Both the position numbers and the translations under genes were made by a program. DNA of 64,000 nucleotides from Bryobacterales bacterium (lineage in GTDB: Bacteria > Acidobacteriota > Terriglobia > Bryobacterales > Bryobacteraceae), in assembly GCA_020852175.1 (NCBI GenBank), contig JADZBH010000004.1:1-64000 (forward strand), in the 5' to 3' direction. A model generated the notes under the pieces. It was given only the letters and a program-made list of their open reading frames with translations, did not search any database and was not told where the DNA came from. This document shows positions 1-64,000 of this stretch, piece by piece; position 1 is the stretch's first letter; every line of letters begins with the position of its first letter.

Positions 1-435
1 TGGGAAGAGGCCACACGCAATGTGTTCATGGTTTCGGCTCCGGGCGTGACCAAACCCGGCGGCCGCTGCTCGCGTCCGGTCAGCCTGATCGACGTCTATC
101 CCACGCTCTGCGACCTTGCAGGCCTGCCCCTGCGCGACGAACTGGAAGGCGTCACGTTGCGGCCTCTGCTGAGCAACCCGTCCGCCATTTGGGACCGCCC
201 CGTCGTCACCACGTACTTCCGCGATAATCACGCTGTTCGGAGCGAACGGTGGCGTTACATCCACTATCAGGATGGCGGCGAAGAATTGTACGACGAACAG
301 TACGATCCGCAGGAGTGGACCAACCTGGCATCCAAGCCCGAGTACGCCGCCATCAAGCGCGAACTCGCCCGCTGGCTCCCCAGCGTCAATGCTCCCGAGA
401 GCGCGCACGAACGCGGGGCGAACTTCGAAAACTGA
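1..435 (+). CDS. Sulfatase, C-terminal fragment (gene cut by window start)
   Basis: The reading frame is open from base 1, so the 5' part lies outside the window. The listed start at 22 is an internal GTG, not a real start. The visible residues begin WEEATRNVFMVSAPG, which resembles the late segment of arylsulfatase-family enzymes where an acidic residue and a VSAPG-like turn precede the C-terminal subdomain. This is followed by SLIDVYPTLCDLAGL, the typical sulfatase phrase describing the last helix of the alkaline-phosphatase fold. The tail (RYIHYQDGGEELYDEQYDPQEWTNLA) is the usual sulfatase C-terminal hairpin. The catalytic CxPSR site is upstream and cannot be checked. It ends 7 bases before the convergent end of another sulfatase, so sulfatase genes cluster here. 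Substrate is unknown; iduronate-2-sulfatase-like enzymes share this tail. Confidence 0.9.
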   Translation, partial: WEEATRNVFMVSAPGVTKPGGRCSRPVSLIDVYPTLCDLAGLPLRDELEGVTLRPLLSNPSAIWDRPVVTTYFRDNHAVRSERWRYIHYQDGGEELYDEQYDPQEWTNLASKPEYAAIKRELARWLPSVNAPESAHERGANFEN

Positions 436-442
436 TGCGCCC

Positions 443-2347
443 CTATGCGCCCAAATCGGCCAGCAATTTCTTCAGCGCCGTGGCGCCATAGCCCGCCGCG
501 CGCTTCGGCGCCCTGCCGTCCACCACGTTGATGGACCGCAATGCCGCCTCGGCCGGCTTGGCCTTCCGCCCCATCGCGGCGATTGCGTTCAGCGCCGCCA
601 GCGACACCCAGGCGTTCGTTTTGTCAGCCGGCGCCAGTGCCACCAGTACGTCCAGCGAGCGCCGCGAATCGGCATCGGAGCCATAACGTCCCAACGCTTC
701 GCCCGAGGCGATTCTCACATAGGGGGCCTCGTCGTCGAGTCCCTTGCGCAACACCTCCGCCTGGGCGCGCACCGCCGGTTCGCCGCGCATCAACAGACCC
801 ATCGCACCCCAGTACCGGACCGCGTTGTCCGGATCCGACATCAGCCGGACCAAGCGGTCCTCCACGCCCGGCTGCAAAGATGAGGCCAACTCAGCGGCCG
901 CCACGATCTTCTTCATTGGGTAGCGCTTGTCGTCGTGCCCCATCACATACGGCGCGTCCGCGCCCGCCCGCGCCTGAATCTCGCCTTCGGGCAGGAAGCC
1001 AACGTCGCGTATGCGCATGACCCAGGCTTTTTCGGCCTTGCGCAGTTTCTCCAGCACCGCGCGGTGCCGTGGCGACTCCGCCAGGTTGTTCACCTCGTCG
1101 CGGTCCGTCTCCAGGTCGTACAACTCCTCGGCCGGTTTGGTCTCCCAGAACTTCCGCTGCGCCGCGTTCAACTTGCCTTCGTCGTACATCCTCTTCCACA
1201 CCGCCGTTGTCGGCGTCTCGAACATATAGGCGATGTACTGCCCGTAGATCTTGTGCGGCATGTAGTTGCGGATATACACATAGCGCTGATCGCGCACCGT
1301 CCGCACCATGTCGATGCGTTCGTCCATGCGTCCGCGGAACCCGTAGTTGAATGGCCTCGGGGCCGCTGTGTGCTCGCCCATGAACGGCTGCCCCTGATGA
1401 TACGGTTCCGGCTTGCGGCCCGCCAGGCTTAACAGAGTCGGCGCCAGATCGACGAAGGCCACCAGGCGGTCGGTCACGCCGCCTGCCCGGTATTCGGGCG
1501 GCGCCAGGCGCTGAAACTTCTCCGGGATGTGCACGACGATCGAGACGTTCAATCCCGAGTTGTACGGCCAGCGTTTGCTGCGCGGCATGCCCGAACCGTG
1601 GTCGCCGTAGAAGAACACGATCGTGTCTTCTTCCAGGCCGTCGGTACGCAATTCCTGCAGCACCTTCCCCGCCAGCCCGTCCATGGTCGTGATGTTGTCG
1701 TAATACTGCGCCCAGTCCTTCCGCACCTCCGGCGTATCGGGATGATAGGCGGGCACTCGCGCCTTCGCCGGGTCGTGCTTCCACACGTGGGGCCGTGTGC
1801 GGATCTGGCTCTCGTGCGTGATCGTGAAGTTGAAGATGGCGAAGAACGGTTGTCCGTTGGCGCGGCCGCGCCAGTGCGCCTTCGGGCTCGACTCGTCCCA
1901 CACCTTGCCCGGTTCTTCCAGGTTGTAATCGGTTTTCGAGTTGTTCGTGCAGTAGTAGCCCGACTCGCGCAACAGTTGTGGATACATCTTCTGGCCCGGC
2001 GCCATGCGCGTTTCAGAGCGCATGTTTTCGGCTCCCAGCGACGGAGGGTACATCCCTGAGATGATCGTCGTCCGCGCCGGAGCGCAAACGGGCGCATTGG
2101 ACCACGCGTTCTTGTAATAAAGTCCGCGCTTCATCAGCGCATCGAGATTCGGCGTCACCGAGTATTCGTCGCCGCAGCCGTGCAGGTGCGGTCCCGTGTC
2201 TTCGCAGGTGATCCACAGGATGTTCGGCTTTGGGCCGCCGGCCGCTGACGCTGCCGCCGCGGTGAGTCCGGCCACGAACTGGCGCCGCGTCGCTGGCGCC
2301 CGTGCGCTCTGCCATCGCCGCGCTTCCGTAACCGCGAAGTGTGCCAT
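443..2347 (-). CDS. Tat-exported sulfatase (heparan N-sulfatase-like) with C-terminal HEAT-like repeats
   Basis: A 634-residue sulfatase. The N-terminus has a twin-arginine motif (TRRQFVAGL, about residues 20-28) followed by an Ala-rich stretch, so Tat export is likely. The catalytic domain starts at PNILWITCEDTGPH. The formylglycine signature is CAPAR at about residue 88 (C-x-P-A-R), which an anaerobic or oxygen-dependent formylglycine-generating enzyme would convert. FFYGDHGSGMPRSKRW and the ordering of motifs resemble N-sulfoglucosamine sulfohydrolase (SGSH) relatives, but the substrate is not proven. After about residue 480 the sequence changes to HEAT-like helical repeats (LMSDPDNAVRYWGAMGLL, then a second copy with YVRIASGEALGRYG), an accessory interaction module often attached to planctomycete and acidobacterial sulfatases. 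It converges with the partial sulfatase to its left and is divergent from the small secreted gene at 2483. Confidence 0.92.
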   Translation of the reverse strand: MAHFAVTEARRWQSARAPATRRQFVAGLTAAAASAAGGPKPNILWITCEDTGPHLHGCGDEYSVTPNLDALMKRGLYYKNAWSNAPVCAPARTTIISGMYPPSLGAENMRSETRMAPGQKMYPQLLRESGYYCTNNSKTDYNLEEPGKVWDESSPKAHWRGRANGQPFFAIFNFTITHESQIRTRPHVWKHDPAKARVPAYHPDTPEVRKDWAQYYDNITTMDGLAGKVLQELRTDGLEEDTIVFFYGDHGSGMPRSKRWPYNSGLNVSIVVHIPEKFQRLAPPEYRAGGVTDRLVAFVDLAPTLLSLAGRKPEPYHQGQPFMGEHTAAPRPFNYGFRGRMDERIDMVRTVRDQRYVYIRNYMPHKIYGQYIAYMFETPTTAVWKRMYDEGKLNAAQRKFWETKPAEELYDLETDRDEVNNLAESPRHRAVLEKLRKAEKAWVMRIRDVGFLPEGEIQARAGADAPYVMGHDDKRYPMKKIVAAAELASSLQPGVEDRLVRLMSDPDNAVRYWGAMGLLMRGEPAVRAQAEVLRKGLDDEAPYVRIASGEALGRYGSDADSRRSLDVLVALAPADKTNAWVSLAALNAIAAMGRKAKPAEAALRSINVVDGRAPKRAAGYGATALKKLLADLGA

Positions 2348-2482
2348 GTGGGTATCCTATCCGAACCTCGCATCCCCGCGCAGAGTGATCCGCGGCTGGC
2401 CGGAATCCACCACGGCCTGGTTGAAATGGGCCTGAAACGCATCCTCGATGACCGCGCTCTAACCGGACAGGAGGCAACCACG

Positions 2483-2914
2483 ATGCGTACACAACTTCTT
2501 CTCGCGGCCTTCATCGCAGCCGCGGCCGTCATCCCGGCCGCCGCCCAGGGCCCCTATGGATACCCTCCCGGGCGCGGCGGACGCGGGCCCGGCCCTGGCG
2601 CGTACGGCAATTCCTATGGCCGCTCGCCGGCACGGTTCAACCCCGTCGCCGCCGCGCAACGCGATCTGGTGATGATATTCCGCCGCGCACGCGTCGATGG
2701 CCACGAGGCGAACCACTTCCGGCACGCTCTTCAGGAACTCAACGATTTCCATCGCAATGCCACCCGCGGCCGTTTCGACCAGCGCAGCATGGAACGGGCG
2801 CTTGACAACATGGGCGACCTGGCTCGCGCGGACCAGTTGCATCCGCGTGACCGCCAGATTATCCGGTCTCGCATGGACGATCTGCGGATGTTTCTCCGCG
2901 GCGGCCGCTGGTAG
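2483..2914 (+). CDS. Small secreted protein, Gly/Pro/Arg-rich N-terminus, helical C-terminus
   Basis: The ORF track starts at 2339, but an AGGAGG-like site (GGACAGGAGGC) lies just upstream of the ATG at 2483, which opens a clean signal peptide (MRTQLLLAAFIAAAAVIPAAAQ). The mature protein of about 120 residues begins with a low-complexity GPYGYPPGRGGRGPGPG segment and continues as an amphipathic, Arg/His/Asp-rich helical region ending MDDLRMFLRGGRW. I do not recognise a family. The helical half looks like small periplasmic proteins found widely in Acidobacteria without assigned function. It is monocistronic: divergent from the sulfatase at 443 and convergent with the radical SAM gene at 3041. 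Confidence 0.75.
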   Translation: MRTQLLLAAFIAAAAVIPAAAQGPYGYPPGRGGRGPGPGAYGNSYGRSPARFNPVAAAQRDLVMIFRRARVDGHEANHFRHALQELNDFHRNATRGRFDQRSMERALDNMGDLARADQLHPRDRQIIRSRMDDLRMFLRGGRW

Positions 2915-2937
2915 CGTCGCTTTCGCCGCCTGAACGG

Positions 2938-2970
2938 AAAAAACCCCGTTGGGAGATTCCCAACGGGGTT
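2938..2970 (-). terminator. Rho-independent terminator of the radical SAM gene
   Basis: A perfect 13-bp inverted repeat (AACCCCGTTGGGA, loop GAT, TCCCAACGGGGTT) sits between convergent genes. Six consecutive A residues on the plus strand overlap its left base, so a minus-strand transcript ends in a GC-rich hairpin followed by U6. The orientation therefore fits the gene at 3041-5146. It could also help stop transcription from the small gene on the plus strand, but there is no U-tract on that side. Confidence 0.88.
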
Positions 2971-3040
2971 CAGTGGCAGGCAAGGATGTGAGGCTCTGGG
3001 GGCCTGTTCTCCGCCTAATCCATACGCGCGGCGGGGGTGT

Positions 3041-5146
3041 TTAGTCCCCCATCGCGCCGACTTCTTCCTCGGCGGCCTTCTTCTTCGCAGGGGCAGCCAT
3101 CAGGTTTTCGATACCGACGAAGCCCTCGGGCTTCTGCTCCTTCAGGACCACCTCGCGGTACAACTTCGCCATCCTGGCGTTCTCGGCGTCCTGCTGCACT
3201 TTCAGCTTCAGATCGCGGGCGCGGATCTTCTCCTCGCGCGCGTTCTTGGCGATGCCGAGTTCGTCCAGGTCGGTCTGCTTCTTGAAATTGACGTGCTCCT
3301 CGCGGAGCGACAGATCGTGGTTCGTCGACTTCAGCGATACGGTCTTGTTGCCGGCGAAGATCTCGTGACGGCCGTGCTCCTCGTACCACTTGGTGAGCGA
3401 CGCCGTCATGTGCATCTTTTCGATGATGTTGCGCCAGCCAATGCCCGTGTTGTAAGCGCAGAAGCTGATTTCGCCTTCCTGCGTCGCGTAGGGAATGATG
3501 CACTGCTCCGTGCGGCGGAAGTCGTAGTTGAAGAGATCCTGGAACCACATGCCGGCGATAAAGAGGAAGTTCCAGCGGTCGGCGCGGCGCTTTTCGATAT
3601 CCTGCATGCGGGTGGCGCCGTGCACCTGGCCGTAATTGCGGCCCGACGCCCCAAAGCTCTTGTCGAACTTCTTCAACAGGTCCATCAGCTTGAAGTGCGT
3701 CGGCGCCTCGAACGGGTTGTAGTTGCGCATCAGCGACAGCGCCATGCCGAGCATGGACATCTTCTTTCCGCGAGCGGCGTCGTTCACGCGCATCAGGTCG
3801 CGGGAAAGCTGATCGGCGTTCAGGAACGCGGTCACGGCCTTCGCCTCGCGCGTTTCCTTGTCCACCATGATCGCCATGCCCACGCCGCAGTTCGGATGGC
3901 AGCCACAGCTCATCTGGCCGAAATTCTTCTCAGGACCGTGCATGTTGTCGGCCCAGTCGGAGAAGGTGGAGACGAACGACAGCGGGAACCAGTCGCGCCG
4001 GGGCTCGCCGATGCCCGTCTGCCGCTTCACGTCGTACGCCAGGTGCGACAGCGTATAACGCTGCGCCGCCCGCCGTTCCGGCGTGATCGCTTCGTCGCGG
4101 CCCGTGAAGCTCACCGGCTGGAAACTGAGAAATGGAATCTTCTTCGGGTTGTCCAGGGCGAACTGCACCACGTGGCCCACCTGCTCGTTGTTGATGCCAT
4201 TGACGATCGTGATCACCGGAATGATCGTTACTCCCGCTTCGAACAGGTTCTCGATGGCCTGAATCTTCACATCGAACAGATTGCCCACCAGACGGTGCGA
4301 GTTGGCTTCGTTGCCGATGCCGTCGAACTGCAGGTAGGCGTACCGCAAGCCCGCCTCGGCCGCCTGCTGGCTGAAGGTCTTGCTCTTGGCGAATTCAATA
4401 CCGTTGGTCGCCGCCTGCACGCTCGTGTAGCCCACCTTGCGGGCATAACGCACGGCGTCGATGAAGTACGGCGAAAGAGTCGGCTCGCCACCGGAAAACT
4501 GTACCGACATCTGGCGGCGCGGTTTGATCGAGATGGCGTTATCCAGCAGGGTCTTCACGTCATCCCAGGACAACTCGTGCACGAAGCCCACCTGGTTGGC
4601 GTCCATGAAGCATGGATCGCACATCATGTTGCAGCGGTTGGTCAGGTCGATCGTCAGCACAGCTCCGCGCCCATGCGTAATCGTCGAAGAGCCGTGGTTG
4701 TGCAGCTTTTCGTCGTTGTGCGCGCGGATGTCGCGGCCCGGGAACGACTCTTCCAGGTGCTTGAACATGGCCGGATCGATCGACATGATGTCTTCGAAAT
4801 GCCCATGTTTCGGGCAGTCCTTCACCATCATGATCTTGCCGTCGCGCTCAATGATCTGCGCCTTGATTTCGCCCACCTTCTCATTGATGAGAACGGTGTA
4901 GTCCTTCTTCCCGTCAAGAATTTCCTGACGCGCTTCAATCACACAGTTCGGACACAGGGAGTCGGTCGTACGCGGCCAGCCCAGCGGAGGCTTCGTCTTC
5001 TGCCAGCTTTTGAGGAGGGGTTTGTCACTCCACTTCGGAATGATGGAAGCCTTCTGGTTAAACTGGTTCAACGTGTCGTAGATCGACCAGGCGCCATTGG
5101 CGGCCACCGTCAAGACCTTTTCCACGTACTTAATCGGCTTGTGCAT
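3041..5146 (-). CDS. Radical SAM enzyme resembling tetraether / membrane-spanning lipid synthases (Tes/Mss-like)
   Basis: A 701-residue protein counted from the ATG at 5146. The listed start at 5164 lies upstream of the GAGGAGA ribosome site, so MHKPIKYVEK is the better start. Motifs in order: an N-terminal metal-binding pair, CPNC (about residues 65-68) and CPKHGHF (about 111); the radical SAM triad CNMMCDPC (about 172-179, CxxxCxxC) in a TIDLTNRCN context; FSGGEPTLSPYF, the SAM-binding GGEP; a later Cys cluster, MSCGCHPNCGVG; and RTEQCIIPYATQEGEISFCAYN near the C-terminus. That CPxC / CPxHG / CxxxCxxC / IxYATxxGxIxxFCxYN order is what I recall of the MJ0619-type family, now known as tetraether synthase, which joins lipid tails across the membrane. 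Acidobacteria make the membrane-spanning lipid iso-diabolic acid, so a lipid-joining role is a reasonable inference. A charged, Lys-rich tail (last ~60 residues) looks like an extension. It has its own terminator and no operon partner. Confidence 0.75.
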   Translation of the reverse strand: MHKPIKYVEKVLTVAANGAWSIYDTLNQFNQKASIIPKWSDKPLLKSWQKTKPPLGWPRTTDSLCPNCVIEARQEILDGKKDYTVLINEKVGEIKAQIIERDGKIMMVKDCPKHGHFEDIMSIDPAMFKHLEESFPGRDIRAHNDEKLHNHGSSTITHGRGAVLTIDLTNRCNMMCDPCFMDANQVGFVHELSWDDVKTLLDNAISIKPRRQMSVQFSGGEPTLSPYFIDAVRYARKVGYTSVQAATNGIEFAKSKTFSQQAAEAGLRYAYLQFDGIGNEANSHRLVGNLFDVKIQAIENLFEAGVTIIPVITIVNGINNEQVGHVVQFALDNPKKIPFLSFQPVSFTGRDEAITPERRAAQRYTLSHLAYDVKRQTGIGEPRRDWFPLSFVSTFSDWADNMHGPEKNFGQMSCGCHPNCGVGMAIMVDKETREAKAVTAFLNADQLSRDLMRVNDAARGKKMSMLGMALSLMRNYNPFEAPTHFKLMDLLKKFDKSFGASGRNYGQVHGATRMQDIEKRRADRWNFLFIAGMWFQDLFNYDFRRTEQCIIPYATQEGEISFCAYNTGIGWRNIIEKMHMTASLTKWYEEHGRHEIFAGNKTVSLKSTNHDLSLREEHVNFKKQTDLDELGIAKNAREEKIRARDLKLKVQQDAENARMAKLYREVVLKEQKPEGFVGIENLMAAPAKKKAAEEEVGAMGD

Positions 5147-5361
5147 CGTTTCGACTCTCCTCATCCGATAGCGGTCAAAATCAGGCGGGTGGAGTCACCA
5201 GGGAACAGAAACTCCTCGCCGTTACAGTTTCCCAGTGTAGAAAAGCGCAAGGATTGAGACCATCATAAAGTATCCAAGGGTGAGATATCGTCATTCTATG
5301 GCGAAATCCGGGCCTAAACGGAAAGGCCCCATAAAGACCTCTAAGCCCTTTATTCTTCATC

Positions 5362-6420
5362 ATGATGCAACGAGAACTCCTGACCCGGTGGGCGACCGAT
5401 GCCGGTTTCGCCCGTGTGGGCGTCACCCCGGCTCTGCCACTGGAAGAGTTTGCCGCATTTTCTGACTGGAGCCAGCGCGGGTTGGCTGGCCCCATGACCT
5501 ATCTCACGGACCGCCGCGCCGCCGTGCGCGGCAACCCGCGCCACCTGCTGTCCACAGCCCGTTCGCTCCTATGTGTGGCGTATTCCTACACCGGACCGAG
5601 TGCCGCTTCGCCTGATTTCGACGACGCCGGACGCGCCTGGATCTCCTGCTACGCCTGGGGGGATGACTACCATGACATTGTAAAAAAAGGACTTGAACAG
5701 GTTGCTACCCGGATGGCCAACGCCTGGGGAGCCCATGACTGGCGGGCCTGTGTCGATACTGCTCCCCTGCTCGAACGGGGCTACGCCCGGTTGGCGGGGC
5801 TTGGCTGGATTGGCCGTAACCAGTGCCTCATCGACGAGCGCAGCGGCTCCTGGTTTTTCATCGGATTTCTCCTAACCAGCCACGAATTACTTCCCGATTC
5901 GCCACCTCCCGACCGCTGTGGCACATGCCGGCGGTGCATCGATGCCTGCCCCACAGCAGCCCTCGTGCCCAACCCGGCCGCACCCGGAGGTTGGGAACTC
6001 GACGCACGCCTCTGCATCAGTACTCTGACCATCGAAACCCGGGGTTCCATCCCCGAACCGCTCCGGGCAGCCATGGGGCGCCACATCTTTGGCTGCGACA
6101 TATGCCAGGAGGTCTGTCCCTGGAACCGTCGTTTACTCCGTCTGCCAGAGCCTGACCGCGCGCCCGCGCCGCCGCGTGACGGCATAGTCTCTCCGCCCCT
6201 GGACCGTCTGGCCGCGCTCACGCCCCAGGAGTTTCAAGCCCTGTTCAGGGGCACCCCGGTCACCCGGGCGCGATACCATGGCTTTCTACGCAACGTGGCC
6301 GTGGCCATGGGCAACAGCGGCGTGCCATCGTTCCGCAAGTCACTGGAACCATTGGCCCGGCATGAGAACGCGATGGTGGCCGAGCACGCACAATGGGCGT
6401 TGGAACGGTTGGCCGGATGA
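5362..6420 (+). CDS. queG: Epoxyqueuosine reductase QueG
   Basis: QueG performs the last step of queuosine synthesis in tRNA, reducing epoxyqueuosine to queuosine with cobalamin and two [4Fe-4S] clusters in the cytoplasm. The 352-residue length is normal. The N-terminus (ATDAGFARVGVTPA), the CVDTAPLLERGYARLAGLGWIGRN segment containing the family's active-site Asp, the first ferredoxin-like cluster CGTCRRCIDACPTAA (about residues 186-200) and the second, CDICQEVCPWN (about 247-257), are all present and intact. The C-terminal HEAT-like tail (NVAVAMGNSG and HAQWALERLAG) is also typical. Two ATGs occur in tandem (5362 and 5365) and no strong ribosome site decides between them. The downstream TPR gene overlaps its stop codon, so the two are co-transcribed. 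Confidence 0.96.
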   Translation: MMQRELLTRWATDAGFARVGVTPALPLEEFAAFSDWSQRGLAGPMTYLTDRRAAVRGNPRHLLSTARSLLCVAYSYTGPSAASPDFDDAGRAWISCYAWGDDYHDIVKKGLEQVATRMANAWGAHDWRACVDTAPLLERGYARLAGLGWIGRNQCLIDERSGSWFFIGFLLTSHELLPDSPPPDRCGTCRRCIDACPTAALVPNPAAPGGWELDARLCISTLTIETRGSIPEPLRAAMGRHIFGCDICQEVCPWNRRLLRLPEPDRAPAPPRDGIVSPPLDRLAALTPQEFQALFRGTPVTRARYHGFLRNVAVAMGNSGVPSFRKSLEPLARHENAMVAEHAQWALERLAG

Positions 6421-7613
6421 ACCGGGTGGCCGTGGCGCTGCTGTGCCTGCTCGCCGGAGTGGCCGCGGAGGCCGCCGATTCGCCCCTGGTGGAGCTCGGT
6501 CTCGACCATTTCTACAATCTCGAGTTCGACCTTGCCGTGTCGAGCTTCGAAAAAGCCATCGCCAGCGAGCCTAAGTCGCCCGATAACTATAACCATCTGG
6601 CCCAATCGATCCTCTTCCGCGAAATGCTGAAGGCCGGAGCGTTGGAGAGCGAGTTAGTGAGCGGTGGCAACGCCTTTCTTCGCCGTGAAAAAATGAACCC
6701 TTCTCCCGAAGACCAGCGGCGCTTCGATGAATGCATCGCGAAGGCCATGCAACTGGCCCAAGCGGACCTTTCCACACACCCGGACAGCATCCACTCACTC
6801 TACGCGCTGGGTATTAGTTATGGTCTACGCGCCAATTACAATTTCTTAGTAAGAAGGGCGTGGATGGACGCACTCCGGGACGCCACGCAAAGCAGTAAGT
6901 ACCATAAGCGGATCACCGAGCTTGACCCTGGCTTCGCCGATGCCCGCCTGGTGCAGGGGACCCATGAATATATTCTCGGAAACCTGCCCTGGCACTACAA
7001 ATTCATGGGCTTTCTCATCGGCTTTCGCGGCGACCGGGAACACGGCATTCGCACACTCGAGGAGGTGGCGGCCAAGGGCAAGCGAACGCGCGACGACGCC
7101 GCCATACTGCTGGCCGTCATCTACCGGCGCGAACGCCGGTTCACGCGCGCCATCGCGCTTCTGGAACGGCTGATCCCCCGCTATCCCCGCAACTATCTCC
7201 TGCGGCTCGAACTCGCCCAGATGTATTCGGACAACGGCGACGGCGCAGCGGCGCTGGCGGCCATCGCCGAGGTGGAGAAGCTGAAACGCGCCGCCACGCC
7301 CGGCTTCGCCACCCTGCCTGTGGAGAAAGTGCTCTACTACCGCGCCACTGTCCAGTTCTGGTATCGGGACTACGCGGCCGCCATCGCCAATTTCGAGCGC
7401 GTGACGGCCAGGGCGGGGGAACTCGACCCGAATACGGGTGTTACCGCCTGGATGCGCCTCGGGCAGGCTCATGACCTGAGCGGCGAACGCGCGAAAGCCC
7501 TGGCCTGCTACCGCCGCGCCATCGAATTCGCGCCCGAATCCGGCGTGGCGAAAGAGTGCCAGGGCTATCTGAAGCGGCCCTTCCGGCGTACGGACGAACC
7601 GCCGCAGGGCTAA
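6417..7613 (+). CDS. Secreted TPR-repeat protein
   Basis: The ORF track begins at 6393, but the ATG at 6417 overlaps the queG stop as ATGA and opens a signal peptide (MNRVAVALLCLLAGVAAEAA), so translation is probably coupled. The 398-residue product is almost entirely helical. Tetratricopeptide-like units can be seen near the N-terminus (FYNLEFDLAVSSFEKAIASEP), in the middle (RRFTRAIALLERLIPRYPRNY) and at the C-terminus (GERAKALACYRRAIEFAPES). No catalytic motif is visible. A periplasmic scaffold or chaperone role is the general expectation for exported TPR proteins, but the partner is unknown and the link to queuosine synthesis is probably only positional. Confidence 0.85.
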   Translation: MNRVAVALLCLLAGVAAEAADSPLVELGLDHFYNLEFDLAVSSFEKAIASEPKSPDNYNHLAQSILFREMLKAGALESELVSGGNAFLRREKMNPSPEDQRRFDECIAKAMQLAQADLSTHPDSIHSLYALGISYGLRANYNFLVRRAWMDALRDATQSSKYHKRITELDPGFADARLVQGTHEYILGNLPWHYKFMGFLIGFRGDREHGIRTLEEVAAKGKRTRDDAAILLAVIYRRERRFTRAIALLERLIPRYPRNYLLRLELAQMYSDNGDGAAALAAIAEVEKLKRAATPGFATLPVEKVLYYRATVQFWYRDYAAAIANFERVTARAGELDPNTGVTAWMRLGQAHDLSGERAKALACYRRAIEFAPESGVAKECQGYLKRPFRRTDEPPQG

Positions 7614-7644
7614 CCTGGGCAACCCGGAGCAAAGCCGCCGCCTT

Positions 7645-10600
7645 TTAGAAGTAAAACTTCAGTCCCAATTGGATCACGCGGGTCGTCAGGCCCTGCACGC
7701 CTGCTCCCACTTTGCCGAAGTTTTGCGACCGCGAACCACGGTCCACCGAGCCGGGTTCGATGTTGTAGTGGTTCGGCAGATTGTAGAACTCCGTGCGGAA
7801 CTCCACGCGGCGCGTTTCGCCAATGCGGAACTGCTTGTTCACCGATAGGTCGATGCTGAATACGCCGGGCAGCCGGATGGCCCCCGTACGCGGGGCGTTC
7901 CCGAAAAAACCCATTTGCGGCGCGGCGAAGGCCCCTGTATTGAACCAGCGCTGGTAGGTGCGCTCGCCGGAGGCGAGGTTGGCTTTCTGGCCGGCCACCA
8001 TGTCGGGGCGGGAACCTACGCCGGTGCCCGTCGTGTCAACGCCGTAGGCGATGTCGGAGGCAAACCCGCTTTGCGCGACGATGATGCTGGACACCTGCCA
8101 GCCGCCGGCCAGCGTCCGCACCATGGGCGGGGCGCCGTTGAACAGCGGCAGGTCGTAGACCAGCGACTGGACGAAGCGCTGCGTCACATCGAAGCCGCAG
8201 AGAGACCGCTCGTTGGCCAGGTCGTAAATGTTCTGGATGCCTCCGATGAACGAGCCGCCGCCGATATCGGCGCCGATATCGCTCGGTCCGGAAATGCATT
8301 TGGACCAGGTGTAGGCCGTGAGCGAGGTGAGTCCCCGCGCCATCCGGCGGTCAGCGCGCACCTGCAGGGAGTGGTAGCTTGAGTTGCCAATCGACTTATC
8401 GCCCTGGATGGCGCGCAGGAACGACTGGTTGGGCCGCCGGGCATTGATCGAAGCCAGCCCTGGCGTCCGCGGGTCCACCACTGCGAAGGGCCGGTTCATT
8501 GACGGCAGCGTCACGCTCAAACGTGTCCCCTTGGACCCAACGTAGCCGGCGTCGAGCAGGAAGCCCGCCACGGTCTGCGTCTGCACGGTGAAGTTCCACT
8601 GCTGAATGTAGGCGTCGCGGTAATAGGGGTCGTTCGAGGGCACGGCGTTGAGCTCAAAGCCCGGCGTGCCGACGCGGCGGAAAGGGTCGTTCAGGAACAC
8701 GTCCGGAGACCCCGCCGGGGCCCCGATGATCGAATAGCTGCTTTTGGCCTGCGACGATTCCGTGTTACCGAACGGCGCGTTCGGGTGAATGTGGTTGTAA
8801 TAGACGCCGTAGCCTGCCCGAACCACTGTCTTCGGCACGAAGCCGGGACGCCAGGCGATGCCCACGCGCGGACCGAAGTTGTTCTTGTCGCCGCGCACCA
8901 TGCGCGGGAACGCCGCCGTGGCCGGCGTCACCAGCCGCGTGACGAACAGGCCGTTCTGTTCGATGTTGGCCATGCGGCCCTGCGAATCGAACAGCGGCTG
9001 CAGGTAGTCGTAGCGCACGCCCAGGTTCAGGGTCACGTTCGGCCGGATCTTCCAGTCGTCCTGCACGAAATAGCTCTGCCACAAGGCTTTCAGGTCCGTG
9101 TTCGTGTGGTCGGGGTTGATGTTGGCCGTCTTCACGTAGCCGAGCATGAAATCGGCCATGGCCGAGCCCGTGTAGGTGCCGTCGAAGGAGAAGTCGCCGC
9201 GCGGGTTGCGGGCCTGCTCGAAGGTGAAACCGCGTTGCACGAAGTCGGCGCCAATCTTGATGAAGTGCTTGCCGCGCTGCATCGAGAGAATGTCGTTGAA
9301 GTTATAGACGGCGTTGGCGCGTACGCGCGGGCCGATCTGGCGCTGAATATTGAAGACGCTGAAGCCGCCCTCCGGGCCGCTGATCGAAACGCTCGGCGGG
9401 CCGTAATCGATGGGCAACTGCGAAGCGAGCGGGATCTTCATCTCGTTGGCGATGTTGAACTCGGGCTTGTTCGTGGTTCCGAAAATCTCGTCCTCGGTCA
9501 TGTCGTTCCAGCCAAACCGGACTTCATTGACGATCGAGGATGAGATCATCCGCGTCCAGGTGCCGGCCAGATTTTGCGTGCGTGCGTTGTTGTCGCGCAC
9601 GTCGTTGCCCCAGTAGGGCGTGCCCTTTTCGATGGTCGAGTTCCACAGATAGCGGAATGAGAGCGCATCCTTGTTCGTAAGCGTGTGGTCAACGCGATAG
9701 GTGTAGTTGTCCTGCGTGGCCACGGCGCTTTGCGGATTATTGATGAAGTTCAGGTTGCCAACGCTTGTGTTGGGCTGCGGCGTGTACTTCAGGAACGTGA
9801 CCGCCTGCTGGCTGATCTGCGAGCGTGGAATCTGGTTGTTCACGATCCCGATGTTGAGGGGATCCCGCAATGTGATCGGCGCCCCGGTGCGGGAGTTGGT
9901 GAGCTTGCTGAAGTCGCCATTCCGCATATCCGAGGGAGGCACCAACCGGTAGCCGGCCGCGGCGCCCGAAGCCAGCCGTCCGCTCTCCCAATTGAAGAAA
10001 AAGAAGGTGCGGTCCTTGCCGTTGTAAAGCTTGGGGATGTAGACCGGCCCGCCGATGTTGGCGCCGAACTGATTCCGGTTCAGCCGGGGCGAGGCGGCAT
10101 TCTTGTTCGCGATCGCGTCATAGGTCTGCGTCAGCGCGTCGTTGCGGTTGAACTCCCACAGCGTGCCGCGCAGGGCATTGCTGCCTCTGCGCGTCAGGAT
10201 GCTCACCTGCCCGCCAGGCGAGGCGCCGTATTCGGCCGAGTAGGTCGACGTCTCCACGCGGAACTCGGAGAGCGAATCCACTGAAAGAGCGAAGGGATAG
10301 CTGAAGGCATCGTAGTCCATGAATTCGACGCCATCGAGGTAGAAGCGGTTGTTCGTATCGCGGGCTCCGTTGGCCGACATGGCCGTTTGACCGAAGCTGC
10401 GCGACGTCTCTCCAATCGACCCGCGCCCGCGCCGGACGGTGATCGAGCCGGGCGTACCCGGATTCACGCCGGGAATCAGTTGCGCCAGTTGAATAAAGTT
10501 GCGGCCGTTCAGGGGCAGATCGACGATCTTCGACGCATCGATCACGCCACCCACGCTCACCGTCTCGGTCTGGAGTGAGGCCGACGACGCCGACACGCTC

Positions 10601-10944
10601 ATGGTCTGCGTCACCTCGCCGAGTTCGAGTTTCAAATCCAGGCGCGCCGTCTGGCCCACTTGCAGGTCGAACGACTCCACCTGGTAGGTGCGGAAGCCCT
10701 TGGCCGTCGCCTCCAGTGTAAACCGGGCGGCCGGCAGAAAGGGAATGGAATAGTGTCCCGTCGAGTCGGTAACCGTTTCCCGGACAACGTTCGTTTCCAG
10801 GTTCTTCAGCCGGATCTGGGCCGCGGGGACCGCGGCGCCGGATGCATCCACCGCTGTGCCGACGACGGTTGCGGTGGTCTGTTGGGCCCAGAGCGAACCT
10901 GTAGCCAGGCACACTCCCAAACATACGGATAAAGTGAGCTTCAT
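7645..10944 (-). CDS. TonB-dependent receptor with N-terminal carboxypeptidase-regulatory-like domain (Oar-like)
   Basis: The longest ORF starts at 11199 but overlaps the divergent gene at 11098. The ATG at 10944 opens a good signal peptide (MKLTLSVCLGVCLATGSLWAQ) and has a GAAGAGGAG site upstream, so 1,099 residues is preferred. Residues about 25-110 are a beta-sandwich carboxypeptidase-regulatory-like domain (VVGTAVDASGAAVPAAQI, then STGHYSIPFLPAARFTLEATAKGF). A plug domain follows (VDLPLNGRNFIQLAQLIPGV) and then a large beta-barrel, with typical acidobacterial receptor phrases such as LYNGKDRTFFFFNWE and a terminal aromatic beta-signal (QLGLKFYF). The protein sits in the outer membrane and probably takes up a large substrate, perhaps oligosaccharide. 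No TonB box is clear by eye. Its divergent neighbour is a membrane-anchored regulator, a plausible controller. Confidence 0.93.
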   Translation of the reverse strand: MKLTLSVCLGVCLATGSLWAQQTTATVVGTAVDASGAAVPAAQIRLKNLETNVVRETVTDSTGHYSIPFLPAARFTLEATAKGFRTYQVESFDLQVGQTARLDLKLELGEVTQTMSVSASSASLQTETVSVGGVIDASKIVDLPLNGRNFIQLAQLIPGVNPGTPGSITVRRGRGSIGETSRSFGQTAMSANGARDTNNRFYLDGVEFMDYDAFSYPFALSVDSLSEFRVETSTYSAEYGASPGGQVSILTRRGSNALRGTLWEFNRNDALTQTYDAIANKNAASPRLNRNQFGANIGGPVYIPKLYNGKDRTFFFFNWESGRLASGAAAGYRLVPPSDMRNGDFSKLTNSRTGAPITLRDPLNIGIVNNQIPRSQISQQAVTFLKYTPQPNTSVGNLNFINNPQSAVATQDNYTYRVDHTLTNKDALSFRYLWNSTIEKGTPYWGNDVRDNNARTQNLAGTWTRMISSSIVNEVRFGWNDMTEDEIFGTTNKPEFNIANEMKIPLASQLPIDYGPPSVSISGPEGGFSVFNIQRQIGPRVRANAVYNFNDILSMQRGKHFIKIGADFVQRGFTFEQARNPRGDFSFDGTYTGSAMADFMLGYVKTANINPDHTNTDLKALWQSYFVQDDWKIRPNVTLNLGVRYDYLQPLFDSQGRMANIEQNGLFVTRLVTPATAAFPRMVRGDKNNFGPRVGIAWRPGFVPKTVVRAGYGVYYNHIHPNAPFGNTESSQAKSSYSIIGAPAGSPDVFLNDPFRRVGTPGFELNAVPSNDPYYRDAYIQQWNFTVQTQTVAGFLLDAGYVGSKGTRLSVTLPSMNRPFAVVDPRTPGLASINARRPNQSFLRAIQGDKSIGNSSYHSLQVRADRRMARGLTSLTAYTWSKCISGPSDIGADIGGGSFIGGIQNIYDLANERSLCGFDVTQRFVQSLVYDLPLFNGAPPMVRTLAGGWQVSSIIVAQSGFASDIAYGVDTTGTGVGSRPDMVAGQKANLASGERTYQRWFNTGAFAAPQMGFFGNAPRTGAIRLPGVFSIDLSVNKQFRIGETRRVEFRTEFYNLPNHYNIEPGSVDRGSRSQNFGKVGAGVQGLTTRVIQLGLKFYF

Positions 10945-11001
10945 AAGCCGACGAGAGACTCCTCTTCGGGCTAAGGTACGCTCCAGCTCAGCCATAGACA
11001 A

Positions 11002-11027
11002 GAGAATTCTCCGTGAATTCTCGGAGA
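11002..11027. promoter_or_regulatory. Candidate palindromic operator between receptor and regulator
   Basis: The divergent 153-base gap contains the perfect palindrome GAGAATTCTC (11002-11011), a near copy of its half GAATTCTC at 11015-11022, and a second, overlapping dyad TCTCCG-N8-CGGAGA (11008-11027). On the minus strand a weak sigma70-like pair (TTGTCT, 17 bases, TACCTT) lies immediately downstream, so a protein bound here would touch the -35 region of the receptor promoter. This is inferred from position and symmetry only. Confidence 0.4.
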
Positions 11028-11097
11028 GTTTGCAGCGCAAGCGGTTTATTTTGAAGCAGGTTCCCGCTCCCAGGCGCGGTGATAGAATGTGTAGGCC

Positions 11098-12438
11098 ATG
11101 AGGGAGTCCGGCATCGGCCACGAAGAACCGCCCTTGCCGCCGGCAACCAACGAGGATGAGCGCTGGGCCCTGGTGGCGCGCATCTGCGCCTCTCCCCATC
11201 TGGCCCGCTCCACGAGGTTAAAGGAGCTGCTGCACTATGTCTGCCGGCGCACCTGGGACGAAGGCGCCGAGGAGATTCGCGAGCACGAGATCGGCGTCGG
11301 CGTCTTCCAGCGCCCCCCTCAGTACGATTCGACTCAGGACACGATTGTCCGCGTCCAGGCCTCGCAATTGCGGAAACGCCTGGAGCGATACTTCGCCGAG
11401 GAAGGGCGCGAGGAACGTCTGTTCATCGAGGTCAGCCGGGGCTCCTACCTGCCGGTGGTGCACGAGCGCGCCGAACTTCAGATCGAGGCGGAGGGTTCCA
11501 GCGATACCAATCCCGCCGGGCCGCGGCCGGGCCGGCACTACCTGATTTGGCTGCTGGGATGCTTGTCCGCGGGCCTGCTCCTGCTGTGCGGCTGGTTGTT
11601 TTACCAACTTCGGAGCCAGACGCCCACACCCGCCGCGGGCCCCACCGTGCGGCAGTTCTGGTCCGCGTTTGCCTCCAACGGCGCAGAGTCCTTTATCGTC
11701 GTCGCCGATTCCTCCTACTCCGCGCTGCAGGATGCCATTGAACGCCCGATCGGCATTGACGAGTATGTCCGGCGCGGCTATGAAGACGAGTTCAGCAAGG
11801 CCGGGCTTCCCCCCAAGTACGGCCAGTTGCTGCGCTACCTGATGGCGCGCCGCTACACCTCGCTCGCCGACGTGCTCGTCGTGCGGCGCATCACCGAATC
11901 GCAGCTTCTGAACCCCGCCCGGACCTCCGTGGTACATACCCGCGACCATAACATCCGCGCCTTCCAGCAGGGCAATCACATTCTGATCGGATCGCAGCGG
12001 GCCATCCCCTGGGTAAGCCTGTTCGATGCCTCCCTGGACTTCCATATCTACGACGGCAACGAGGACTTCCACCTGATGCATGAGGCGCGCGATGCGCGCG
12101 TCTGGGTGGAAAACCGCCGTCCGCGGCCCGGCGAACTGCCCCGCTACATCAGCCTTTCGCGTGGGTCCGGAGGCACACAGGGATACGCCCTGATCGCCTG
12201 CCTGCCCAATCTGAGCCGCACCGGCAACGTGCTGATCCTGGCCGGCTCGGACATGACCAGCACGGAAGCGGCGGGCAACCTGCTCACCACGGAAAGCTTT
12301 CTCTCCGATCTGCTGAACCGTCTGCCCGCGGGCGCGGGTTCGGGCCCGCCGCACTTCGAAGCGCTGCTGAGCACGCAGCGCGTGGAGAGTTCGAATCGCG
12401 GCTTCGAGCTCATCGCCCTGCATCCGCACGGCCCCTGA
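11098..12438 (+). CDS. Membrane-anchored one-component regulator-like protein (N-terminal DNA-binding-like domain, one TM, periplasmic domain)
   Basis: The 446-residue protein has three parts. Residues about 20-122 match a domain I recognise from many acidobacterial proteins: LARSTRLKELLHYVCRRTW, then EHEIGVGVFQRPPQYDSTQDTIVRVQASQLRKRL and FIEVSRGSYLPVV. In relatives this block precedes TolB or TPR regions and is treated as a winged-helix-like transcriptional module; it has no well-known name. A single transmembrane helix follows (about 147-171, LIWLLGCLSAGLLLLCGWLF). The remaining ~270 residues should be periplasmic and show no catalytic motif, but contain HILIGSQRAIPWVSLF, which may be a ligand-binding domain. 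The layout resembles ToxR/CadC-type regulators. It is transcribed divergently from the TonB-dependent receptor, with a palindrome between them. Function is inferred. Confidence 0.7.
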   Translation: MRESGIGHEEPPLPPATNEDERWALVARICASPHLARSTRLKELLHYVCRRTWDEGAEEIREHEIGVGVFQRPPQYDSTQDTIVRVQASQLRKRLERYFAEEGREERLFIEVSRGSYLPVVHERAELQIEAEGSSDTNPAGPRPGRHYLIWLLGCLSAGLLLLCGWLFYQLRSQTPTPAAGPTVRQFWSAFASNGAESFIVVADSSYSALQDAIERPIGIDEYVRRGYEDEFSKAGLPPKYGQLLRYLMARRYTSLADVLVVRRITESQLLNPARTSVVHTRDHNIRAFQQGNHILIGSQRAIPWVSLFDASLDFHIYDGNEDFHLMHEARDARVWVENRRPRPGELPRYISLSRGSGGTQGYALIACLPNLSRTGNVLILAGSDMTSTEAAGNLLTTESFLSDLLNRLPAGAGSGPPHFEALLSTQRVESSNRGFELIALHPHGP

Positions 12439-12457
12439 GCCGGTGATGGTGAAGCCG

Positions 12458-12982
12458 CTACTGGGCCGCGTGACAGAAGTCGCAGCCGTTCGGGGCGCCC
12501 CGCTCGGCGTGGCAATCCATGCAGTCCTTCATGTTCAGCACGCGCGCCTTGGTGGTGACGGCCATCCCGGCCACCTCGCCATGGCAGGCGGCGCAGGCGA
12601 TCTTGGCCGTCTGTGTGTGCGCGGCATGGTTGAACCAGACGATCGGCATCAACCGGTAGACACGCACCCATTCCACCGCCTTCTTATCAGCGGCGGCCTT
12701 GGCCAGTTTGGCGATTTCCGGTGAATCCTTCTTGATGGTGGTGTGGCACCCCATGCAAAAGGACTCCTTGGGGAAGCCCATCGCGAACCCCTCGCCCGCT
12801 TCGGTTGGCTTCATCGCATGGCAGACGTTGCACTTCAGCCCCAGAGCCAGGTGCGTCTTGTGCGAGTAGGCGATGGGCTGTGCCGGAGCATAGCCCACCG
12901 GATCGGTCTTCAACTCGTCGTCGGCGAACGCCGTCAGCGGCAGCAGAACGGCGGCGGCGATCAGGATGGCGGTTCGTTTCAT
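12458..12982 (-). CDS. Periplasmic pentaheme c-type cytochrome
   Basis: The 174-residue protein has a signal peptide (MKRTAILIAAAVLLPLTAFA) and five CxxCH heme-binding motifs: CNVCH, CMGCH, CAACH, CMDCH and CDFCH. Extra His residues (YSHKTHL, WFNHAAH) are available as distal ligands, as in the c3/c7 multiheme class. It should act as a periplasmic electron carrier. It begins only 3 bases after the stop of the PQQ dehydrogenase gene on the same strand, so the two are almost certainly co-transcribed. The cytochrome is the natural electron acceptor of that enzyme, which itself carries no heme domain. The pairing is inferred from position. Confidence 0.92.
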   Translation of the reverse strand: MKRTAILIAAAVLLPLTAFADDELKTDPVGYAPAQPIAYSHKTHLALGLKCNVCHAMKPTEAGEGFAMGFPKESFCMGCHTTIKKDSPEIAKLAKAAADKKAVEWVRVYRLMPIVWFNHAAHTQTAKIACAACHGEVAGMAVTTKARVLNMKDCMDCHAERGAPNGCDFCHAAQ

Positions 12983-12985
12983 CGC

Positions 12986-14842
12986 TTATAAGCTAAACGC
13001 AATGAACTCGTCGGAAGCGGGCGAGCCTTCCTTGCCGCCACAGGCGGCCACCACCAGATACTGCTTGCCGTTGGCTTCGTAGCTGCAAGGCGTGGCAAAC
13101 CCGGCCGATTCCAGCCTGTGCTCCCAGGCAATCTTGCCCGTGTCGCTTTCATAAGCGCGGAAGACTCGGTCGAAGGTGCCGCTCATGAAGACGAGTCCGC
13201 CCGCCGTGCAGATGCTGCCGCCGTGCGAACTGGCGCCCGTCTTGGGGATGCCCTTGGCCGTCAGTTCGGGGAACTCGCCGTTGACGACACGCCAGGCGAA
13301 CTCGCCCTTGCCGCAGTCGATGGCCGTCATGTAGCCCCACGGCGGCTTGATCCCCGGATAGCCCTTGTTGTCGCGAAGGTCGTTGCGCTTGGTGAGTTGA
13401 TACCGGTACGGCATACCGGGCTTGGCGTCGGCGAAGGCCACTATGTTCGACGTGTCGTCGGAACTGACGAAGACGCGGTTGCGCTTAGGGTCGAACGAGC
13501 AGCCGCCCCATAGCGGACCGCCCCGAAAGCCGGGATGCACGAGGTAGCCGTTCTTCGCGTTCGGCGTGTAGATGGGACCGCGTTTGATCCCCTGTAAAAT
13601 GTCCTTCACGTAGGCCGTGGCCTCGGGAGAGATGTCGGTGATCCACTCGTCGCGCCAGCCCTGCCGCGACACGGCCGGCGGCTTGGAAGGGAAAGGCTGC
13701 GTCGGGTGCAGACGCTCGCCTTCCAGGTCCGATTGCGGGATGGGCCTTTCCTCCACGGGCCAGATGGGCTGGCCGGTGTCACGATGGAAAAACCACATCC
13801 AGCCCTGCTTGGTGGGTTGCACGACGGCGTCGATGGTCTTGCCGCCATGGCGCATGGTGATCAGCGCCGGTTGCGCGGGCATGTCCATGTCCCACACGTC
13901 GTGATGGACGATCTGGTAGTGCCATTTGCGCTCCCCGGTGAGCGCATCCAGCGCCAGAACACAGTTGCCGAACAGGTTCGCGCCTTTCCGGTTGCCGCCG
14001 TAAAAATCGAAGGCGGGCGACCCGATGCCGGCGAAGACAAGGCCGCGCTTGGGATCGACGCTCATGCCGGCCCAGTTGTTCGTGCCGCCGGCGGAGAGCC
14101 AGGAATCGTTCTCCCAGGTATCGTTGCCGAACTCGCCCGGCCGCGGCACCGTGTGAAAGATCCAGCGGCGTTTGCCGGTCTTGGCGTCCCACCCGCGAAT
14201 GTGCCCCGGGGCCTCCGGATACGGCCCTTCGCCGCCGCCGCCACCGGTGATGACCACGTCCTTATAAACAACCACGGGCGAGGTGTGCTTGAAGGAGAGA
14301 TTGCGCATGTCGTGATCGAACTCTTCCTTGAGATCGAGCACGCCCTTGTTGGCGAAGCTCTCGATGAGCTGGCCGGTCTTGGCGTTCAAGGCAATCAGCG
14401 TGTCCTGGTAACAGGAGAAGATGCGCTTGTCCTCGCCCTCCTCCCAATAGCACACGCCCCGGCTGTTGCCGGGCGAACGGCGCGTGGTGCGTCCCTGCGC
14501 CGGATCGAAACTCCACAGCAGTTCGCCCGTGGCCGCGTTCAACGCCTGCATCTTCAAGCGGGGCGTCGAGATGTACATGACGCCGTCCACGACGATGGGC
14601 GTGCACTCGCTCGACGTGGCCGGACGCTGGCTCGCGTCGCCCGTCTTGTGAACCCAGGCCACCTTCAGGCTCTTCACGTTCGAGGGCGTGATCTGCTCCA
14701 CGGGCGAATAGCGCGTGGCCTGGGCATCGCCCGCATACCAGTTCCACTCCCGTTCGCGCGGCGTGGCGGCCGCGGCGCGCGGTCCCGGAATCAGAGTGGC
14801 GGCGGCGGCCGAATGGATGAGAAAATCGCGGCGTTTCATCAA
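12986..14842 (-). CDS. Tat-exported PQQ-dependent dehydrogenase (glucose-dehydrogenase-like beta-propeller)
   Basis: The 618-residue protein starts with a twin-arginine signal (KRRDFLIHSAAAATLIPG). The mature enzyme is an eight-bladed quinoprotein propeller. W-rich docking repeats are visible (LKVAWVHKTGD, GELLWSFDPAQG, GKIAWEHRLESAG), as is HHDVWDMDMPAQPALI, a hallmark of the membrane glucose / quinate dehydrogenase group. NNWAGMSVDPKRGLVFAGIGSPAFDFYGG also fits. It lacks the N-terminal membrane helices of Gcd and the C-terminal cytochrome domain of quinohemoprotein alcohol dehydrogenases, so it should be a soluble periplasmic enzyme that oxidises a sugar or alcohol with PQQ and passes electrons to the adjacent pentaheme cytochrome. 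PQQ synthesis genes are not in the window. Substrate is uncertain. Confidence 0.92.
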   Translation of the reverse strand: MMKRRDFLIHSAAAATLIPGPRAAAATPREREWNWYAGDAQATRYSPVEQITPSNVKSLKVAWVHKTGDASQRPATSSECTPIVVDGVMYISTPRLKMQALNAATGELLWSFDPAQGRTTRRSPGNSRGVCYWEEGEDKRIFSCYQDTLIALNAKTGQLIESFANKGVLDLKEEFDHDMRNLSFKHTSPVVVYKDVVITGGGGGEGPYPEAPGHIRGWDAKTGKRRWIFHTVPRPGEFGNDTWENDSWLSAGGTNNWAGMSVDPKRGLVFAGIGSPAFDFYGGNRKGANLFGNCVLALDALTGERKWHYQIVHHDVWDMDMPAQPALITMRHGGKTIDAVVQPTKQGWMWFFHRDTGQPIWPVEERPIPQSDLEGERLHPTQPFPSKPPAVSRQGWRDEWITDISPEATAYVKDILQGIKRGPIYTPNAKNGYLVHPGFRGGPLWGGCSFDPKRNRVFVSSDDTSNIVAFADAKPGMPYRYQLTKRNDLRDNKGYPGIKPPWGYMTAIDCGKGEFAWRVVNGEFPELTAKGIPKTGASSHGGSICTAGGLVFMSGTFDRVFRAYESDTGKIAWEHRLESAGFATPCSYEANGKQYLVVAACGGKEGSPASDEFIAFSL

Positions 14843-14911
14843 GGGGAGACTCTATCAATCTGACGGCCCTACTTGCAACGAAGTTACCGGGGGAGAGAAG
14901 ATGGCCGTGGC

Positions 14912-16231
14912 ATGATCACCCGGCGAGAGTTCAGCGGACTGGCGGCGGGAGCCCTGGCCGCTCAGTCACAACCTGCGCGGCCCAACATCGTTTTCATCTT
15001 TTCCGACGATCACCACTATCAGTGTCTCGGCGCCGCCGGGAACCCGCACATTCAGACGCCGAACCTCGACCGGCTGGCCTCGAAGGGCGTGAACTTCACG
15101 CACGCCATGGCCAGCACGCCGCAGTGCTGCCCGTCGCGCGGCATCATGTTGTCGGGGTTGGAGACCTATCAAAACGGATTGCAATCGAATGGCTACACGG
15201 CGTTCAAGCCGGAGCACGGTCCGACGGCGATCGAACAGTTGCGCCGCGCCGGCTACGCGACCCACCTCGCCGGCAAATGGCATATCACGAACATGCCCGG
15301 CGAGTGCGGCTTCACGAACGCACCGTTGTGGTTGCGCGGCGGCGGCAGCAAGTATGTGGATCCCGTGCTGCGCCGCGGCCTGGAGGGCCAGGATCAGGAG
15401 ACCAGAGGCCATATCACGGATCTGTTCACCGATGCCGCCGTGGACGTGGTTGAGAAGGCCGCGAAAGACAAGCCCTATTTCCTGTGGCTCAGCTATAACG
15501 CGCCTCACACGCCTTGGACCGCCGTTGAGCCTTACAAGACGCGATACGCGGTGAAAGCCGCGCCGCCACCCGCGCACCCGGCCGGAGGCAAGCCGTTCGA
15601 CTGGGCCACCTACTACGCGGTTATTTCCCACATGGACGCGGGCATTGGACGCGTGATCACCGCCATCGAGAACGCCGGGCAATGGGACAACACGCTCATC
15701 TTCTTCATCGGCGACAACGGCTACCTGTGCGGAACCAAAGGGCTGAACGGCAAGGTGCATCCATGGGAGGAAAGCGTGCGCGTTCCTTACCTGGTTTCAG
15801 GCGGCGCGGTGCGGGCGCGCGGCAAGCAGAGCGCTCCGGTCTGTTCCATCGACGCACCGGCCACCTGGCTCGACTTCGCCCGAGTCAAACCGGCCTACGC
15901 GCTGGCCGGCACGAGCCTGCGCGAAGAGTTGGCCAAAGGCACTTCGCACCACGAGCACGGCTTCGCCGTTTGGAACGACGGCCGCCCCGAAGGCCTGGCC
16001 ACTCGCGTCGCCGTGGAACCCTACCGCCTGGTGCGCACGCGCTTCTACAAGTACATCCTGTGGCAATCGAAACGGGACGCGCTCCACGAGGTGGACAGAG
16101 ACCTGGCCGAGGCGCGCAACCTGGCGGAAAAGCCGTCGGCGCTGCACAAGCAGGTGATCGCCGAAATGCGCGGCGCGTTGGAAGAGCGCATGGAGAAGAC
16201 CAACGATCCCGCCCTGGCCTGGATGCGTTGA
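14912..16231 (+). CDS. Tat-exported sulfatase
   Basis: The ORF track starts at 14873, but the ATG at 14912 begins a twin-arginine signal (MITRREFSGLAAGALAAQ), giving 439 residues. The catalytic start RPNIVFIFSDDHHYQCLG supplies the metal-binding Asp pair. The formylglycine site is CCPSR (first Cys about residue 72). Downstream, TEWx-like HLAGKWHI and NTLIFFIGDNGYLCGTKG (metal-binding Asp-Asn) and the C-terminal EVDRDLAEARNLAEKP are standard for the arylsulfatase / choline-sulfatase-like group. The substrate is probably a sulfated polysaccharide fragment, but nothing here identifies it. It ends 7 bases before the convergent DUF1080 gene. Confidence 0.93.
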   Translation: MITRREFSGLAAGALAAQSQPARPNIVFIFSDDHHYQCLGAAGNPHIQTPNLDRLASKGVNFTHAMASTPQCCPSRGIMLSGLETYQNGLQSNGYTAFKPEHGPTAIEQLRRAGYATHLAGKWHITNMPGECGFTNAPLWLRGGGSKYVDPVLRRGLEGQDQETRGHITDLFTDAAVDVVEKAAKDKPYFLWLSYNAPHTPWTAVEPYKTRYAVKAAPPPAHPAGGKPFDWATYYAVISHMDAGIGRVITAIENAGQWDNTLIFFIGDNGYLCGTKGLNGKVHPWEESVRVPYLVSGGAVRARGKQSAPVCSIDAPATWLDFARVKPAYALAGTSLREELAKGTSHHEHGFAVWNDGRPEGLATRVAVEPYRLVRTRFYKYILWQSKRDALHEVDRDLAEARNLAEKPSALHKQVIAEMRGALEERMEKTNDPALAWMR

Positions 16232-16238
16232 CCCGCGG

Positions 16239-16973
16239 CTAAAGTTCCTTGGCCGCCTGCCCCGGCCCGAGGATGCCGGGCGGCAGTTCCATCAGCCGGA
16301 TATTGCGGAAGTGGATCTTCGCGCCCTCGGACTCCAGGCACAGATAGCCCTTCTTCTGGGTCGCCTTGGAGATGCCGTTCACGAACTTTCCGTTGATCGA
16401 CAGCTTGATGGTGCCGTCCACGGCCACGACGTCATAGACGTTCCACTCGTTCTTTGGCTTGCAGCGCGACTCGAACGAGAAGCTGCGCTGGCCGCGCGGA
16501 TTGTCGGCCACTGTCTTCACACCGCCCACGCCAAACAACTCGCCCGTCACATAGGCATGGGGCGGCGTAATGCCGTCGCGCGCGTGCAACTCCGGCCAGC
16601 CAAGTTCCAGCATCTGAATCTCGATGCCATCCGGCAGCCGGTTTTTTTCGCCCGGGACGGCGCCGGACCAGGCGAACACGCCGGAGTTTCCACCCGTCTC
16701 GGTGTGCATCCACTCTATATGCAGAAGAAAGTTTTCATACTGCTTCACGCTGCGCATGACGCCGATCGGAGTGCCCTTGCAGACCAGTTCGCCGTTCTGC
16801 ACGGACCATGTGTCGGGATCGGTGTTCACGTTCACCCACCCCGTAAGGTCGCGTCCGTTGAACAGATCCACCCACTGCGGCACGAGCGTGGGCGGCGTGG
16901 ACGATTGCGGCAGCGCTGGAAACACAAGCGCCGCCAGGACGAAGGCGGCGGCACAACCAAGGAAAATTCTCAT
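16239..16973 (-). CDS. Secreted DUF1080 protein (3-keto-disaccharide hydrolase family)
   Basis: The 244-residue product has a signal peptide ([23 protein letters not shown]) and a single concanavalin-like beta-sandwich with the DUF1080 landmarks [41 protein letters not shown] and [20 protein letters not shown]. The family is now linked to hydrolysis of 3-keto-glycosides made by Gfo/Idh/MocA-type oxidoreductases, which are abundant in this window (38963, 43028, 56558). The exact substrate is unknown. It converges with the sulfatase at 14912. Confidence 0.9.
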
Positions 16974-17155
16974 AAGACCCCTCCAAAAGATGTCGAGCGT
17001 GGCTGGTGTCGATTGCTGCCTGATACACCCGGGCCCGAACGGGGGGCCTGCCTCCTGGCTATTGTAGAGGACGCGCCGGGGGGCGTGGCAAAACTGGTAC
17101 CGCCACTAAGGCCCGGAACCGCTGAGATTAGGGTTTCTTTCCACGCTAAACCACT

Positions 17156-17171
17156 GTTCGCTAGGGCGAAC
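17156..17171. promoter_or_regulatory. Short inverted repeat upstream of the PEP-CTERM gene
   Basis: GTTCGC, 4-base spacer TAGG, GCGAAC lies 50 bases upstream of the PEP-CTERM start in the 247-base divergent gap. No convincing sigma70 or sigma54 promoter was recognised around it. It could be a regulator site or chance symmetry. Confidence 0.25.
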
Positions 17172-17220
17172 CATTGATTTACCCTCGATCTTTCTGCCTC
17201 CACACTGGAGCGAGAGGGAA

Positions 17221-17874
17221 ATGCAAGTGAAACGTATCATTGCGATTATGTTCATGATGGCCGCCCTGGCGCTGAGCCTTCAGGCGACCGTCATCGCCTC
17301 GTTGGAGAATACGGGCGTCGGCGCTGCCGGCAGCGGCCAAGCCGATCCGAACTGGGTGGTACGCCAGGGAAGCAATCCGTATGTGAACGCGTATCAGACG
17401 GCGAGTCCAGGCTTTCCATTTCCCCACTGGATGGCCAATAACGCCACGTCGATGTGGATCAGCCCGAGCCCCAGCTACCCGAATGCCGGCTCTGATGCGG
17501 GCGGGCTCTGGGAATACCAGAACACGTTCGACCTCACAGGGTTCGATTTGAGTACGGTGCAGATCGATTTCCGCCTGGGCGTGGATAACCGCTTCGACGG
17601 TTACATTCTGAACGGCGGCCCCGTGATCGTCCCCGGCCCTTGGGCGGCGTTCGGATCTTTGTCGCCCTGGTTTTCGGTGAACACCGCCGGACTGCTCCAG
17701 GGCCAGAACACGATCACCTTCCTGGACTTCAACCTGCCTCAACAAACGGGAAATCCGGGCGGCTTCCGGTTGGAGTTCGATGCCGAGGGAACAGTGGTTC
17801 CGGAACCCTCGACGGCTCTGCTGTTGGGTGGCGGTCTGGCCTTGGCGGCGGCCCTGCGCCGCCGTCGCCGTTAA
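17221..17874 (+). CDS. PEP-CTERM sorted extracellular protein
   Basis: The 217-residue protein has a signal peptide (VKRIIAIMFMMAALALSLQA) and a classic C-terminal sorting signal: VPEPSTALLLGGGLALAAALRRRRR, i.e. the PEP motif, a hydrophobic helix and an arginine cluster. Proteins of this type are processed by exosortase and often end up in extracellular matrix or biofilm. The body (WEYQNTFDLTGFDLSTVQIDFRLGVDNRFDGYILNG) resembles other PEP-CTERM beta-rich domains without enzymatic motifs. AGCGAGAGGGAA just before the ATG supports the start. Its stop codon is one base from the 3' end of rnpB on the opposite strand. Confidence 0.93.
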   Translation: MQVKRIIAIMFMMAALALSLQATVIASLENTGVGAAGSGQADPNWVVRQGSNPYVNAYQTASPGFPFPHWMANNATSMWISPSPSYPNAGSDAGGLWEYQNTFDLTGFDLSTVQIDFRLGVDNRFDGYILNGGPVIVPGPWAAFGSLSPWFSVNTAGLLQGQNTITFLDFNLPQQTGNPGGFRLEFDAEGTVVPEPSTALLLGGGLALAAALRRRRR

Positions 17875-17875
17875 T

Positions 17876-18298
17876 GGATCCCGCCCGGCTGTAAGCCGGT
17901 TCCTGTACCGCCGTCCGCCGGAGCGGGCCGCAGTGGCAGCCATTCCTCTCGGCCCGCCATCACTGGCGGGCTCCAGCAACCTACCCGGGAGTTGTAACGG
18001 CGCGGGCCACGCCATCCTCCCCTATTTGGTTTTGCTCCACGTGGGGTTTTCCCTGCCAGCGCGCGTTACCGCGGCCGCGGTGCGCTCTTACCGCACCATT
18101 TCACCCTTACCGGACGGGCGCGAACCCGCCAGGCGGTATATTTTCTGTGGCACTGATCCGTGGAACGCGGTTCTGACCGCGCCCCCCCGGCCGTTAGCCG
18201 GCACGCTGCCCTATGGAGACCGGACTTTCCTCGGCGCCTCCCCTCGCGCCTCGCGGTTTGAGGAAGAGGACGACGCGGCTGCCCGCCGTGCGAGATCC
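17876..18298 (-). ncRNA. rnpB: RNase P RNA (bacterial type A)
   Basis: Read on the minus strand, this segment carries nearly all universally conserved RNase P blocks in order: GAGGAAAGTCCGGTCTCCAT, GGCAGCGTGCCGGCTAACGG, CAGTGCCACAGAAAATATAC, GGTAAGGGTGAAATGGTGCG and GTAAGAGCGCACCGC, AAACCCCACGTGGAGCAAAA and CCAAATAGG, GAGAGGAATG (the equivalent of AGAUGAAUG), and ACAGGAACCGGCTTACAG. The ends were set by the P1 helix: GGATCTCGC (18298-18290) pairs with GCGGGATCC (17884-17876) over nine base pairs. The resulting ~423 nt is somewhat longer than the ~377 nt of E. coli. It is the catalytic RNA that matures tRNA 5' ends. ORF-track entries here are false. The promoter was not recognised, and no separate terminator is visible between it and the PEP-CTERM stop. 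Confidence 0.97.
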
Positions 18299-18501
18299 GC
18301 TTCCATCTTCGCACAACGTCCTGGTGTTTCTTCCTGGCCGTAACATTTTCCGCCGCCGGAAGATCCTTTGTGATCAGGGTGGTACTGGGAGTCCGCCCCC
18401 CAAGATTGTAAGTTGTAGTAAACTCATTAAATCGGAGGGAGAGTTGAGTGACGTTTTCTCAACTTCGGTACCCGCGTCTACATGGAACCAGGAGAAATCT
18501 C

Positions 18502-21500
18502 GTGAAAAATAGGACACTGGCTGCACTGTTCATCGCACTGCTGCTCGCCTGTGGCGCGATGTATGCGCAGGGCGAGGGCCCACAGGTGCACGCCAACAAG
18601 GACGACTGGGAGGAGATCAACTTCGAAACGAATTCGGCCAAGATCTCCGATGGATTCCCTACCATGCTACGTATGGCCGAACTATTGAAAGGCAATCCAG
18701 GCTGGCGGTTGAAGGTCGAAGGGCATACCGATTCGCTCGGTTCGCACCCGTTCAACGACAAGCTCGCCATGAACCGCGCCAAAGCGGTGAAAGCATTCCT
18801 GGAAAAATACGGGGCCAACCCGAATCAAACCACCGCCGCCGCGCAGGGCAAACGAGTCCCCAAGGTGGCCAACGACACCAAGGAAGGGCGTTTCGTTAAC
18901 CGCCGCGTCCAGATGACCCTTACCGACGATAAGGGCAACGTGGTGAAGGCCAACGCTGGCGCCGGCGACACGGTGTCGGCCATGGAAAAGCACGCCAAGC
19001 AAAGCGAGGAGTGCTGCAATCTGATTTTGAAGCGGCTCGACAAGCTGGAGGAGATTCTGGCCGAGTTGCGGCAGTTGAAAGACGACCATCGTAAGATTCT
19101 CGACGAACTAGCGGCCATGAAAAGGGGTGGTGCGGGAGCCGGTGCGGCCGCCGCTGCCGCTCCTGCCGCCGCTGCCGCGGCAGCCACGAGTCCGGCGCAG
19201 TTGACCCAGATGGCCGAGTCGGCCGCCAAGAAGGCCGTCGACGAAATGAAGGCCGGTTCGCCGAAGTTTTCGTTGCTGGGGTTGAACGTCGGGCCCGACG
19301 GTTCCGGCAATGCCACCATGACCGGCCGCGCGCGTTACTTCGCCCCGTTCGGCACCCGCTCCGCCATACAGGCCCAGGGCGAGTACATGTACTATCGCGA
19401 CCGCCGGGAAGGCCAGTTCGACCTTGGTCTCGTAAACCGCTGGAAGGACGTTCAACTGGGCGGTTTCGCCAGCTTCAAGAACGTCTGGATGAAGGGCATG
19501 GACAACACCGGTACGCTCGGCCAGGCCAGCTTCACGGCTGACTATCTGTTCGGCCAGGGCAAAGTCGGCCTGTTTGGCGTGAAGACCTTCCTGAACGACG
19601 CCGTCATCAAGACGGTGGCGCAGCGCAACCTAGTGACCGAAACCTATCTGCACGCCGTCGATCAACTCGGCGCGTCAGGCACGGTGGCGTTGGGCCGCAG
19701 TCCCAAGTCGCCGTGGGTGGAAGGTAACATTGGCTGGCTGAAGAGCGCCGGCGGCAACAAGAAGGCCGGCGGCACGGCCCGCTTCGTCTTCCCCGTGAAC
19801 CCCTACTTCGCCCTGTCGGCCGAAGGCGGCGTGAACGAAACGCTGATCGGAACCGAGAACAACGGCCGCGCCGTGTTCGGTATCCTCTTCGGCAATTACA
19901 TCCATCCGAAGGAATTCCAGGCCGCCGATCATCCGGTGCCGGTGGACATTCCGCGAGTCCGCTATGAAATGCTGACCCGCACGCGCCGCACGGGCAACGA
20001 CCCGCCGGTGCCTGTGACGAAGGATCTGTTGGGCGTGAAGGCTGGCTCGCTCCAGTTGGACGCCTCGGATTCCTACGATCCGGATGGCGACCCGATCACA
20101 TTCCTGTGGTCGCAGGTGGCCGGTCCGGCCGTGACGCTGACCGGAGCCAACACCTCGCGGCCCAGCTTCACGGCGACGGAAGGCCAGATGTACGGCTTCC
20201 GCGTCCTGCTGGCCGACGACAAGAATTCGCAGGCCATCGCCCGCGTCACCGTCACCACGCAGGAACCGGCTCGTGTCCGCATCCTGCGCTGGACGGCGAA
20301 CCCGTCACTGATTCAGCCCGGCGAAAGCTCGTCGCTGAACTACCTGGTGGAGAACGCCACCTCGGTGAGCATCTCCGGAGTCACGCAGTCGCTGAGCCCG
20401 CAGTCGGGCGTGGTCAGCGTGTCGCCCAGGCAGACCACCAGCTACACGCTGACGGCCAAGAACGCCACCAGCGAGGAGACGGCCGTGGTGGTGGTGGGCG
20501 TGGAACGCTCCCAGGCGCGCTTTGTAAGCTGCTCGGCGAGCCCGGCCACCATTCTGCCGGGTGAGGCCGCCACGCTGAACTGGAACAGCGAGAACGCGCG
20601 CAGCGTGGAAGTCGTGGGCGTTGGCACCTTCGCGCCCACCGGCTCGACCGTGGTGACGCCGCAGCAGTCCACGACCTATACGCTGATCGCCCGCGGCGAC
20701 GGCGGCGAAGGCACGTGCACGGCGACGGTGGCGGTGCAAACGGGCAACCGTCCCATCATCGCCTCGTTCAAGGCCGAACCGATGGAAATCGTGGAAGGCG
20801 AAAAGTCCACACTGAGCTGGGCCGTGCAGGGCGCCGACACGGTGGAAATCACCGGCATCTCCAGCCCGGCCCCCAGCGGCTCGGGCGACGTGATGCCCAA
20901 CACGACCACCACCTACACGCTGACGGCGACCAACAAGTTCGGCCAGTCCATCGCCAACACGACCGTCACCGTGATTCCGCGCGTGAAGGTGATCTCCTTC
21001 ACGGCGAATCCGTCCACCATCAACAAGCCCGGAACACCGGTGACTTTCGCCTGGACGACGGAAAACGCCGCGGAAGTCTTCATCACCGAGGGCATCGGTT
21101 CGCGCTCGCCCAACGGCTCGCTGACCAACGCGGGCCCGATGAAGACCACCACCTATCAACTGACGGCCATCGGCCGCGGCCGCAACAACACGGCGACGGC
21201 GATGGTGTCGGTGACGGTGGATACCGGCGGCAACAACGAAAACAAGCCGCCGACGGCGTTCGTGCCGATCTCCAGCTTCCTGACGCCCCTGCGGCAGATC
21301 GTGCTGAACGGATCGAGTTCGTTCGATCCCGACGGCGATCCGATCACCTACGAGTGGCGGAGCATCGACGGCAAGGCGACGATCCTGAGCCCGAATTCGG
21401 CCGTTACGCAGGCGATTCTCGATGGCACCAACACCTTCTACTTCACGTTTGAACTGAAGGTGACCGACTCGAAGGGCGCCTCCTCGGTGACCAACGTCAG

Positions 21501-21537
21501 GGTGACCCTGGTGCAGTTGGGCGGATCGAACCGCTAG
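18502..21537 (+). CDS. Large surface protein: N-terminal OmpA domain, coiled coil, barrel-like middle, PKD and four Ig-like repeats
   Basis: The ORF track starts at 18448. The GTG at 18502 has AGGAGA seven bases upstream and opens the signal peptide (KNRTLAALFIALLLACGAMYAQ), giving 1,011 residues. Domains: an OmpA peptidoglycan-binding domain at about 30-145 (EINFETNSAKIS, VEGHTDSLGSHPFND, NRRVQMTL); a Leu/Glu/Lys coiled coil at about 165-215; an Ala-rich linker; a beta-strand-rich segment at about 260-480 that may be a barrel; a PKD-like domain (DASDSYDPDGDPITFLWSQ); four tandem ~80-residue Ig-like repeats (about 585-910); and a final PKD-like domain (NGSSSFDPDGDPITYEWRS). OmpA domains are normally C-terminal, so this order is unusual. 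It probably links peptidoglycan to the outer membrane and the surface. A strong terminator follows, so it is monocistronic. Confidence 0.85.
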   Translation: MKNRTLAALFIALLLACGAMYAQGEGPQVHANKDDWEEINFETNSAKISDGFPTMLRMAELLKGNPGWRLKVEGHTDSLGSHPFNDKLAMNRAKAVKAFLEKYGANPNQTTAAAQGKRVPKVANDTKEGRFVNRRVQMTLTDDKGNVVKANAGAGDTVSAMEKHAKQSEECCNLILKRLDKLEEILAELRQLKDDHRKILDELAAMKRGGAGAGAAAAAAPAAAAAAATSPAQLTQMAESAAKKAVDEMKAGSPKFSLLGLNVGPDGSGNATMTGRARYFAPFGTRSAIQAQGEYMYYRDRREGQFDLGLVNRWKDVQLGGFASFKNVWMKGMDNTGTLGQASFTADYLFGQGKVGLFGVKTFLNDAVIKTVAQRNLVTETYLHAVDQLGASGTVALGRSPKSPWVEGNIGWLKSAGGNKKAGGTARFVFPVNPYFALSAEGGVNETLIGTENNGRAVFGILFGNYIHPKEFQAADHPVPVDIPRVRYEMLTRTRRTGNDPPVPVTKDLLGVKAGSLQLDASDSYDPDGDPITFLWSQVAGPAVTLTGANTSRPSFTATEGQMYGFRVLLADDKNSQAIARVTVTTQEPARVRILRWTANPSLIQPGESSSLNYLVENATSVSISGVTQSLSPQSGVVSVSPRQTTSYTLTAKNATSEETAVVVVGVERSQARFVSCSASPATILPGEAATLNWNSENARSVEVVGVGTFAPTGSTVVTPQQSTTYTLIARGDGGEGTCTATVAVQTGNRPIIASFKAEPMEIVEGEKSTLSWAVQGADTVEITGISSPAPSGSGDVMPNTTTTYTLTATNKFGQSIANTTVTVIPRVKVISFTANPSTINKPGTPVTFAWTTENAAEVFITEGIGSRSPNGSLTNAGPMKTTTYQLTAIGRGRNNTATAMVSVTVDTGGNNENKPPTAFVPISSFLTPLRQIVLNGSSSFDPDGDPITYEWRSIDGKATILSPNSAVTQAILDGTNTFYFTFELKVTDSKGASSVTNVRVTLVQLGGSNR
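20266..21228 (+). repeat. Four tandem Ig-like protein repeats within the OmpA-family gene
   Basis: Each ~240-base unit encodes the same plan: an F/W-x-A-x-P start (RWTANPSLIQPGESSSLNY; SCSASPATILPGEAATLNW; SFKAEPMEIVEGEKSTLSW; SFTANPSTINKPGTPVTFAW), an NA-x-x-V-x-I core, and a TTTYTLTA-like end. The repeats are diverged at DNA level, so the array is old rather than recently expanded. Approximate unit starts are 20266, 20512, 20746 and 20986. Confidence 0.85.
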
Positions 21538-21561
21538 CAACTCACGACCATAAGGCAATCG

Positions 21562-21600
21562 CCGGGCCGGGTCCTACGGGATCCGGCCCGGTTTGTGTTT
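21562..21600 (+). terminator. Rho-independent terminator after the OmpA/Ig gene
   Basis: A 13-bp hairpin (CCGGGCCGGGTCC with GGATCCGGCCCGG, one G-U pair, TACG tetraloop) is followed by the T-rich run TTTGTGTTT. It lies 24 bases after the stop codon at 21537 and just before the ribosome site of the next gene. Confidence 0.82.
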
Positions 21601-21634
21601 GGGGCGCGAGTGCCAGACCCTAGAATGGAGGGGC

Positions 21635-22285
21635 ATGGATTGGACCCTGTTCGGCGCGATGGTCACCGGCTTTCTGGCCATCATCAACCCCATCTCCTCG
21701 GCCCCGATCTTCGCCAATGTCACCGCGGGCACCTCGCCCGAGGTACGGAACCAGGTGGCCCGGCGCGCCGTGGCCATCGCCTTCGGCATCATCGTGCTCT
21801 TCACCGTGGCGGGCAACCTGATCTTCAGCCTGTTCGGCATCACCCTCACGGCGTTCCGCATGGTGGGCGGCGTGCTGGTCATGATCGTCGGCTTTGAAAT
21901 GGTGCATGGCCAGTACTCCAGCGTCCATGCGCCGTCGGACGAGGACCAGGAGGATAGCCGTGAATCGCAACTGAGCGTTGCCGTGTCGCCGCTCGGCACG
22001 CCGCTGGTCGCCGGCCCCGGCACCATCTCCACGGCCATGGGCTTCGCGGGCGACGGCAACCTGGTGCGCGTCGGCATGACACTGGCCGCGGCGGCCCTGA
22101 TTTGCGCCGTCACGCTGGCCTCGTTTCATTTCAGCGCGCGGCTGATGAGTTTTCTCGGTAAGAGCGGCATGAACGTGGTGAGCCGCCTGATGGGACTCAT
22201 CATCGCCGTGATCGGCATGCAGATGCTGTTGATGGGCGTGTATGCCGCCATCGCCGGCTACGCGGGCTACACGCACCCCCGCTGA
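21635..22285 (+). CDS. MarC-family integral membrane protein
   Basis: The start at ATG 21635 follows GGAGGGG and removes a terminator-derived extension in the ORF track, giving 216 residues, the normal family length. Six hydrophobic segments are visible, starting with GAMVTGFLAIINPISSAPIFANVT, the MarC signature in the first helix, and continuing with FRMVGGVLVMIVGFEMV and the conserved SPLGTPLVAGPGTISTAM in the second half. MarC proteins were once tied to multiple antibiotic resistance, but their transport activity is still not established. The gene is separated from its upstream neighbour by a terminator. Confidence 0.92.
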   Translation: MDWTLFGAMVTGFLAIINPISSAPIFANVTAGTSPEVRNQVARRAVAIAFGIIVLFTVAGNLIFSLFGITLTAFRMVGGVLVMIVGFEMVHGQYSSVHAPSDEDQEDSRESQLSVAVSPLGTPLVAGPGTISTAMGFAGDGNLVRVGMTLAAAALICAVTLASFHFSARLMSFLGKSGMNVVSRLMGLIIAVIGMQMLLMGVYAAIAGYAGYTHPR

Positions 22286-22317
22286 CACCCAAGCGCCGCT
22301 CGTGTAAAGTGGCCCTC

Positions 22318-22767
22318 ATGCCCAATTCACCCGTTCATTTCGAGATTCCCGCCGACGACGTCAAGCGGGCCAAGAAGTTCTACGAGAGGGCGTTCGGATG
22401 GAAGATCTCCGACCCGTTGAAGATGAACTACTTCCTGGTGGCCACCCGGGAGGATGGCGAGCCAGGCATCAACGGAGGCCTGATGGCGCGCGTCGAGCCA
22501 GGCCAGCCGTTCATGAATTACCTGGGCGTGCCGTCGATCGACGGCGCGTTGAAAAAGGTGCTGAAGGCAGGCGGCCAGGTGGCCCTGCCGAAAACCGAGA
22601 TCGGCCACGGCATGGGCTGGATCGCCGCCTTCCAGGACACCGAGCGCAACCTGATCGGACTGCATCAGATGGCCGAGGCGCCCGCGCCCCCGAAGCGGGC
22701 CGCGAAGAAGGCTGTTAAGAAGGCGGCAAAGAAAGCCGCGAAAAAGACCGCGAGCAAGCGGAAATAG
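22318..22767 (+). CDS. VOC (glyoxalase-like) protein with Lys/Ala-rich histone-H1-like tail
   Basis: The ATG at 22318 (MPNSPVHFEIPADDVKRA) matches the usual family start better than the GTG at 22309. Residues 1-120 form one vicinal-oxygen-chelate unit: HFEIPADDVKRAKKFYERAFGW, YFLVATREDGEPGINGG, and the C-terminal WIAAFQDTERNLIGLHQ. This is the single-domain glyoxalase / bleomycin-resistance type. The last ~30 residues are unlike the family: PPKRAAKKAVKKAAKKAAKKTASKRK, a repeating AAKK tail like histone H1 or bacterial HU-like extensions, which could bind DNA or RNA. Substrate is unknown. It converges with the fumarase gene. Confidence 0.85.
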   Translation: MPNSPVHFEIPADDVKRAKKFYERAFGWKISDPLKMNYFLVATREDGEPGINGGLMARVEPGQPFMNYLGVPSIDGALKKVLKAGGQVALPKTEIGHGMGWIAAFQDTERNLIGLHQMAEAPAPPKRAAKKAVKKAAKKAAKKTASKRK

Positions 22768-22803
22768 CGCCCGGCTTCGAGAAGGCCCGCGGGCGGAGTC
22801 CGG

Positions 22804-24318
22804 CTACCGTTTCAGCGTTTCCAGCACTTCGCCCGTGGCCTGTTCCACCTTCGCGTGCAGGCTGTGGCCGTGCGCATCCATGGTGACAATCGCCATGAAG
22901 CCTTTCACGCGCAGGCGCCACATCGCCTCGGGAATGCCAAACTCGAACAGGTCCACGCCAAGCACCTTTTCCACCGTGCGCGCATAGAACTGCGCCGCGC
23001 CCCCGATGGCGTTCAAATACACGGCTCCATGCTGTTGCAGCGCGGCCAGCGTCTTCGGTCCCATGCCGCCCTTGCCGATCACCACGCGCACGCCGTACTC
23101 GCCAATCACGTGCGCCTGGTAAGGCTCCTCGCGGATCGATGTCGTCGGACCGCCCGCCTTCATCACCCACTCCTCGCCCTGCTTCAGCATCACCGGACCG
23201 CAGTGGTACAGCACGCTGCCGCGCAGGTCGGCGGGCGGAGCATTCTTCATCAGGTAGGCGTGCACCTGGTCGCGCCCGGTAAACATCTCACCGTTGATGA
23301 TCACCACGTCGCCCACTTTCAGCGCGCGAATCTGCTCCTCGCTGATGGGAGGCGTCAGAATCACCTCGCGCCCGGTGAGCGGGAAGCCTTCGCCCGCGGC
23401 CATGCAGTCCACCGCGCGATCGGGATCGCGGTACAGCCACTTCGTGATGGCTCCGGTGCGCGCGTCCAGCCGCACGCCCAGCCGGCGGAAAGCCCAGCAG
23501 TCGTAGGCGACGCTGACGAAGTAGCTCGCCGGCAGCCGGTTCGCCGCCGCGATCTTGCAGCCGATCAGCGAACTTTTGCCGCCGAAGCCCATCGGCCCCA
23601 CGCCCAGCCGGTTGGCCTCGTCCATGATTTCCGCTTCCAGTTTGGCCAGTACGGGATCGGGATTCGTGTCATCCAGCGTGCGGAACAACTGTTCCTTGGC
23701 CACGTAGTAGCCATGCGCGCGGTCGCTGCCGATGCACACGCCCAGCGCGCCCGGCGCGCAGCCCTGTCCCTGCGCCTGCCACACCGCGTGCAAAATGCAC
23801 TTGCGCACGCCTTCCAGGTCGCGGTCCGCCCGTCCCAGGTGGTCCAGTGTGCAAGGAACCGAATATTGAATGTTCTTGTTCTCGCAGCCGCCTCCCTTCA
23901 GGATGAGCTTCACCTCGATCTCATCCTCCTCCCACTGTTCAAAGTGAAACACCGGGGTTTCCGGTCCCAGATTGTCGCCCGAGTTTTTCCCCGTCAGCGA
24001 GTCCACCGAGTTCGGCCGCAACTTTCCCGTGCGCGTCGCCTCGACCACCGCTTCGCGGATGGCCTTCTTCAACTGAATCTGGTTCACTCCCACGGGCGTG
24101 TGGATCAGGAAGGTCGGCATGCCCGTGTCCTGGCAGATCGGCCCCTTGTCCTCGAACGCCATGTCGATGTTGGAGGCAATCACGTTGAGCGCCTGGGACG
24201 CCTGTGTTCCGGCGGGCTCCTCCCGCGTGGCGATGCCCATGGCGGCGCGCACGTCGGGCGGCAGGTTGGTCGATGTCTGGGTGATCAGTTCAAGAAGACT
24301 GCTGGCGAGAAATTGCAT
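22804..24318 (-). CDS. Class I (iron-sulfur) fumarate hydratase
   Basis: The enzyme interconverts fumarate and malate in the TCA cycle using a [4Fe-4S] cluster. The 504-residue single chain has both halves, alpha (ICQDTGMPTFLIHTPVG, GCAPGALGVCIGSDRAHGY) and beta (LTGREVILTPPISEEQI, VIINGEMFTGRDQVHAYL, YHCGPVM, GPTTSIRE), fused as in FumA/FumB of enterobacteria. Cluster Cys candidates are in CQDTG, in the GGGCENKN / GQGCAPG segment and in IGCKIA. Such enzymes are oxygen-sensitive, in contrast to class II FumC. It follows an HlyD-type adaptor gene by 15 bases on the same strand and is probably in its transcript. The malic enzyme gene at 27270 is nearby but separate. Confidence 0.95.
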   Translation of the reverse strand: MQFLASSLLELITQTSTNLPPDVRAAMGIATREEPAGTQASQALNVIASNIDMAFEDKGPICQDTGMPTFLIHTPVGVNQIQLKKAIREAVVEATRTGKLRPNSVDSLTGKNSGDNLGPETPVFHFEQWEEDEIEVKLILKGGGCENKNIQYSVPCTLDHLGRADRDLEGVRKCILHAVWQAQGQGCAPGALGVCIGSDRAHGYYVAKEQLFRTLDDTNPDPVLAKLEAEIMDEANRLGVGPMGFGGKSSLIGCKIAAANRLPASYFVSVAYDCWAFRRLGVRLDARTGAITKWLYRDPDRAVDCMAAGEGFPLTGREVILTPPISEEQIRALKVGDVVIINGEMFTGRDQVHAYLMKNAPPADLRGSVLYHCGPVMLKQGEEWVMKAGGPTTSIREEPYQAHVIGEYGVRVVIGKGGMGPKTLAALQQHGAVYLNAIGGAAQFYARTVEKVLGVDLFEFGIPEAMWRLRVKGFMAIVTMDAHGHSLHAKVEQATGEVLETLKR

Positions 24319-24333
24319 GGCAAGCTACCAGTT

Positions 24334-25350
24334 TCATGGTATCTTGATGCGCACCGTGGCGGTCAGTCCGGCTTTCACGGAGGCGTCCGGAGCATCGAAA
24401 TTCACCGTCACCCGGCCGTCCTTGATCTCCGCGACCTCCCCCTCGACAGACGTTAAAGGCAGTTCGGCCACCATCACAGCGGCCGGCATCGGCACATGCA
24501 GTTTCGCCAGCACCGGAGGTTCGGGCTCGATCACCACTTTCAATCGCAGCGGGTTGGCCGAGAGTTGGAACAGGTCCTCCATGCCCGCGTCCACGGGATC
24601 GCCGGCCTTCAAGCGCACCGCCAGTACAACGCCATCGACGGGCGAATGGATCTCAGCCGCCGACAGGTCGTTCTGCGCGGCTTCGAGCGCTTTCTCGCGC
24701 TCTTCGAGCGACTTTCGCGCCGCCTCGATGTCGGCGCCCAGGTTCTTCACCTTCTCCTCGGCCCGCCGCGCCAGTTCGCGCAACCCCTCGGCCTCGGCCC
24801 GGGCGTTTTCCGAATCCTTCTCCGCCTTTTCGAAGGTGAGCCTCGGCGTGGCCCCTTCGCGATACAGCAACTGCTGGCGCATGGCGATCTTGCTCGCGCG
24901 GTCATACTCGCCCTGCGCCCGCGACGCGTCGGCCCCGGCGCGCGAAGCCTCCAAACGCGCGGCCAGCAGCGTGCTTTCCAGATTCGTGACGCGGGATTGC
25001 ACCGCTTCCAACTGCTCCCTGGACACCGTCATCACGCCATCGAGCCCTTCGTTGCGGATGCGTCCCAGAAGCTGCCCTTCAAACACTTCCTGGCCCGGCT
25101 GCACCTCCACCGACTCCATCGTTCCTTCCACCGGAGCAGGCACCAGCAGCAGTTCGCGCGCGTTAATCAGTCCCGTGTAGTTCACATCGGAACCGGAACT
25201 CAACGCGGGCTCGGGCGGCGGCGCGGCGGTCTTCGGCTCCGGTTTCTTCGCCTCATGCCGGAACAGCGTCACGCCACTCACGCCCAGCGCCAGCACGGCC
25301 ACGCTGGCAATACCCAGGACCCATTTCCGGTTGCTGTGCAAGAAGAGCAA
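24334..25350 (-). CDS. HlyD / membrane-fusion-protein-type periplasmic adaptor
   Basis: The 338-residue protein has one N-terminal transmembrane anchor (WVLGIASVAVLALGVSGVTLF), a biotinyl-lipoyl-like half (PVEGTMESVEVQPGQEVFEGQLLGRI), a long antiparallel coiled coil (about residues 110-225, rich in Glu, Ala and Arg), the second lipoyl half (IHSPVDGVVLAVRLKAGDPVDAG) and a beta-barrel tail. This is the membrane-fusion-protein layout of efflux systems. No cognate inner-membrane pump or TolC gene is adjacent, so it may be an orphan adaptor. The downstream fumarase gene is only 15 bases away. Confidence 0.88.
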   Translation of the reverse strand: MLFLHSNRKWVLGIASVAVLALGVSGVTLFRHEAKKPEPKTAAPPPEPALSSGSDVNYTGLINARELLLVPAPVEGTMESVEVQPGQEVFEGQLLGRIRNEGLDGVMTVSREQLEAVQSRVTNLESTLLAARLEASRAGADASRAQGEYDRASKIAMRQQLLYREGATPRLTFEKAEKDSENARAEAEGLRELARRAEEKVKNLGADIEAARKSLEEREKALEAAQNDLSAAEIHSPVDGVVLAVRLKAGDPVDAGMEDLFQLSANPLRLKVVIEPEPPVLAKLHVPMPAAVMVAELPLTSVEGEVAEIKDGRVTVNFDAPDASVKAGLTATVRIKIP

Positions 25351-25426
25351 AGATCATCATACTCGGGACTGCCGCCCGCGCCACTTTTTCCGGGCGCGAC
25401 ATGCCGCCGGTGCTACTCTAACGGCC

Positions 25427-25990
25427 ATGAAGCCCCCCACGGCGCTCGCGATGGGCGCCCTGCTTCTCCGTCTCGGCAACACGACCTTCGGCGGCGGCGA
25501 TCCGGCCATGGCCGCCATGCAACGCGAACTGGTGGACCGGCTGAAGTGGCTCACCGCGGAGCAACACGGATTGGCCTTCGGCCTGGCCCGAGTCACTCCG
25601 GGCACCAACGTGCTGGCCTACTGTGCCGCCACCGGCTGGATGGTGGCCGGATGGTTTGGCTCGCTGCTCTCGGTCTCGGGCGTGGTGATCCCTTCGGCGC
25701 TGCTGGCCGTGTGGCTGTGCGGCGTCTACGACATTTACGGGGCGAACCCGTGGTTCCGCGCCGCTGTGGCCGGCGTTGTGGCGGGCGCCGTGGGCATGAT
25801 GGCTTCGAGCGGCGTCTCGCTGATCCGGGCGCGCGCCCGGGGGAGGTGGCTCCTGCCCGGCCTGCTGTTCGCGGCCGCCGTGATCGCCGCGATGCGGTTC
25901 AACCTGCTCTCCCCGCTCAAAATTCTCGCGGCGGCGGGACTCCTCGGCGCTCTCTTCGGCGACCGGCCCGGCAGCGAGGACCCGGCGTGA
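25427..25990 (+). CDS. Chromate-transporter-family half, N-terminal type
   Basis: The ORF track begins at 25331. The ATG at 25427 (MKPPTALAMGALLLRLGNTTFGGGD) gives the normal domain start and avoids overlap with the divergent adaptor. The 187-residue product has one ChrA-type transporter domain: FGGGDPAMAAMQRELVDRLKWL, then FGLARVTPGTNVLAYCAATGWMVAGWFG, and several hydrophobic helices. In bacteria with short-chain ChrA systems, two such half-size proteins form the exporter. The downstream half starts inside its stop codon (GTGA overlap). Actual chromate export is inferred from family only; many homologues have unknown substrates. Confidence 0.88.
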   Translation: MKPPTALAMGALLLRLGNTTFGGGDPAMAAMQRELVDRLKWLTAEQHGLAFGLARVTPGTNVLAYCAATGWMVAGWFGSLLSVSGVVIPSALLAVWLCGVYDIYGANPWFRAAVAGVVAGAVGMMASSGVSLIRARARGRWLLPGLLFAAAVIAAMRFNLLSPLKILAAAGLLGALFGDRPGSEDPA

Positions 25991-26508
25991 CCCCCCTGCT
26001 CATCTATCTGCTGTTCCTCAAAGCGACACTCACTTCGTTCAGCGGAATGGGTTCGCTGCCCATCATCCGCCAGGAGTTCGTCGTCGAACGCCATCTGCTC
26101 ACCGACCGCCAACTGGCCACCGCGCTCGCCGTCGGCCGCGCGGGCCCTGGGCCGCATGGCCTCTACATGGTGGCGGCCGGATATTTCATCGCCGGCGTGC
26201 CTGGCGCCGCGGCGGGATGCGCCGCCCTGATGACGCCGGCCTTCCTGATTCTGCCCCTGCTGCTTCACCTGGGCCGCCATCGCGACCACCCGCGCGTGCG
26301 TGGCGCCATTCGCGGCGTCACGCTCGCCGCCGGAGCCCTGGTGGTGGCCGCCGCTCTGCCCATGGCGCGCGACGCCTGGACAGGTCCGCTTCCCGCCGCC
26401 ATCTCGCTCGCCAGTTTCGGCGCGCTGCTGTTCACGCGACTCGATACATTGTGGATCGTTCTCGGCAGCGCCCTGGCCGGACTGGCGGGAATGTTCCTGG
26501 CCGGCTAA
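25987..26508 (+). CDS. Chromate-transporter-family half, C-terminal type
   Basis: This gene has no ORF-track entry of its own; it is hidden in the long false ORF 24496-26508. The GTG at 25987 overlaps the previous stop as GTGA, so translation is coupled. The 173 residues start VTPLLIYLLFLKATLTSFSGMGSLPIIRQEFV and contain ALAVGRAGPGPHGLYMVAAGYFIAG, the second copy of the ChrA pattern, with several more hydrophobic segments. With the preceding gene it forms a short-chain ChrA pair, probably with antiparallel topology. Its TAA stop interlocks with the TAG of the opposite-strand TauE/SafE gene. Confidence 0.86.
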   Translation: MTPLLIYLLFLKATLTSFSGMGSLPIIRQEFVVERHLLTDRQLATALAVGRAGPGPHGLYMVAAGYFIAGVPGAAAGCAALMTPAFLILPLLLHLGRHRDHPRVRGAIRGVTLAAGALVVAAALPMARDAWTGPLPAAISLASFGALLFTRLDTLWIVLGSALAGLAGMFLAG

Positions 26509-27233
26509 CGGAACAGCAACACCGCGCTGGCCGCCGTCAGCGACAGCACCAGGAACTCGAACAACTCGGGCGAGACGCGCCGCAGCAGCCAGCGCCCTCC
26601 TAGCGCGCCGCAGAACACGGCCGGCGACAGCATCACATCCAGTGTCAACGACGGCCAACTGAACAGTCCATGCCAGGCGTAGATGGGTGTCTTCGCCAGG
26701 TTCACGACGAAGAAGAACCAGGCGCCCGTGGCCACGAACTCCTCCTTCGTCAGCTTCCGGCTCAACAGGTAGAGGCTCATCGCCGGTCCGGCCGCGTTGG
26801 CCACCGTCGTCGAAAATCCGGCCACGATCCCGTAGGGGGCTCCGCTGCCTGTCACGGCCAGCGCCTCAGGGTGCCTCTTGCGCCACAGGTAGACGCTCAG
26901 CATGGCCAGCACGATCACGCCGATCAGCGGACGAATCGTCCCCTCGGGCAGCGAAAGCGCCAGAGCGCCCAGCGCCATGCCCGCCAGCACCGATGGAATC
27001 AGCGAGAACAGACGGCCGGCCGCTGCATTGCGCCGGTAGTAGGACACCGCGAACAGGTCGGCAAAACACAGCAAGGGCAGCAGCCATCCAGCCGACTGCC
27101 GGGCATCGCCGGCCACCTGCACCATCATCGGCACCACGAGAATTCCTATTCCCGGAACGCCCGTCTTGGCCACGCCCACACAGAAAGCGCACACCGCAGC
27201 CAGAGCCCATTGCCACACTTGCAGTTCCGGCAT
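26505..27233 (-). CDS. TauE/SafE-family membrane permease (sulfite-exporter-like)
   Basis: The 242-residue protein has about eight hydrophobic segments. The family signature is visible in both repeats: FCVGVAKTGVPGIGILVVPMM at the N-terminus and GIVAGFSTTVANAAGPAMSLYLL in the second half. Members export or import sulfur-containing organic anions such as sulfite or sulfoacetate, though the substrate cannot be read from sequence. The 3' end shares CTAA with the convergent ChrA half gene. It lies 36 bases downstream of the malic enzyme on the same strand, so co-transcription is possible. Confidence 0.9.
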   Translation of the reverse strand: MPELQVWQWALAAVCAFCVGVAKTGVPGIGILVVPMMVQVAGDARQSAGWLLPLLCFADLFAVSYYRRNAAAGRLFSLIPSVLAGMALGALALSLPEGTIRPLIGVIVLAMLSVYLWRKRHPEALAVTGSGAPYGIVAGFSTTVANAAGPAMSLYLLSRKLTKEEFVATGAWFFFVVNLAKTPIYAWHGLFSWPSLTLDVMLSPAVFCGALGGRWLLRRVSPELFEFLVLSLTAASAVLLFR

Positions 27234-27269
27234 GGTTCCGGTAGTCCTTTCGCCTGTCCGGCGGGGCGC

Positions 27270-29546
27270 CTACCGCGCCGCCTTCTCCTGTGCCTCCACC
27301 ACGGCCACGGCGGCCATCTTCACGATCGTGTCCACCTCGGTCTCCGGCGGCAGCACATGCACCGGATGCGCGAAACCCATCAGAATCGGGCCCACCAGTT
27401 CGCAGTTTCCCAACCGGGCCAGCAGCCGGTAAGCCGCATTGCCCGCTTCCAGGTTCGGAAACACGAGCACGTTGGCTCCGCGCGAAGCCAGCGGCGAGAA
27501 CGGATATTTTTCCGCCAGCAGATCAGACGAAACGGCAAGATCGGCCTGCAACTCACCATCCACCACCAACTCCGGAGCGCGCTCGCGCACCAGTTCCACC
27601 GCCCGGGCCGCCTTCTCCGCCAGAGGGTGCCGCGTGGAACCGAAGTTCGAAAACGACACCAGTGCCACGCGCGGCTCCAGGTCGAACCGCCTGGCCGTAC
27701 GCGCGGTGAGGATGGCGATCTCGGCCAGATCCTCGCTGGAAGGCTCGATGTTCACGGTAGGATCGGCCAGAAGATAGAACTCGCCTTTGGGTGTAATCAG
27801 CAGGTAGGCTCCGCATACCCGCCGCAGGCCCTTCTCCATCCGGATCACCTGCAGAGCCGGGCGGATCGTGTCCGGATAGTTGCGCGTCATTCCCCCCAGC
27901 ATGCCGTCGGCGTCGCCCATGCGAACCATCAGGGAAGCGAAGACGAACGGGTCGAGCACGGCCAGCCGCGCGCCGTCCCGCGTGATCCCCTTGCGCTGCC
28001 GCAACCGGAACAACTCCTCGATATAAGCCCCGGCGCGGCCATCGGACTCCGGATCGACAATCTCCACCTGCGAGGCGTCCACATGCATCGCCTCCAGGGA
28101 AGCGCGAATCGCCGCCGCGGCGCCCACCAGCACCGGACGGGCGATCCGTTCGTCCACCAGCACGCGCGCGGCGCGCACGATGCGCTCGTCGGCGCCCTCG
28201 GGAAACACCACGCGCTTGGGCGCCTGCTGAGCCTTGTGGATCAGCATGCGCATCACCTCGCGCGCCTTGCCCAGCCGTTTCTCCAGGCTCTCGCGATACT
28301 CCGCCAGGTCGAGCGTCACCTGCGCCACGCCCGACGACATCGCGGCCTCGGCCACGGCCGCCGCTTCGTGCACGAGCACCCGCGGATCGAACGGCTTCGG
28401 AATAATGTATTCGCGGCCAAACTCCATCTTGTCCACGCCATAGGCGCGCCGGACCGAATCGGGCACATCGGCGCGCGCCAGAGCGGCCAGCGCCCTGGTG
28501 GCCGCCAGTTTCATCTCATCGTTGATGGTGGTCGCCCGCACGTCCAAAGCGCCCCGGAAGATGAACGGGAACCCCAGCACGTTATTCACCTGGTTCGGAT
28601 AATCGCTCCGTCCCGTGGCGACAATGGCGTCGGGCCGTGCGGCCAAGGCTTCCTCATACGGTATTTCCGGATCGGGATTGGCCAGGGCGAAGACGATCGG
28701 GTCCCGTGCCATGGGCTTGATCATCTCGCCGGTCACGCAGTTGGCGGACGAAAGTCCGATGAACACATCGGCCCCCGCCAGAGCCTCGCTGAGCGTCCGC
28801 GCTTCGGTCTCGCGGACGAATTGCTGCTTATAGGAGTTCAGTTCCGCCATGCGTCCCGTGTGGAGGACTCCCTTGGAGTCGCACATCGTGAGCCGCTCGC
28901 GCCGCGCACCCAGTTTCACGAAATGCCGCGCGCACGAAATGGCGCTCGCTCCCGCGCCGTTCACCACGATCTCCACCTCGTCCAACCTCTTGCCGGCGAT
29001 CTCCAGGGCGTTCAGCAGCGCCGCGCCGGAAATAATCGCCGTGCCGTGCTGATCGTCGTGGAATACGGGAATCTTCAACGTCCGGCGCAGTTCCTCTTCC
29101 ACCACGAAACAGTCCGGCGCCTTGATGTCTTCCAGGTTGATTCCGCCGAAGGTGGGCTCAAGCAGTTGGCAGGCCAGGATGATCTCTCGAGGTTCCTTGG
29201 CCGCCAGTTCGATGTCGAACACGTCGATGTCGGCGAAGCGTTTGAACAACACGCCCTTGCCTTCCATCACCGGCTTGCTCGCCAAAGGGCCGATGTTGCC
29301 CAACCCCAGCACGGCGGTACCGTTGGTCACCACCGCCACCAGGTTCCCCTTCGACGTGTAGGAGTAGGCGAGCGAGGGATCCTTCTCGATTTCCAGGCAG
29401 GGAATCGCAACGCCCGGCGTGTAGGCCAGCGACAAATCGCGCTGTGTCCGGCAGGGCTTCGTGGACACCACCGACACCTTGCCGGCGGGCGATCCCGATG
29501 CGGAGGGCGCGTGATAGGCGAGAACATCCTCGCGGCGAATCTTCAT
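27270..29546 (-). CDS. maeB: NADP-dependent malic enzyme, MaeB type (malic domain plus phosphotransacetylase-like domain)
   Basis: A 758-residue two-domain protein. The N-terminal malic enzyme (about residues 15-420) shows [50 protein letters not shown] (metal site), the nucleotide fold [13 protein letters not shown] and [15 protein letters not shown]. The C-terminal ~330 residues are a phosphate acetyl/butyryltransferase-like domain ([45 protein letters not shown]), which in MaeB is regulatory and binds acetyl-CoA. It decarboxylates malate to pyruvate with NADPH production. The length matches E. coli MaeB (759). An AGGAAGG-like site precedes the ATG at 29546. Confidence 0.96.
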
Positions 29547-29584
29547 GTTTGTACCTTCCTCTGGCTGAGGATAGATTACCTGAG

Positions 29585-29635
29585 ATGAAGAAAGGGCCGG
29601 CCCCCTCCCGCTCGCGCGTGAGGATGACCGGCCGG
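29585..29635 (-). terminator. Possible terminator downstream of the second TonB-dependent receptor
   Basis: In the 135-base gap, a minus-strand transcript would fold GGCCGG...CCTC...GAGG...CCGGCC followed by CTTTCTTC. The outer stem is only six base pairs with an internal loop, and the pyrimidine tract is interrupted. It is plausible but weaker than the terminators at 2938 and 21562. Confidence 0.35.
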
Positions 29636-29681
29636 AATTCCACCCGTCAAACCCGGAAGGGCCTGACGGATCCTCCTCCTG

Positions 29682-32600
29682 TTAAAACTCCAAACGTAAT
29701 GCCACCTGCCCGGTGCGCGCGCCGCCGAAATCAACGCCGCGGGCGCCGGTGATGCGCCCGAAGTTGCTATCGGCCACGTTCAGGTTCGGGTCGCCCAGGT
29801 TGGTCCAGTTGGGCAGGTTCGTGAACGAGCCCTCCAAGCGCAGCCCCACGTTCTCGCGAATCACGAACCGCTTGCTCAGGCCCATGTTCAACGCGAACGT
29901 ACCCGGTCCGTTGAAGATGCCCACGCCGGCATTGCCGAAGCGGGCGATTGGATTCGGATCGCGGCCCGGCGTGGAACCGACACGGCAGTCGTATTGCAGT
30001 CCGCCCACCTCGCGTCCCGGACAGACAAAGGCGGCGCGGTTGGCCCATATGTCGGCTGTTGGGTTCGACACCGAACCGTTCGCCTCGCCCACGCGGTCCG
30101 GGCGCTGCGCGCCGCGGCTGGGACCGTTCGTGCCCGAAGGATCCCCGCCGGAGAACGTGGGCGTCAGGAACGCGCCCGATTGCAGCGTCAGAATGCTGGA
30201 CGCCTGCCAGCCGCCCAGCACCAGTTCGGCCGCGCGTCCCGCCCCGCTCATGAACTTGCGTCCCTTGCCGAAGGGCAACTGGTACACCATGGTCGTCACG
30301 AAACGGTGCCGCCGCGTGGCGTAGACGTTGCCGCGGTCGGCGCGCCGGTCCAGAGAGTTCGTCACGCGCCCGCCGCCGGTTTCCCCGGCGAAGCCCGTGG
30401 GCGCCGGTCCGGCGTTGTCGGCCAGGTTCTTGGCCATCGTGTAAGCCGTCGTGAAGCTTAACCCGCTCGTGAAACGGCGGTTCACCTCGAACTGGAGCGA
30501 GTTGTACAGCGAATTCGCCCCGGCATCGCGGCTGAAGATCAGGCCCCAGTTCGGAAACGGCCTGTCCAGGCTGGTGCGCCGCGCATAGAACGACGTCGAG
30601 GGAGTCATCTGGTTCACATCCGGCGCCCACGGCAACTGGTAGGAACGGTTGCCGATGTAGGAGACGCGCAGCCCTGTATTGCGGGTCAATTCGCGGTCCA
30701 CCGTCAACGCCCATTGCAGCATCTGCGGCGGCTTGAAGTCGATCTGATTGGCCGTGCGGAATTCAAACGTGCCCAGCGAACCGCCGCGCACGCCGCTGCC
30801 CGGAGTCCGCGTTTCCGGCAGCGCGAATATCGGTTTGCCGTCGGCGCCGATGTTGTTGAAGTTGCGCACGTCGCTCTGCACGGTACCCGTCAGCGAATAG
30901 AAGACCGAGCCCATCAGAATCATGTTGTACAGCCCGCCCGAGGCCCGCAGCGTCGTTTTATTGTTCAAACGGTAGGCCAGTCCAACGCGCGGCAGGAACT
31001 GTGTCTTATATGTGTTGCGGAGCGACTCCGGCAGGCCCGCGTCTTTCGCCGTGACGATCGGCGTGCAGCCAATGCCGTTCTGCGCCGCGCCAGGGCAGCC
31101 GTTGAAGGAGAGAATCGCGCCGGGCGCCACCAGGTTTCGCGCCTCGGGGTCCGACATGATGATCACCGCGCCCGTCCGCGCCACGTTACGGTCGAAGTTG
31201 GCGATGTTCAGCCCGTTGTCGCGGTAGCCGGGGTGGAGTTCGTAGCGCACGCCCAGGTCGAGCGTCAGCTTGCTGTTCACGCGGATCGTGTCCTGCGCAT
31301 ACAGCTTGTAGTGTGTCGCCTGGCCGTCGTTATCCCGGTCGAGAGCGGCGACCGCCGTGCTCGTGGGGACTCCCAGCAGGAAATCGGAGAAACCGTAACC
31401 CGTGAACGCCGGGCCAAAGCTGAAATCGCCGTAGTTGTTGCCCGTGGTGAAGCCCAGATCGGAACGCGCCCGCAGGTTGCGCACGTCGCCGCCGAACTTG
31501 AAGGTATGCTTGCCGCGAACCCAGGTCAGGTTGTCGATGAACTGGACATTGTCCGAGATGCTATAGCCCGGCCGGCCCTTGCTCACGCTCGTGTACAGGT
31601 CGATGCCGAAGGCCGGCAGTCCGTTGAAGAAGATATCCCGCTGAATGTCCTTCAAGCCAAGGTCGTTGGTGAACGCGCGGCCGTCGAAGTTGAAAATGGT
31701 CGCCGAATCGGACTTGATGTAGCCCATGCGCGCTTCGTTCAGCAGGTTCGGCTTGATCGTGTAGGTCCACGAGCCGGATACCTGCCAGAACTTCGCGCTC
31801 TGCGTATCGGACGGCAGCGTCAGCGCGTTGGCGCCCAGCGCCGGATTGTTCTTGTAGGAGAGGCGTCCGTAGACGTGGTGCTTCAGGCTGAAGTTCTGGT
31901 CCACGCGCGCCTCGTACTGATCGGAGTTGATCGAGGTCGAGCGGTTCTCGCGGTAGTTCGACGCCGACCGCCGGTCGGTCGGACCCGTGTTCGGAAGCGG
32001 GTAGAGGCTCATCACCTTCTTGGCGATGTCGCTGATGCGCGAGGCCGGAACGATGTTGCCCGCGAAGGGAACGCCCGTGTAAGGATCGCGAATGTTCACG
32101 CCTTCCCGGCTGAAGTCGCCTCCTCGCACGAAGCTGGTGGGCACCGTGTTCTGGATCGTGCCCTGCCGGGGGAACCGCAGCGACTCCCAGGTGAAATAGA
32201 AGAATGTCCTGTCCTTGCCGTTGTACAGTTTCGGCACAATGACCGGTCCGCCCAGCGTGCCGCCGAACGTGTTGCCGATCTTGGCCGGCAATACGTTCTG
32301 TCCGTAAGCGCGCGCGTCGAATGCCTTGTTCTGGTGATACCAGAACAGCGCGCCGTGATAGGCGTTCGATCCGCCCTTGGAGATCACCGTCACGTCGCCC
32401 GGTTGGCCGAACTCCGCGGTGTTGCCCACGCCCTGCACACGGACTTCACTGATCGACTCCACCGAAAGGAACATGTTCCGGTTCGGCGAATTGCCCGTCG
32501 AGGCCGTGATCGAAATGCCGTCCACGGTCGACTCCGACTGCGCCGGAAGCCCGCCCTGGATCGACAGCGCCGCGCCATTGTCTCCCTGCACGCCCGGCAG

Positions 32601-33095
32601 CGACTGCAGCAGGGCATAGGGGCTTGTGCTGCCCGCGCCGCGCACGTTGGAAGGCAGATTCAACACTTTCTCCGCCGTGAGGTTCGAGGCAATCGAAGGC
32701 GTGTCCGTCGCAATGACGCCCGCCGACGACTCGACCTCCACCGTTTGCGTCACTTCGCCTACTTCCAGACGCGCATCCACGCGCAGCCGGGAGCGGGCCT
32801 CCAACGTCACGCCGCCGGAAACGAACGTCCGGAAACCCGGCGAGGTCACCGATACCGTATACGGACCGGCGTCCACGTTCTGGAACTCGTACCCACCCTG
32901 CTCGTTGGTGACTCCCTCGCGGCTCGTGTTCGAGGCCGTTTGGGTCACCTTCACAGCCGCGCCTTTTACCACCGCGCCGGAGGCATCGGTCACGTTTCCC
33001 AGGATCACGCCATAGGTAGACTGCGCCCAGACCGGCGATGCGGAGGCAGTGCACAGCAAAAACACGGCAAAAATTGCTTGTTGAGATAGTTTCAT
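29682..33095 (-). CDS. TonB-dependent receptor with N-terminal carboxypeptidase-regulatory-like domain
   Basis: About 1,137 residues from the ATG at 33095. A GTG at 33107 is also possible, but the AAGGGTG just before the ATG looks like its ribosome site. The signal peptide is KLSQQAIFAVFLLCTASASPVWA. Residues about 25-115 are the carboxypeptidase-regulatory-like sandwich (GVILGNVTDASGAVVKGAAV, YEFQNVDAGPYTVSVTSPGF). Then come the plug (ALLQSLPGVQGDNGAALSIQGG, VTVISKGGSNAYHGALFWY) and a large barrel with LYNGKDRTFFYFTWE, closing with the aromatic beta-signal GQVALRLEF. It is the same architecture as the receptor at 7645, but the barrels differ, so they should take up different substrates. The amine-catabolism-like operon starts 71 bases away on the other strand. 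Confidence 0.92.
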   Translation of the reverse strand: MKLSQQAIFAVFLLCTASASPVWAQSTYGVILGNVTDASGAVVKGAAVKVTQTASNTSREGVTNEQGGYEFQNVDAGPYTVSVTSPGFRTFVSGGVTLEARSRLRVDARLEVGEVTQTVEVESSAGVIATDTPSIASNLTAEKVLNLPSNVRGAGSTSPYALLQSLPGVQGDNGAALSIQGGLPAQSESTVDGISITASTGNSPNRNMFLSVESISEVRVQGVGNTAEFGQPGDVTVISKGGSNAYHGALFWYHQNKAFDARAYGQNVLPAKIGNTFGGTLGGPVIVPKLYNGKDRTFFYFTWESLRFPRQGTIQNTVPTSFVRGGDFSREGVNIRDPYTGVPFAGNIVPASRISDIAKKVMSLYPLPNTGPTDRRSASNYRENRSTSINSDQYEARVDQNFSLKHHVYGRLSYKNNPALGANALTLPSDTQSAKFWQVSGSWTYTIKPNLLNEARMGYIKSDSATIFNFDGRAFTNDLGLKDIQRDIFFNGLPAFGIDLYTSVSKGRPGYSISDNVQFIDNLTWVRGKHTFKFGGDVRNLRARSDLGFTTGNNYGDFSFGPAFTGYGFSDFLLGVPTSTAVAALDRDNDGQATHYKLYAQDTIRVNSKLTLDLGVRYELHPGYRDNGLNIANFDRNVARTGAVIIMSDPEARNLVAPGAILSFNGCPGAAQNGIGCTPIVTAKDAGLPESLRNTYKTQFLPRVGLAYRLNNKTTLRASGGLYNMILMGSVFYSLTGTVQSDVRNFNNIGADGKPIFALPETRTPGSGVRGGSLGTFEFRTANQIDFKPPQMLQWALTVDRELTRNTGLRVSYIGNRSYQLPWAPDVNQMTPSTSFYARRTSLDRPFPNWGLIFSRDAGANSLYNSLQFEVNRRFTSGLSFTTAYTMAKNLADNAGPAPTGFAGETGGGRVTNSLDRRADRGNVYATRRHRFVTTMVYQLPFGKGRKFMSGAGRAAELVLGGWQASSILTLQSGAFLTPTFSGGDPSGTNGPSRGAQRPDRVGEANGSVSNPTADIWANRAAFVCPGREVGGLQYDCRVGSTPGRDPNPIARFGNAGVGIFNGPGTFALNMGLSKRFVIRENVGLRLEGSFTNLPNWTNLGDPNLNVADSNFGRITGARGVDFGGARTGQVALRLEF

Positions 33096-33166
33096 TTTGG
33101 ATTTCACCCTTGTTGAGTAACTCCCGTTATGTTGGTCGATTGTAGCGCGAGTTCCGTGTCAGTCAA

Positions 33167-34600
33167 ATGGCAATTTCATTTCGGGCCCGTGTTACACTGA
33201 CCGATCACCCAGTGACCTCCTCCAGCCACAGCCTGCAGAAGACCGCCGGATGGGTCCATCTATGGGCTTTAGGCGTCGGCGGGGTAATCTCCGGAAACTT
33301 CTTCGGCTGGCAGACCGGCCTGCTCACGGGCGGCTTCGGCGGGCTTTTCCTGGCCACATTGATCATCGCGGCCATGTACGTTTGCCTTGTCTTCTCTATC
33401 GCTGAATTGTCGGCTGCCCTCCCCTCCGCTGGGGGATTCTACAACTTCACCCGTTCCGCGTTCGGCAAGGACCGCGCCTTTTTGAATGGACTGACCGACG
33501 CGATCGAGTATGTCACCACACCGGCCGTCATCGTCGCCGGCATCGCCGGTTATATGAAGGCGCTTGCGCCATCCACGCCGGAATGGATCTGGTGGGTCGT
33601 CTTTTACTGTATCTTTGTGTCAATTAACGTGAAAGGCGCGGCGCTTACTTTTCGCGTCTCCATGGCCATCACCGCGCTCGCCGCTTTCGTGCTTGCCTTT
33701 TTCTATGCCAGCGCCCTGCTGACGGGCTCGTTCCGCTGGGAGCACGCCTTGAACATCCCCCCCACCACGCCCGGCGGAACCGCGTTTCTTCCTCACGGCT
33801 GGTTCGGCATCTTTTCCGCTCTGCCCTATGCCGTGTGGTTCTACCTGGCCATTGAACAACTCCCTCTGTCGGCCGAAGAAAGCTTCGACGCAGAGCGCGA
33901 CATGCCTCGCGCCCTCAAATGGGGCATGGCCACGCTGCTGTGCCTGTCTCTGAGCACGCTGGTTTTGAACTCGGGCGTGGGCCCCGGCGCGGCCGGCGTG
34001 GGCGCGTCGAACTCCCCTCTGGAAACCGGTTTCCGCGCCGTCTACCCCAGCAACGTCACCGCAGCATTGCTTTCAATCATCTCGCTCACCGGCCTCATCG
34101 CGAGCTTCCATTCCATCATTTACGCTTACGGCCGCCTGCTGTTCTCCCTGAGCCGCTCCGGATACCTGCCCTCCGTGCTGGGCCATGTGGGCCGCTGGCG
34201 CACCCCCTCTGTGGCGCTCATCGCGGGCGGCGTGCTCGGGCTCGCCCTGTGCTTCCTCGCTCAGCGTTACTCGACCAGCGTGGGCGCGGCGCTGTTGAAC
34301 ATGGCCGTCTTCGGCGCGTTGCTTTCCTACATCCTGGTGCTGATCTCATTTATCCGCCTGCGCGTGGATTCGCCCCTGCTGCGCCGCCCTTACCGTTCGC
34401 CGCTCGGCATTCCCGGCGCGATCGCCGGCATCTCGCTCGCCCTGCTTTGCCTGGCCGCCACGTTCGCGGTACCCTCATTCCGTCCCGGCGTCACCGGCGC
34501 CGCCGTCTTCATCGCGGCCATGCTCGCCTACTACTGGCTCTACCGCCGCCGCCATATGGAAGCCTATGAAACCAACATCCGCTCATCTCACTCTTCCTGA
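33167..34600 (+). CDS. APC-superfamily permease (ethanolamine / amino acid permease-like)
   Basis: First gene of a five-gene operon. The 477-residue protein has about 12 hydrophobic segments. The first repeats resemble ethanolamine permeases (HLWALGVGGVISGNFFGWQTGLLTGGFGG, SIAELSAALPSAGGFYNFTRSAFG), with the helix-disrupted GVGGVISG typical of APC substrate sites. AVWFYLAIEQLPLSAEESFDAERDMPRAL is also shared with that group. The start is uncertain: a GTG at 33212 would give 462 residues beginning close to the conserved region, and neither site has a good ribosome sequence. Its end overlaps the next gene by 35 bases. Import of an amine or amino alcohol is inferred from the operon. Confidence 0.87.
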   Translation: MAISFRARVTLTDHPVTSSSHSLQKTAGWVHLWALGVGGVISGNFFGWQTGLLTGGFGGLFLATLIIAAMYVCLVFSIAELSAALPSAGGFYNFTRSAFGKDRAFLNGLTDAIEYVTTPAVIVAGIAGYMKALAPSTPEWIWWVVFYCIFVSINVKGAALTFRVSMAITALAAFVLAFFYASALLTGSFRWEHALNIPPTTPGGTAFLPHGWFGIFSALPYAVWFYLAIEQLPLSAEESFDAERDMPRALKWGMATLLCLSLSTLVLNSGVGPGAAGVGASNSPLETGFRAVYPSNVTAALLSIISLTGLIASFHSIIYAYGRLLFSLSRSGYLPSVLGHVGRWRTPSVALIAGGVLGLALCFLAQRYSTSVGAALLNMAVFGALLSYILVLISFIRLRVDSPLLRRPYRSPLGIPGAIAGISLALLCLAATFAVPSFRPGVTGAAVFIAAMLAYYWLYRRRHMEAYETNIRSSHSS

Positions 34601-35927
34601 ACTGAAGCGGCTCGCCCAGTCCGGCGAAATCGACACCGTCATCGTCGCGTTCACCGACCACTACGGCCGCCTGATGGGCAAGCGCTTCGACGCCGGTTTC
34701 TTCCTCTCCCATGCGGTCCGCGACGGCACGCATTGCTGCAACTACCTGCTCACCACGGACGCTGAAATGGAGCCCGTCCCCGGCTACTCGTTCGCCAACT
34801 GGGAACTCGGCTATGGCGACTTCCACATCGTTCCCGACACTGCCACCCTTCGCCGCCTGAGCTGGCAGGACCGCACGGCCTTCGTGCACTGCGACGTCGA
34901 TCAGGTTGACCTCGCCCCGCGCTCCATCCTGAAGAGGCAGGCCGCCCTGGCGGCCAAAACAGGCTACGAGGCCATGGCCGCCAGCGAGTTGGAATACTAC
35001 ATCTTCCGCGACACCTACCGCGATGCCGCGAAGAAGGAGTACCGCGGGCTGGAACCCCTCGGCTGGTATCTCGAGGACTACAACATCCTGCAGGGCACGC
35101 GCGAGGAGTTCTACACCGCCGCCGTGCGCCGCCATTTGAAGGCCTCCGGCATCGCCGTCGAAAATTCGAAGGGCGAATGGGGCCTCGGCCAGCATGAAAT
35201 CAACGTCCGTTACGGCCCCATCCTCCAGATGGCCGACGACCACACTCTCTACAAGCAATGCCTGAAGGAGGTGGCCGAGCAGTCCGGCGTCAGCGTCACC
35301 TTCATGGCCAAGCAGGCAGCGGGGCAGGCCGGTTCGGGTTGTCACGTTCACCTCAGCCTGCGCAAGGGCGGGCGCAACGCCTTCGCCGGAAACAAGAAGC
35401 TGGGGCCGGTGAGCGGCTCCGACGTTTTTCGCTGGTTCCTGGGCGGCTGGCTCGCCCACGTGCCCGAGTTCATGGTCTTCTACGCGCCCACCGTGAATTC
35501 CTACAAGCGTTTTGAAGACCTCTCCTGGGCCCCCACGCGGCTGGCCTGGAGCCACGACAACCGTACGGCTGGCTTCCGCGTCGTCGGCCACGGCGAATCG
35601 TTGCGCATCGAGTGCCGCATTCCGGGTGCCGACATCAATCCATATCTCGTCTTTGCCGCCGCTCTCGCTTCCGGCCTGGATGGCATCGCCAACCGGACCG
35701 AGCCGCCGCCCGTTTTCGAGGGCGATGTCTACGCCGCGCGCGCGCTGCCCCGCGTACCCTACTCGCTGGCAGAGGCCATTGGCCGCTTCGAGTCCAGCGA
35801 GTTCGTGAAGACCGCCCTGGGCGCGCCCGTCGCCGCTCACTACGCCCACTTCTACCGCAGCGAGCAGCGCGCGTTCGACCGTGCCGTCACCGACTGGGAA
35901 CGGCGCCGCTATTTTGAGAAAATCTAA
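34566..35927 (+). CDS. Glutamine-synthetase-like gamma-glutamylamide synthetase
   Basis: A 453-residue glutamine-synthetase-fold ligase. It has the beta-grasp start (VIVAFTDHYGRLMGKRFD), ASELEYYIF (metal Glu), GLGQHEINVRYGPIL, the GSGCHVHLSL strand, the ATP loop NSYKRFEDLSWAPTRLAWSHDNRTAGFRV and RIECRIPGADINPYLVFAAALASGLDGI. The sequence type is that of gamma-glutamylpolyamine / gamma-glutamylethanolamide synthetases (PuuA, GlnA4, IpuC), not housekeeping GlnA. The adenylylation loop of GlnA is absent. It would join glutamate to an amine using ATP. The start inside the permease end and the flanking dehydrogenase and amidotransferase genes support this. Confidence 0.88.
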   Translation: MKPTSAHLTLPELKRLAQSGEIDTVIVAFTDHYGRLMGKRFDAGFFLSHAVRDGTHCCNYLLTTDAEMEPVPGYSFANWELGYGDFHIVPDTATLRRLSWQDRTAFVHCDVDQVDLAPRSILKRQAALAAKTGYEAMAASELEYYIFRDTYRDAAKKEYRGLEPLGWYLEDYNILQGTREEFYTAAVRRHLKASGIAVENSKGEWGLGQHEINVRYGPILQMADDHTLYKQCLKEVAEQSGVSVTFMAKQAAGQAGSGCHVHLSLRKGGRNAFAGNKKLGPVSGSDVFRWFLGGWLAHVPEFMVFYAPTVNSYKRFEDLSWAPTRLAWSHDNRTAGFRVVGHGESLRIECRIPGADINPYLVFAAALASGLDGIANRTEPPPVFEGDVYAARALPRVPYSLAEAIGRFESSEFVKTALGAPVAAHYAHFYRSEQRAFDRAVTDWERRRYFEKI

Positions 35928-35954
35928 TCCGACCCTGAAGGACCAACACACTCC

Positions 35955-36728
35955 ATGCGTTTGCAAGACCAAGTCGCACTGATCACCGGCGCGGGCAGCG
36001 GCATCGGCCGCGAGTCCGCCCTTCTGTTCGCCGCCGAAGGCGCCGCGGTGGCCGCCGCCGACGTGAACCTCGCCTCGGCTGAAGTAGTCGCCGCCGAGAT
36101 CGCCAAGGCCGGGGGCAAGGCCATCGCCGTGAAGGCCGATGTGTCCAAGGCCGCCGACTGCGAAGCCATGGTGGCCGCCGCCGAAAAAACATTTGGTAAG
36201 CTCACCGTGCTCTTCAACAACGCCGGCATCTCCCATGCCGACGACGACGACGCCATGACCACCAGCGAAGCCGTCTGGGATCTCACCTTCGCCATCAACG
36301 TAAAGGGCGTCTTCCTGGGCTGCAAATACGGCATTCCGGCCCTTCAGCGGGCCGGCGGCGGCTCCATCGTCAACACGGCTTCCTTCGTGGCCCTCCTCGG
36401 CGCGGCCACGCCCCAGCTTGCCTACACCGCCAGCAAGGGCGCCGTGCTCTCCATGACGCGCGAACTCGCCGCCATACACGCCCGCCAGAATATTCGCGTG
36501 AACGCCCTGTGCCCCGGCCCGCTGCGCACCGAACTGCTCATGAAGTACCTGAATACGGAAGAAAAGAAGCAGCGCCGCCTTGTTCACATTCCCATGGGCC
36601 GCTTCGGCGAGGCCGCTGAAATCGCCAAGGCCGCGCTCTACCTGGCCTCCTCGGAATCCTCTTTTGTCACCGGCTCGGAGTTCCTCGTGGACGGCGGCAT
36701 CACGGCGGCCTACACGACTCCTCTCTAA
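35955..36728 (+). CDS. Short-chain dehydrogenase/reductase
   Basis: The 257-residue SDR has the nucleotide motif TGAGSGIGRE, NNAGIS, catalytic Ser region VNTASFVALLGA, YTASKGA (Tyr-x-x-x-Lys) and the C-terminal FLVDGGITAAYT. It lies 27 bases after the ligase gene in the same operon. If the substrate is a gamma-glutamylated amino alcohol, this is the enzyme expected to oxidise the hydroxyl group to an aldehyde for the next gene product. That replaces the flavin amine oxidase (PuuB) of the putrescine pathway, which is absent here. The substrate assignment is inference; the fold assignment is firm. Confidence 0.9.
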   Translation: MRLQDQVALITGAGSGIGRESALLFAAEGAAVAAADVNLASAEVVAAEIAKAGGKAIAVKADVSKAADCEAMVAAAEKTFGKLTVLFNNAGISHADDDDAMTTSEAVWDLTFAINVKGVFLGCKYGIPALQRAGGGSIVNTASFVALLGAATPQLAYTASKGAVLSMTRELAAIHARQNIRVNALCPGPLRTELLMKYLNTEEKKQRRLVHIPMGRFGEAAEIAKAALYLASSESSFVTGSEFLVDGGITAAYTTPL

Positions 36729-36737
36729 ACGGAAGCC

Positions 36738-38132
36738 ATGAGTACGCAGACAACCATTTCGCCCGTCGACGGCCGCGTGATCGACCAGCGGCCGCTCGCC
36801 ACCGGCGCGCAAATCGAATCGGCGCTCGCCCGCGCCGCCGCCGTCCAGCCCGCCTGGCGCGCTGCTCCGCTCGCGGAGCGCTGCGCCATCCTGACGAAAT
36901 TCGTCGAATGGATGGAAGCGCGCGCCCAGGAGATTGGCGAAGAGATCACCTGGCAGATGGGCCGGCCCATCCGTTATGCGCCGAACGAAATCCGCCGCGG
37001 CTTCGCCGAACGCGCACGGTTCATGATCGGGATCGCGCCCCAGCAGCTTGCCGACATCGCCGTGGCGCCTTCCCCCGGCTTCACGCGTTTCATCCGGCGC
37101 GAACCCGCCGGCGTCGTCTTCACCATCGCACCGTGGAATTACCCCTACCTCACCGCCGTGAATTCGGTTGTGCCCGCCTTGCTCGCCGGCAACGCCGTCA
37201 TATTGAAACATTCGGCCCAAACGCCGCTCTGCGCCGGACGCTTCGCCCAGGGACTCGCCGCCGCCGGCCTGCCCGAGGGTGTCTTCCAGACGCTGGACTT
37301 GAGCCATGCCGACGTCGAACGCGTCATCGGCGATGACCGCATCGCCTTTGCCGCCTTCACCGGTTCGGTGCAGGGAGGCCACGCCGTGCAGGCCGCCGCC
37401 GCGCGCCGTTTCATCGCCACCGGCCTCGAACTCGGCGGCAAGGACCCGGCCTACGTCCGCGCCGACGCCAGTCTTGCCCACGCCGTCGAAAACCTTGTCG
37501 ATGGCGCCCTGTTCAACTCCGGACAGTCCTGCTGCGGCATCGAACGCATCTATGTCCACAAGGACGTGTACGATGAATTCGTGCAGCGCGCCGTCGAACT
37601 CACTCGCGGCTACCTCCTCGGCAACCCTCTCGACGAGGCCACGACGTTTGGTCCCATGGTGCGCACCCCGGCCGCCGATTTCGTCCGCGCCCAAATCGAC
37701 GAAGCCATCGCCCAGGGCGCCACCGCCCACATCGACGCCGCCAGTTTCCCCGGCAACCGCCCCGGCTCGCCCTATCTCGCGCCGCAAATCCTTACCGGAG
37801 TGAACCATTCCATGCGAGTCATGACCGAGGAGACCTTTGGCCCGCTGGCGCCCATCATGCCCGTCGCCTCCGACGAAGAGGCCATCGCCCTCATGAACGA
37901 TTCCGCCTATGGCCTTACGGCCGCCATCTGGACCGCCGACGCCGAGGCCGCCCTTCGCATCGGCGACCGCATCGACACCGGAACCTGGTTCATGAACCGT
38001 TGCGACTATCTAGACCCCGCCCTGGCCTGGACCGGCGTGAAGGATTCCGGAAGGGGATGCACACTCAGCGTGCTCGGCTTCGATCAGGTCACGCGCCCGA
38101 AGTCGTTCCACCTGCGCACCGTCACGTCATGA
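36738..38132 (+). CDS. NAD(P)-dependent aldehyde dehydrogenase
   Basis: A 464-residue aldehyde dehydrogenase with FTIAPWNYPYLTAVNSVVPALLAGNAVILKHS (cofactor site), AFTGSVQGGHAVQAAAA, LELGGKDPAYVRADA (general-base Glu), NSGQSCCGIERIYVH (catalytic Cys), and EETFGPLAPIMPV near the C-terminus. It starts 9 bases after the SDR and its stop overlaps the ATG of the next gene. In the proposed pathway it would oxidise the gamma-glutamylamino aldehyde to the acid, like PuuC. On sequence alone it could be a general ALDH such as succinate-semialdehyde type. Confidence 0.93.
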   Translation: MSTQTTISPVDGRVIDQRPLATGAQIESALARAAAVQPAWRAAPLAERCAILTKFVEWMEARAQEIGEEITWQMGRPIRYAPNEIRRGFAERARFMIGIAPQQLADIAVAPSPGFTRFIRREPAGVVFTIAPWNYPYLTAVNSVVPALLAGNAVILKHSAQTPLCAGRFAQGLAAAGLPEGVFQTLDLSHADVERVIGDDRIAFAAFTGSVQGGHAVQAAAARRFIATGLELGGKDPAYVRADASLAHAVENLVDGALFNSGQSCCGIERIYVHKDVYDEFVQRAVELTRGYLLGNPLDEATTFGPMVRTPAADFVRAQIDEAIAQGATAHIDAASFPGNRPGSPYLAPQILTGVNHSMRVMTEETFGPLAPIMPVASDEEAIALMNDSAYGLTAAIWTADAEAALRIGDRIDTGTWFMNRCDYLDPALAWTGVKDSGRGCTLSVLGFDQVTRPKSFHLRTVTS

Positions 38133-38821
38133 CCTACGGCCTGCTCCAGTGCGACCATGTCGACGGCGCGAACCGCCATCTCGCGGGCGACTACCTGGAC
38201 ATGTTCTCCGCCTGGCTGCCCGGCGATTGGCGTGTCTTCGATCTCACCGCGGAGGACTTCCCTGCTCCGGACGCCTGCGATGCCTGGGTGGCAACCGGCT
38301 CCCGCCACTCGGTGAACGACGACATTCCCTGGATACACAGGTTCGCCGACCTGGTGCGCGCCATCGACGCCGCCCGCGCGCCCTTTGCCGGCGTCTGCTT
38401 CGGCCACCAGATGATGGGCCACGCCCTGGGAGGACGCGTCTCGAAAAGCCCGCGCGGATGGGGCATCGGCGTGCAAACCTTCCACGTTCACCAGGCCGAG
38501 CCTTGGATGGACCCTCCCTTGTCCACCGTGAACCTGTTCATGAGCTGCCAGGACCAGGTGGAGGTGCTGCCGCCTGGCGCCACCGTGATCGCCTCCAACG
38601 TACACTGCCCCGTGGCCCTGTTCCGCCACAATAGCCTGCTCGGCATTCAGGGCCATCCCGAATGGCGGATGCCTTACGCCCGCGCTCTGCTCGATCAGCG
38701 CACGCCGCGTCTGGGCCAAGCCTACGCGAGCCACGCTCTTGGCACGCTGGACCGGGTGCGGCATTCCTCCGAATTGGCGCACTGGGTCCGCAACTGGTTC
38801 GCCCTCCACGCCCGCCGCTGA
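38129..38821 (+). CDS. Class I glutamine amidotransferase-like hydrolase (candidate gamma-glutamyl hydrolase)
   Basis: The ORF track starts at 38000, inside the ALDH. The ATG at 38129 forms an ATGA overlap and a proper family start (MTYGLLQCDHVDGANRHLAGDY), giving 230 residues. The nucleophile elbow is FAGVCFGHQMMGHALGG, and the His/Glu of the triad is in GIQGHPEW. Stand-alone enzymes of this type cleave gamma-glutamyl amides (PuuD-like role) or act with synthetases such as GMP synthetase; no synthetase domain is fused here. As last gene of the operon it would release glutamate and the oxidised product. No clear terminator follows. Confidence 0.88.
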   Translation: MTYGLLQCDHVDGANRHLAGDYLDMFSAWLPGDWRVFDLTAEDFPAPDACDAWVATGSRHSVNDDIPWIHRFADLVRAIDAARAPFAGVCFGHQMMGHALGGRVSKSPRGWGIGVQTFHVHQAEPWMDPPLSTVNLFMSCQDQVEVLPPGATVIASNVHCPVALFRHNSLLGIQGHPEWRMPYARALLDQRTPRLGQAYASHALGTLDRVRHSSELAHWVRNWFALHARR

Positions 38822-38962
38822 CCAGAGCCGTTCCCGCCGCCTGGCCCTGTCCGTTTCGCTATGATCAAGATGGCCGCGAAGTGCCTCGCCCCCAGTTGTG
38901 CCCGCGTGAAGTGCTCCGAGGTTCACCGATCTTTCTTGATTGAGTTCGCAGGAGGTATTGGA

Positions 38963-40528
38963 ATGGGTTTTTCGAGGCGGTATTTCTTTTACGGCAGTCT
39001 GCTGGCCGGCGCGGTACCCACCGCGGGTTTCGGCAGCGCCGCTTCCCTTCGCTTTGCCGGCTACAAATCCCCCAACGAAAAGTTGAACTTCGCCGCCATC
39101 GGCTCCGGCGGCCAGGGTGCGTCCAATCTCAGGGCCGCGGATCCCACGGAAAACGTTGTCGCCTTGTGCGACGTGGATGACCGCCGCGCGGGCCCCACCT
39201 ATCAGCGTTATCCCAAGGCCACTCGCCACAAAGATTTCCGCCAGATGCTGGACAAGGAAGGCAAGAACATCGACGCCGTCATTGTCGCCACGCCCGACCA
39301 CATGCACGCCACCGCGGCCATGTGGTGCATGGAGCGCGGCAAGGGCGTCTATGTGCAGAAGCCTCTTGTGCGCACCATTTGGGAGGCCCGCCAGCTTCGC
39401 GCCGCCGCGGCCAAGTACGGCGTCGCCACCCAGATGGGCAACCAGGGCTACTCGAACGAAGGCACGCGCCAGTGCGCCGAAATCATCTGGAACGGCGATA
39501 TCGGCAACGTCACCGAGGTCCACGCCTGGAGCGACCGCCCGTTGTGGCCCCAGGGCCTCACCGAGATTCCCAAGGAAGAACCCGTTCCCGCCACGCTCGA
39601 TTGGGACCTCTGGCTCGGCGTCGCCGACAATCGCCCTTATACCGGCGGCGGCCAGAAGGAGCCCGACCGCTGGGGCGGCTTCTTCTACCAGCCCTTCAAC
39701 TGGCGCGGCTTTTACGATTTCGGCTGCGGAGCCCTCGGCGACATGGCCTGCCACATCCTGGGCGCGCCCAACATGGCCTTGCACTTGTCACGCCGCAAGG
39801 TGGTGGGCGTCGAATGCATCAAGAAGGAAGGCCCCAGCCCCTTCATGTTCCCCAAGGCGTCGGTGATCCGCTTTGATTTCGCACCCTATGAGGACATGCC
39901 CGCTCTCAAGGTGTTCTGGTACGACGGCCTGAAGAAGAGCCCCGCCATTCCGGGCGTGCCGGAAGGCGAGTGGGTCGGCGACCCGCCCTCGCTCATGACC
40001 GGCGGCGCCGCCGGTCAGCGCGGCCGCCGCGGCCCCGGCGGTCCCGGTCCAGAACCCCAGACAGGCCCCTTCGACTACACCTTCAACTCTCCCGGCCGCA
40101 TCTTCAACTGGGAACAGTTCGAGTCCCTGCGCGCTCCCGGCGCGCAACTCCGCTTTCCCACGCCCGACGGCAGCGTGTTCCTCGGCGACAAAGGCGTTCT
40201 CACCACCGGCACTTATGGCGAGGTGACGCGCCTGCTACCGGTCGAAAAGATGAAGGACTACAAGATGCCGCCTCCGCTGCTCACCCGCTCGCCCGGCCAC
40301 ATGCGCGACTTCATCCGTGCCTGCAAAGGCGGCGATCAGGCGTGCTCGAACTTCGACGTGGCCGCGCCGTTCGTGGAATGGATGCTGCTGGGCGTCATCG
40401 CTCTGCGCCACGAGGGCAAGCTGGAATACGACCCCGCCAAGATGCGCATCACGAACAACAACGATGCCAACAAGCTGTTGAAGCCCACCTTCCGCAAAGG
40501 ATGGGAGTTCCACGGCGTGAAACTCTAA
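38963..40528 (+). CDS. Exported Gfo/Idh/MocA-family oxidoreductase
   Basis: The AGGAGG site before the ATG at 38963 decides the start; the ORF track begins upstream at 38861. The 521-residue product begins MGFSRRYFFYGSLLAGAVPTAG, a Tat-like signal. The Rossmann domain follows (KLNFAAIGSGGQGASNL, VVALCDVDDRR), then VIVATPDHMHATAAMWCMERGKGVYVQKPL, with the EKP-type motif changed to QKP (Lys kept). The second domain contains WGGFFYQPFNWRGFYDFGCGALGDMACHIL, typical of the large acidobacterial/planctomycete subgroup, which carries tightly bound NAD(P) and oxidises sugars. A low-complexity GQRGRRGPGGPGP insert sits near residue 355. A convergent hairpin separates it from the gene at 40599. Confidence 0.9.
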   Translation: MGFSRRYFFYGSLLAGAVPTAGFGSAASLRFAGYKSPNEKLNFAAIGSGGQGASNLRAADPTENVVALCDVDDRRAGPTYQRYPKATRHKDFRQMLDKEGKNIDAVIVATPDHMHATAAMWCMERGKGVYVQKPLVRTIWEARQLRAAAAKYGVATQMGNQGYSNEGTRQCAEIIWNGDIGNVTEVHAWSDRPLWPQGLTEIPKEEPVPATLDWDLWLGVADNRPYTGGGQKEPDRWGGFFYQPFNWRGFYDFGCGALGDMACHILGAPNMALHLSRRKVVGVECIKKEGPSPFMFPKASVIRFDFAPYEDMPALKVFWYDGLKKSPAIPGVPEGEWVGDPPSLMTGGAAGQRGRRGPGGPGPEPQTGPFDYTFNSPGRIFNWEQFESLRAPGAQLRFPTPDGSVFLGDKGVLTTGTYGEVTRLLPVEKMKDYKMPPPLLTRSPGHMRDFIRACKGGDQACSNFDVAAPFVEWMLLGVIALRHEGKLEYDPAKMRITNNNDANKLLKPTFRKGWEFHGVKL

Positions 40529-40547
40529 CTCCAACCCGCCCTCTCAG

Positions 40548-40591
40548 GCCGCGCCCCTCTTCCAGTTCGCCGGAAGGAGGGGCGGCGCGGC
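40548..40591. terminator. Strong hairpin between convergent genes (possible bidirectional terminator)
   Basis: The 70-base gap folds into CGCCCCTC-TTCC, loop AGTTCGCC, GGAA-GGAGGGGCG with about 12 pairs and a one-base bulge, extended outward by GC-rich partial pairing. It lacks a clear U-tract on either side, so termination is a guess from its place between two convergent stop codons. Confidence 0.45.
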
Positions 40592-40598
40592 GGGCGCC

Positions 40599-41795
40599 TC
40601 AGGCGCGCATCGCCGGATCGATCTCCACCCCCAGGCCCGCTCCCCCGGGCAACGTCACATAGCCATCCCGTCCCACCAGCGGCGGGTTCTTCATGATGGA
40701 GAACCTGTGCCGGTAGTCGGCGATGGGAGGGTCGTGCAGCAACTCACAGTACGGCGCGTGCGGCCACGATGCCACCAGGTGCAGGTGCGCCACCGTGCCC
40801 AGATCGCCGCCGCCGTGATGCGGCACGATCCTCTTGCCGTAAAATTCGGCCAGCGCGCCGATCTTGCGCAACATCGTCACACCTTCCATCACCATGCCTT
40901 CCGGTTGGAGAATGTCGTAAACGTCCCGGCGGCACATCTCCAGAAATTCGTGGCTCAAGCGGTTGTTCTCGCCCCCGGCCAGCGGAATCTCCACGGAGCG
41001 GTTCAACTCCGCCAGTTGGTCCCAGGCAAAACGCGGCAAAGGTTCCTCCAGCCAGTAGACGTTCATGCGCTGCAACTCGCGGGCCGTCTCGACGGCTCGC
41101 CTGTAGTCCCAGAGAACGCCGGGCTGCCAATTGCCGCTGGACTGCGCCTGGTTGGCATCGGTCATTAGCGCCATCGGTCCGCTCACGGCCCGGCGCACCA
41201 TCTCCACGGTGCGCAGATCCTCGGACATGGTCTCATGATGCAGCCGCAGCTTGATTGCCCGCCAACCTTCGCCGGCCAGCCGCGCGGCCATATCGGCCCG
41301 CTCCTCGGGCGTCGAAAGCAGCACCATGCTGGCGTAGGCCGGCACACGATCCTTCGCTCCGCCCCACAGCTTGTACAGCGGCTGGCCGCACGCCTTGCCA
41401 ATTACGTCCCACAACGCGATGTCCACCGACGCCGCGCCCCGGTAACTGCTCCCCTGCGCGTGGTAGCGGAGCCGGGCCATGTGACGCTCCGTGTCGAACG
41501 GGTCCTGCCCCGCCAGTTGCGCCTTCACAGCGGGCAGCAGCGCCGGGTCCATGCCCGGACCAATCCCTGTTAGGCCCTGGTCCGTGTGAATCTCGACGAT
41601 CGAATTGCCGCCAATGCGAATGGGCATCCGCGAGCCCGGACTCCAGGCCGGTTCGAGCGAACCCACATCCTTCACCAGCTTCAGCGGAACCACCTTCACA
41701 TCGGTGATCCGTATGCGGCCTGGCGGTCGCGGCGTTGTCTGTCCGGACAACAACAGCGGCATGGCGAATAACGAACGGCGGGTGATCATCGGCAT
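40599..41795 (-). CDS. Exported mandelate racemase / muconate lactonizing-type enolase-superfamily protein
   Basis: The 398-residue protein begins with a twin-arginine signal (MITRRSLFAMPLLLSG). The enolase-superfamily capping domain (GGNSIVEIHTDQGLTGIG) and barrel follow. Key positions: AIKLRLH (K-x-R base motif), MTDANQ (metal Asp), YWLEEPL (metal Glu), LAGGENN (metal Glu) and VPHHGGGDLG (His candidate on the other face). This pattern fits acid-sugar dehydratases and racemases of the mandelate racemase subgroup. An exported member is unusual, since most act in the cytoplasm. No sugar-acid kinase or aldolase lies nearby, so the substrate stays open. Confidence 0.88.
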   Translation of the reverse strand: MPMITRRSLFAMPLLLSGQTTPRPPGRIRITDVKVVPLKLVKDVGSLEPAWSPGSRMPIRIGGNSIVEIHTDQGLTGIGPGMDPALLPAVKAQLAGQDPFDTERHMARLRYHAQGSSYRGAASVDIALWDVIGKACGQPLYKLWGGAKDRVPAYASMVLLSTPEERADMAARLAGEGWRAIKLRLHHETMSEDLRTVEMVRRAVSGPMALMTDANQAQSSGNWQPGVLWDYRRAVETARELQRMNVYWLEEPLPRFAWDQLAELNRSVEIPLAGGENNRLSHEFLEMCRRDVYDILQPEGMVMEGVTMLRKIGALAEFYGKRIVPHHGGGDLGTVAHLHLVASWPHAPYCELLHDPPIADYRHRFSIMKNPPLVGRDGYVTLPGGAGLGVEIDPAMRA

Positions 41796-41875
41796 CCCAT
41801 CCTCACGGGAACGCCCTCAGCATACCGGCTTTCGCCGCGGAACGCTGGCCTGGAAAACAGAGACACGAATTCGTC

Positions 41876-41904
41876 TTGACAATATGTGTTGTGCGATATA
41901 TAAT
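41876..41904 (+). promoter_or_regulatory. Perfect consensus sigma70 promoter for the NTF2-like gene
   Basis: TTGACA (41876-41881) and TATAAT (41899-41904) are both exact consensus and are separated by exactly 17 bases. The region 41870-41925 is strikingly AT-rich for this genome. A start near 41911 is predicted. AGGAG lies at 41912-41916, so the leader before the ATG at 41925 would be very short. Confidence 0.85.
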
Positions 41905-41924
41905 AAAAATCAGGAGATAGCGAA

Positions 41925-42284
41925 ATGAACAATGTGAAACAGTTAGACGATCAGTTGAACTCGATGGTCCTGGGCGGCCAGGCCATGGAAGCCTATGAAA
42001 AGTTCTACGCCGAGAATGTTGTCATGCAGGAAAACGATAGCGAGCCCACGGTGGGAAAAGCCGTCAACCGTGAACGCGAAATCCAGTTCTTCTCCAGCAT
42101 CGAGCAGTTTCACAGCGCGTCCGTGAAGGCCAGCGCCGTACAGGGCAACGTCAGCTTCGGCGAGTGGGAAATGGACATCACCTTCAAGGGAGGCGCTCGC
42201 ACCACCATGCGGCAGGTGGCCGTCCGAAAGTGGAAGGACGGCCAGATCATCCACGAAAAGTTCTATTACAACGGCAGCCACTAA
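41925..42284 (+). CDS. NTF2-like / SnoaL-type small cytoplasmic protein
   Basis: The 119-residue protein (MNNVKQLDDQLNSMVLGGQ) has the cone-shaped NTF2-like fold pattern: an N-terminal helix pair, AMEAYEKFYAENVVMQENDSEP, alternating strands, and the terminal AVRKWKDGQIIHEKFYYNG hairpin. No signal peptide. It is preceded by a perfect promoter and ribosome site, so strong expression is expected. Family members include isomerases, dehydratases and carrier-like proteins, and no catalytic residue set is clear here. Its codon use is less GC-rich at the start than its neighbours. Confidence 0.85.
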   Translation: MNNVKQLDDQLNSMVLGGQAMEAYEKFYAENVVMQENDSEPTVGKAVNREREIQFFSSIEQFHSASVKASAVQGNVSFGEWEMDITFKGGARTTMRQVAVRKWKDGQIIHEKFYYNGSH

Positions 42285-42331
42285 GGCGCCTGCTCTCCCT
42301 GACACCGCCCCCGCCGTTCGATAATGATGCC

Positions 42332-42967
42332 ATGTCCACGGCGGGGCGGATTCTTTTCACCGCTTTATTGATATCCACCTGCTGCTTGCAGGCCGCTGAA
42401 CCGGGGTGGGTTCCCCTGTTCGATGGCAAGTCGCTTGCCGGGTGGCGGGAGGCCGCCTTCCAGAATCGTGGTGCGGTCGCGGTGAACGGCGGGACGATCG
42501 TGCTCGGCAAGGGCTCCATGACGGGCATCGCCTGGACGGGGCAGTTTCCCGCCTCCGGATACGAAATCCGTTTCGAGGCCGCGCGTTTGGAGGGCAACGA
42601 CTTTTTCGCCGGTCTCACCTTTCCAGCGGGTGGTTCCCACTGTTTTTTTGTCGCCGGAGGCTGGGATGGCACCACCGTCGGACTGTCCAACGTCGATGGC
42701 TACGACGCCTCGGAAAACGAAACCTCCATCAACCGCGATTTCGTCACTGGCCGTTGGTACGCCTTCCACCTCGCCGTCACGGACCGCCGCATCCAGGCCT
42801 GGATTGACGGAGCCCTCGTGATCGATCTCGATCTCACCGCGAGCAAGGTGGAATTGCGCTTCGACGAGACCGACCTGTGCAAGCCCCTTGGCTTTGCCTC
42901 ATTTGCCACCCGCGCCGGCTTGAGGCACATCGAATACCGGCTGCTTCCGCCCGCCACGCAGCGCTAG
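42332..42967 (+). CDS. Secreted DUF1080-like / concanavalin-like sandwich protein
   Basis: The ORF track starts at 42164, inside the previous gene. The ATG at 42332 opens a signal peptide (GRILFTALLISTCCLQAAEP) and gives 211 residues. WVPLFDGKSLAGWREA is the DUF1080 opening motif, but the rest (YEIRFEAARLEGNDFFAGLTFPAG, SHCFFVAGGWDGTTVGLSNVDG, RWYAFHLAVTDRRIQAWIDG) is closer to a general laminin-G/concanavalin sandwich. It may therefore bind or hydrolyse a sugar or keto-sugar derivative. It lies 60 bases ahead of a Gfo/Idh/MocA gene on the same strand. Confidence 0.82.
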   Translation: MSTAGRILFTALLISTCCLQAAEPGWVPLFDGKSLAGWREAAFQNRGAVAVNGGTIVLGKGSMTGIAWTGQFPASGYEIRFEAARLEGNDFFAGLTFPAGGSHCFFVAGGWDGTTVGLSNVDGYDASENETSINRDFVTGRWYAFHLAVTDRRIQAWIDGALVIDLDLTASKVELRFDETDLCKPLGFASFATRAGLRHIEYRLLPPATQR

Positions 42968-43027
42968 CCTGCCCGCTTGTATAATTCTTCCAGCGGCGCC
43001 ATACCGTGGCCCCCGCGAAGGAGAGTT

Positions 43028-44326
43028 ATGAACCGGCGCTATTTCCTGATGAGTTCGGCCGCGGCCACAGCCACGCAGGCCGTGCGGGCCAATCCCAGCC
43101 CCAACGACACCGTGCGTGTGGCCGTGGTGGGCTGCGGCGGCCGCGGCAGCAGCCATATGAATGCCTGGACTTCGCTGCCGAACGTTGAACTGGCCGCGCT
43201 GGTGGACGTCGACGATTCCCACGCGGAGCGCTACATCGGTCAGCTCCAGCGCAGGAATCTGAAACCCGTGCCCACCTTCCGCGACATCCGCAAGGTGCTC
43301 GACGACAAGAGCATCGACGCCGTGTCCATCGCCACGCCGAACCACTGGCACACGCTGCAAACCGTCTGGGCCTGCCAGGCGGGCAAGGACGTGTATGTGG
43401 AGAAGCCGTGTTCGCACAACGTCTTTGAGTCTAAGCAGATTGTCGCCGCCGCCCGGAAATACGGACGCATGGTGCAGCAGGGCAGCCAAAGCCGTTCCTC
43501 GGGTGCGCTGCGGGAAGCCGTCCAGAAAATGCGCGATGGCGAGTTCGGCGAGCTCTACATGGCCCGCGGCCTCTGCTACAAGTTCCGCAACACGATCGGC
43601 AAGACGCCCGTCGAGGCCGTGCCTCCCGGCGTCGACTACGACATGTGGACCGGCCCGGCTCCCCTGCGTCCCTTCACCAAGAACCGCTTCCATTACAACT
43701 GGCACTGGTTCTGGGACACCGGCAACGGCGACCTTGGCAACCAGGGCATCCACGAGGTCGATATCGCCCGCTGGGGGCTCGGCGTCACGCACCCCACCAA
43801 GGTTTCCGCCTTCGGCGGCAAATTCATGTTCGACGACGACCAGGAGACGCCCAACACCATCACCGCCTCCTACGACTTCGTGGTGAACGGCCGTCCCAAA
43901 CTGATGACCTTCGAGGTACGCCACTGGTACAGCAACCACGAAGCCGGCATCGGGGGCGAAAAGGCCGGCAACACCATCGGCAACACCTTCTATGGCTCCA
44001 ACGGCTACCTCGTCATCGACGGCTACAACAAATATTGGAGCCACATGGGCAAGGATGGCGCGCCGGGTCCCACCCGTTCGGAACGCGAAACGCATTTCGA
44101 GAACTTCATCGGCGCGGTGCGCAACCGCAAGCGCGAGACGTTGAACGCCGACATCGAGGAAGGCGCGCTGTCCTGTATCCTCGTTCACCTGGCCAATATT
44201 TCCTACCGTCTTGGCCGCACGCTGAACTGGGACGAAAAGACGTGGACCGTCAAGGGCGACAAGGAAGCCACAGAGATGTTGACGCGCAAATACCGCGCGC
44301 CTTACGTCGTTCCCGAGAAGGTCTGA
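43028..44326 (+). CDS. Exported Gfo/Idh/MocA-family oxidoreductase
   Basis: The ATG at 43028 follows GAAGGAGAG, whereas the track start (42977) has no site. The 432-residue protein begins MNRRYFLMSSAAATATQA, a Tat-like signal. The NAD(P) fold is VRVAVVGCGGRGSSHMNAW with ELAALVDVDDSHA, then AVSIATPNHWHTLQTVWACQAGKDVYVEKPCSHNV, with the intact EKP motif. The C-terminal domain has YNWHWFWDTGNGDLGNQGIHEVDIARWGLG. This group oxidises sugars at C3 or acts on glycosides through 3-keto intermediates, which fits the DUF1080-like gene just upstream. The substrate is unknown. Confidence 0.92.
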   Translation: MNRRYFLMSSAAATATQAVRANPSPNDTVRVAVVGCGGRGSSHMNAWTSLPNVELAALVDVDDSHAERYIGQLQRRNLKPVPTFRDIRKVLDDKSIDAVSIATPNHWHTLQTVWACQAGKDVYVEKPCSHNVFESKQIVAAARKYGRMVQQGSQSRSSGALREAVQKMRDGEFGELYMARGLCYKFRNTIGKTPVEAVPPGVDYDMWTGPAPLRPFTKNRFHYNWHWFWDTGNGDLGNQGIHEVDIARWGLGVTHPTKVSAFGGKFMFDDDQETPNTITASYDFVVNGRPKLMTFEVRHWYSNHEAGIGGEKAGNTIGNTFYGSNGYLVIDGYNKYWSHMGKDGAPGPTRSERETHFENFIGAVRNRKRETLNADIEEGALSCILVHLANISYRLGRTLNWDEKTWTVKGDKEATEMLTRKYRAPYVVPEKV

Positions 44327-44378
44327 GCCTCCGCTTACCACCGGAAACGGGGCGGCGCCGTGCTACACTAGTGGTTTC

Positions 44379-45149
44379 ATGTCCGCATTGCTAGCCGGTA
44401 AAACCGCCCTCGTGCTTGGAGTCGCCAACCGCTGGAGCATCGCCTGGGCCATCGCTCAGGCGTTTCAGCGTGAAGGCGCCAAGGTGATCCTCACCTACCA
44501 GGGCGAACGCCAGCAGAAAACGGTCGAGGAATTGGCGGCCGAACTCGGCGGCGCCGTATGCTTTTCCTGCGACGTGACGCAAGAGGCCGACTTGACAACC
44601 CTTCACGACCGCCTCGCCGCCAGCGGGGCGCCGCTGGACGTGCTGGTCCACTCCATCGCGTTCGCCAACCGGGAAGACCTGGCGCGCCCGTTCCTGGAAA
44701 CCTCGCGCGACGGTTTCGCCCTGGCTCAGGATGTCAGCGCGTATTCGCTCGTCTCGGTTTCCCGCGCGGTGGCTCCGCTGATGACCAACGGCGGCTCCAT
44801 CATGTCGCTTACCTACCTTGGCTCGCAGCGCGTCGTCACCAATTACAACGTGATGGGCGTGGCCAAGGCATCGCTGGAGGCGGCCACGCGCTACCTGGCC
44901 GCCGATCTCGGCGCGAAGAACATCCGCGTCAACGCCATCTCGGCCGGCCCCATCAAGACGGCCTCGGCGCGCGGCATCAAGGATTTTTCCACGGTGCTCG
45001 ACGCCGTGGCGTCACGCGCCCCTCTGAAGCGCAACTGCGAGCCAGCCGAGGTCGCCGACACGGCCGTGTTTCTGGCAAGCAACCTGGGCCGCGGCGTCAC
45101 CGGCAATACCATCTACGTCGATGCGGGGTTTCAGATTGTCGGCCTCTGA
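44379..45149 (+). CDS. fabI: Enoyl-[acyl-carrier-protein] reductase FabI
   Basis: FabI does the last reduction in each round of fatty acid elongation, using NADH. The 256-residue length is standard. The family-specific nucleotide loop ALVLGVANRWSIAWAIAQAF (in place of TGxxxGIG), the second-site SCDVTQEADL, LVHSIAFANREDL and the catalytic YNVMGVAKASLEAATRYLA (Tyr-x6-Lys) are all present. RVNAISAGPIKTASARGI and VTGNTIYVDAGFQIVG complete the match. It is separated by 150 bases from the ABC operon. Confidence 0.96.
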   Translation: MSALLAGKTALVLGVANRWSIAWAIAQAFQREGAKVILTYQGERQQKTVEELAAELGGAVCFSCDVTQEADLTTLHDRLAASGAPLDVLVHSIAFANREDLARPFLETSRDGFALAQDVSAYSLVSVSRAVAPLMTNGGSIMSLTYLGSQRVVTNYNVMGVAKASLEAATRYLAADLGAKNIRVNAISAGPIKTASARGIKDFSTVLDAVASRAPLKRNCEPAEVADTAVFLASNLGRGVTGNTIYVDAGFQIVGL

Positions 45150-45190
45150 TCTCCCCTCCGCGAGTCGCTTTACATCCCCCGCAGGCCCCG

Positions 45191-45220
45191 TTGACAGCGC
45201 TAAACAGCCATTCATATGAT
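45191..45220 (+). promoter_or_regulatory. Candidate sigma70 promoter for the ABC exporter operon
   Basis: TTGACA (45191-45196), 18-base spacer, TATGAT (45215-45220) in the 150-base gap upstream of the ATPase gene, with a predicted start near 45227 and about 73 bases of leader. A weaker alternative (CGACAA, 18, TATAGT ending 45280) lies closer to the ATG. Confidence 0.6.
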
Positions 45221-45299
45221 GGGAAGCACACTCGACGCGCAGGGTTCGGGCGACAAACGCTAACCAGCGCCGTCTATAGTCATTGATCCGGAAAAACTT

Positions 45300-46268
45300 A
45301 TGATTCGTGTCGAAGGTCTAACCAAACGTTACCCGCGCACAGTCGCCGTCGATGATATCTCCTTCACCGTCAACAAGGGCGAAATCGTTGGCTTCCTTGG
45401 ACCGAACGGCGCGGGCAAGACCACCACGATGCGCGTGCTCACCTGCTTTCTGCCGCCTTCCCAGGGTACGGCCGAGGTGGCCGGCTTCGATGTGGTGAAA
45501 CAGCCGATGGAAGTGAAAAAGCGCATCGGCTACCTTCCCGAAACACCCCCGCTGTACCCGGAAATGGAAGTCCGCGAATACCTTCAGTTCGTCGGCCGTT
45601 TGAAGGGCATGACGCGTGGCGCGCTGGAGTCGCGCATCGGCGAAGTGTCCAAACGCTGCCATATCGACGACGTGATGACGAGGCTGATTTCCAAGCTCTC
45701 CAAGGGTTACCGCCAGCGCGTCGGACTTGCCCAGGCCATACTCCACAACCCCGACGTACTCATCCTCGACGAGCCCACCTCGGGCCTCGATCCCAAACAG
45801 ATTCTCGAAACGCGCGATCTGATCAAGGAACTCGCCGGCGAACACACCATCATCCTCTCGACTCACATTCTGCCCGAGGTCGAACAGACCTGCCAGAAGG
45901 TCGTCATCATCAATAGGGGCCGCCTGGTCGCCACCGACACGGTGGAGAACCTCACCAGCCGCCTGCGAGGCTCCGACGCCGTGGGGGTCGAGGTGAGCGG
46001 CGCGCAACCGGCGGAGATCGAAAGCGCTCTCGGCGCGCTGGACGGCGTGACCGCAGTGAAAACCACCGCTACAAAAGACGGCCGCGCCCGTCTGGAGGTG
46101 GAAGGCCAACCCGGCTGCCACATCCGACCCGACATCGCCCGCGCCGTCGTGCAGGCTGGCTGGCAGTTGCATGAACTGCACTCGCTCAGCGTCAGCCTGG
46201 AGGAGATCTTCCTGCAACTCACCGGCGCCGCCCAACCCGACGAAGCCGCCAAGGGAGACGCACAATGA
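45300..46268 (+). CDS. ABC transporter ATP-binding protein (GldA-like)
   Basis: The 322-residue ATPase has Walker A GPNGAGKTTT, Q-loop GYLPETPPLYPEMEVREYL, signature LSKGYRQRVGLAQAI, Walker B VLILDEPTSGLDP and H-loop LSTHILPEVEQ. An extra C-terminal region of about 90 residues is typical of ABC-2 exporter ATPases. Its stop overlaps the permease start (ATGA). With the next three genes it forms a GldA/GldF/GldG-type cluster. In Bacteroidetes that set supports gliding, but the same set is found in many non-gliding bacteria with unknown cargo. Confidence 0.93.
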   Translation: MIRVEGLTKRYPRTVAVDDISFTVNKGEIVGFLGPNGAGKTTTMRVLTCFLPPSQGTAEVAGFDVVKQPMEVKKRIGYLPETPPLYPEMEVREYLQFVGRLKGMTRGALESRIGEVSKRCHIDDVMTRLISKLSKGYRQRVGLAQAILHNPDVLILDEPTSGLDPKQILETRDLIKELAGEHTIILSTHILPEVEQTCQKVVIINRGRLVATDTVENLTSRLRGSDAVGVEVSGAQPAEIESALGALDGVTAVKTTATKDGRARLEVEGQPGCHIRPDIARAVVQAGWQLHELHSLSVSLEEIFLQLTGAAQPDEAAKGDAQ

Positions 46269-47032
46269 GCAATATCTGGGTTATCTGCCGGAAAGAGCTG
46301 AGCAGCTACTTCTCCTCGCCCATCGCCTATGGCCTCATGGCCTTCTTCGCTTTCGTTTCCGGCTACTTCTTCTACGCCGCCACGGCCATCTTCGTCACCC
46401 GCGGCATGGAGATGCAGATGATGGGCCGGGGCATGCCCATGGACGTGAACGAATGGGTGGTGCGTCCGGTGCTGATGAACGTAAGCGTCATTGGCCTGTT
46501 CCTCATCCCCATGATCACCATGCGCCTGTTCGCCGAGGAAAAGCGCACCGGCACCATCGAACTGCTGATCACCTCGCCCGTCCGCGACTGGGAAATCATC
46601 CTCGGCAAGTGGCTGGCCGCTCTGCTCATGTACGCGGCCATCCTGGGCGTCTCGCTCCTGAACATGTTCGTGCTGTTCGCCTACGGCAGGCCGGACTGGA
46701 AGCCGATGCTCGTCGGCTACCTCGGCCTTCTGCTCCAGGGCGGCGCGCTGCTCGCGCTCGGCACCTTCCTGTCCACCACCACGCGCAACCAGATTGTCGC
46801 CGGCGTCGGCACCTTCGCCGTCTGCCTCATGCTTTGGGTGCTCGACTGGATCACGGCGTTCAACACCGAAAGCTGGGCCAGCGTCATCAGTTATCTCAGC
46901 GTCGTGACGCACTTCGAGCCGTTCTCCAAAGGCGTCATCGACACGAAGGACCTGGTGTTCTACCTTTCGGTCATCTTCTTCGGACTCTTTCTTTCCGCGC
47001 GCTCGCTCGAGTCGCTGCGCTGGAGGTCGTAA
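46265..47032 (+). CDS. ABC-2 type permease (GldF-like)
   Basis: The 255-residue protein has six hydrophobic helices, beginning with IWVICRKELSSYFSSPIAYGLMAFFAFVSGYFF, the hallmark N-terminus of GldF-like permeases. It also has EEKRTGTIELLITSPVRDWEIILGKWLAALL, the conserved ABC-2 coupling segment. It is translationally coupled to the ATPase by an ATGA overlap and is followed after 3 bases by the GldG-like gene. Confidence 0.93.
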   Translation: MSNIWVICRKELSSYFSSPIAYGLMAFFAFVSGYFFYAATAIFVTRGMEMQMMGRGMPMDVNEWVVRPVLMNVSVIGLFLIPMITMRLFAEEKRTGTIELLITSPVRDWEIILGKWLAALLMYAAILGVSLLNMFVLFAYGRPDWKPMLVGYLGLLLQGGALLALGTFLSTTTRNQIVAGVGTFAVCLMLWVLDWITAFNTESWASVISYLSVVTHFEPFSKGVIDTKDLVFYLSVIFFGLFLSARSLESLRWRS

Positions 47033-47035
47033 CCC

Positions 47036-48412
47036 ATGAATAACTCCTTCCTCCAACAGAAGTCGACGAAATTCACCGCCTATGTCCTGCTCTACGGGCT
47101 CGTGGTGCTGGGAGCGCTCGGCGTGGCCAATTTCCTGGCCAAACGGCATAACAAGAGCATCGACACCACGTCGAACAAGAAATTCAGCCTCTCCGATCAG
47201 ACGGAAAAGATCGTCAAGGGCCTGAAATCCGACGCCAGGATCACCTACTTCGACAAGTCGAGCAACTTCCCGCAGGCCAAGGACCTGCTCGACCGTTACG
47301 ACGCGCTCTCGCCCAGCCTCACGGTGGATTACATCGACCCGGACAAGAAGCCTCAGTTGGCCCGCGCCAACGCCGTCAGCCGCTACGGCACCATCTATGT
47401 CGATGCCAACGGCAAACGGGAAGAGGCCAAGGCGGCCAGCGAGGAGGAGGTCTCCGGCGCCATCATCCGTGCGCTCAAAGGCGGCAAACGCACCGTCTGC
47501 GCCGTCACCGGCTCCGGCGAGCACAGCTTCGACAGTGCCGACCGCACCGGCTACGCGCAACTGAAGGAACTGCTCGAAAAGAACAACTACCAGACCCAGA
47601 ATATTTCACTCATCGAGAAGCCCGAAGTGCCCAAGGAGTGCAGCATCGTCCTGGTCGGCGGTCCGCGCTTTGACTATCTGCCGCCCGCCGTCAACGCGCT
47701 GAAGAGCTATGTCGAAGGCGGCGGCCGGGCGCTCTTCCTGCTCGATCCGCCGATGAAGGTGGGCAAGGAGCAGGTGAGCGGGAACGATGCCCTCGCCGCC
47801 GTGCTGAAGGAATGGGGCGTCACGCTGAACCAGGACCTTGTGCTCGACACCAGCGGCGTCGGCCAGTTGTTCGGCTTCAGCGCCGCCGTGCCGCTGGTGG
47901 CCACCTATGAGCAGCACGCCATCGTGCGCGATCTGCGCGAGGTCACCACCGCGTTCCCCATGGTCCGCTCGCTCGATGTGGCCAACGGCGCCAGGACCAG
48001 CGTCGAGAAGCTCTTCTCGACCTCGGCCAAGAGCTACGCCACCGCGAGCCTCGACAAGGCCGAGATCGAGATCAACCCCGCCAAGGACAAGGCGGGACCG
48101 TTCACGCTCGGCGCCGCGGGCACCTACAACACCGGCAAGGAGAACCTCACCGGCCGCTTCGTCGTCGTGGGCGGTTCGCAGTGGGCCGGCAACTCGATAC
48201 TCCGCTTCAACGGAAATCCCGACCTCATCATGAACATGATGAACTGGCTCAGTTCCGACGAGGATCTGATCTCCATCCGCCCCAAGGAGCCTGAAAACAG
48301 GCCGCTCAACATGAGCGTCTCCCAGATGCGCGTGGTCTTTTTCGCCAGCGTGCTCTTCCTGCCGCTCGCCATCGTGGCCTCGGGCATCAGCGTCTGGTGG
48401 CGCCGCCGCTAG
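47036..48412 (+). CDS. GldG-like ABC-associated protein
   Basis: The 458-residue protein has a transmembrane helix near each end (YVLLYGLVVLGALGVANFLA; VVFFASVLFLPLAIVASGISVWW) and a large extracytoplasmic domain between, beginning with NKKFSLSDQTEKIVKGLKSDARITYFDK, which is characteristic of GldG / uncharacterised ABC-type auxiliary proteins. VLVGGPRFDYLPPAVNALKSYVEGGGRALFLLDPP is the conserved Rossmann-like core. The last residues (VWWRRR) keep the C-terminus in the cytoplasm. It probably forms part of the exporter complex. Confidence 0.9.
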   Translation: MNNSFLQQKSTKFTAYVLLYGLVVLGALGVANFLAKRHNKSIDTTSNKKFSLSDQTEKIVKGLKSDARITYFDKSSNFPQAKDLLDRYDALSPSLTVDYIDPDKKPQLARANAVSRYGTIYVDANGKREEAKAASEEEVSGAIIRALKGGKRTVCAVTGSGEHSFDSADRTGYAQLKELLEKNNYQTQNISLIEKPEVPKECSIVLVGGPRFDYLPPAVNALKSYVEGGGRALFLLDPPMKVGKEQVSGNDALAAVLKEWGVTLNQDLVLDTSGVGQLFGFSAAVPLVATYEQHAIVRDLREVTTAFPMVRSLDVANGARTSVEKLFSTSAKSYATASLDKAEIEINPAKDKAGPFTLGAAGTYNTGKENLTGRFVVVGGSQWAGNSILRFNGNPDLIMNMMNWLSSDEDLISIRPKEPENRPLNMSVSQMRVVFFASVLFLPLAIVASGISVWWRRR

Positions 48413-48443
48413 TCTCACACCGGTTACAGGAGAACGTATCGCC

Positions 48444-49781
48444 ATGCAGTTTCGTGGATTGTTGTTGGCCGCCGCCGCCCTGGCCGTGCTGGGCGGGCTC
48501 GTGTGGTGGTCCAACAAGGCCGAAGCCAATAAGGGAAAGGCCGCCGATCCAAACGCCCCGCCCAAGCTGGTTGAAATCGATGCCGCCAAATTGCAGAAAG
48601 TCGACATCGCCAAGAACGGTACGGTGACCACGCTCGAACGTCCGGCCGACAACCGCTACCGCATCACCGCTCCGCAGCCGCTGGCCGCCGACCAGGATGC
48701 CGCCAGCGGGGTCTTCACGGCGCTCACCAGTTATGTCTCCGACGGCATCGTCGAGGAAAAACCCGCTTCTCTGGCCCCGTTCGGGCTCGACCATCCCACG
48801 CTGGCGGTGGCCATCACGCGTAAGGATGGCGCACCCGTGAAACTGCTCTTCGGCGACGATACGCCCACCGGCGGTTCCACCTATGTCATGAAGGAAGGCG
48901 ACCCGCGCGTGTACACGGTGGCCAGCTACAACAAGGCGAGCCTCGACAAGTCGTGGACGGATCTCCGCGACAAGCGCCTGCTTACATTCGATGCCGAAAA
49001 GCTAAGCCGCCTGGAACTCACCGCCAAGGGACAGACCATCGAGTTCGGCAAGAACAGCAACGGCGAATGGCAGATCGTGAAGCCACGCCCGCTGCGCGCC
49101 GACGGCAACCAGGTGGAAGAACTTCTGCGCAAGCTGAAGGATGCCAAGATGGACGTCTCCCTGCCCGCCGGCGAAACGCAGGGACTTGCCTCCAAGTTCA
49201 GCGCCGCCGCGCCCGCCGGCACGGCGAAGGCCACCGACGCCGCGGGACAGCAAACCATCGAGGTGCGCAGGGACAAGGAAGGCAACTTCTATGCCAGGTC
49301 GAGCGCCGTCGAGGGCGTGCACAAGATCAGCGCCGACATCGGCGAGGGATTCAACAAGACGCTCGATGACTTCCGCAACCGCAAGCTCTTCGATTTCGGA
49401 TGGACCGATCCGGGCCGCATCGACATCCAGGATGGCGCCACGCTGCGCTCGTTTTCCAAATCCGGCGCCAAGTGGACCTCCACCGGCAAGGAGATGGACG
49501 CCACCAGTGTGCAATCGCTCGTCGACAAGTTGCGCGAGATGAGCGCCATCCACTTCCCCAGTAGTGGCGCGGGCAGCTCCACGCTGGAGGCTACGGTCGT
49601 CTCCGCCGATGGCAAGCGAACGGAAAAGGTGATTATCGCCAAGTCGGGCAACTCCTACTTCGCCACGCGGGAAGGCGAGCCCAGCGTATACGAACTCGAT
49701 GGCAAGTTCGTCGAGGATCTGCGCCGCGCGGCCGCCGACGTGAAAGCTCCGGCGTCACCGTCGAAAGAGCAAAAGAAGTAG
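48444..49781 (+). CDS. DUF4340 protein, fourth member of the ABC cluster
   Basis: A 445-residue protein with one N-terminal membrane helix (GLLLAAAALAVLGGLVWWS) and DUF4340-type beta-rich repeats: LVEIDAAKLQKVDIAKNG, APFGLDHPTLAVAITRKDG, GGSTYVMKEGDPRVYTVASY, SWTDLRDKRLLTFDAEKLSRLELT. The second half repeats the same plan (LFDFGWTDPGRIDIQDG). DUF4340 proteins nearly always sit next to GldG-like genes, so this is the usual partner. Its role is unknown; an extracytoplasmic accessory is likely. It is followed by pncB after 12 bases. Confidence 0.9.
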   Translation: MQFRGLLLAAAALAVLGGLVWWSNKAEANKGKAADPNAPPKLVEIDAAKLQKVDIAKNGTVTTLERPADNRYRITAPQPLAADQDAASGVFTALTSYVSDGIVEEKPASLAPFGLDHPTLAVAITRKDGAPVKLLFGDDTPTGGSTYVMKEGDPRVYTVASYNKASLDKSWTDLRDKRLLTFDAEKLSRLELTAKGQTIEFGKNSNGEWQIVKPRPLRADGNQVEELLRKLKDAKMDVSLPAGETQGLASKFSAAAPAGTAKATDAAGQQTIEVRRDKEGNFYARSSAVEGVHKISADIGEGFNKTLDDFRNRKLFDFGWTDPGRIDIQDGATLRSFSKSGAKWTSTGKEMDATSVQSLVDKLREMSAIHFPSSGAGSSTLEATVVSADGKRTEKVIIAKSGNSYFATREGEPSVYELDGKFVEDLRRAAADVKAPASPSKEQKK

Positions 49782-49793
49782 CATCGGGAGAGC

Positions 49794-51119
49794 ATGTCCG
49801 CGCTCCTAACCGACCTTTACGAACTCACGATGGCCGCGGGGTTCGTGGCGGCAGGCAAGCATCGCGACACGGCTACATTCGAACTGTTCGCCCGCCGGCT
49901 GCCGCCCAACCGGAACTACCTGGTTGCCGCGGGCCTCGCGCAGGCGATCGAGTATCTGTCCACGCTGCGCTTCACCGACGAAGAGATCGGCTACCTGCGC
50001 GGCCTCCCCCAGTTCGCTCTCGCTCCGCAAGAGTTCTTCTCTCTGCTGGCCGCGCTGCGCTTCACCGGCGACGTGTTCGCCGTGCCCGAGGGAACTCCCG
50101 TCTTTCCCGGCGAACCCTTGCTGACGGTGCGTGCGCCGCTCGTGGAAGCGCAGATCGTGGAAACTTACCTGCTGGCGACCATCAGCTTCCAAACAATGAT
50201 CGCCTCGAAGGCCGCGCGTCTCACCGCCGCCGCCCAAGGCTGCGGCGTCATCGAGTTTGGCACGCGCCGCGCCCACTCGCCCGCCGCCGGAACGCTCGCC
50301 GCGCGCGCCGCCTACATCGGCGGGTGTCTCGGCTCCAGCAACACGGAGGCCGGGTTCCGGTTCGGCATCCCCGTCTATGGCACAGCGGCACACTCCTGGG
50401 TGCAAAGCTTTCCGCGCGAGGAGGATGCCTTCCGCGCCCTGCAAGCTCTGCTCGGCGCGTCCACCGTCCATCTCATCGACACCTATAACACGCATGAAGG
50501 CGCCCGCTGCGCGGCCCGCGTTGGAGCGCCACTGTGGGGCGTCCGCATCGACAGCGGCGACCTGCTGGCGCTCTCCCGCGAAGTGCGCGCCATCCTTGAC
50601 GCCGCCGGACTCCCTACGGCGAAGATCATGGTGAGCGGCGATCTCACAGAAGGACGCGTCCGTGAGTTGGCCGCCGCCAACGCCCCCATCGACGCGCTCG
50701 GCGTCGGCACCGACCTGGCCACCAGCGGCGACGCGCCCAACCTAGGCGCCGTCTACAAGCTTGTCGAAATCAAATCCAGCGGCGAGCGCCGCCACACCTT
50801 CAAGCGAAGCGCCGAAAAGGCCACGCTTCCCGGAGCCAAGCAGGTATTCCGCTACGCGGATCGCGACGTGATCGGCTGTTCCTGGGAGTGCATTGGTTGC
50901 GACGAAAGCCCGTCCGTGCAGGCGCTGCTCCGCCCCGTCATGCTCCAAGGCGCGATCGTCAACAGCCTTCCTTCCGCGGAGGAAGCGCGCGTGCGGGCGG
51001 CCTCGGCCATCGCCGCGCTGCCCGAAACAGTCCGTTCGCTCGACCCTGCGCCGGAAGCCAGCTACCCCGTTACCATCAGTCCCGCCCTGCGCGAACTGGA
51101 GGAAGGCACGCGCGTATGA
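49794..51119 (+). CDS. pncB: Nicotinate phosphoribosyltransferase
   Basis: The enzyme makes nicotinate mononucleotide from nicotinate and PRPP, the entry step of NAD salvage. The 441-residue protein has LLTDLYELTMAAGFVAAGK (start), FELFARRLPPNRNYLVAAGL, EFGTRRAHSPAAGTLAARAAYIGG, HLIDTYNTHEGARCAAR, WGVRIDSGDLLALSREVRAIL and GVGTDLATSGDAPNLGAVYKLVEI, all typical of the family. It starts 12 bases after the DUF4340 stop and overlaps the nicotinamidase start by ATGA, so the ABC and NAD salvage genes appear to share a transcript. Confidence 0.95.
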   Translation: MSALLTDLYELTMAAGFVAAGKHRDTATFELFARRLPPNRNYLVAAGLAQAIEYLSTLRFTDEEIGYLRGLPQFALAPQEFFSLLAALRFTGDVFAVPEGTPVFPGEPLLTVRAPLVEAQIVETYLLATISFQTMIASKAARLTAAAQGCGVIEFGTRRAHSPAAGTLAARAAYIGGCLGSSNTEAGFRFGIPVYGTAAHSWVQSFPREEDAFRALQALLGASTVHLIDTYNTHEGARCAARVGAPLWGVRIDSGDLLALSREVRAILDAAGLPTAKIMVSGDLTEGRVRELAAANAPIDALGVGTDLATSGDAPNLGAVYKLVEIKSSGERRHTFKRSAEKATLPGAKQVFRYADRDVIGCSWECIGCDESPSVQALLRPVMLQGAIVNSLPSAEEARVRAASAIAALPETVRSLDPAPEASYPVTISPALRELEEGTRV

Positions 51120-51691
51120 GCCTCCTGTTCCTCGACGTCGATACCCAACTGGACTTCCTCTTCCCGGCCGGCTCGCTCTACGTTCCTGGCGCCGAACGCA
51201 TCCTCGGCAATCTCTCCCGGTTGCACCATCACGCCGTAACCAAGGGCATTCCGTTGATCTCCACCGCCGATGCCCACACGGAGGACGACCCCGAATTCCA
51301 CTCCTGGCCGCCTCATTGCATCGCCGGTTGCATCGGCCAGCGCAAGCCCGAATCCACGCTTGCCCAGGGCCGCGCCGTCCTGTCTCCCAACGCCTCCGCC
51401 ACGCTCCGCGCACCCCAGGTGATTGTTGAAAAGCGCACGTTCGACTGCTTCACGAACCCGATGTTCGAACCCTTGCTCGACGAGTTTGGCATCGCCTCGG
51501 CGGCCGTGTACGGCGTCGTCACCGAAATCTGCGTCGCTCACGCGGTACGCGGACTCCTCCGCACCGGACGCCGCGTCATGCTCGTTCAGGATGCCGTCAT
51601 GTCTCTGGACTGCGCCAAGGCGCGGGCTCTCGAAGCCGAAGTGCTGGCTGCCGGCGGCTCACTCGCCACCACCAGCCAGCTATGTGACTAA
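51116..51691 (+). CDS. pncA: Nicotinamidase (isochorismatase-like hydrolase)
   Basis: The ORF track starts at 50888, within pncB. The ATG at 51116 overlaps its stop and opens MSLLFLDVDTQLDF, giving 191 residues. The Asp-Lys-Cys triad is present: Asp9 in VDTQLDF, Lys106 in IVEKRTFDCF and Cys139 in GVVTEICVAHAVRGL. Metal ligand candidates D52, H54, H62 and H67 lie in ADAHTEDDPEFHSWPPHC. With pncB next door it would hydrolyse nicotinamide to nicotinate, completing a two-gene salvage route. Confidence 0.92.
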   Translation: MSLLFLDVDTQLDFLFPAGSLYVPGAERILGNLSRLHHHAVTKGIPLISTADAHTEDDPEFHSWPPHCIAGCIGQRKPESTLAQGRAVLSPNASATLRAPQVIVEKRTFDCFTNPMFEPLLDEFGIASAAVYGVVTEICVAHAVRGLLRTGRRVMLVQDAVMSLDCAKARALEAEVLAAGGSLATTSQLCD

Positions 51692-51738
51692 AATCACGGC
51701 AACCCCTGCTTTCATCCAGTAAACTTGAAGGAACCATC

Positions 51739-53037
51739 ATGTCGAGAGCGATTCTCTGTCTCTTCGCCGCCATGTTCGCGGTACTGGGTTATGCGCAACT
51801 GGACGGCTCCTACACGCTGCCGCTCGAGGACGAGTCGATCAACTATGCCAAGGCGCCGGTGACCGACCGTGTCTACAAGTTGAAGCTTGAGATCGAGAGC
51901 GGCAAACGCAAGCTCGACTACGATCCCGACCTCGGCTACCTCCCCTCGCTCCTAAAGACTCTGCGCATACCGGTGAGTTCGCAGATACTGGTGTTCTCGA
52001 AGACCAGTTTTCAGGCCCCTCGCATCGCTCCCCGAACGCCGCGCGCCATCTATTTCGACGACGATGTCTCGGTGGGTATCGTCCGGGGCGGCGACGTTCT
52101 GGAACTGGCGGCGCTGGACCCGCAACAGGGCACCATCTTCTATACGGTTGACCAGGAACCCGGCGGCAGCCCGCTGATCATGCGCCGCGACGATTGTCTC
52201 CAGTGCCACCTCTCCGGCCGCACCGCCGGCATACCCGGCATCATGGTCCGCAGCATCTACCCCGACTCCACCGGCATGCCGCTGTTCCAGGCCGGCGGCT
52301 TCGTCACGGACCATCGCAGCCCGCTCAAGGAACGCTGGGGCGGATGGTACGTCACCGGCAAGAATGGGACCCAAACGCACATGGGCAACTCGGTTTCCCG
52401 CAGCCGCCAGGACCCCGACTTCGATTTCGCGCCCGGCCAGAACATGCTGAAGCTTGACCGCTTCTTCGACACCGGCACCTACCTTTCGCCGCACAGCGAC
52501 ATCGTGTCGCTCATGGTGCTCGAACACCAGACACGCGCGCAGAACCTGCTTACCCGCGTGAACTGGGAGGTTCGCATGGCGCTTCGCCAGCAGGCAGCCA
52601 TGAACGAGATGCTGAAGAAACCCGCCGCCGAGTTCTCCGAATCCACGCAGCGCCGCGTCCGCAACCTCGCCGAGTACCTGGTCGAGTACCTCTTGATGAA
52701 GGACGAAACGCCTCTCACCGGACCCATAGAAGGCACTTCCGGTTTCACCGAGGAATTCAGCGCCCTCGGACCGCGCGACCCCAAGGGCCGCAGCCTGCGC
52801 CAGTTCGATCTGAAGACGCGTCTGTTCCGCTACCCGCTGAGCTACATGATCTACTCGGAAGCCTTCGACGGACTGCCCGCCCCCGTCAAGGCGCAGGCCT
52901 ACGAACGCCTGTACGAGATCCTCACCGGGCGCGACCGCACGCCCGCCTTCGCGCACCTGAGCAATGCCGACCGAAAAGCCATCCTGGAAATCCTGCGCGC
53001 CACCAAGAAGGGCCTGCCCGCCGTTTTCGGCGGGTGA
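51739..53037 (+). CDS. Secreted monoheme cytochrome-like protein of unknown function
   Basis: A 432-residue exported protein (signal SRAILCLFAAMFAVLGYAQ) with one CxxCH heme motif (RRDDCLQCHLSGRTAGIPG, near residue 155). The surrounding segments (YFDDDVSVGIVRGGDVLELAALDPQQGTIFYT before it; MVRSIYPDSTGMPLF and WGGWYVTG after it) form a large domain I recognise only as a conserved protein of Acidobacteria and Planctomycetes without assigned function. The second half is helical. It is likely a periplasmic redox protein. AAGGAACC precedes the ATG. Confidence 0.8.
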   Translation: MSRAILCLFAAMFAVLGYAQLDGSYTLPLEDESINYAKAPVTDRVYKLKLEIESGKRKLDYDPDLGYLPSLLKTLRIPVSSQILVFSKTSFQAPRIAPRTPRAIYFDDDVSVGIVRGGDVLELAALDPQQGTIFYTVDQEPGGSPLIMRRDDCLQCHLSGRTAGIPGIMVRSIYPDSTGMPLFQAGGFVTDHRSPLKERWGGWYVTGKNGTQTHMGNSVSRSRQDPDFDFAPGQNMLKLDRFFDTGTYLSPHSDIVSLMVLEHQTRAQNLLTRVNWEVRMALRQQAAMNEMLKKPAAEFSESTQRRVRNLAEYLVEYLLMKDETPLTGPIEGTSGFTEEFSALGPRDPKGRSLRQFDLKTRLFRYPLSYMIYSEAFDGLPAPVKAQAYERLYEILTGRDRTPAFAHLSNADRKAILEILRATKKGLPAVFGG

Positions 53038-53084
53038 TCCTGTTTGCACATCCGCACCCGGCTGTGATCTAGTAGACATCTGCC

Positions 53085-54278
53085 ATGATCTCGCGCCGCC
53101 AAGCCGCGCGTGCGCTCGTCTCACTGTTCGGCGCGGCTCCCTTCCTTCACTCCCAAGGGCCCATCCCGTTTGACCCGGCGGCCATCGACTGGAACGATCC
53201 TCTCTACGGCCCCGTCAGCGTGATGGACTTCGCCGCCGTGGCAAGAACCAGGCTCGATCCGCTTGCCTGGGACTATCTCGAAGGCGGCAGCGAGGACGAA
53301 CTTACGCTGCGCGAGAACCTCTCGGCCTACGGCAACTGGATCATCAGGCCGCGGATGCTTACCGACGTGCACAAGATCGACACGTCGCTCGAACTCCTCG
53401 GCGCGAAACTCGACTACCCCATCCTGCTGGATCCCGCCGGAGGCAAGAACTGCTTCCATCAGGCCGGCGAACTCGCCGTTTCGCGCGCCGCCGCCAACGC
53501 GCGCGCTCTTCACATCACCAATGGCGGCATCGACGACCTCATCGACTCGGGCGCCGCGCCAACCTTCTGGCAACTCACCACCGGCGGCCAGCTTCTCAAC
53601 GCGGCCACCATGCGCGCCTTCGTGAAGCGCCTGGAAGCGCAAGGCTGCCGCGGCATCTGTTTCACGGTTGACATCATGCACGTCTCCAAACGGGAACGCG
53701 AGATGCGCAACAAACTGGAACGGTCCTGGTGCGAAACCGGCATCCCCGCCCGCCAAGGCACGGGCCGGCTTCCAACGGCCAGGAATCCCTGGCGCGCCGG
53801 TGTGTGGCCTTCGCGGCCGCAGCCAACGCCGACATGGGAAACCTTGAGCGAACTCTGCTCGATGACCAAGCTCCCCGTCATCGTGAAGGGTATCATGACG
53901 GCCGAGGACGGCGACCGCTGCGTGAAACACGGCGCCAGGGCGGTGATCGTTTCAAACCACGGCGCGCGCCAACTCGATCAGGTCGGCGCCACCATCGAGG
54001 CTCTGCCGGAGGTGTCGGCCGCCGTCAATGGCCGGATTCCCGTCCTGCTCGACGGCGGCATCCGCCGGGGCACGGACATTCTGAAGGCCCTGGCCCTCGG
54101 CGCCAAGGCCGTGTGCGTCGCTCGGCCCTATCTGTACGGTCTTACCGCCTTTGGCCAGCGCGGCGTCGAACGTGTCCTGCAAATCCTGAAATCGGAACTG
54201 GCCCTCTCCATGGGCCTGGCCGGAGTTGCCAACCTGGCCGCCATCGACCCGTCGCTGGTGCGCCGCAAAATGAGGTAA
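53085..54278 (+). CDS. Tat-exported FMN-dependent alpha-hydroxyacid oxidase/dehydrogenase
   Basis: The 397-residue protein begins with a Tat-like signal (ISRRQAARALVSLFGAAPF). The TIM-barrel FMN enzyme follows: LAWDYLEGGSEDELTLRENL, ICFTVDIMHVSKRERE, LPVIVKGIMTAEDG (FMN-contacting Lys), VIVSNHGARQLD (active-site His followed by the substrate Arg) and VLLDGGIRRGTDILKALALGAKAV. It would oxidise a lactate- or glycolate-type L-2-hydroxyacid. Oxidases of this group are usually cytoplasmic or peroxisomal, so export is notable. The neighbouring multiheme cytochromes are possible electron acceptors. It is followed after 4 bases by a propeller gene. Confidence 0.9.
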   Translation: MISRRQAARALVSLFGAAPFLHSQGPIPFDPAAIDWNDPLYGPVSVMDFAAVARTRLDPLAWDYLEGGSEDELTLRENLSAYGNWIIRPRMLTDVHKIDTSLELLGAKLDYPILLDPAGGKNCFHQAGELAVSRAAANARALHITNGGIDDLIDSGAAPTFWQLTTGGQLLNAATMRAFVKRLEAQGCRGICFTVDIMHVSKREREMRNKLERSWCETGIPARQGTGRLPTARNPWRAGVWPSRPQPTPTWETLSELCSMTKLPVIVKGIMTAEDGDRCVKHGARAVIVSNHGARQLDQVGATIEALPEVSAAVNGRIPVLLDGGIRRGTDILKALALGAKAVCVARPYLYGLTAFGQRGVERVLQILKSELALSMGLAGVANLAAIDPSLVRRKMR

Positions 54279-54282
54279 TGCC

Positions 54283-55065
54283 ATGTTGAACCGCCGTTCG
54301 TTTTTCACGCTGCCGGTGCTCGCCGCAAGCGCCGTGCGCGCCCGCGCCGCCGAGCCCAAGCGCCACACCGCCCGCGTCACGAAGCTTTTCCGTTCGCCTG
54401 ACGGCAATCCGAACGCGCTCGAAACCGTGCCCGAAGGCTTCTGGCTCGGCGAACAGATCACCGACAACGCCTACCTGCTGAACCACGAAGGCAAGGTGCT
54501 CCGCAAAGTCCCCACCGAATCCTCCAACACCAGCGGCATCGCCTATGGCGGCGGATACCTCTGGATGGGCGCCAACGGCAAGACGCAGTGGCGCACACCC
54601 CGCCCCACCGACGCCACCACCGGCGAGGTGGTCAAGGCCGATCCGCGCACCGGCAAGACCATCGCCCGCTATCCGATTCCCGGCGGCGGCGGCGTGCATG
54701 GCCTCGAGTTCGCTGACGGCAAACTCTGGATCACCTCGCTTAAGATCCAGAAGCTCTCCGTCGTCGATCCCAAGGATTTCTCGCTCGTTCATCAGATTCC
54801 CCTTCATCTCGGCCGCGCGCACGGCCTCGGCTGGGATCACGACATCATCTGGTGCATGCACTCCAACGAGCGCCAGATTCACAAGCTCAGCGTCAAGGAC
54901 GGCACGTTGCTGGAGATCGTGCAACTCGGGGCCAACGATCCCGACCCGCACGGCATGTGCCTTTCCGGGGGCAAGCTGTACTATTGCGATGCCGGCATCG
55001 CCCCTACCGGCAAGAACAACGCAAGCCCGCACGCGGGATGGGTTTGCCGCATCGATATCGTCTGA
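54283..55065 (+). CDS. Exported beta-propeller protein (virginiamycin-B-lyase / SMP-30-like)
   Basis: The 260-residue protein begins with MLNRRSFFTLPVLAASAVRARA, a Tat-like signal. Repeated propeller blades are visible: PEGFWLGEQITDNAYLLNHEG, TSGIAYGGGYLWMGANGKT, GVHGLEFADGKLWITSL, HGLGWDHDIIWCMHSNE and DPHGMCLSGGKLYYCDAG. This is the NHL/SGL-type propeller used by lactonases and by Vgb-like lyases. No catalytic residue set is obvious. The stop codon overlaps the next gene's ATG as TGATG, so it belongs to the same operon as the FMN enzyme and the tetraheme protein. Confidence 0.85.
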   Translation: MLNRRSFFTLPVLAASAVRARAAEPKRHTARVTKLFRSPDGNPNALETVPEGFWLGEQITDNAYLLNHEGKVLRKVPTESSNTSGIAYGGGYLWMGANGKTQWRTPRPTDATTGEVVKADPRTGKTIARYPIPGGGGVHGLEFADGKLWITSLKIQKLSVVDPKDFSLVHQIPLHLGRAHGLGWDHDIIWCMHSNERQIHKLSVKDGTLLEIVQLGANDPDPHGMCLSGGKLYYCDAGIAPTGKNNASPHAGWVCRIDIV

Positions 55066-55607
55066 TGCGCACCTTTCTGTTGTGCGCGCTCGCAGCACCG
55101 CTCGCCGCCGAAAGCCTGATCCTGGCGCCAGCGGATCAAACCGCGGTTCCGGCGGAGGTGCGCCTCATCGCGCGCCACCTGGGCAAGCCCGAGTTCCTGG
55201 TCGACGGCAAACCTCTCGCCGCCGAATCGCCGCTCGCGGGCGTTCTCCATCTCACCGTCACGCTCGCGCCTGGCCCGCATGAAATCGCGCTCGATGGCGG
55301 CCCGCGCATCCGGGTCCACAGCGGCCCCGGCGCTCCCGCCGCCTGGCAACCCTTTCGCGCCCACCCGCCCGGCGGCGCCCCCTGCACGGCTTGCCACGCC
55401 GTGAGGAACGGAGAATGGAGCTTCGCCAGGGCCTCGCTCGTCGGCGTGTGCTTCGCCTGCCATGACCGCGCGGCCTTCCCCAAGGCGCACACGCACGAAC
55501 CCGGCATCGTACCCGACTGCCAGATGTGCCATTCTCCACACGGCTCCGTCAAGGCCCGCCATCTGAAACTCGAACGGGAAGCCGCCTGCAAGCTGTGCCA
55601 TAACTAA
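55065..55607 (+). CDS. Secreted tetraheme c-type cytochrome with N-terminal beta-domain
   Basis: The track start is upstream; the ATG at 55065 overlaps the previous stop (TGATG) and opens a short signal (MRTFLLCALAAPLAAES), giving 180 residues. An N-terminal Ig-like beta-domain (LILAPADQTAVPAEVRLIARH) is followed by four CxxCH motifs: CTACH, CFACH, CQMCH and CKLCH, the last right at the C-terminus. The spacing resembles doubled-CxxCH / NapC-like periplasmic cytochromes. With the FMN hydroxyacid enzyme in the same operon it may carry electrons from that enzyme. Confidence 0.9.
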   Translation: MRTFLLCALAAPLAAESLILAPADQTAVPAEVRLIARHLGKPEFLVDGKPLAAESPLAGVLHLTVTLAPGPHEIALDGGPRIRVHSGPGAPAAWQPFRAHPPGGAPCTACHAVRNGEWSFARASLVGVCFACHDRAAFPKAHTHEPGIVPDCQMCHSPHGSVKARHLKLEREAACKLCHN

Positions 55608-55616
55608 ACGAGACTC

Positions 55617-56561
55617 ATGAAAATCGTCATTCTCGATGGATACTGCCTGAATCCCGGCGATCTCTCCTGGGATGGATTGCGCGCGCTGGGCGAGGTCACC
55701 GTCCACGACCGCACGGCCGCCGCGGACACCGCCTCGCGGCTGGACGGCGCGGAAATCGTCTTCACGAACAAGACGGCGCTCACCGCCGGGGTCTTCGACG
55801 CAGCGCCCACGCTCCGGTACGCCGGCGTGCTCGCCACCGGCTACAACATTGTCGACGTGGCCGCTGCGCGCGCCCGCGGCATCACCGTCACGAACATCCC
55901 CACCTATGGAACGGCCTCCGTCGCGCAGCACGCCTTCGCACTGCTGCTCGAACTTACGCAACACGTGGGCCTGCACGATCAGGCCGTGCGCAACGGCGAA
56001 TGGTCGCGCAGCCCCGACTGGTGCTTTTCCAAGACACCCCTCATCGAACTCGCCGGCAAGACGCTCGGAATCGTCGGTTATGGCCGCATCGGCCGCGCCA
56101 CCGCCGCCATCGGACGCGCCTTTGGCATGCGCATCCTCGCCGCCGATGCCCTGGAAAACGGCACGGATGCCGAGTGGCGCTCCATCGACGGCCTGTTACG
56201 GGAGTCCGACGCCGTCAGCCTCCACTGCCCGCTCACGCCTGAAACCACCGGCCTCATGAATGCCGCGCGCCTGCGGCTGATGAAGCCCGCGGCCTTCCTG
56301 CTGAACACCTCGCGCGGACCGCTCATCGTGAATCAGGATCTCGCCGATGCGCTCAACGCGGGCGTCATCGCCGGCGCCGGGCTCGACGTGCTCGACTTCG
56401 AACCGCCCCAACAGGGCAACCCGCTCATCGGGGCGAAAAACTGCATCGTCACGCCGCACATGGCCTGGGCCACGAAGGAAGCCCGGGCGCGGCTCATGGA
56501 CATCGCCGTGGGCAACCTGCGCGCCTTCCTGGCAGGCGCGCCCGCGAACGTGGTCTCCTAG
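55617..56561 (+). CDS. D-2-hydroxyacid dehydrogenase (NAD-dependent, glycerate/hydroxypyruvate reductase-like)
   Basis: A 314-residue cytoplasmic enzyme with the family landmarks LRYAGVLATGYNIVDVAAARARGITVTN, LAGKTLGIVGYGRIGRATAAIGRAFGM (NAD fold), SLHCPLTPETTGLMNAARLRLMKP, LNTSRGPLIV (Arg), LDVLDFEPP (Glu) and IVTPHMAWAT (His). The type matches glycerate dehydrogenase / hydroxypyruvate reductase. It starts 9 bases after the tetraheme gene and would reduce or oxidise the 2-oxo/2-hydroxy acid pair handled outside the cell by the FMN enzyme; that link is inference. Its TAG stop interlocks (CTAG) with the convergent gene. Confidence 0.93.
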   Translation: MKIVILDGYCLNPGDLSWDGLRALGEVTVHDRTAAADTASRLDGAEIVFTNKTALTAGVFDAAPTLRYAGVLATGYNIVDVAAARARGITVTNIPTYGTASVAQHAFALLLELTQHVGLHDQAVRNGEWSRSPDWCFSKTPLIELAGKTLGIVGYGRIGRATAAIGRAFGMRILAADALENGTDAEWRSIDGLLRESDAVSLHCPLTPETTGLMNAARLRLMKPAAFLLNTSRGPLIVNQDLADALNAGVIAGAGLDVLDFEPPQQGNPLIGAKNCIVTPHMAWATKEARARLMDIAVGNLRAFLAGAPANVVS

Positions 56562-57505
56562 CGCAGTTTCATGGGAGCCCCGCCGTGCGTCTTGCTCCGC
56601 TCGGCCGCGTCCATGAACGCGAACATTTCCAGGGTCTCCTCGTTCGGCACCGGCACAACGCCAGTCTGGAAGAATTTCACGATCTCGCGCAGCATGGGCA
56701 CATAGCTGCTCCGGGTCTTCGCACCGCTCGGCGACACGGACTTCGCCCGGAACACGACGCCGCCGAACTCCGAATACGGACGGATCGTCCGTACCGTGCC
56801 GATCTTGCCGCCCTTCCACTTCGCAGTCACCTCGTCGGAGTCTGGCGTCGATACCATCGTCACCTCCTCCGCGCCCGGTCCCAGCAGCGTGTAAAGTATC
56901 TCCACCGCGTGAATGCCGTACCACGTCAGGCTCAGCTTGTGATGCTCCTCGACCGGTCCCGGACCCCATACGATCACGCCCGTCATGTCCGGCGCCTTCA
57001 TGTCCACGGCCACCTCGCCGTAACGCAGCGACGACGTGCTGAACCATTTCACGCGGGCCGCCTTCAACACACGGGCAATCTCCCGCGCGTCTTCCAGCGT
57101 GCTCGCCAGGGGCTTGTCGATGAACATCGGCTTGCCGCACTTGGCCGCTTCCCTGGCCTGCGGCAGGTGCGCCCGCCCGTCCACGCTTTCCAGCAGAATC
57201 GCGTCCACCTTGCCGCACAGCGCGCCAATGGAAGGCACGATCTCCACGCCCCACTTCCCGCTCAACTCCTTCGCGAATCCCTCCACACGGTTGGCCGACG
57301 ATTCCACGTCCGGGCTCCCGCCCTTGAACGCGGCGACGACCTTCGCCCCCGCTATGTGATCGGCGTTCGACGGGTCGTTCAGCACCTTGGTGAACGCGAT
57401 GACGTGCGAGGTATCCGTGCCGATGAAGCCCAATTTCAAGTCGGCGGAAAAACAGAGCGGCGCCGCCAGCAGCGGCCAAAGCAGACGGAAGGACATGAAT
57501 CGCAT
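56558..57505 (-). CDS. Exported Gfo/Idh/MocA-family oxidoreductase (short form)
   Basis: The ORF track extends to 58981, but the real protein begins at the ATG at 57505 (or MSFRLLW at 57496), giving about 315 residues. The signal peptide is RLLWPLLAAPLCFSA. LKLGFIGTDTSHVIAFTKVLND is a diverged NAD(P) motif with T and S in place of the usual G-rich loop. FIDKPLASTLEDA keeps the K of the EKP motif. The C-terminal domain (MTGVIVWGPGPVEEHHKLSLTWYGIHAVEILYTLLG) has the typical beta-sheet. It is divergent from recG, with only 30 bases between the two starts. Confidence 0.86.
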   Translation of the reverse strand: MRFMSFRLLWPLLAAPLCFSADLKLGFIGTDTSHVIAFTKVLNDPSNADHIAGAKVVAAFKGGSPDVESSANRVEGFAKELSGKWGVEIVPSIGALCGKVDAILLESVDGRAHLPQAREAAKCGKPMFIDKPLASTLEDAREIARVLKAARVKWFSTSSLRYGEVAVDMKAPDMTGVIVWGPGPVEEHHKLSLTWYGIHAVEILYTLLGPGAEEVTMVSTPDSDEVTAKWKGGKIGTVRTIRPYSEFGGVVFRAKSVSPSGAKTRSSYVPMLREIVKFFQTGVVPVPNEETLEMFAFMDAAERSKTHGGAPMKLR

Positions 57506-57535
57506 TGTACACTCATAGGTTCGGGCTAACCCATT

Positions 57536-59644
57536 TTGGATTTCTCCACCCCTTTGATGTACGTGAAAGGCGTTGGGCCGGCGCGGGCGGCGGTTCTCGA
57601 AACCAAGGGACTCCACACCGTGGGCGACCTGCTCTCCTACGCGCCCTTCCGCTACGAAGACCGCAGCAACGTCAAGTCCATCGGCTCGCTGGCGCCGGGC
57701 GAGATGGCCACCGTGCTGGCGCGTATCCACTCGGCCACCACGCTCCGCATCGGACGCTACTCCAAGCGTCCGGGAGGCATGTTCGAGGCCGTGCTCACCG
57801 ACAATTCCGGCGGCCGCCTTGCCGCCAAGTGGTTCAACGGCTCCTTCCTCGCCAACATCCTCGTACCCGGCATGACGCTCGCCGTCTACGGCAGGATCGA
57901 AACCGAAAGCCCGATGAACCGGCTCGTGATGCTGCATCCGGAGTTCGAAATCCTTCCCGAGGACGACGACGAAGGCGACGCCTCGCTCCACACCGGCCGC
58001 ATCGTGCCCATCTACGAGGCGATCGGCAAGATCTCCACCAAGGTGCTGCGCCTGCTCACGCACCGCGCCCTGGAACGCGCCGCCATTCCGGAGGACCCGC
58101 TGCCGGAAACCATCCGAGCCCGGCTGGATCTCGCCTCCCTGCGCGAAGCGCTCCACGGGATCCACTTCCCCGAGTCCGGTTCCGATGTCCGCGTCTGGAA
58201 CGGCTTCCGCAGCCCCGGCCACCAGCGCCTCATCTTCGAGGAGTTCTTCTGGCTCGAATGCGGCCTCGCTTTCAAACGCGACCAGGCGCGCCGCGCCGAC
58301 GGCATCCGCTTTGCACTCACAGACAGCATCCGGAAGAAGCTGAAACAGATGTTGCCCTTCAAACCCACCGCCGCGCAGAAGCGCGTGCTTGGCGAAATCG
58401 CCCAGGACATGGCCGCGCCGCAGCCCATGAACCGGCTCCTGCAGGGCGACGTGGGCAGCGGCAAGACTCTCGTCGCCGCGGAGGCCGCCGTCATCGCCAT
58501 CGAGAACGGCTACCAGTGCGTGCTGCTGGCGCCCACGGAAATCCTGGCCGCGCAGCACCACCTTGCCTTCAAGAAGCTCTTCGGCAAGCTCGGCTATCCC
58601 GTCATTCTCCTCACCGGATCGCAATCGCCGAAGGAGAAGGCCACGCTCAAGCGCATGATCGCCGAGGGCATCGTGAAGATGGTCATCGGCACGCACGCCG
58701 TTCTCACCGGGGACGTCGAGTTCCACAAACTCGGACTGGCCGTCGTGGACGAGCAACACCGCTTCGGGGTGATGCAACGCCTGAAGCTCTTTGAAAAGGG
58801 CGTCCACCCGGACGTGCTCGTCATGACCGCCACGCCCATTCCGCGCACCCTCGCCCTGACCATCTACGGCGATCTCGACACCTCCCTCATCGACGAGCTG
58901 CCTCCGGGCCGTAAACCGATTCAGACGATTCATGTTCCCGAGCCCAAGATCGCCAAGGCCTGGGCGCTCGTCCGCGACCAATTACGCCAGGGCCGCCAGG
59001 CCTATGTCGTCTATCCCGTCATCGAGGAGGCCGAAACGGTCTCCATGAAAGCCGCGCAGAAGATGCATGAGCATCTCTCCACGGTCGAGTTCCCCGGTTA
59101 CAAGGTCGGCTTGCTTCATGGAAAGCTCCCGGCCGGGGAGAGGGAACGCGTGATGGATCTCTTCCAGCAGGGCGGAATCGACATCCTCGTTTCCACCACC
59201 GTCATCGAGGTTGGCGTCGATGTGCCCAACGCCTCGGTCATGGTCATCGAACACGCGGAACGCTTTGGCCTCGCGCAATTGCACCAGTTGCGCGGCCGCG
59301 TCGGCAGGGGCGCCTCGCAAAGCTACTGCGTGCTGGTGACCAGTTCGCTCGGCGACCCGGCACGGGAGCGCATCCGCACCATGGTCGACTCCAACGACGG
59401 CTTCCACATCGCCGAAATGGACCTGCGCCTGCGCGGTCCCGGCGAATTCTTCGGCACGAAGCAAAGCGGCCTGCCGACGCTCCGCATCGCCAATCTCATC
59501 CGCGACCGCGACCTGCTCGAACTGGCTCGCGCCGAGGCGCAGGCCTTCATCGCCTCGCCCCCGACCGAGGAGGAGCGCAAGCGCGCGCTGACGCACATTC
59601 GCGAACACTGGCAACGCCGTTATGGCCTGGTTCAGGTAGGTTAA
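57536..59644 (+). CDS. recG: ATP-dependent DNA helicase RecG
   Basis: RecG remodels stalled replication forks and Holliday junctions. The 702-residue protein starts at TTG 57536 (MDFSTPLMYVKGVGPARAA), which matches the usual LxTPxxxVKGVGP beginning; an ATG at 57557 would cut the first motif. Domains: the wedge/OB region (PMNRLVMLHPEFEIL), helicase motif I LLQGDVGSGKTLVAAEAA, motif Ia LAPTEILAAQHH, the DEQHRFGV motif II, motif III VMTATPIPRTLALTIYGD, motif V VSTTVIEVGVDVPNA and VI QLRGRVGRG. The C-terminal TRG-type hairpin (FGTKQSGLPTLRIANL) is intact. A 1-base gap leads to rsmD. Confidence 0.97.
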   Translation: MDFSTPLMYVKGVGPARAAVLETKGLHTVGDLLSYAPFRYEDRSNVKSIGSLAPGEMATVLARIHSATTLRIGRYSKRPGGMFEAVLTDNSGGRLAAKWFNGSFLANILVPGMTLAVYGRIETESPMNRLVMLHPEFEILPEDDDEGDASLHTGRIVPIYEAIGKISTKVLRLLTHRALERAAIPEDPLPETIRARLDLASLREALHGIHFPESGSDVRVWNGFRSPGHQRLIFEEFFWLECGLAFKRDQARRADGIRFALTDSIRKKLKQMLPFKPTAAQKRVLGEIAQDMAAPQPMNRLLQGDVGSGKTLVAAEAAVIAIENGYQCVLLAPTEILAAQHHLAFKKLFGKLGYPVILLTGSQSPKEKATLKRMIAEGIVKMVIGTHAVLTGDVEFHKLGLAVVDEQHRFGVMQRLKLFEKGVHPDVLVMTATPIPRTLALTIYGDLDTSLIDELPPGRKPIQTIHVPEPKIAKAWALVRDQLRQGRQAYVVYPVIEEAETVSMKAAQKMHEHLSTVEFPGYKVGLLHGKLPAGERERVMDLFQQGGIDILVSTTVIEVGVDVPNASVMVIEHAERFGLAQLHQLRGRVGRGASQSYCVLVTSSLGDPARERIRTMVDSNDGFHIAEMDLRLRGPGEFFGTKQSGLPTLRIANLIRDRDLLELARAEAQAFIASPPTEEERKRALTHIREHWQRRYGLVQVG

Positions 59645-59645
59645 T

Positions 59646-60179
59646 ATGCGCATCATCGCAGGCGAATTCCGCCGCCGTCTTCTAAAATCCCCCCCCGGCG
59701 CCGCCACGCGCCCCACGCCGGACCGCCTGCGCGAGGCTCTGTTCAACGTCCTGCAGGGACGCATCGAAGGCATCTCCTTCGCCGATGCCTACGCGGGCAC
59801 CGGAGCCGTGGGACTCGAAGCGCTCAGCCGCGGAGCCGGTCCGGTCATCCTCATCGAACGCTCGCGCGCCGCCATGCAGGTGATCAAGGACAACCTGAAC
59901 TCCCTCGGCGCGCTCGACCGCGTCCGCCTTATTCACGGCTCGGCCGCCACCTATCTCGCCGCGCAGCGCGCCGCGACCGTCTTTCTCGATCCTCCCTACA
60001 CCATGCCCGGCGAGTACGAACAAGCCTTCTCTCAACTGGAAAAATATCCGCCTTCGCTCGTCATCGCACAGCACGCCACGCGCCATGAACTGCCGGAGCG
60101 CTACCCCGGTTTCCGGCGCACCCGCATCCTGAGGCAGGGCGACAACAGCCTGAGCTTCTATGAACCGGCGGTAGAATAG
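59646..60179 (+). CDS. rsmD: 16S rRNA (guanine966-N2)-methyltransferase RsmD
   Basis: The 177-residue protein has MRIIAGEFRRRLLKSPPG at the start, TRPTPDRLREALFNVLQ, the SAM-binding loop ADAYAGTGAVGLEALSRGA, and VFLDPPYTMPG (the DPPY catalytic motif for N2 methylation of guanine). Size and motif order match E. coli RsmD (198 residues), which modifies G966 of 16S rRNA. It begins directly after recG and is followed after 5 bases by the PHP-domain gene. Confidence 0.96.
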   Translation: MRIIAGEFRRRLLKSPPGAATRPTPDRLREALFNVLQGRIEGISFADAYAGTGAVGLEALSRGAGPVILIERSRAAMQVIKDNLNSLGALDRVRLIHGSAATYLAAQRAATVFLDPPYTMPGEYEQAFSQLEKYPPSLVIAQHATRHELPERYPGFRRTRILRQGDNSLSFYEPAVE

Positions 60180-60184
60180 GCGCG

Positions 60185-62989
60185 ATGCGAAGCGCTTGGG
60201 CGATGCTTGTTCTACTTCTGGCCGCCGCGATGGCGTGGTTCACGCTCCGCCCCGTGCCGGGGCGGGCGCAAGCCGCTCCCCCGCCTGCCGGCGCCGCGCA
60301 GTTCCTCATCACCGTAGGGCTGCTCGACAAGGACGCAAGATCCTGGACCGGCCGTGTCTCCGTGGAAAATGGCGAACTCCTCCGCGCCCAGGGCTGGCGC
60401 TTCTCGCGCACCGACCGCATCAGCCAGGACGGTACGTTCGCGTTTCAAACAAAAGTCGCTAATTTTGAGAATCAGCTCGATCCCGGACGCGAGTACGGCC
60501 AAACAGCCTGGGGCGAGGAGCGCATCCGCCGCCAGATCCCGCAAGGCCTCATCGTGATCCTGCGCGGCGATGCGGCCGAGGCCGTCTTTTCCAGCGAAGC
60601 CGGCTCCTTCCGCTTCCGCGCCGCCAGCGTTACCTTCGACCAGCCCGCTGCCTTCCTGGACGGCAATGCCCTGGTCGAGCGTCTCCCCTTGGAAACGCGC
60701 CTCTCCTCTCCCGGCGTCCGCGATGACTGGCCCGCTCTCGCCTTCTCCCGCGGCGGCGAGCGCTGGACTGCCTGGACCACTTATGAAAAAGACGGCGACT
60801 ACGTCACGGTCTCCAACGGTTCCGCCCCCGTCTACATCACCGAAAAGGGCGACCATCACTCCCCCACGCTGGCCACCGATTCCCGGGGCTGGGTGCACGC
60901 GGCGTGGAGCCAGCGCGAAGGCTCCGAATTTCACATCTATCTTTCCACCTTCGTCTATGGCCGCTGGTCCCGCGCCCAGCGCATGACCCAGCCAGGCACG
61001 TCGAACATCTGGCCGCAACTGGCCAGCGACGGCGACCGCCGGATCGCCCTCGTCTGGCAGTGTCTCCGCGCGGGCGCGAGCAGCGTGCAGGCGCGCGTCT
61101 GGGAGGGCCGCGGCTGGGGTCTGCCGCAGCAGATGAGCGAGGAGGACGGCAATGCCTGGGCTCCTTCGGCCGCCTTCGGCGGCGGCCAGCTTTGGATCGC
61201 CTGGGATAGCTATCGCACCGGCGCCTACCAGGTCTACGCGCGCCAGTGGCCCACCGGCGGCGTCGAGCGCATCACGCAAGGCGGACGCTTCAGCGTCCGG
61301 CCCTCCATCGCCGTTACCAGCCATGGCGTACCGGTCGTCGCGTGGGAGGAATCCGATGCCCTTTGGGGCAAGGACTTCGCCTTCCTCTCCGACCCCGCCG
61401 GCGTCACCCTGTATAAGAACCGCCGCATCGCGCTCGCCTTCAAGCAGGAGAACTCCTGGCACGCTCTCGACGGTTCGCCCGCCGCCTCGCTGCCTGAGTC
61501 CGTGCGCCGCTTCGTCCAGCAGCCGCGCCTGGCCATCGACGCCATGGGCCGCCTTCACCTCGGTCTCCGCGTGCGCACTTCGGCCGCCAACGCGCGCATG
61601 GACTATTGGGCCTCGGGCGGCAGGTGGGAATCCTTTGTCACCTCCTGGACCGGCTCGCGGTGGGCTCGCGCCATTCCCCTTCCTTCCAGCACGGGCCGCA
61701 ACAGCATGCGCACGGCCATCGCCGTCAAGGGTGACGCCGTGCACGCCGCCTGGGCCACCGACAATCGCGTCTGGCCCGGCGTCGCGTATGGAGAACTCGA
61801 TGTCTATGCCGCCTCCGTCCCGGCGCGCGGCGAACCGTTCACTCCTCGCGGCGGCGGAATCATCGGCGCCGGCGCCCCCGCGCCGCAACCTCATCCCAAC
61901 GAGAACGCCGATGTCGCCGCCATCCGCTCCTATCGCGTCCGGCTGGGCGGCAGGACCTTCCGTATCTTGCGCGGCGACCTTCACCGGCACACCGAACTCT
62001 CCCCCGACGGCGCCGGCGACGGCTCGCTCGACGACCTGTACCGGTATGCCCTCGACGCGGCTCAAATGGACTACGCCCACGTCGCCGACCACCAGATGGG
62101 CAATGACGAGTACAACTGGTGGATCACGCAAAAATCCAACGATCTGTACTATCTGCCGGAACGGTTCGTGCCTCTCTACGGCTATGAGCGCAGCGTGCCC
62201 TACCCGAACGGCCACCGCAACGTCATCTGGTCCAAACGCGGCAACACCGTGCTGCCCATCGAAGAAAAGGAGCTCAAGGGCGAGGTGAACTCCGGCGGCA
62301 TCCTTTACCCTTACCTGCGGCTCACCGACGGCATCGCCACCTCACACTCCTCGGCCACCCAGCAGGGCACCGACTGGCGCGACAACGATCCGGCTCTCGA
62401 ACCGATGGTGGAGATCTTCCAGGGCTTTGAATCCAGCTACGAACACGAGGGCGCTCCGCGCGCCTGGAGCGTGCGCGACAAGGCCGTCCACCAGGGTCCG
62501 CGCCCCGCCGGGTACATCTGGAACGCCTGGGCCAAGGGATACAAGCTGGGCGTCCAGTCCAGTTCCGATCATGTCTCCACGCACACGTCGTTCGCCTGCG
62601 TGCTCGCCGAACAGTTCACCCGCGAGGGCCTGCTCGATGCCATGCGCAAGCGGCACGTCTACGCCGCCACCGACTCGATCGTCCTGGACTACCGCGCCGC
62701 GTTGAGTGGAGGCGAGGTCCTCATGGGCGACATCGCCGCCTCGTCCACCGCTCCGCGCCTGATGGTCGGCATCGCGGGCACGGCCCGCATCAGGCAGATC
62801 GACGTCATCAAGAACAACGAGTACGTCCACCAGATCAAGCCGGGCGCGAAACAGGCGAGCTTCACCTTCGTTGACACGGCCTTTGGCGGCGGCCCCACCC
62901 CCGACGGCACGAACTACTACTACATCCGCGCCGAGCAGGAAGACGGCGAACTGGTTTGGAGCAGCCCCATCTGGGTGAAGAAGCAGTAG
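60185..62989 (+). CDS. Large exported PHP-domain protein with N-terminal beta-propeller-like region
   Basis: A 934-residue protein with signal or anchor (SAWAMLVLLLAAAMAWFTLR). Residues about 170-560 carry repeated WxAWxxxRxGxxxVY-type blades (LWIAWDSYRTGAYQVYAR, WVHAAWSQREGSEFHIYL, AVHAAWATDNRVWPGVAY) resembling a sialidase/BNR-like propeller. From about 585 comes a metallohydrolase: RILRGDLHRHTELSPDGAGDGSLDDLYRYA (the HxH metal motif of the PHP superfamily), DYAHVADHQMG, and a later HSSATQQGTDW and QSSSDHVSTHTSFA that may supply further metal ligands. DUF3604-like PHP proteins share this second half. Substrate is unknown; it is probably a secreted phosphoesterase or related hydrolase. It likely shares a transcript with recG-rsmD. 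Confidence 0.82.
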   Translation: MRSAWAMLVLLLAAAMAWFTLRPVPGRAQAAPPPAGAAQFLITVGLLDKDARSWTGRVSVENGELLRAQGWRFSRTDRISQDGTFAFQTKVANFENQLDPGREYGQTAWGEERIRRQIPQGLIVILRGDAAEAVFSSEAGSFRFRAASVTFDQPAAFLDGNALVERLPLETRLSSPGVRDDWPALAFSRGGERWTAWTTYEKDGDYVTVSNGSAPVYITEKGDHHSPTLATDSRGWVHAAWSQREGSEFHIYLSTFVYGRWSRAQRMTQPGTSNIWPQLASDGDRRIALVWQCLRAGASSVQARVWEGRGWGLPQQMSEEDGNAWAPSAAFGGGQLWIAWDSYRTGAYQVYARQWPTGGVERITQGGRFSVRPSIAVTSHGVPVVAWEESDALWGKDFAFLSDPAGVTLYKNRRIALAFKQENSWHALDGSPAASLPESVRRFVQQPRLAIDAMGRLHLGLRVRTSAANARMDYWASGGRWESFVTSWTGSRWARAIPLPSSTGRNSMRTAIAVKGDAVHAAWATDNRVWPGVAYGELDVYAASVPARGEPFTPRGGGIIGAGAPAPQPHPNENADVAAIRSYRVRLGGRTFRILRGDLHRHTELSPDGAGDGSLDDLYRYALDAAQMDYAHVADHQMGNDEYNWWITQKSNDLYYLPERFVPLYGYERSVPYPNGHRNVIWSKRGNTVLPIEEKELKGEVNSGGILYPYLRLTDGIATSHSSATQQGTDWRDNDPALEPMVEIFQGFESSYEHEGAPRAWSVRDKAVHQGPRPAGYIWNAWAKGYKLGVQSSSDHVSTHTSFACVLAEQFTREGLLDAMRKRHVYAATDSIVLDYRAALSGGEVLMGDIAASSTAPRLMVGIAGTARIRQIDVIKNNEYVHQIKPGAKQASFTFVDTAFGGGPTPDGTNYYYIRAEQEDGELVWSSPIWVKKQ

Positions 62990-63005
62990 CCCGCCGCGCT
63001 CATCC

Positions 63006-64000
63006 CTAGCGCAGCGCCGTGAACGACGCCCGCACGATGCCCGTCCCGGGTTCGACGAAAGCCACGAAATTCTGGTACAACGACGATGTCCCGCCGTTCA
63101 CCGCGCGGATGTTGCTCGCCGGCAGCAGCGGATAGTAGCCCATATCCAGCCCGTTCGCTCCCGCCGCCGCCGTGCAGTTGCAGGATTGCTCCTCCGGCAG
63201 GCCGCTGTTCATCACCAGCGTCACGGGCTGCCCCGTGCCGTTATACAGGACGGGTGCGAATACGGGCTCGCTTCCCGTCGTGTTCGTGATCGTGAATGGA
63301 ATCGTGCCCATGGGCGCGCCCGTGCCCGGGAAGTAACCCGTTACCGGCACGCCAGCCGGCGCGCCATCCACCACGGGACGGATCATCTCGTAGGACACCA
63401 CCAGCGTGCGCGGCACGGCGAAATCACGCGCCTCCGCGGCCCCGCCGCCCACGATCATCAGGTTTTCTCCGTTGGCCTTCACCTGCACCGGATACAACAG
63501 CTTGTTCACCACCCGTACCGTCACCTTGCGCCCGCTGTCCTTTGCCGCCGTGAACGCGTAATCGGTGAAACGCCATGTGCCGAGCATGCGGTAGTGGAAC
63601 CGCACATAGATGCGCCGGCCGTCGGTGGGCAGATAGTTCACACGGTGGAAACTGGTGTTTCCCGCATCCTCCACGGCCAACTCCCGCCCGCCCGGCGTCG
63701 TGCCGATGTGCAGCTTGAATTGATCCGACGAGGTCCCTTTCGACCATGCGAAGTCCACCGTCGCGCCGGGCAGCGTGGCGCCGTTCGCCGGTTGCGTCAG
63801 GCTCGCCGGCTCGGTGTCTTCCAGATAGGCGCGAAACCGCGGAAATCCGTTGACGAAGCGCCCGTAGAAGGCTTCGAACGGGTCGAGCGCGCACAACCGC
63901 GCCTCGCTCGCCGAAGGTCCCGCCGTCAACGTGCCCACCACCTGGTTGTTCGCGTTGAACAGGGGAGAGCCCGATGAGCCGCCCTCCACCCGCCCCCTGG
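63006..64000 (-). CDS. Trypsin-like serine protease, C-terminal part (gene cut by window end)
   Basis: The frame is open to base 64000, so the N-terminal part is missing; the listed start at 63989 is an internal GTG. The first visible residues, RGRVEGGSSGSPLFNANNQVVGTLTAG, contain the catalytic Ser motif GxSGSP of trypsin-fold proteases, followed by the usual closing strand. A C-terminal extension of about 300 residues includes an Ig/Fn3-like domain (PASLTQPANGATLPGATVDFAWSKG) and further beta-rich segments, reminiscent of lysyl-endopeptidase-type secreted proteases. His and Asp of the triad are outside the window. Confidence 0.82.
   Translation of the reverse strand, partial: RGRVEGGSSGSPLFNANNQVVGTLTAGPSASEARLCALDPFEAFYGRFVNGFPRFRAYLEDTEPASLTQPANGATLPGATVDFAWSKGTSSDQFKLHIGTTPGGRELAVEDAGNTSFHRVNYLPTDGRRIYVRFHYRMLGTWRFTDYAFTAAKDSGRKVTVRVVNKLLYPVQVKANGENLMIVGGGAAEARDFAVPRTLVVSYEMIRPVVDGAPAGVPVTGYFPGTGAPMGTIPFTITNTTGSEPVFAPVLYNGTGQPVTLVMNSGLPEEQSCNCTAAAGANGLDMGYYPLLPASNIRAVNGGTSSLYQNFVAFVEPGTGIVRASFTALR

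Follow-up and report, generated by a model that had tools for sequence, protein, structure and literature searches.

A ToxR/CadC-like one-component regulator, encoded in the window (the whole stretch of 64,000 nucleotides that was analysed), probably binds a tandem repeat upstream of its gene and controls the divergent gene of TonB-dependent-receptor type, most likely by activating it. We assign this reading a probability of about 0.7. The regulator is a member of a large family that has neither a Pfam nor an NCBIfam entry to itself, and the 11-bp tandem repeat (GAATTCWCSG) in the gap between regulator and receptor is new here. The features of the locus are listed below.

7645–10944, minus strand: TonB-dependent-receptor-type gene (CarboxypepD_reg, weak Plug and OMP_b-brl_4 by domain search); orthologues are 72–92% identical and in the same divergent position
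10973–10978, minus strand: TACCTT, a possible but weakly matching −10 for the receptor gene, with a 17-bp spacer, read from the sequence
10996–11001, minus strand: TTGTCT, a −35-like element for the receptor gene that adjoins the operator; putative promoter, read from the CTTG beside the repeat
10999–11024, no strand: predicted operator CAAGAGAATTCTCCGTGAATTCTCGG, a conserved block in the gap alignment, in which GAATTCTC occurs at 11004 and again 11 bp on, at 11015
11080–11088, plus strand: TGATAGAAT, which resembles an extended −10 for the regulator gene and ends 9 bases before the ATG
11098–12438, plus strand: gene of the membrane-anchored regulator (open reading frame of 446 codons; orthologues 84–47% identical)
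11143–11475, plus strand: N-terminal DNA-binding-type domain (residues 16–126), from model confidence, PF00486 in relatives and an ArlR fold match
11533–11616, plus strand: single transmembrane helix (residues 146–173), from AlphaFold and hydrophobicity
11629–12435, plus strand: C-terminal, presumed periplasmic domain (residues 178–446) of BcsB/S-layer-like alpha/beta fold, from AlphaFold, Foldseek and weak Pfam matches

The receptor gene starts at 10944 on the minus strand (MKLTLSVCLG...) and the ATG of the regulator is at 11098; 10945–11097 is exactly the intergenic gap. The placement of the regulator opposite a receptor gene, as claimed in the earlier note, was thereby confirmed, with the two genes 153 bp apart on opposite strands. 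The receptor matched PF25183 (2.1e-208) and PF13620 (1.2e-19). Its Plug match reached 20.2 bits, below the curated cut-off of 23.9, and the domain search detected no STN (FecA-type signalling) domain in it. Oar of Myxococcus, which is related to such receptors, has been associated with export.

Cytochrome-c7-like, PQQ-dehydrogenase-like, sulfatase-like and DUF1080-like genes lie at 12458–16973. They are kept in two loci of the same genus (L008 and L009) and have no match in L010 and L011. In two loci of other genera, the receptor and the regulator are kept and the other neighbours found in the window are unmatched. The window also holds, at 29682–33107 (minus strand) and 33167–36728 (plus strand), a second receptor-type gene that faces an amino-acid-permease-like gene with no regulator of the family between them. 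Glutamine-synthetase-like and short-chain-dehydrogenase-like genes follow the permease-like gene; these three were named by eye.

In the domain search the regulator itself matched no Pfam or NCBIfam model, and solved structures searched with its sequence, a full-length profile and a profile of the C-terminal domain gave 0 matches. The AlphaFold model, built with 77 aligned relatives, had a mean pLDDT of 89.8. Residues 149–167 form one strong hydrophobic segment (mean Kyte-Doolittle 2.19), and the approximately 270 residues after the transmembrane helix were modelled as a confident alpha/beta domain. The K/R charge bias flanking the helix was weak (189 versus 166), and the C-terminal domain is presumed to be periplasmic. 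An N-terminal domain, one transmembrane helix and a C-terminal domain of about 270 residues had been claimed before, and all three are predicted within the 446 residues; this architecture agrees with the membrane-anchored one-component design proposed for the protein.

When modelled alone, the N-terminal domain reached a pLDDT of 94 and consisted of four helices and a two-stranded wing. The recognition-type helix comprises residues 83–101 and the wing strands residues 108–112 and 119–123; the segment FQRPPQYDSTQDTIVRVQASQLRKRL corresponds to residues 70–95 of the translated reading frame. In the model, a helix takes the place of the N-terminal beta sheet that OmpR-type domains have. The top fold match was the DNA-binding domain of ArlR (probability 0.82, E 0.24), with RpaA next among the leading matches (probability 0.66, E 0.74); the matches to ArlR and RpaA span E values of 0.24–1.0, none individually significant. 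A sequence comparison of the N-terminal profile with solved structures gave RpaA as the best match, at E 0.22 only. PF00486 (Trans_reg_C) was matched by 18 of the 77 relatives, at best with 4.3e-7, and not by the regulator itself. These three weak-to-moderate lines (fold, profile and Trans_reg_C) agree, and the order of helix, helix, recognition helix and wing fits. We regard the domain as most like OmpR-type winged helices, with individually weak matches. Structure prediction supports the winged-helix-like fold expected of this domain, with a recognition-type helix and a wing both predicted, though fold support is moderate.

Proteins with this N-terminal domain were also found to carry TPR, TolB_N, LpoB-like and Malectin parts in the window's own and a related genome, in line with the statement that relatives usually have TolB or TPR parts. 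In one of them (L101:4419–5999, plus strand, genome G143), this N-terminal domain is fused to a Malectin domain; that gene, too, faces a receptor, which suggests that the sensor parts are interchangeable. A stand-alone N-terminal domain of 119 residues (L098:2224–2583, minus strand), in the same genome, adjoins a class-V aminotransferase-like gene.

The C-terminal domain had been described as being of unknown fold. Wholly unknown it is not, as the fold resembles those of BcsB and an archaeal S-layer domain. The full-length model matched BcsB in Foldseek (E 5e-4, probability 1.00) and the Methanococcus S-layer domain with a TMt of 0.59, and a few relatives matched the S_layer_C and BcsB Pfam models, at about 0.001. 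A comparison of the C-terminal-domain profile with two acidobacterial BcsB was not significant, and a viral fold library gave no match. Because TM-scores on the full-length query were low and the profile comparison was not significant, we treat the likeness to BcsB as a fold lead, not as proven homology. That the domain may sense the imported substrate, as suggested in the earlier note, is a plausible guess given the neighbouring receptor, but the C-terminal domain showed no detectable coevolution with the receptor.

To survey the pairing, loci were picked by similarity to the regulator, not by context, and receptors were detected with a profile derived from the receptor of the window. Of 200 genomes of the same family searched at the protein level, 199 had matches, many of which covered only the N-terminal domain. 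Removal of duplicates left a set of 80 full-length members, each with at least 900 bases upstream. In 64 of these 80, a receptor gene on the opposite strand has its start no more than 700 bp away. In the remaining 16, the receptor is the second divergent gene (3), lies directly downstream on the same strand (4; L033, L056, L057 and L058) or is absent from the stretch examined (9). Without the 14 top-scoring members, the corresponding numbers were 51 divergent, 3 second-divergent, 4 downstream and 8 with none, out of 66. Each of the 13 members of the regulator's own orthologue clade (those in the tree plus two near-copies) faces a receptor 72–92% identical to that of the window. One top-scoring member, L025, has no receptor; it is 38% identical, lies outside the own clade by identity and faces a GH28 gene. 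Three whole genomes contained 10 full-length members, 9 of which face a receptor, one of these receptors (in G099) carrying an in-frame stop.

The pairing is thus far beyond chance, and the claimed association with receptors was upheld by the genomic survey, with 64/80 members divergent and 9/10 in the three genomes. Chance figures of about 4e-16 and 2e-79 were obtained against a rate of 1.5%, which was estimated from roughly 69 receptors among roughly 4,600 genes and is not a measured null; as the relatives are non-independent, these figures say only that chance is out of the question. Genomes of the group carry at least 57–69 receptors each; these counts are lower bounds, with 57 of 93 candidates scored in the window's own genome. 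A receptor is faced by one of six distinct proteins that join the N-terminal domain to other C-terminal parts (the Malectin protein). The same holds for 3 of 11 frames with the N-terminal domain only, two of the three being pieces of one interrupted full-length gene (L104).

Across the phylum, the C-terminal-domain profile found matches in 10 of 119 genomes, namely the own genome, eight genomes from a second family of its class and one from a family further removed. The matches sit in frames of 417–560 residues, except for one of 255. In the second family and the more distant genome, where flanks were shorter, the receptor pattern recurs in part. Genes adjoining receptor-less members are varied: one encodes a GH28 glycosidase, and another a mandelate-racemase-type enzyme that is followed by a receptor. 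Such neighbours would fit a nutrient-related regulation.

Alignment of 13 orthologous gaps revealed a sole conserved non-coding block, CAAG-N-GAATTCWCSG-N-GAATTCWCSG. With up to 3 mismatches, the block occurs once in the 5.0-Mb genome, in the regulator-receptor gap. A GAATTC pair with at most 1 mismatch was present in 13/13 orthologous gaps (0.03 expected) and in 12/32 gaps of the next group (0.09 expected). It was found in 0/22 gaps of the most distant group (relatives below 440 bits), so the repeat is not a family-wide site. Among the 54 gaps outside the orthologue group, the spacing of repeats peaks at 11 bp, with 13 cases against 1.4 expected. In two orthologues the repeat is spaced by 10 bp instead of 11 and a third near-copy is present. 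Since GAATTC is self-complementary, the repeat can also be read as tandem palindromes.

In the direction of the receptor, TTCACTTG closes the repeat; its TTG is at the expected −35 position, and CTTG adjoins the repeat in 23 of the 25 repeat-bearing gaps listed. A consensus promoter scan of the gap found no standard promoter and also missed the TACCTT −10. Towards the regulator, TGN[TA]ANNAT is kept in 13/13 orthologous gaps. As this extended −10-like element ends 9 bases before the ATG in the window, the regulator transcript may be nearly leaderless.

The conserved repeat between both genes suggests that the regulator controls the neighbouring receptor. We propose that the regulator would consist of a cytoplasmic OmpR-type winged-helix domain and a periplasmic BcsB/S-layer-like domain, linked by a single membrane helix, and that it would bind head-to-tail to the predicted operator at 10999–11024, immediately upstream of the receptor promoter. 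Once bound, the regulator would control (most likely activate) the gene of the divergent receptor and perhaps also its own, and the periplasmic domain would respond to a compound related to the receptor's substrate.

Recognition of the repeat can be compared with the sequence of the putative recognition helix. Residues DT at positions 81–82, at the start of this helix, are found in 20 of 22 relatives with the repeat and in 2 of 39 without it. In the tree, this link falls mostly within one subclade, with too few independent changes for an independent-pairs test; the pattern is therefore consistent with, and no proof of, recognition of the repeat by the DT-bearing helix. That another regulator binds the conserved repeat, with the membrane protein acting elsewhere or only on its own gene, appears very improbable to us. 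Binding of the repeat by the regulator is itself a prediction from sequence, and in two relatives (L069 and L040) the repeat is present although the recognition helix has no DT; against this, the repeat occurs in the genome only in the regulator-receptor gap, and its presence largely tracks the recognition helix of the regulator.

If the regulator does bind there, it could instead be a repressor that covers the receptor promoter and is released by a periplasmic signal. A third TTCAC element belonging to the repeat extends into the −35-like TTG, and the position of the site does not by itself decide the sign. Nevertheless, tandem sites just upstream of the −35 are typical of OmpR/PhoB-type activators, and the −10 of the receptor gene is poor, as in activator-dependent promoters; we consider repression improbable and the regulator, from the position of its site, probably an activator of the receptor gene. 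As to the signal, the C-terminal domain might read the receptor itself or a polymer of the cell envelope and not a free imported substrate, which we judge to be rather unlikely. The BcsB-like and S-layer-like fold belongs to families that work in envelope assemblies, and the regulator is closely paired with one receptor. On the other hand, distances between C-terminal domains and between receptors are uncorrelated (Mantel r 0.05), but saturated, and some of the 9/80 full-length members without a receptor in the stretch examined stand beside enzymes such as GH28.

Receptors of this group are mostly without a known substrate or regulation, and one-to-one regulators with a predicted operator would make both testable: the operator would identify the receptor under control, and the sensor domain may point to the substrate. 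More tentatively, and with the odds somewhat against it, this acidobacterial class may hold a large ToxR-like family with one regulator for each neighbouring receptor, which replaces FecR/ECF and senses the substrate of the receptor through the BcsB/S-layer-like domain, a sensor of a new kind. If true, this fold would join the known kinds of bacterial sensor domains.

The regulator falls in the general class of membrane-anchored one-component regulators surveyed as transmembrane transcription regulators, which are reported to be somewhat enriched in Acidobacteriae (PMC10269533). A text search of that survey found no mention of TonB, and no description of the regulator-receptor pairing was found in the openly licensed literature. 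The system resembles FecA-FecR-FecI in that a TonB-dependent-receptor-type gene would be coupled to its own regulation. It differs in the lack of STN on the receptor and of an adjacent FecR/ECF sigma factor, and in the use of a single-protein regulator. No FecR/ECF genes were found among the neighbours of the locus. The whole genome has 4 FecR matches and 1 STN match, the latter in an 821-residue frame on another contig, none adjoining the receptors listed. The classical FecA-FecR-ECF route is absent from the locus. The suggested bypass of the usual anti-sigma/ECF pair would presuppose that such a pair is usual here, and nothing in the genome points to that.

The ToxR-like receptors (PMC5430869), such as CadC of E. 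coli and ToxR of Vibrio, have in common with the window regulator a DNA-binding domain, one transmembrane helix and a presumed periplasmic sensor, and a promoter-proximal site is likewise predicted here. In contrast to them, the DNA-binding domain of the window regulator has no counterpart of the N-terminal beta sheet that the same paper describes for CadC, and is a weak fold match; its sensor part is BcsB/S-layer-like, and it is systematically paired with a receptor gene. The arrangement of recognition helix and wing is shared with OmpR/PhoB-type regulators (ArlR and RpaA), and the 11-bp tandem repeats suit head-to-tail binding, but the window regulator has no receiver domain and is predicted to be membrane-anchored. 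Its C-terminal domain resembles the fold of BcsB and of the archaeal S-layer outer domain (PF03170 and PF05124), from which it differs in being fused to a DNA-binding domain.
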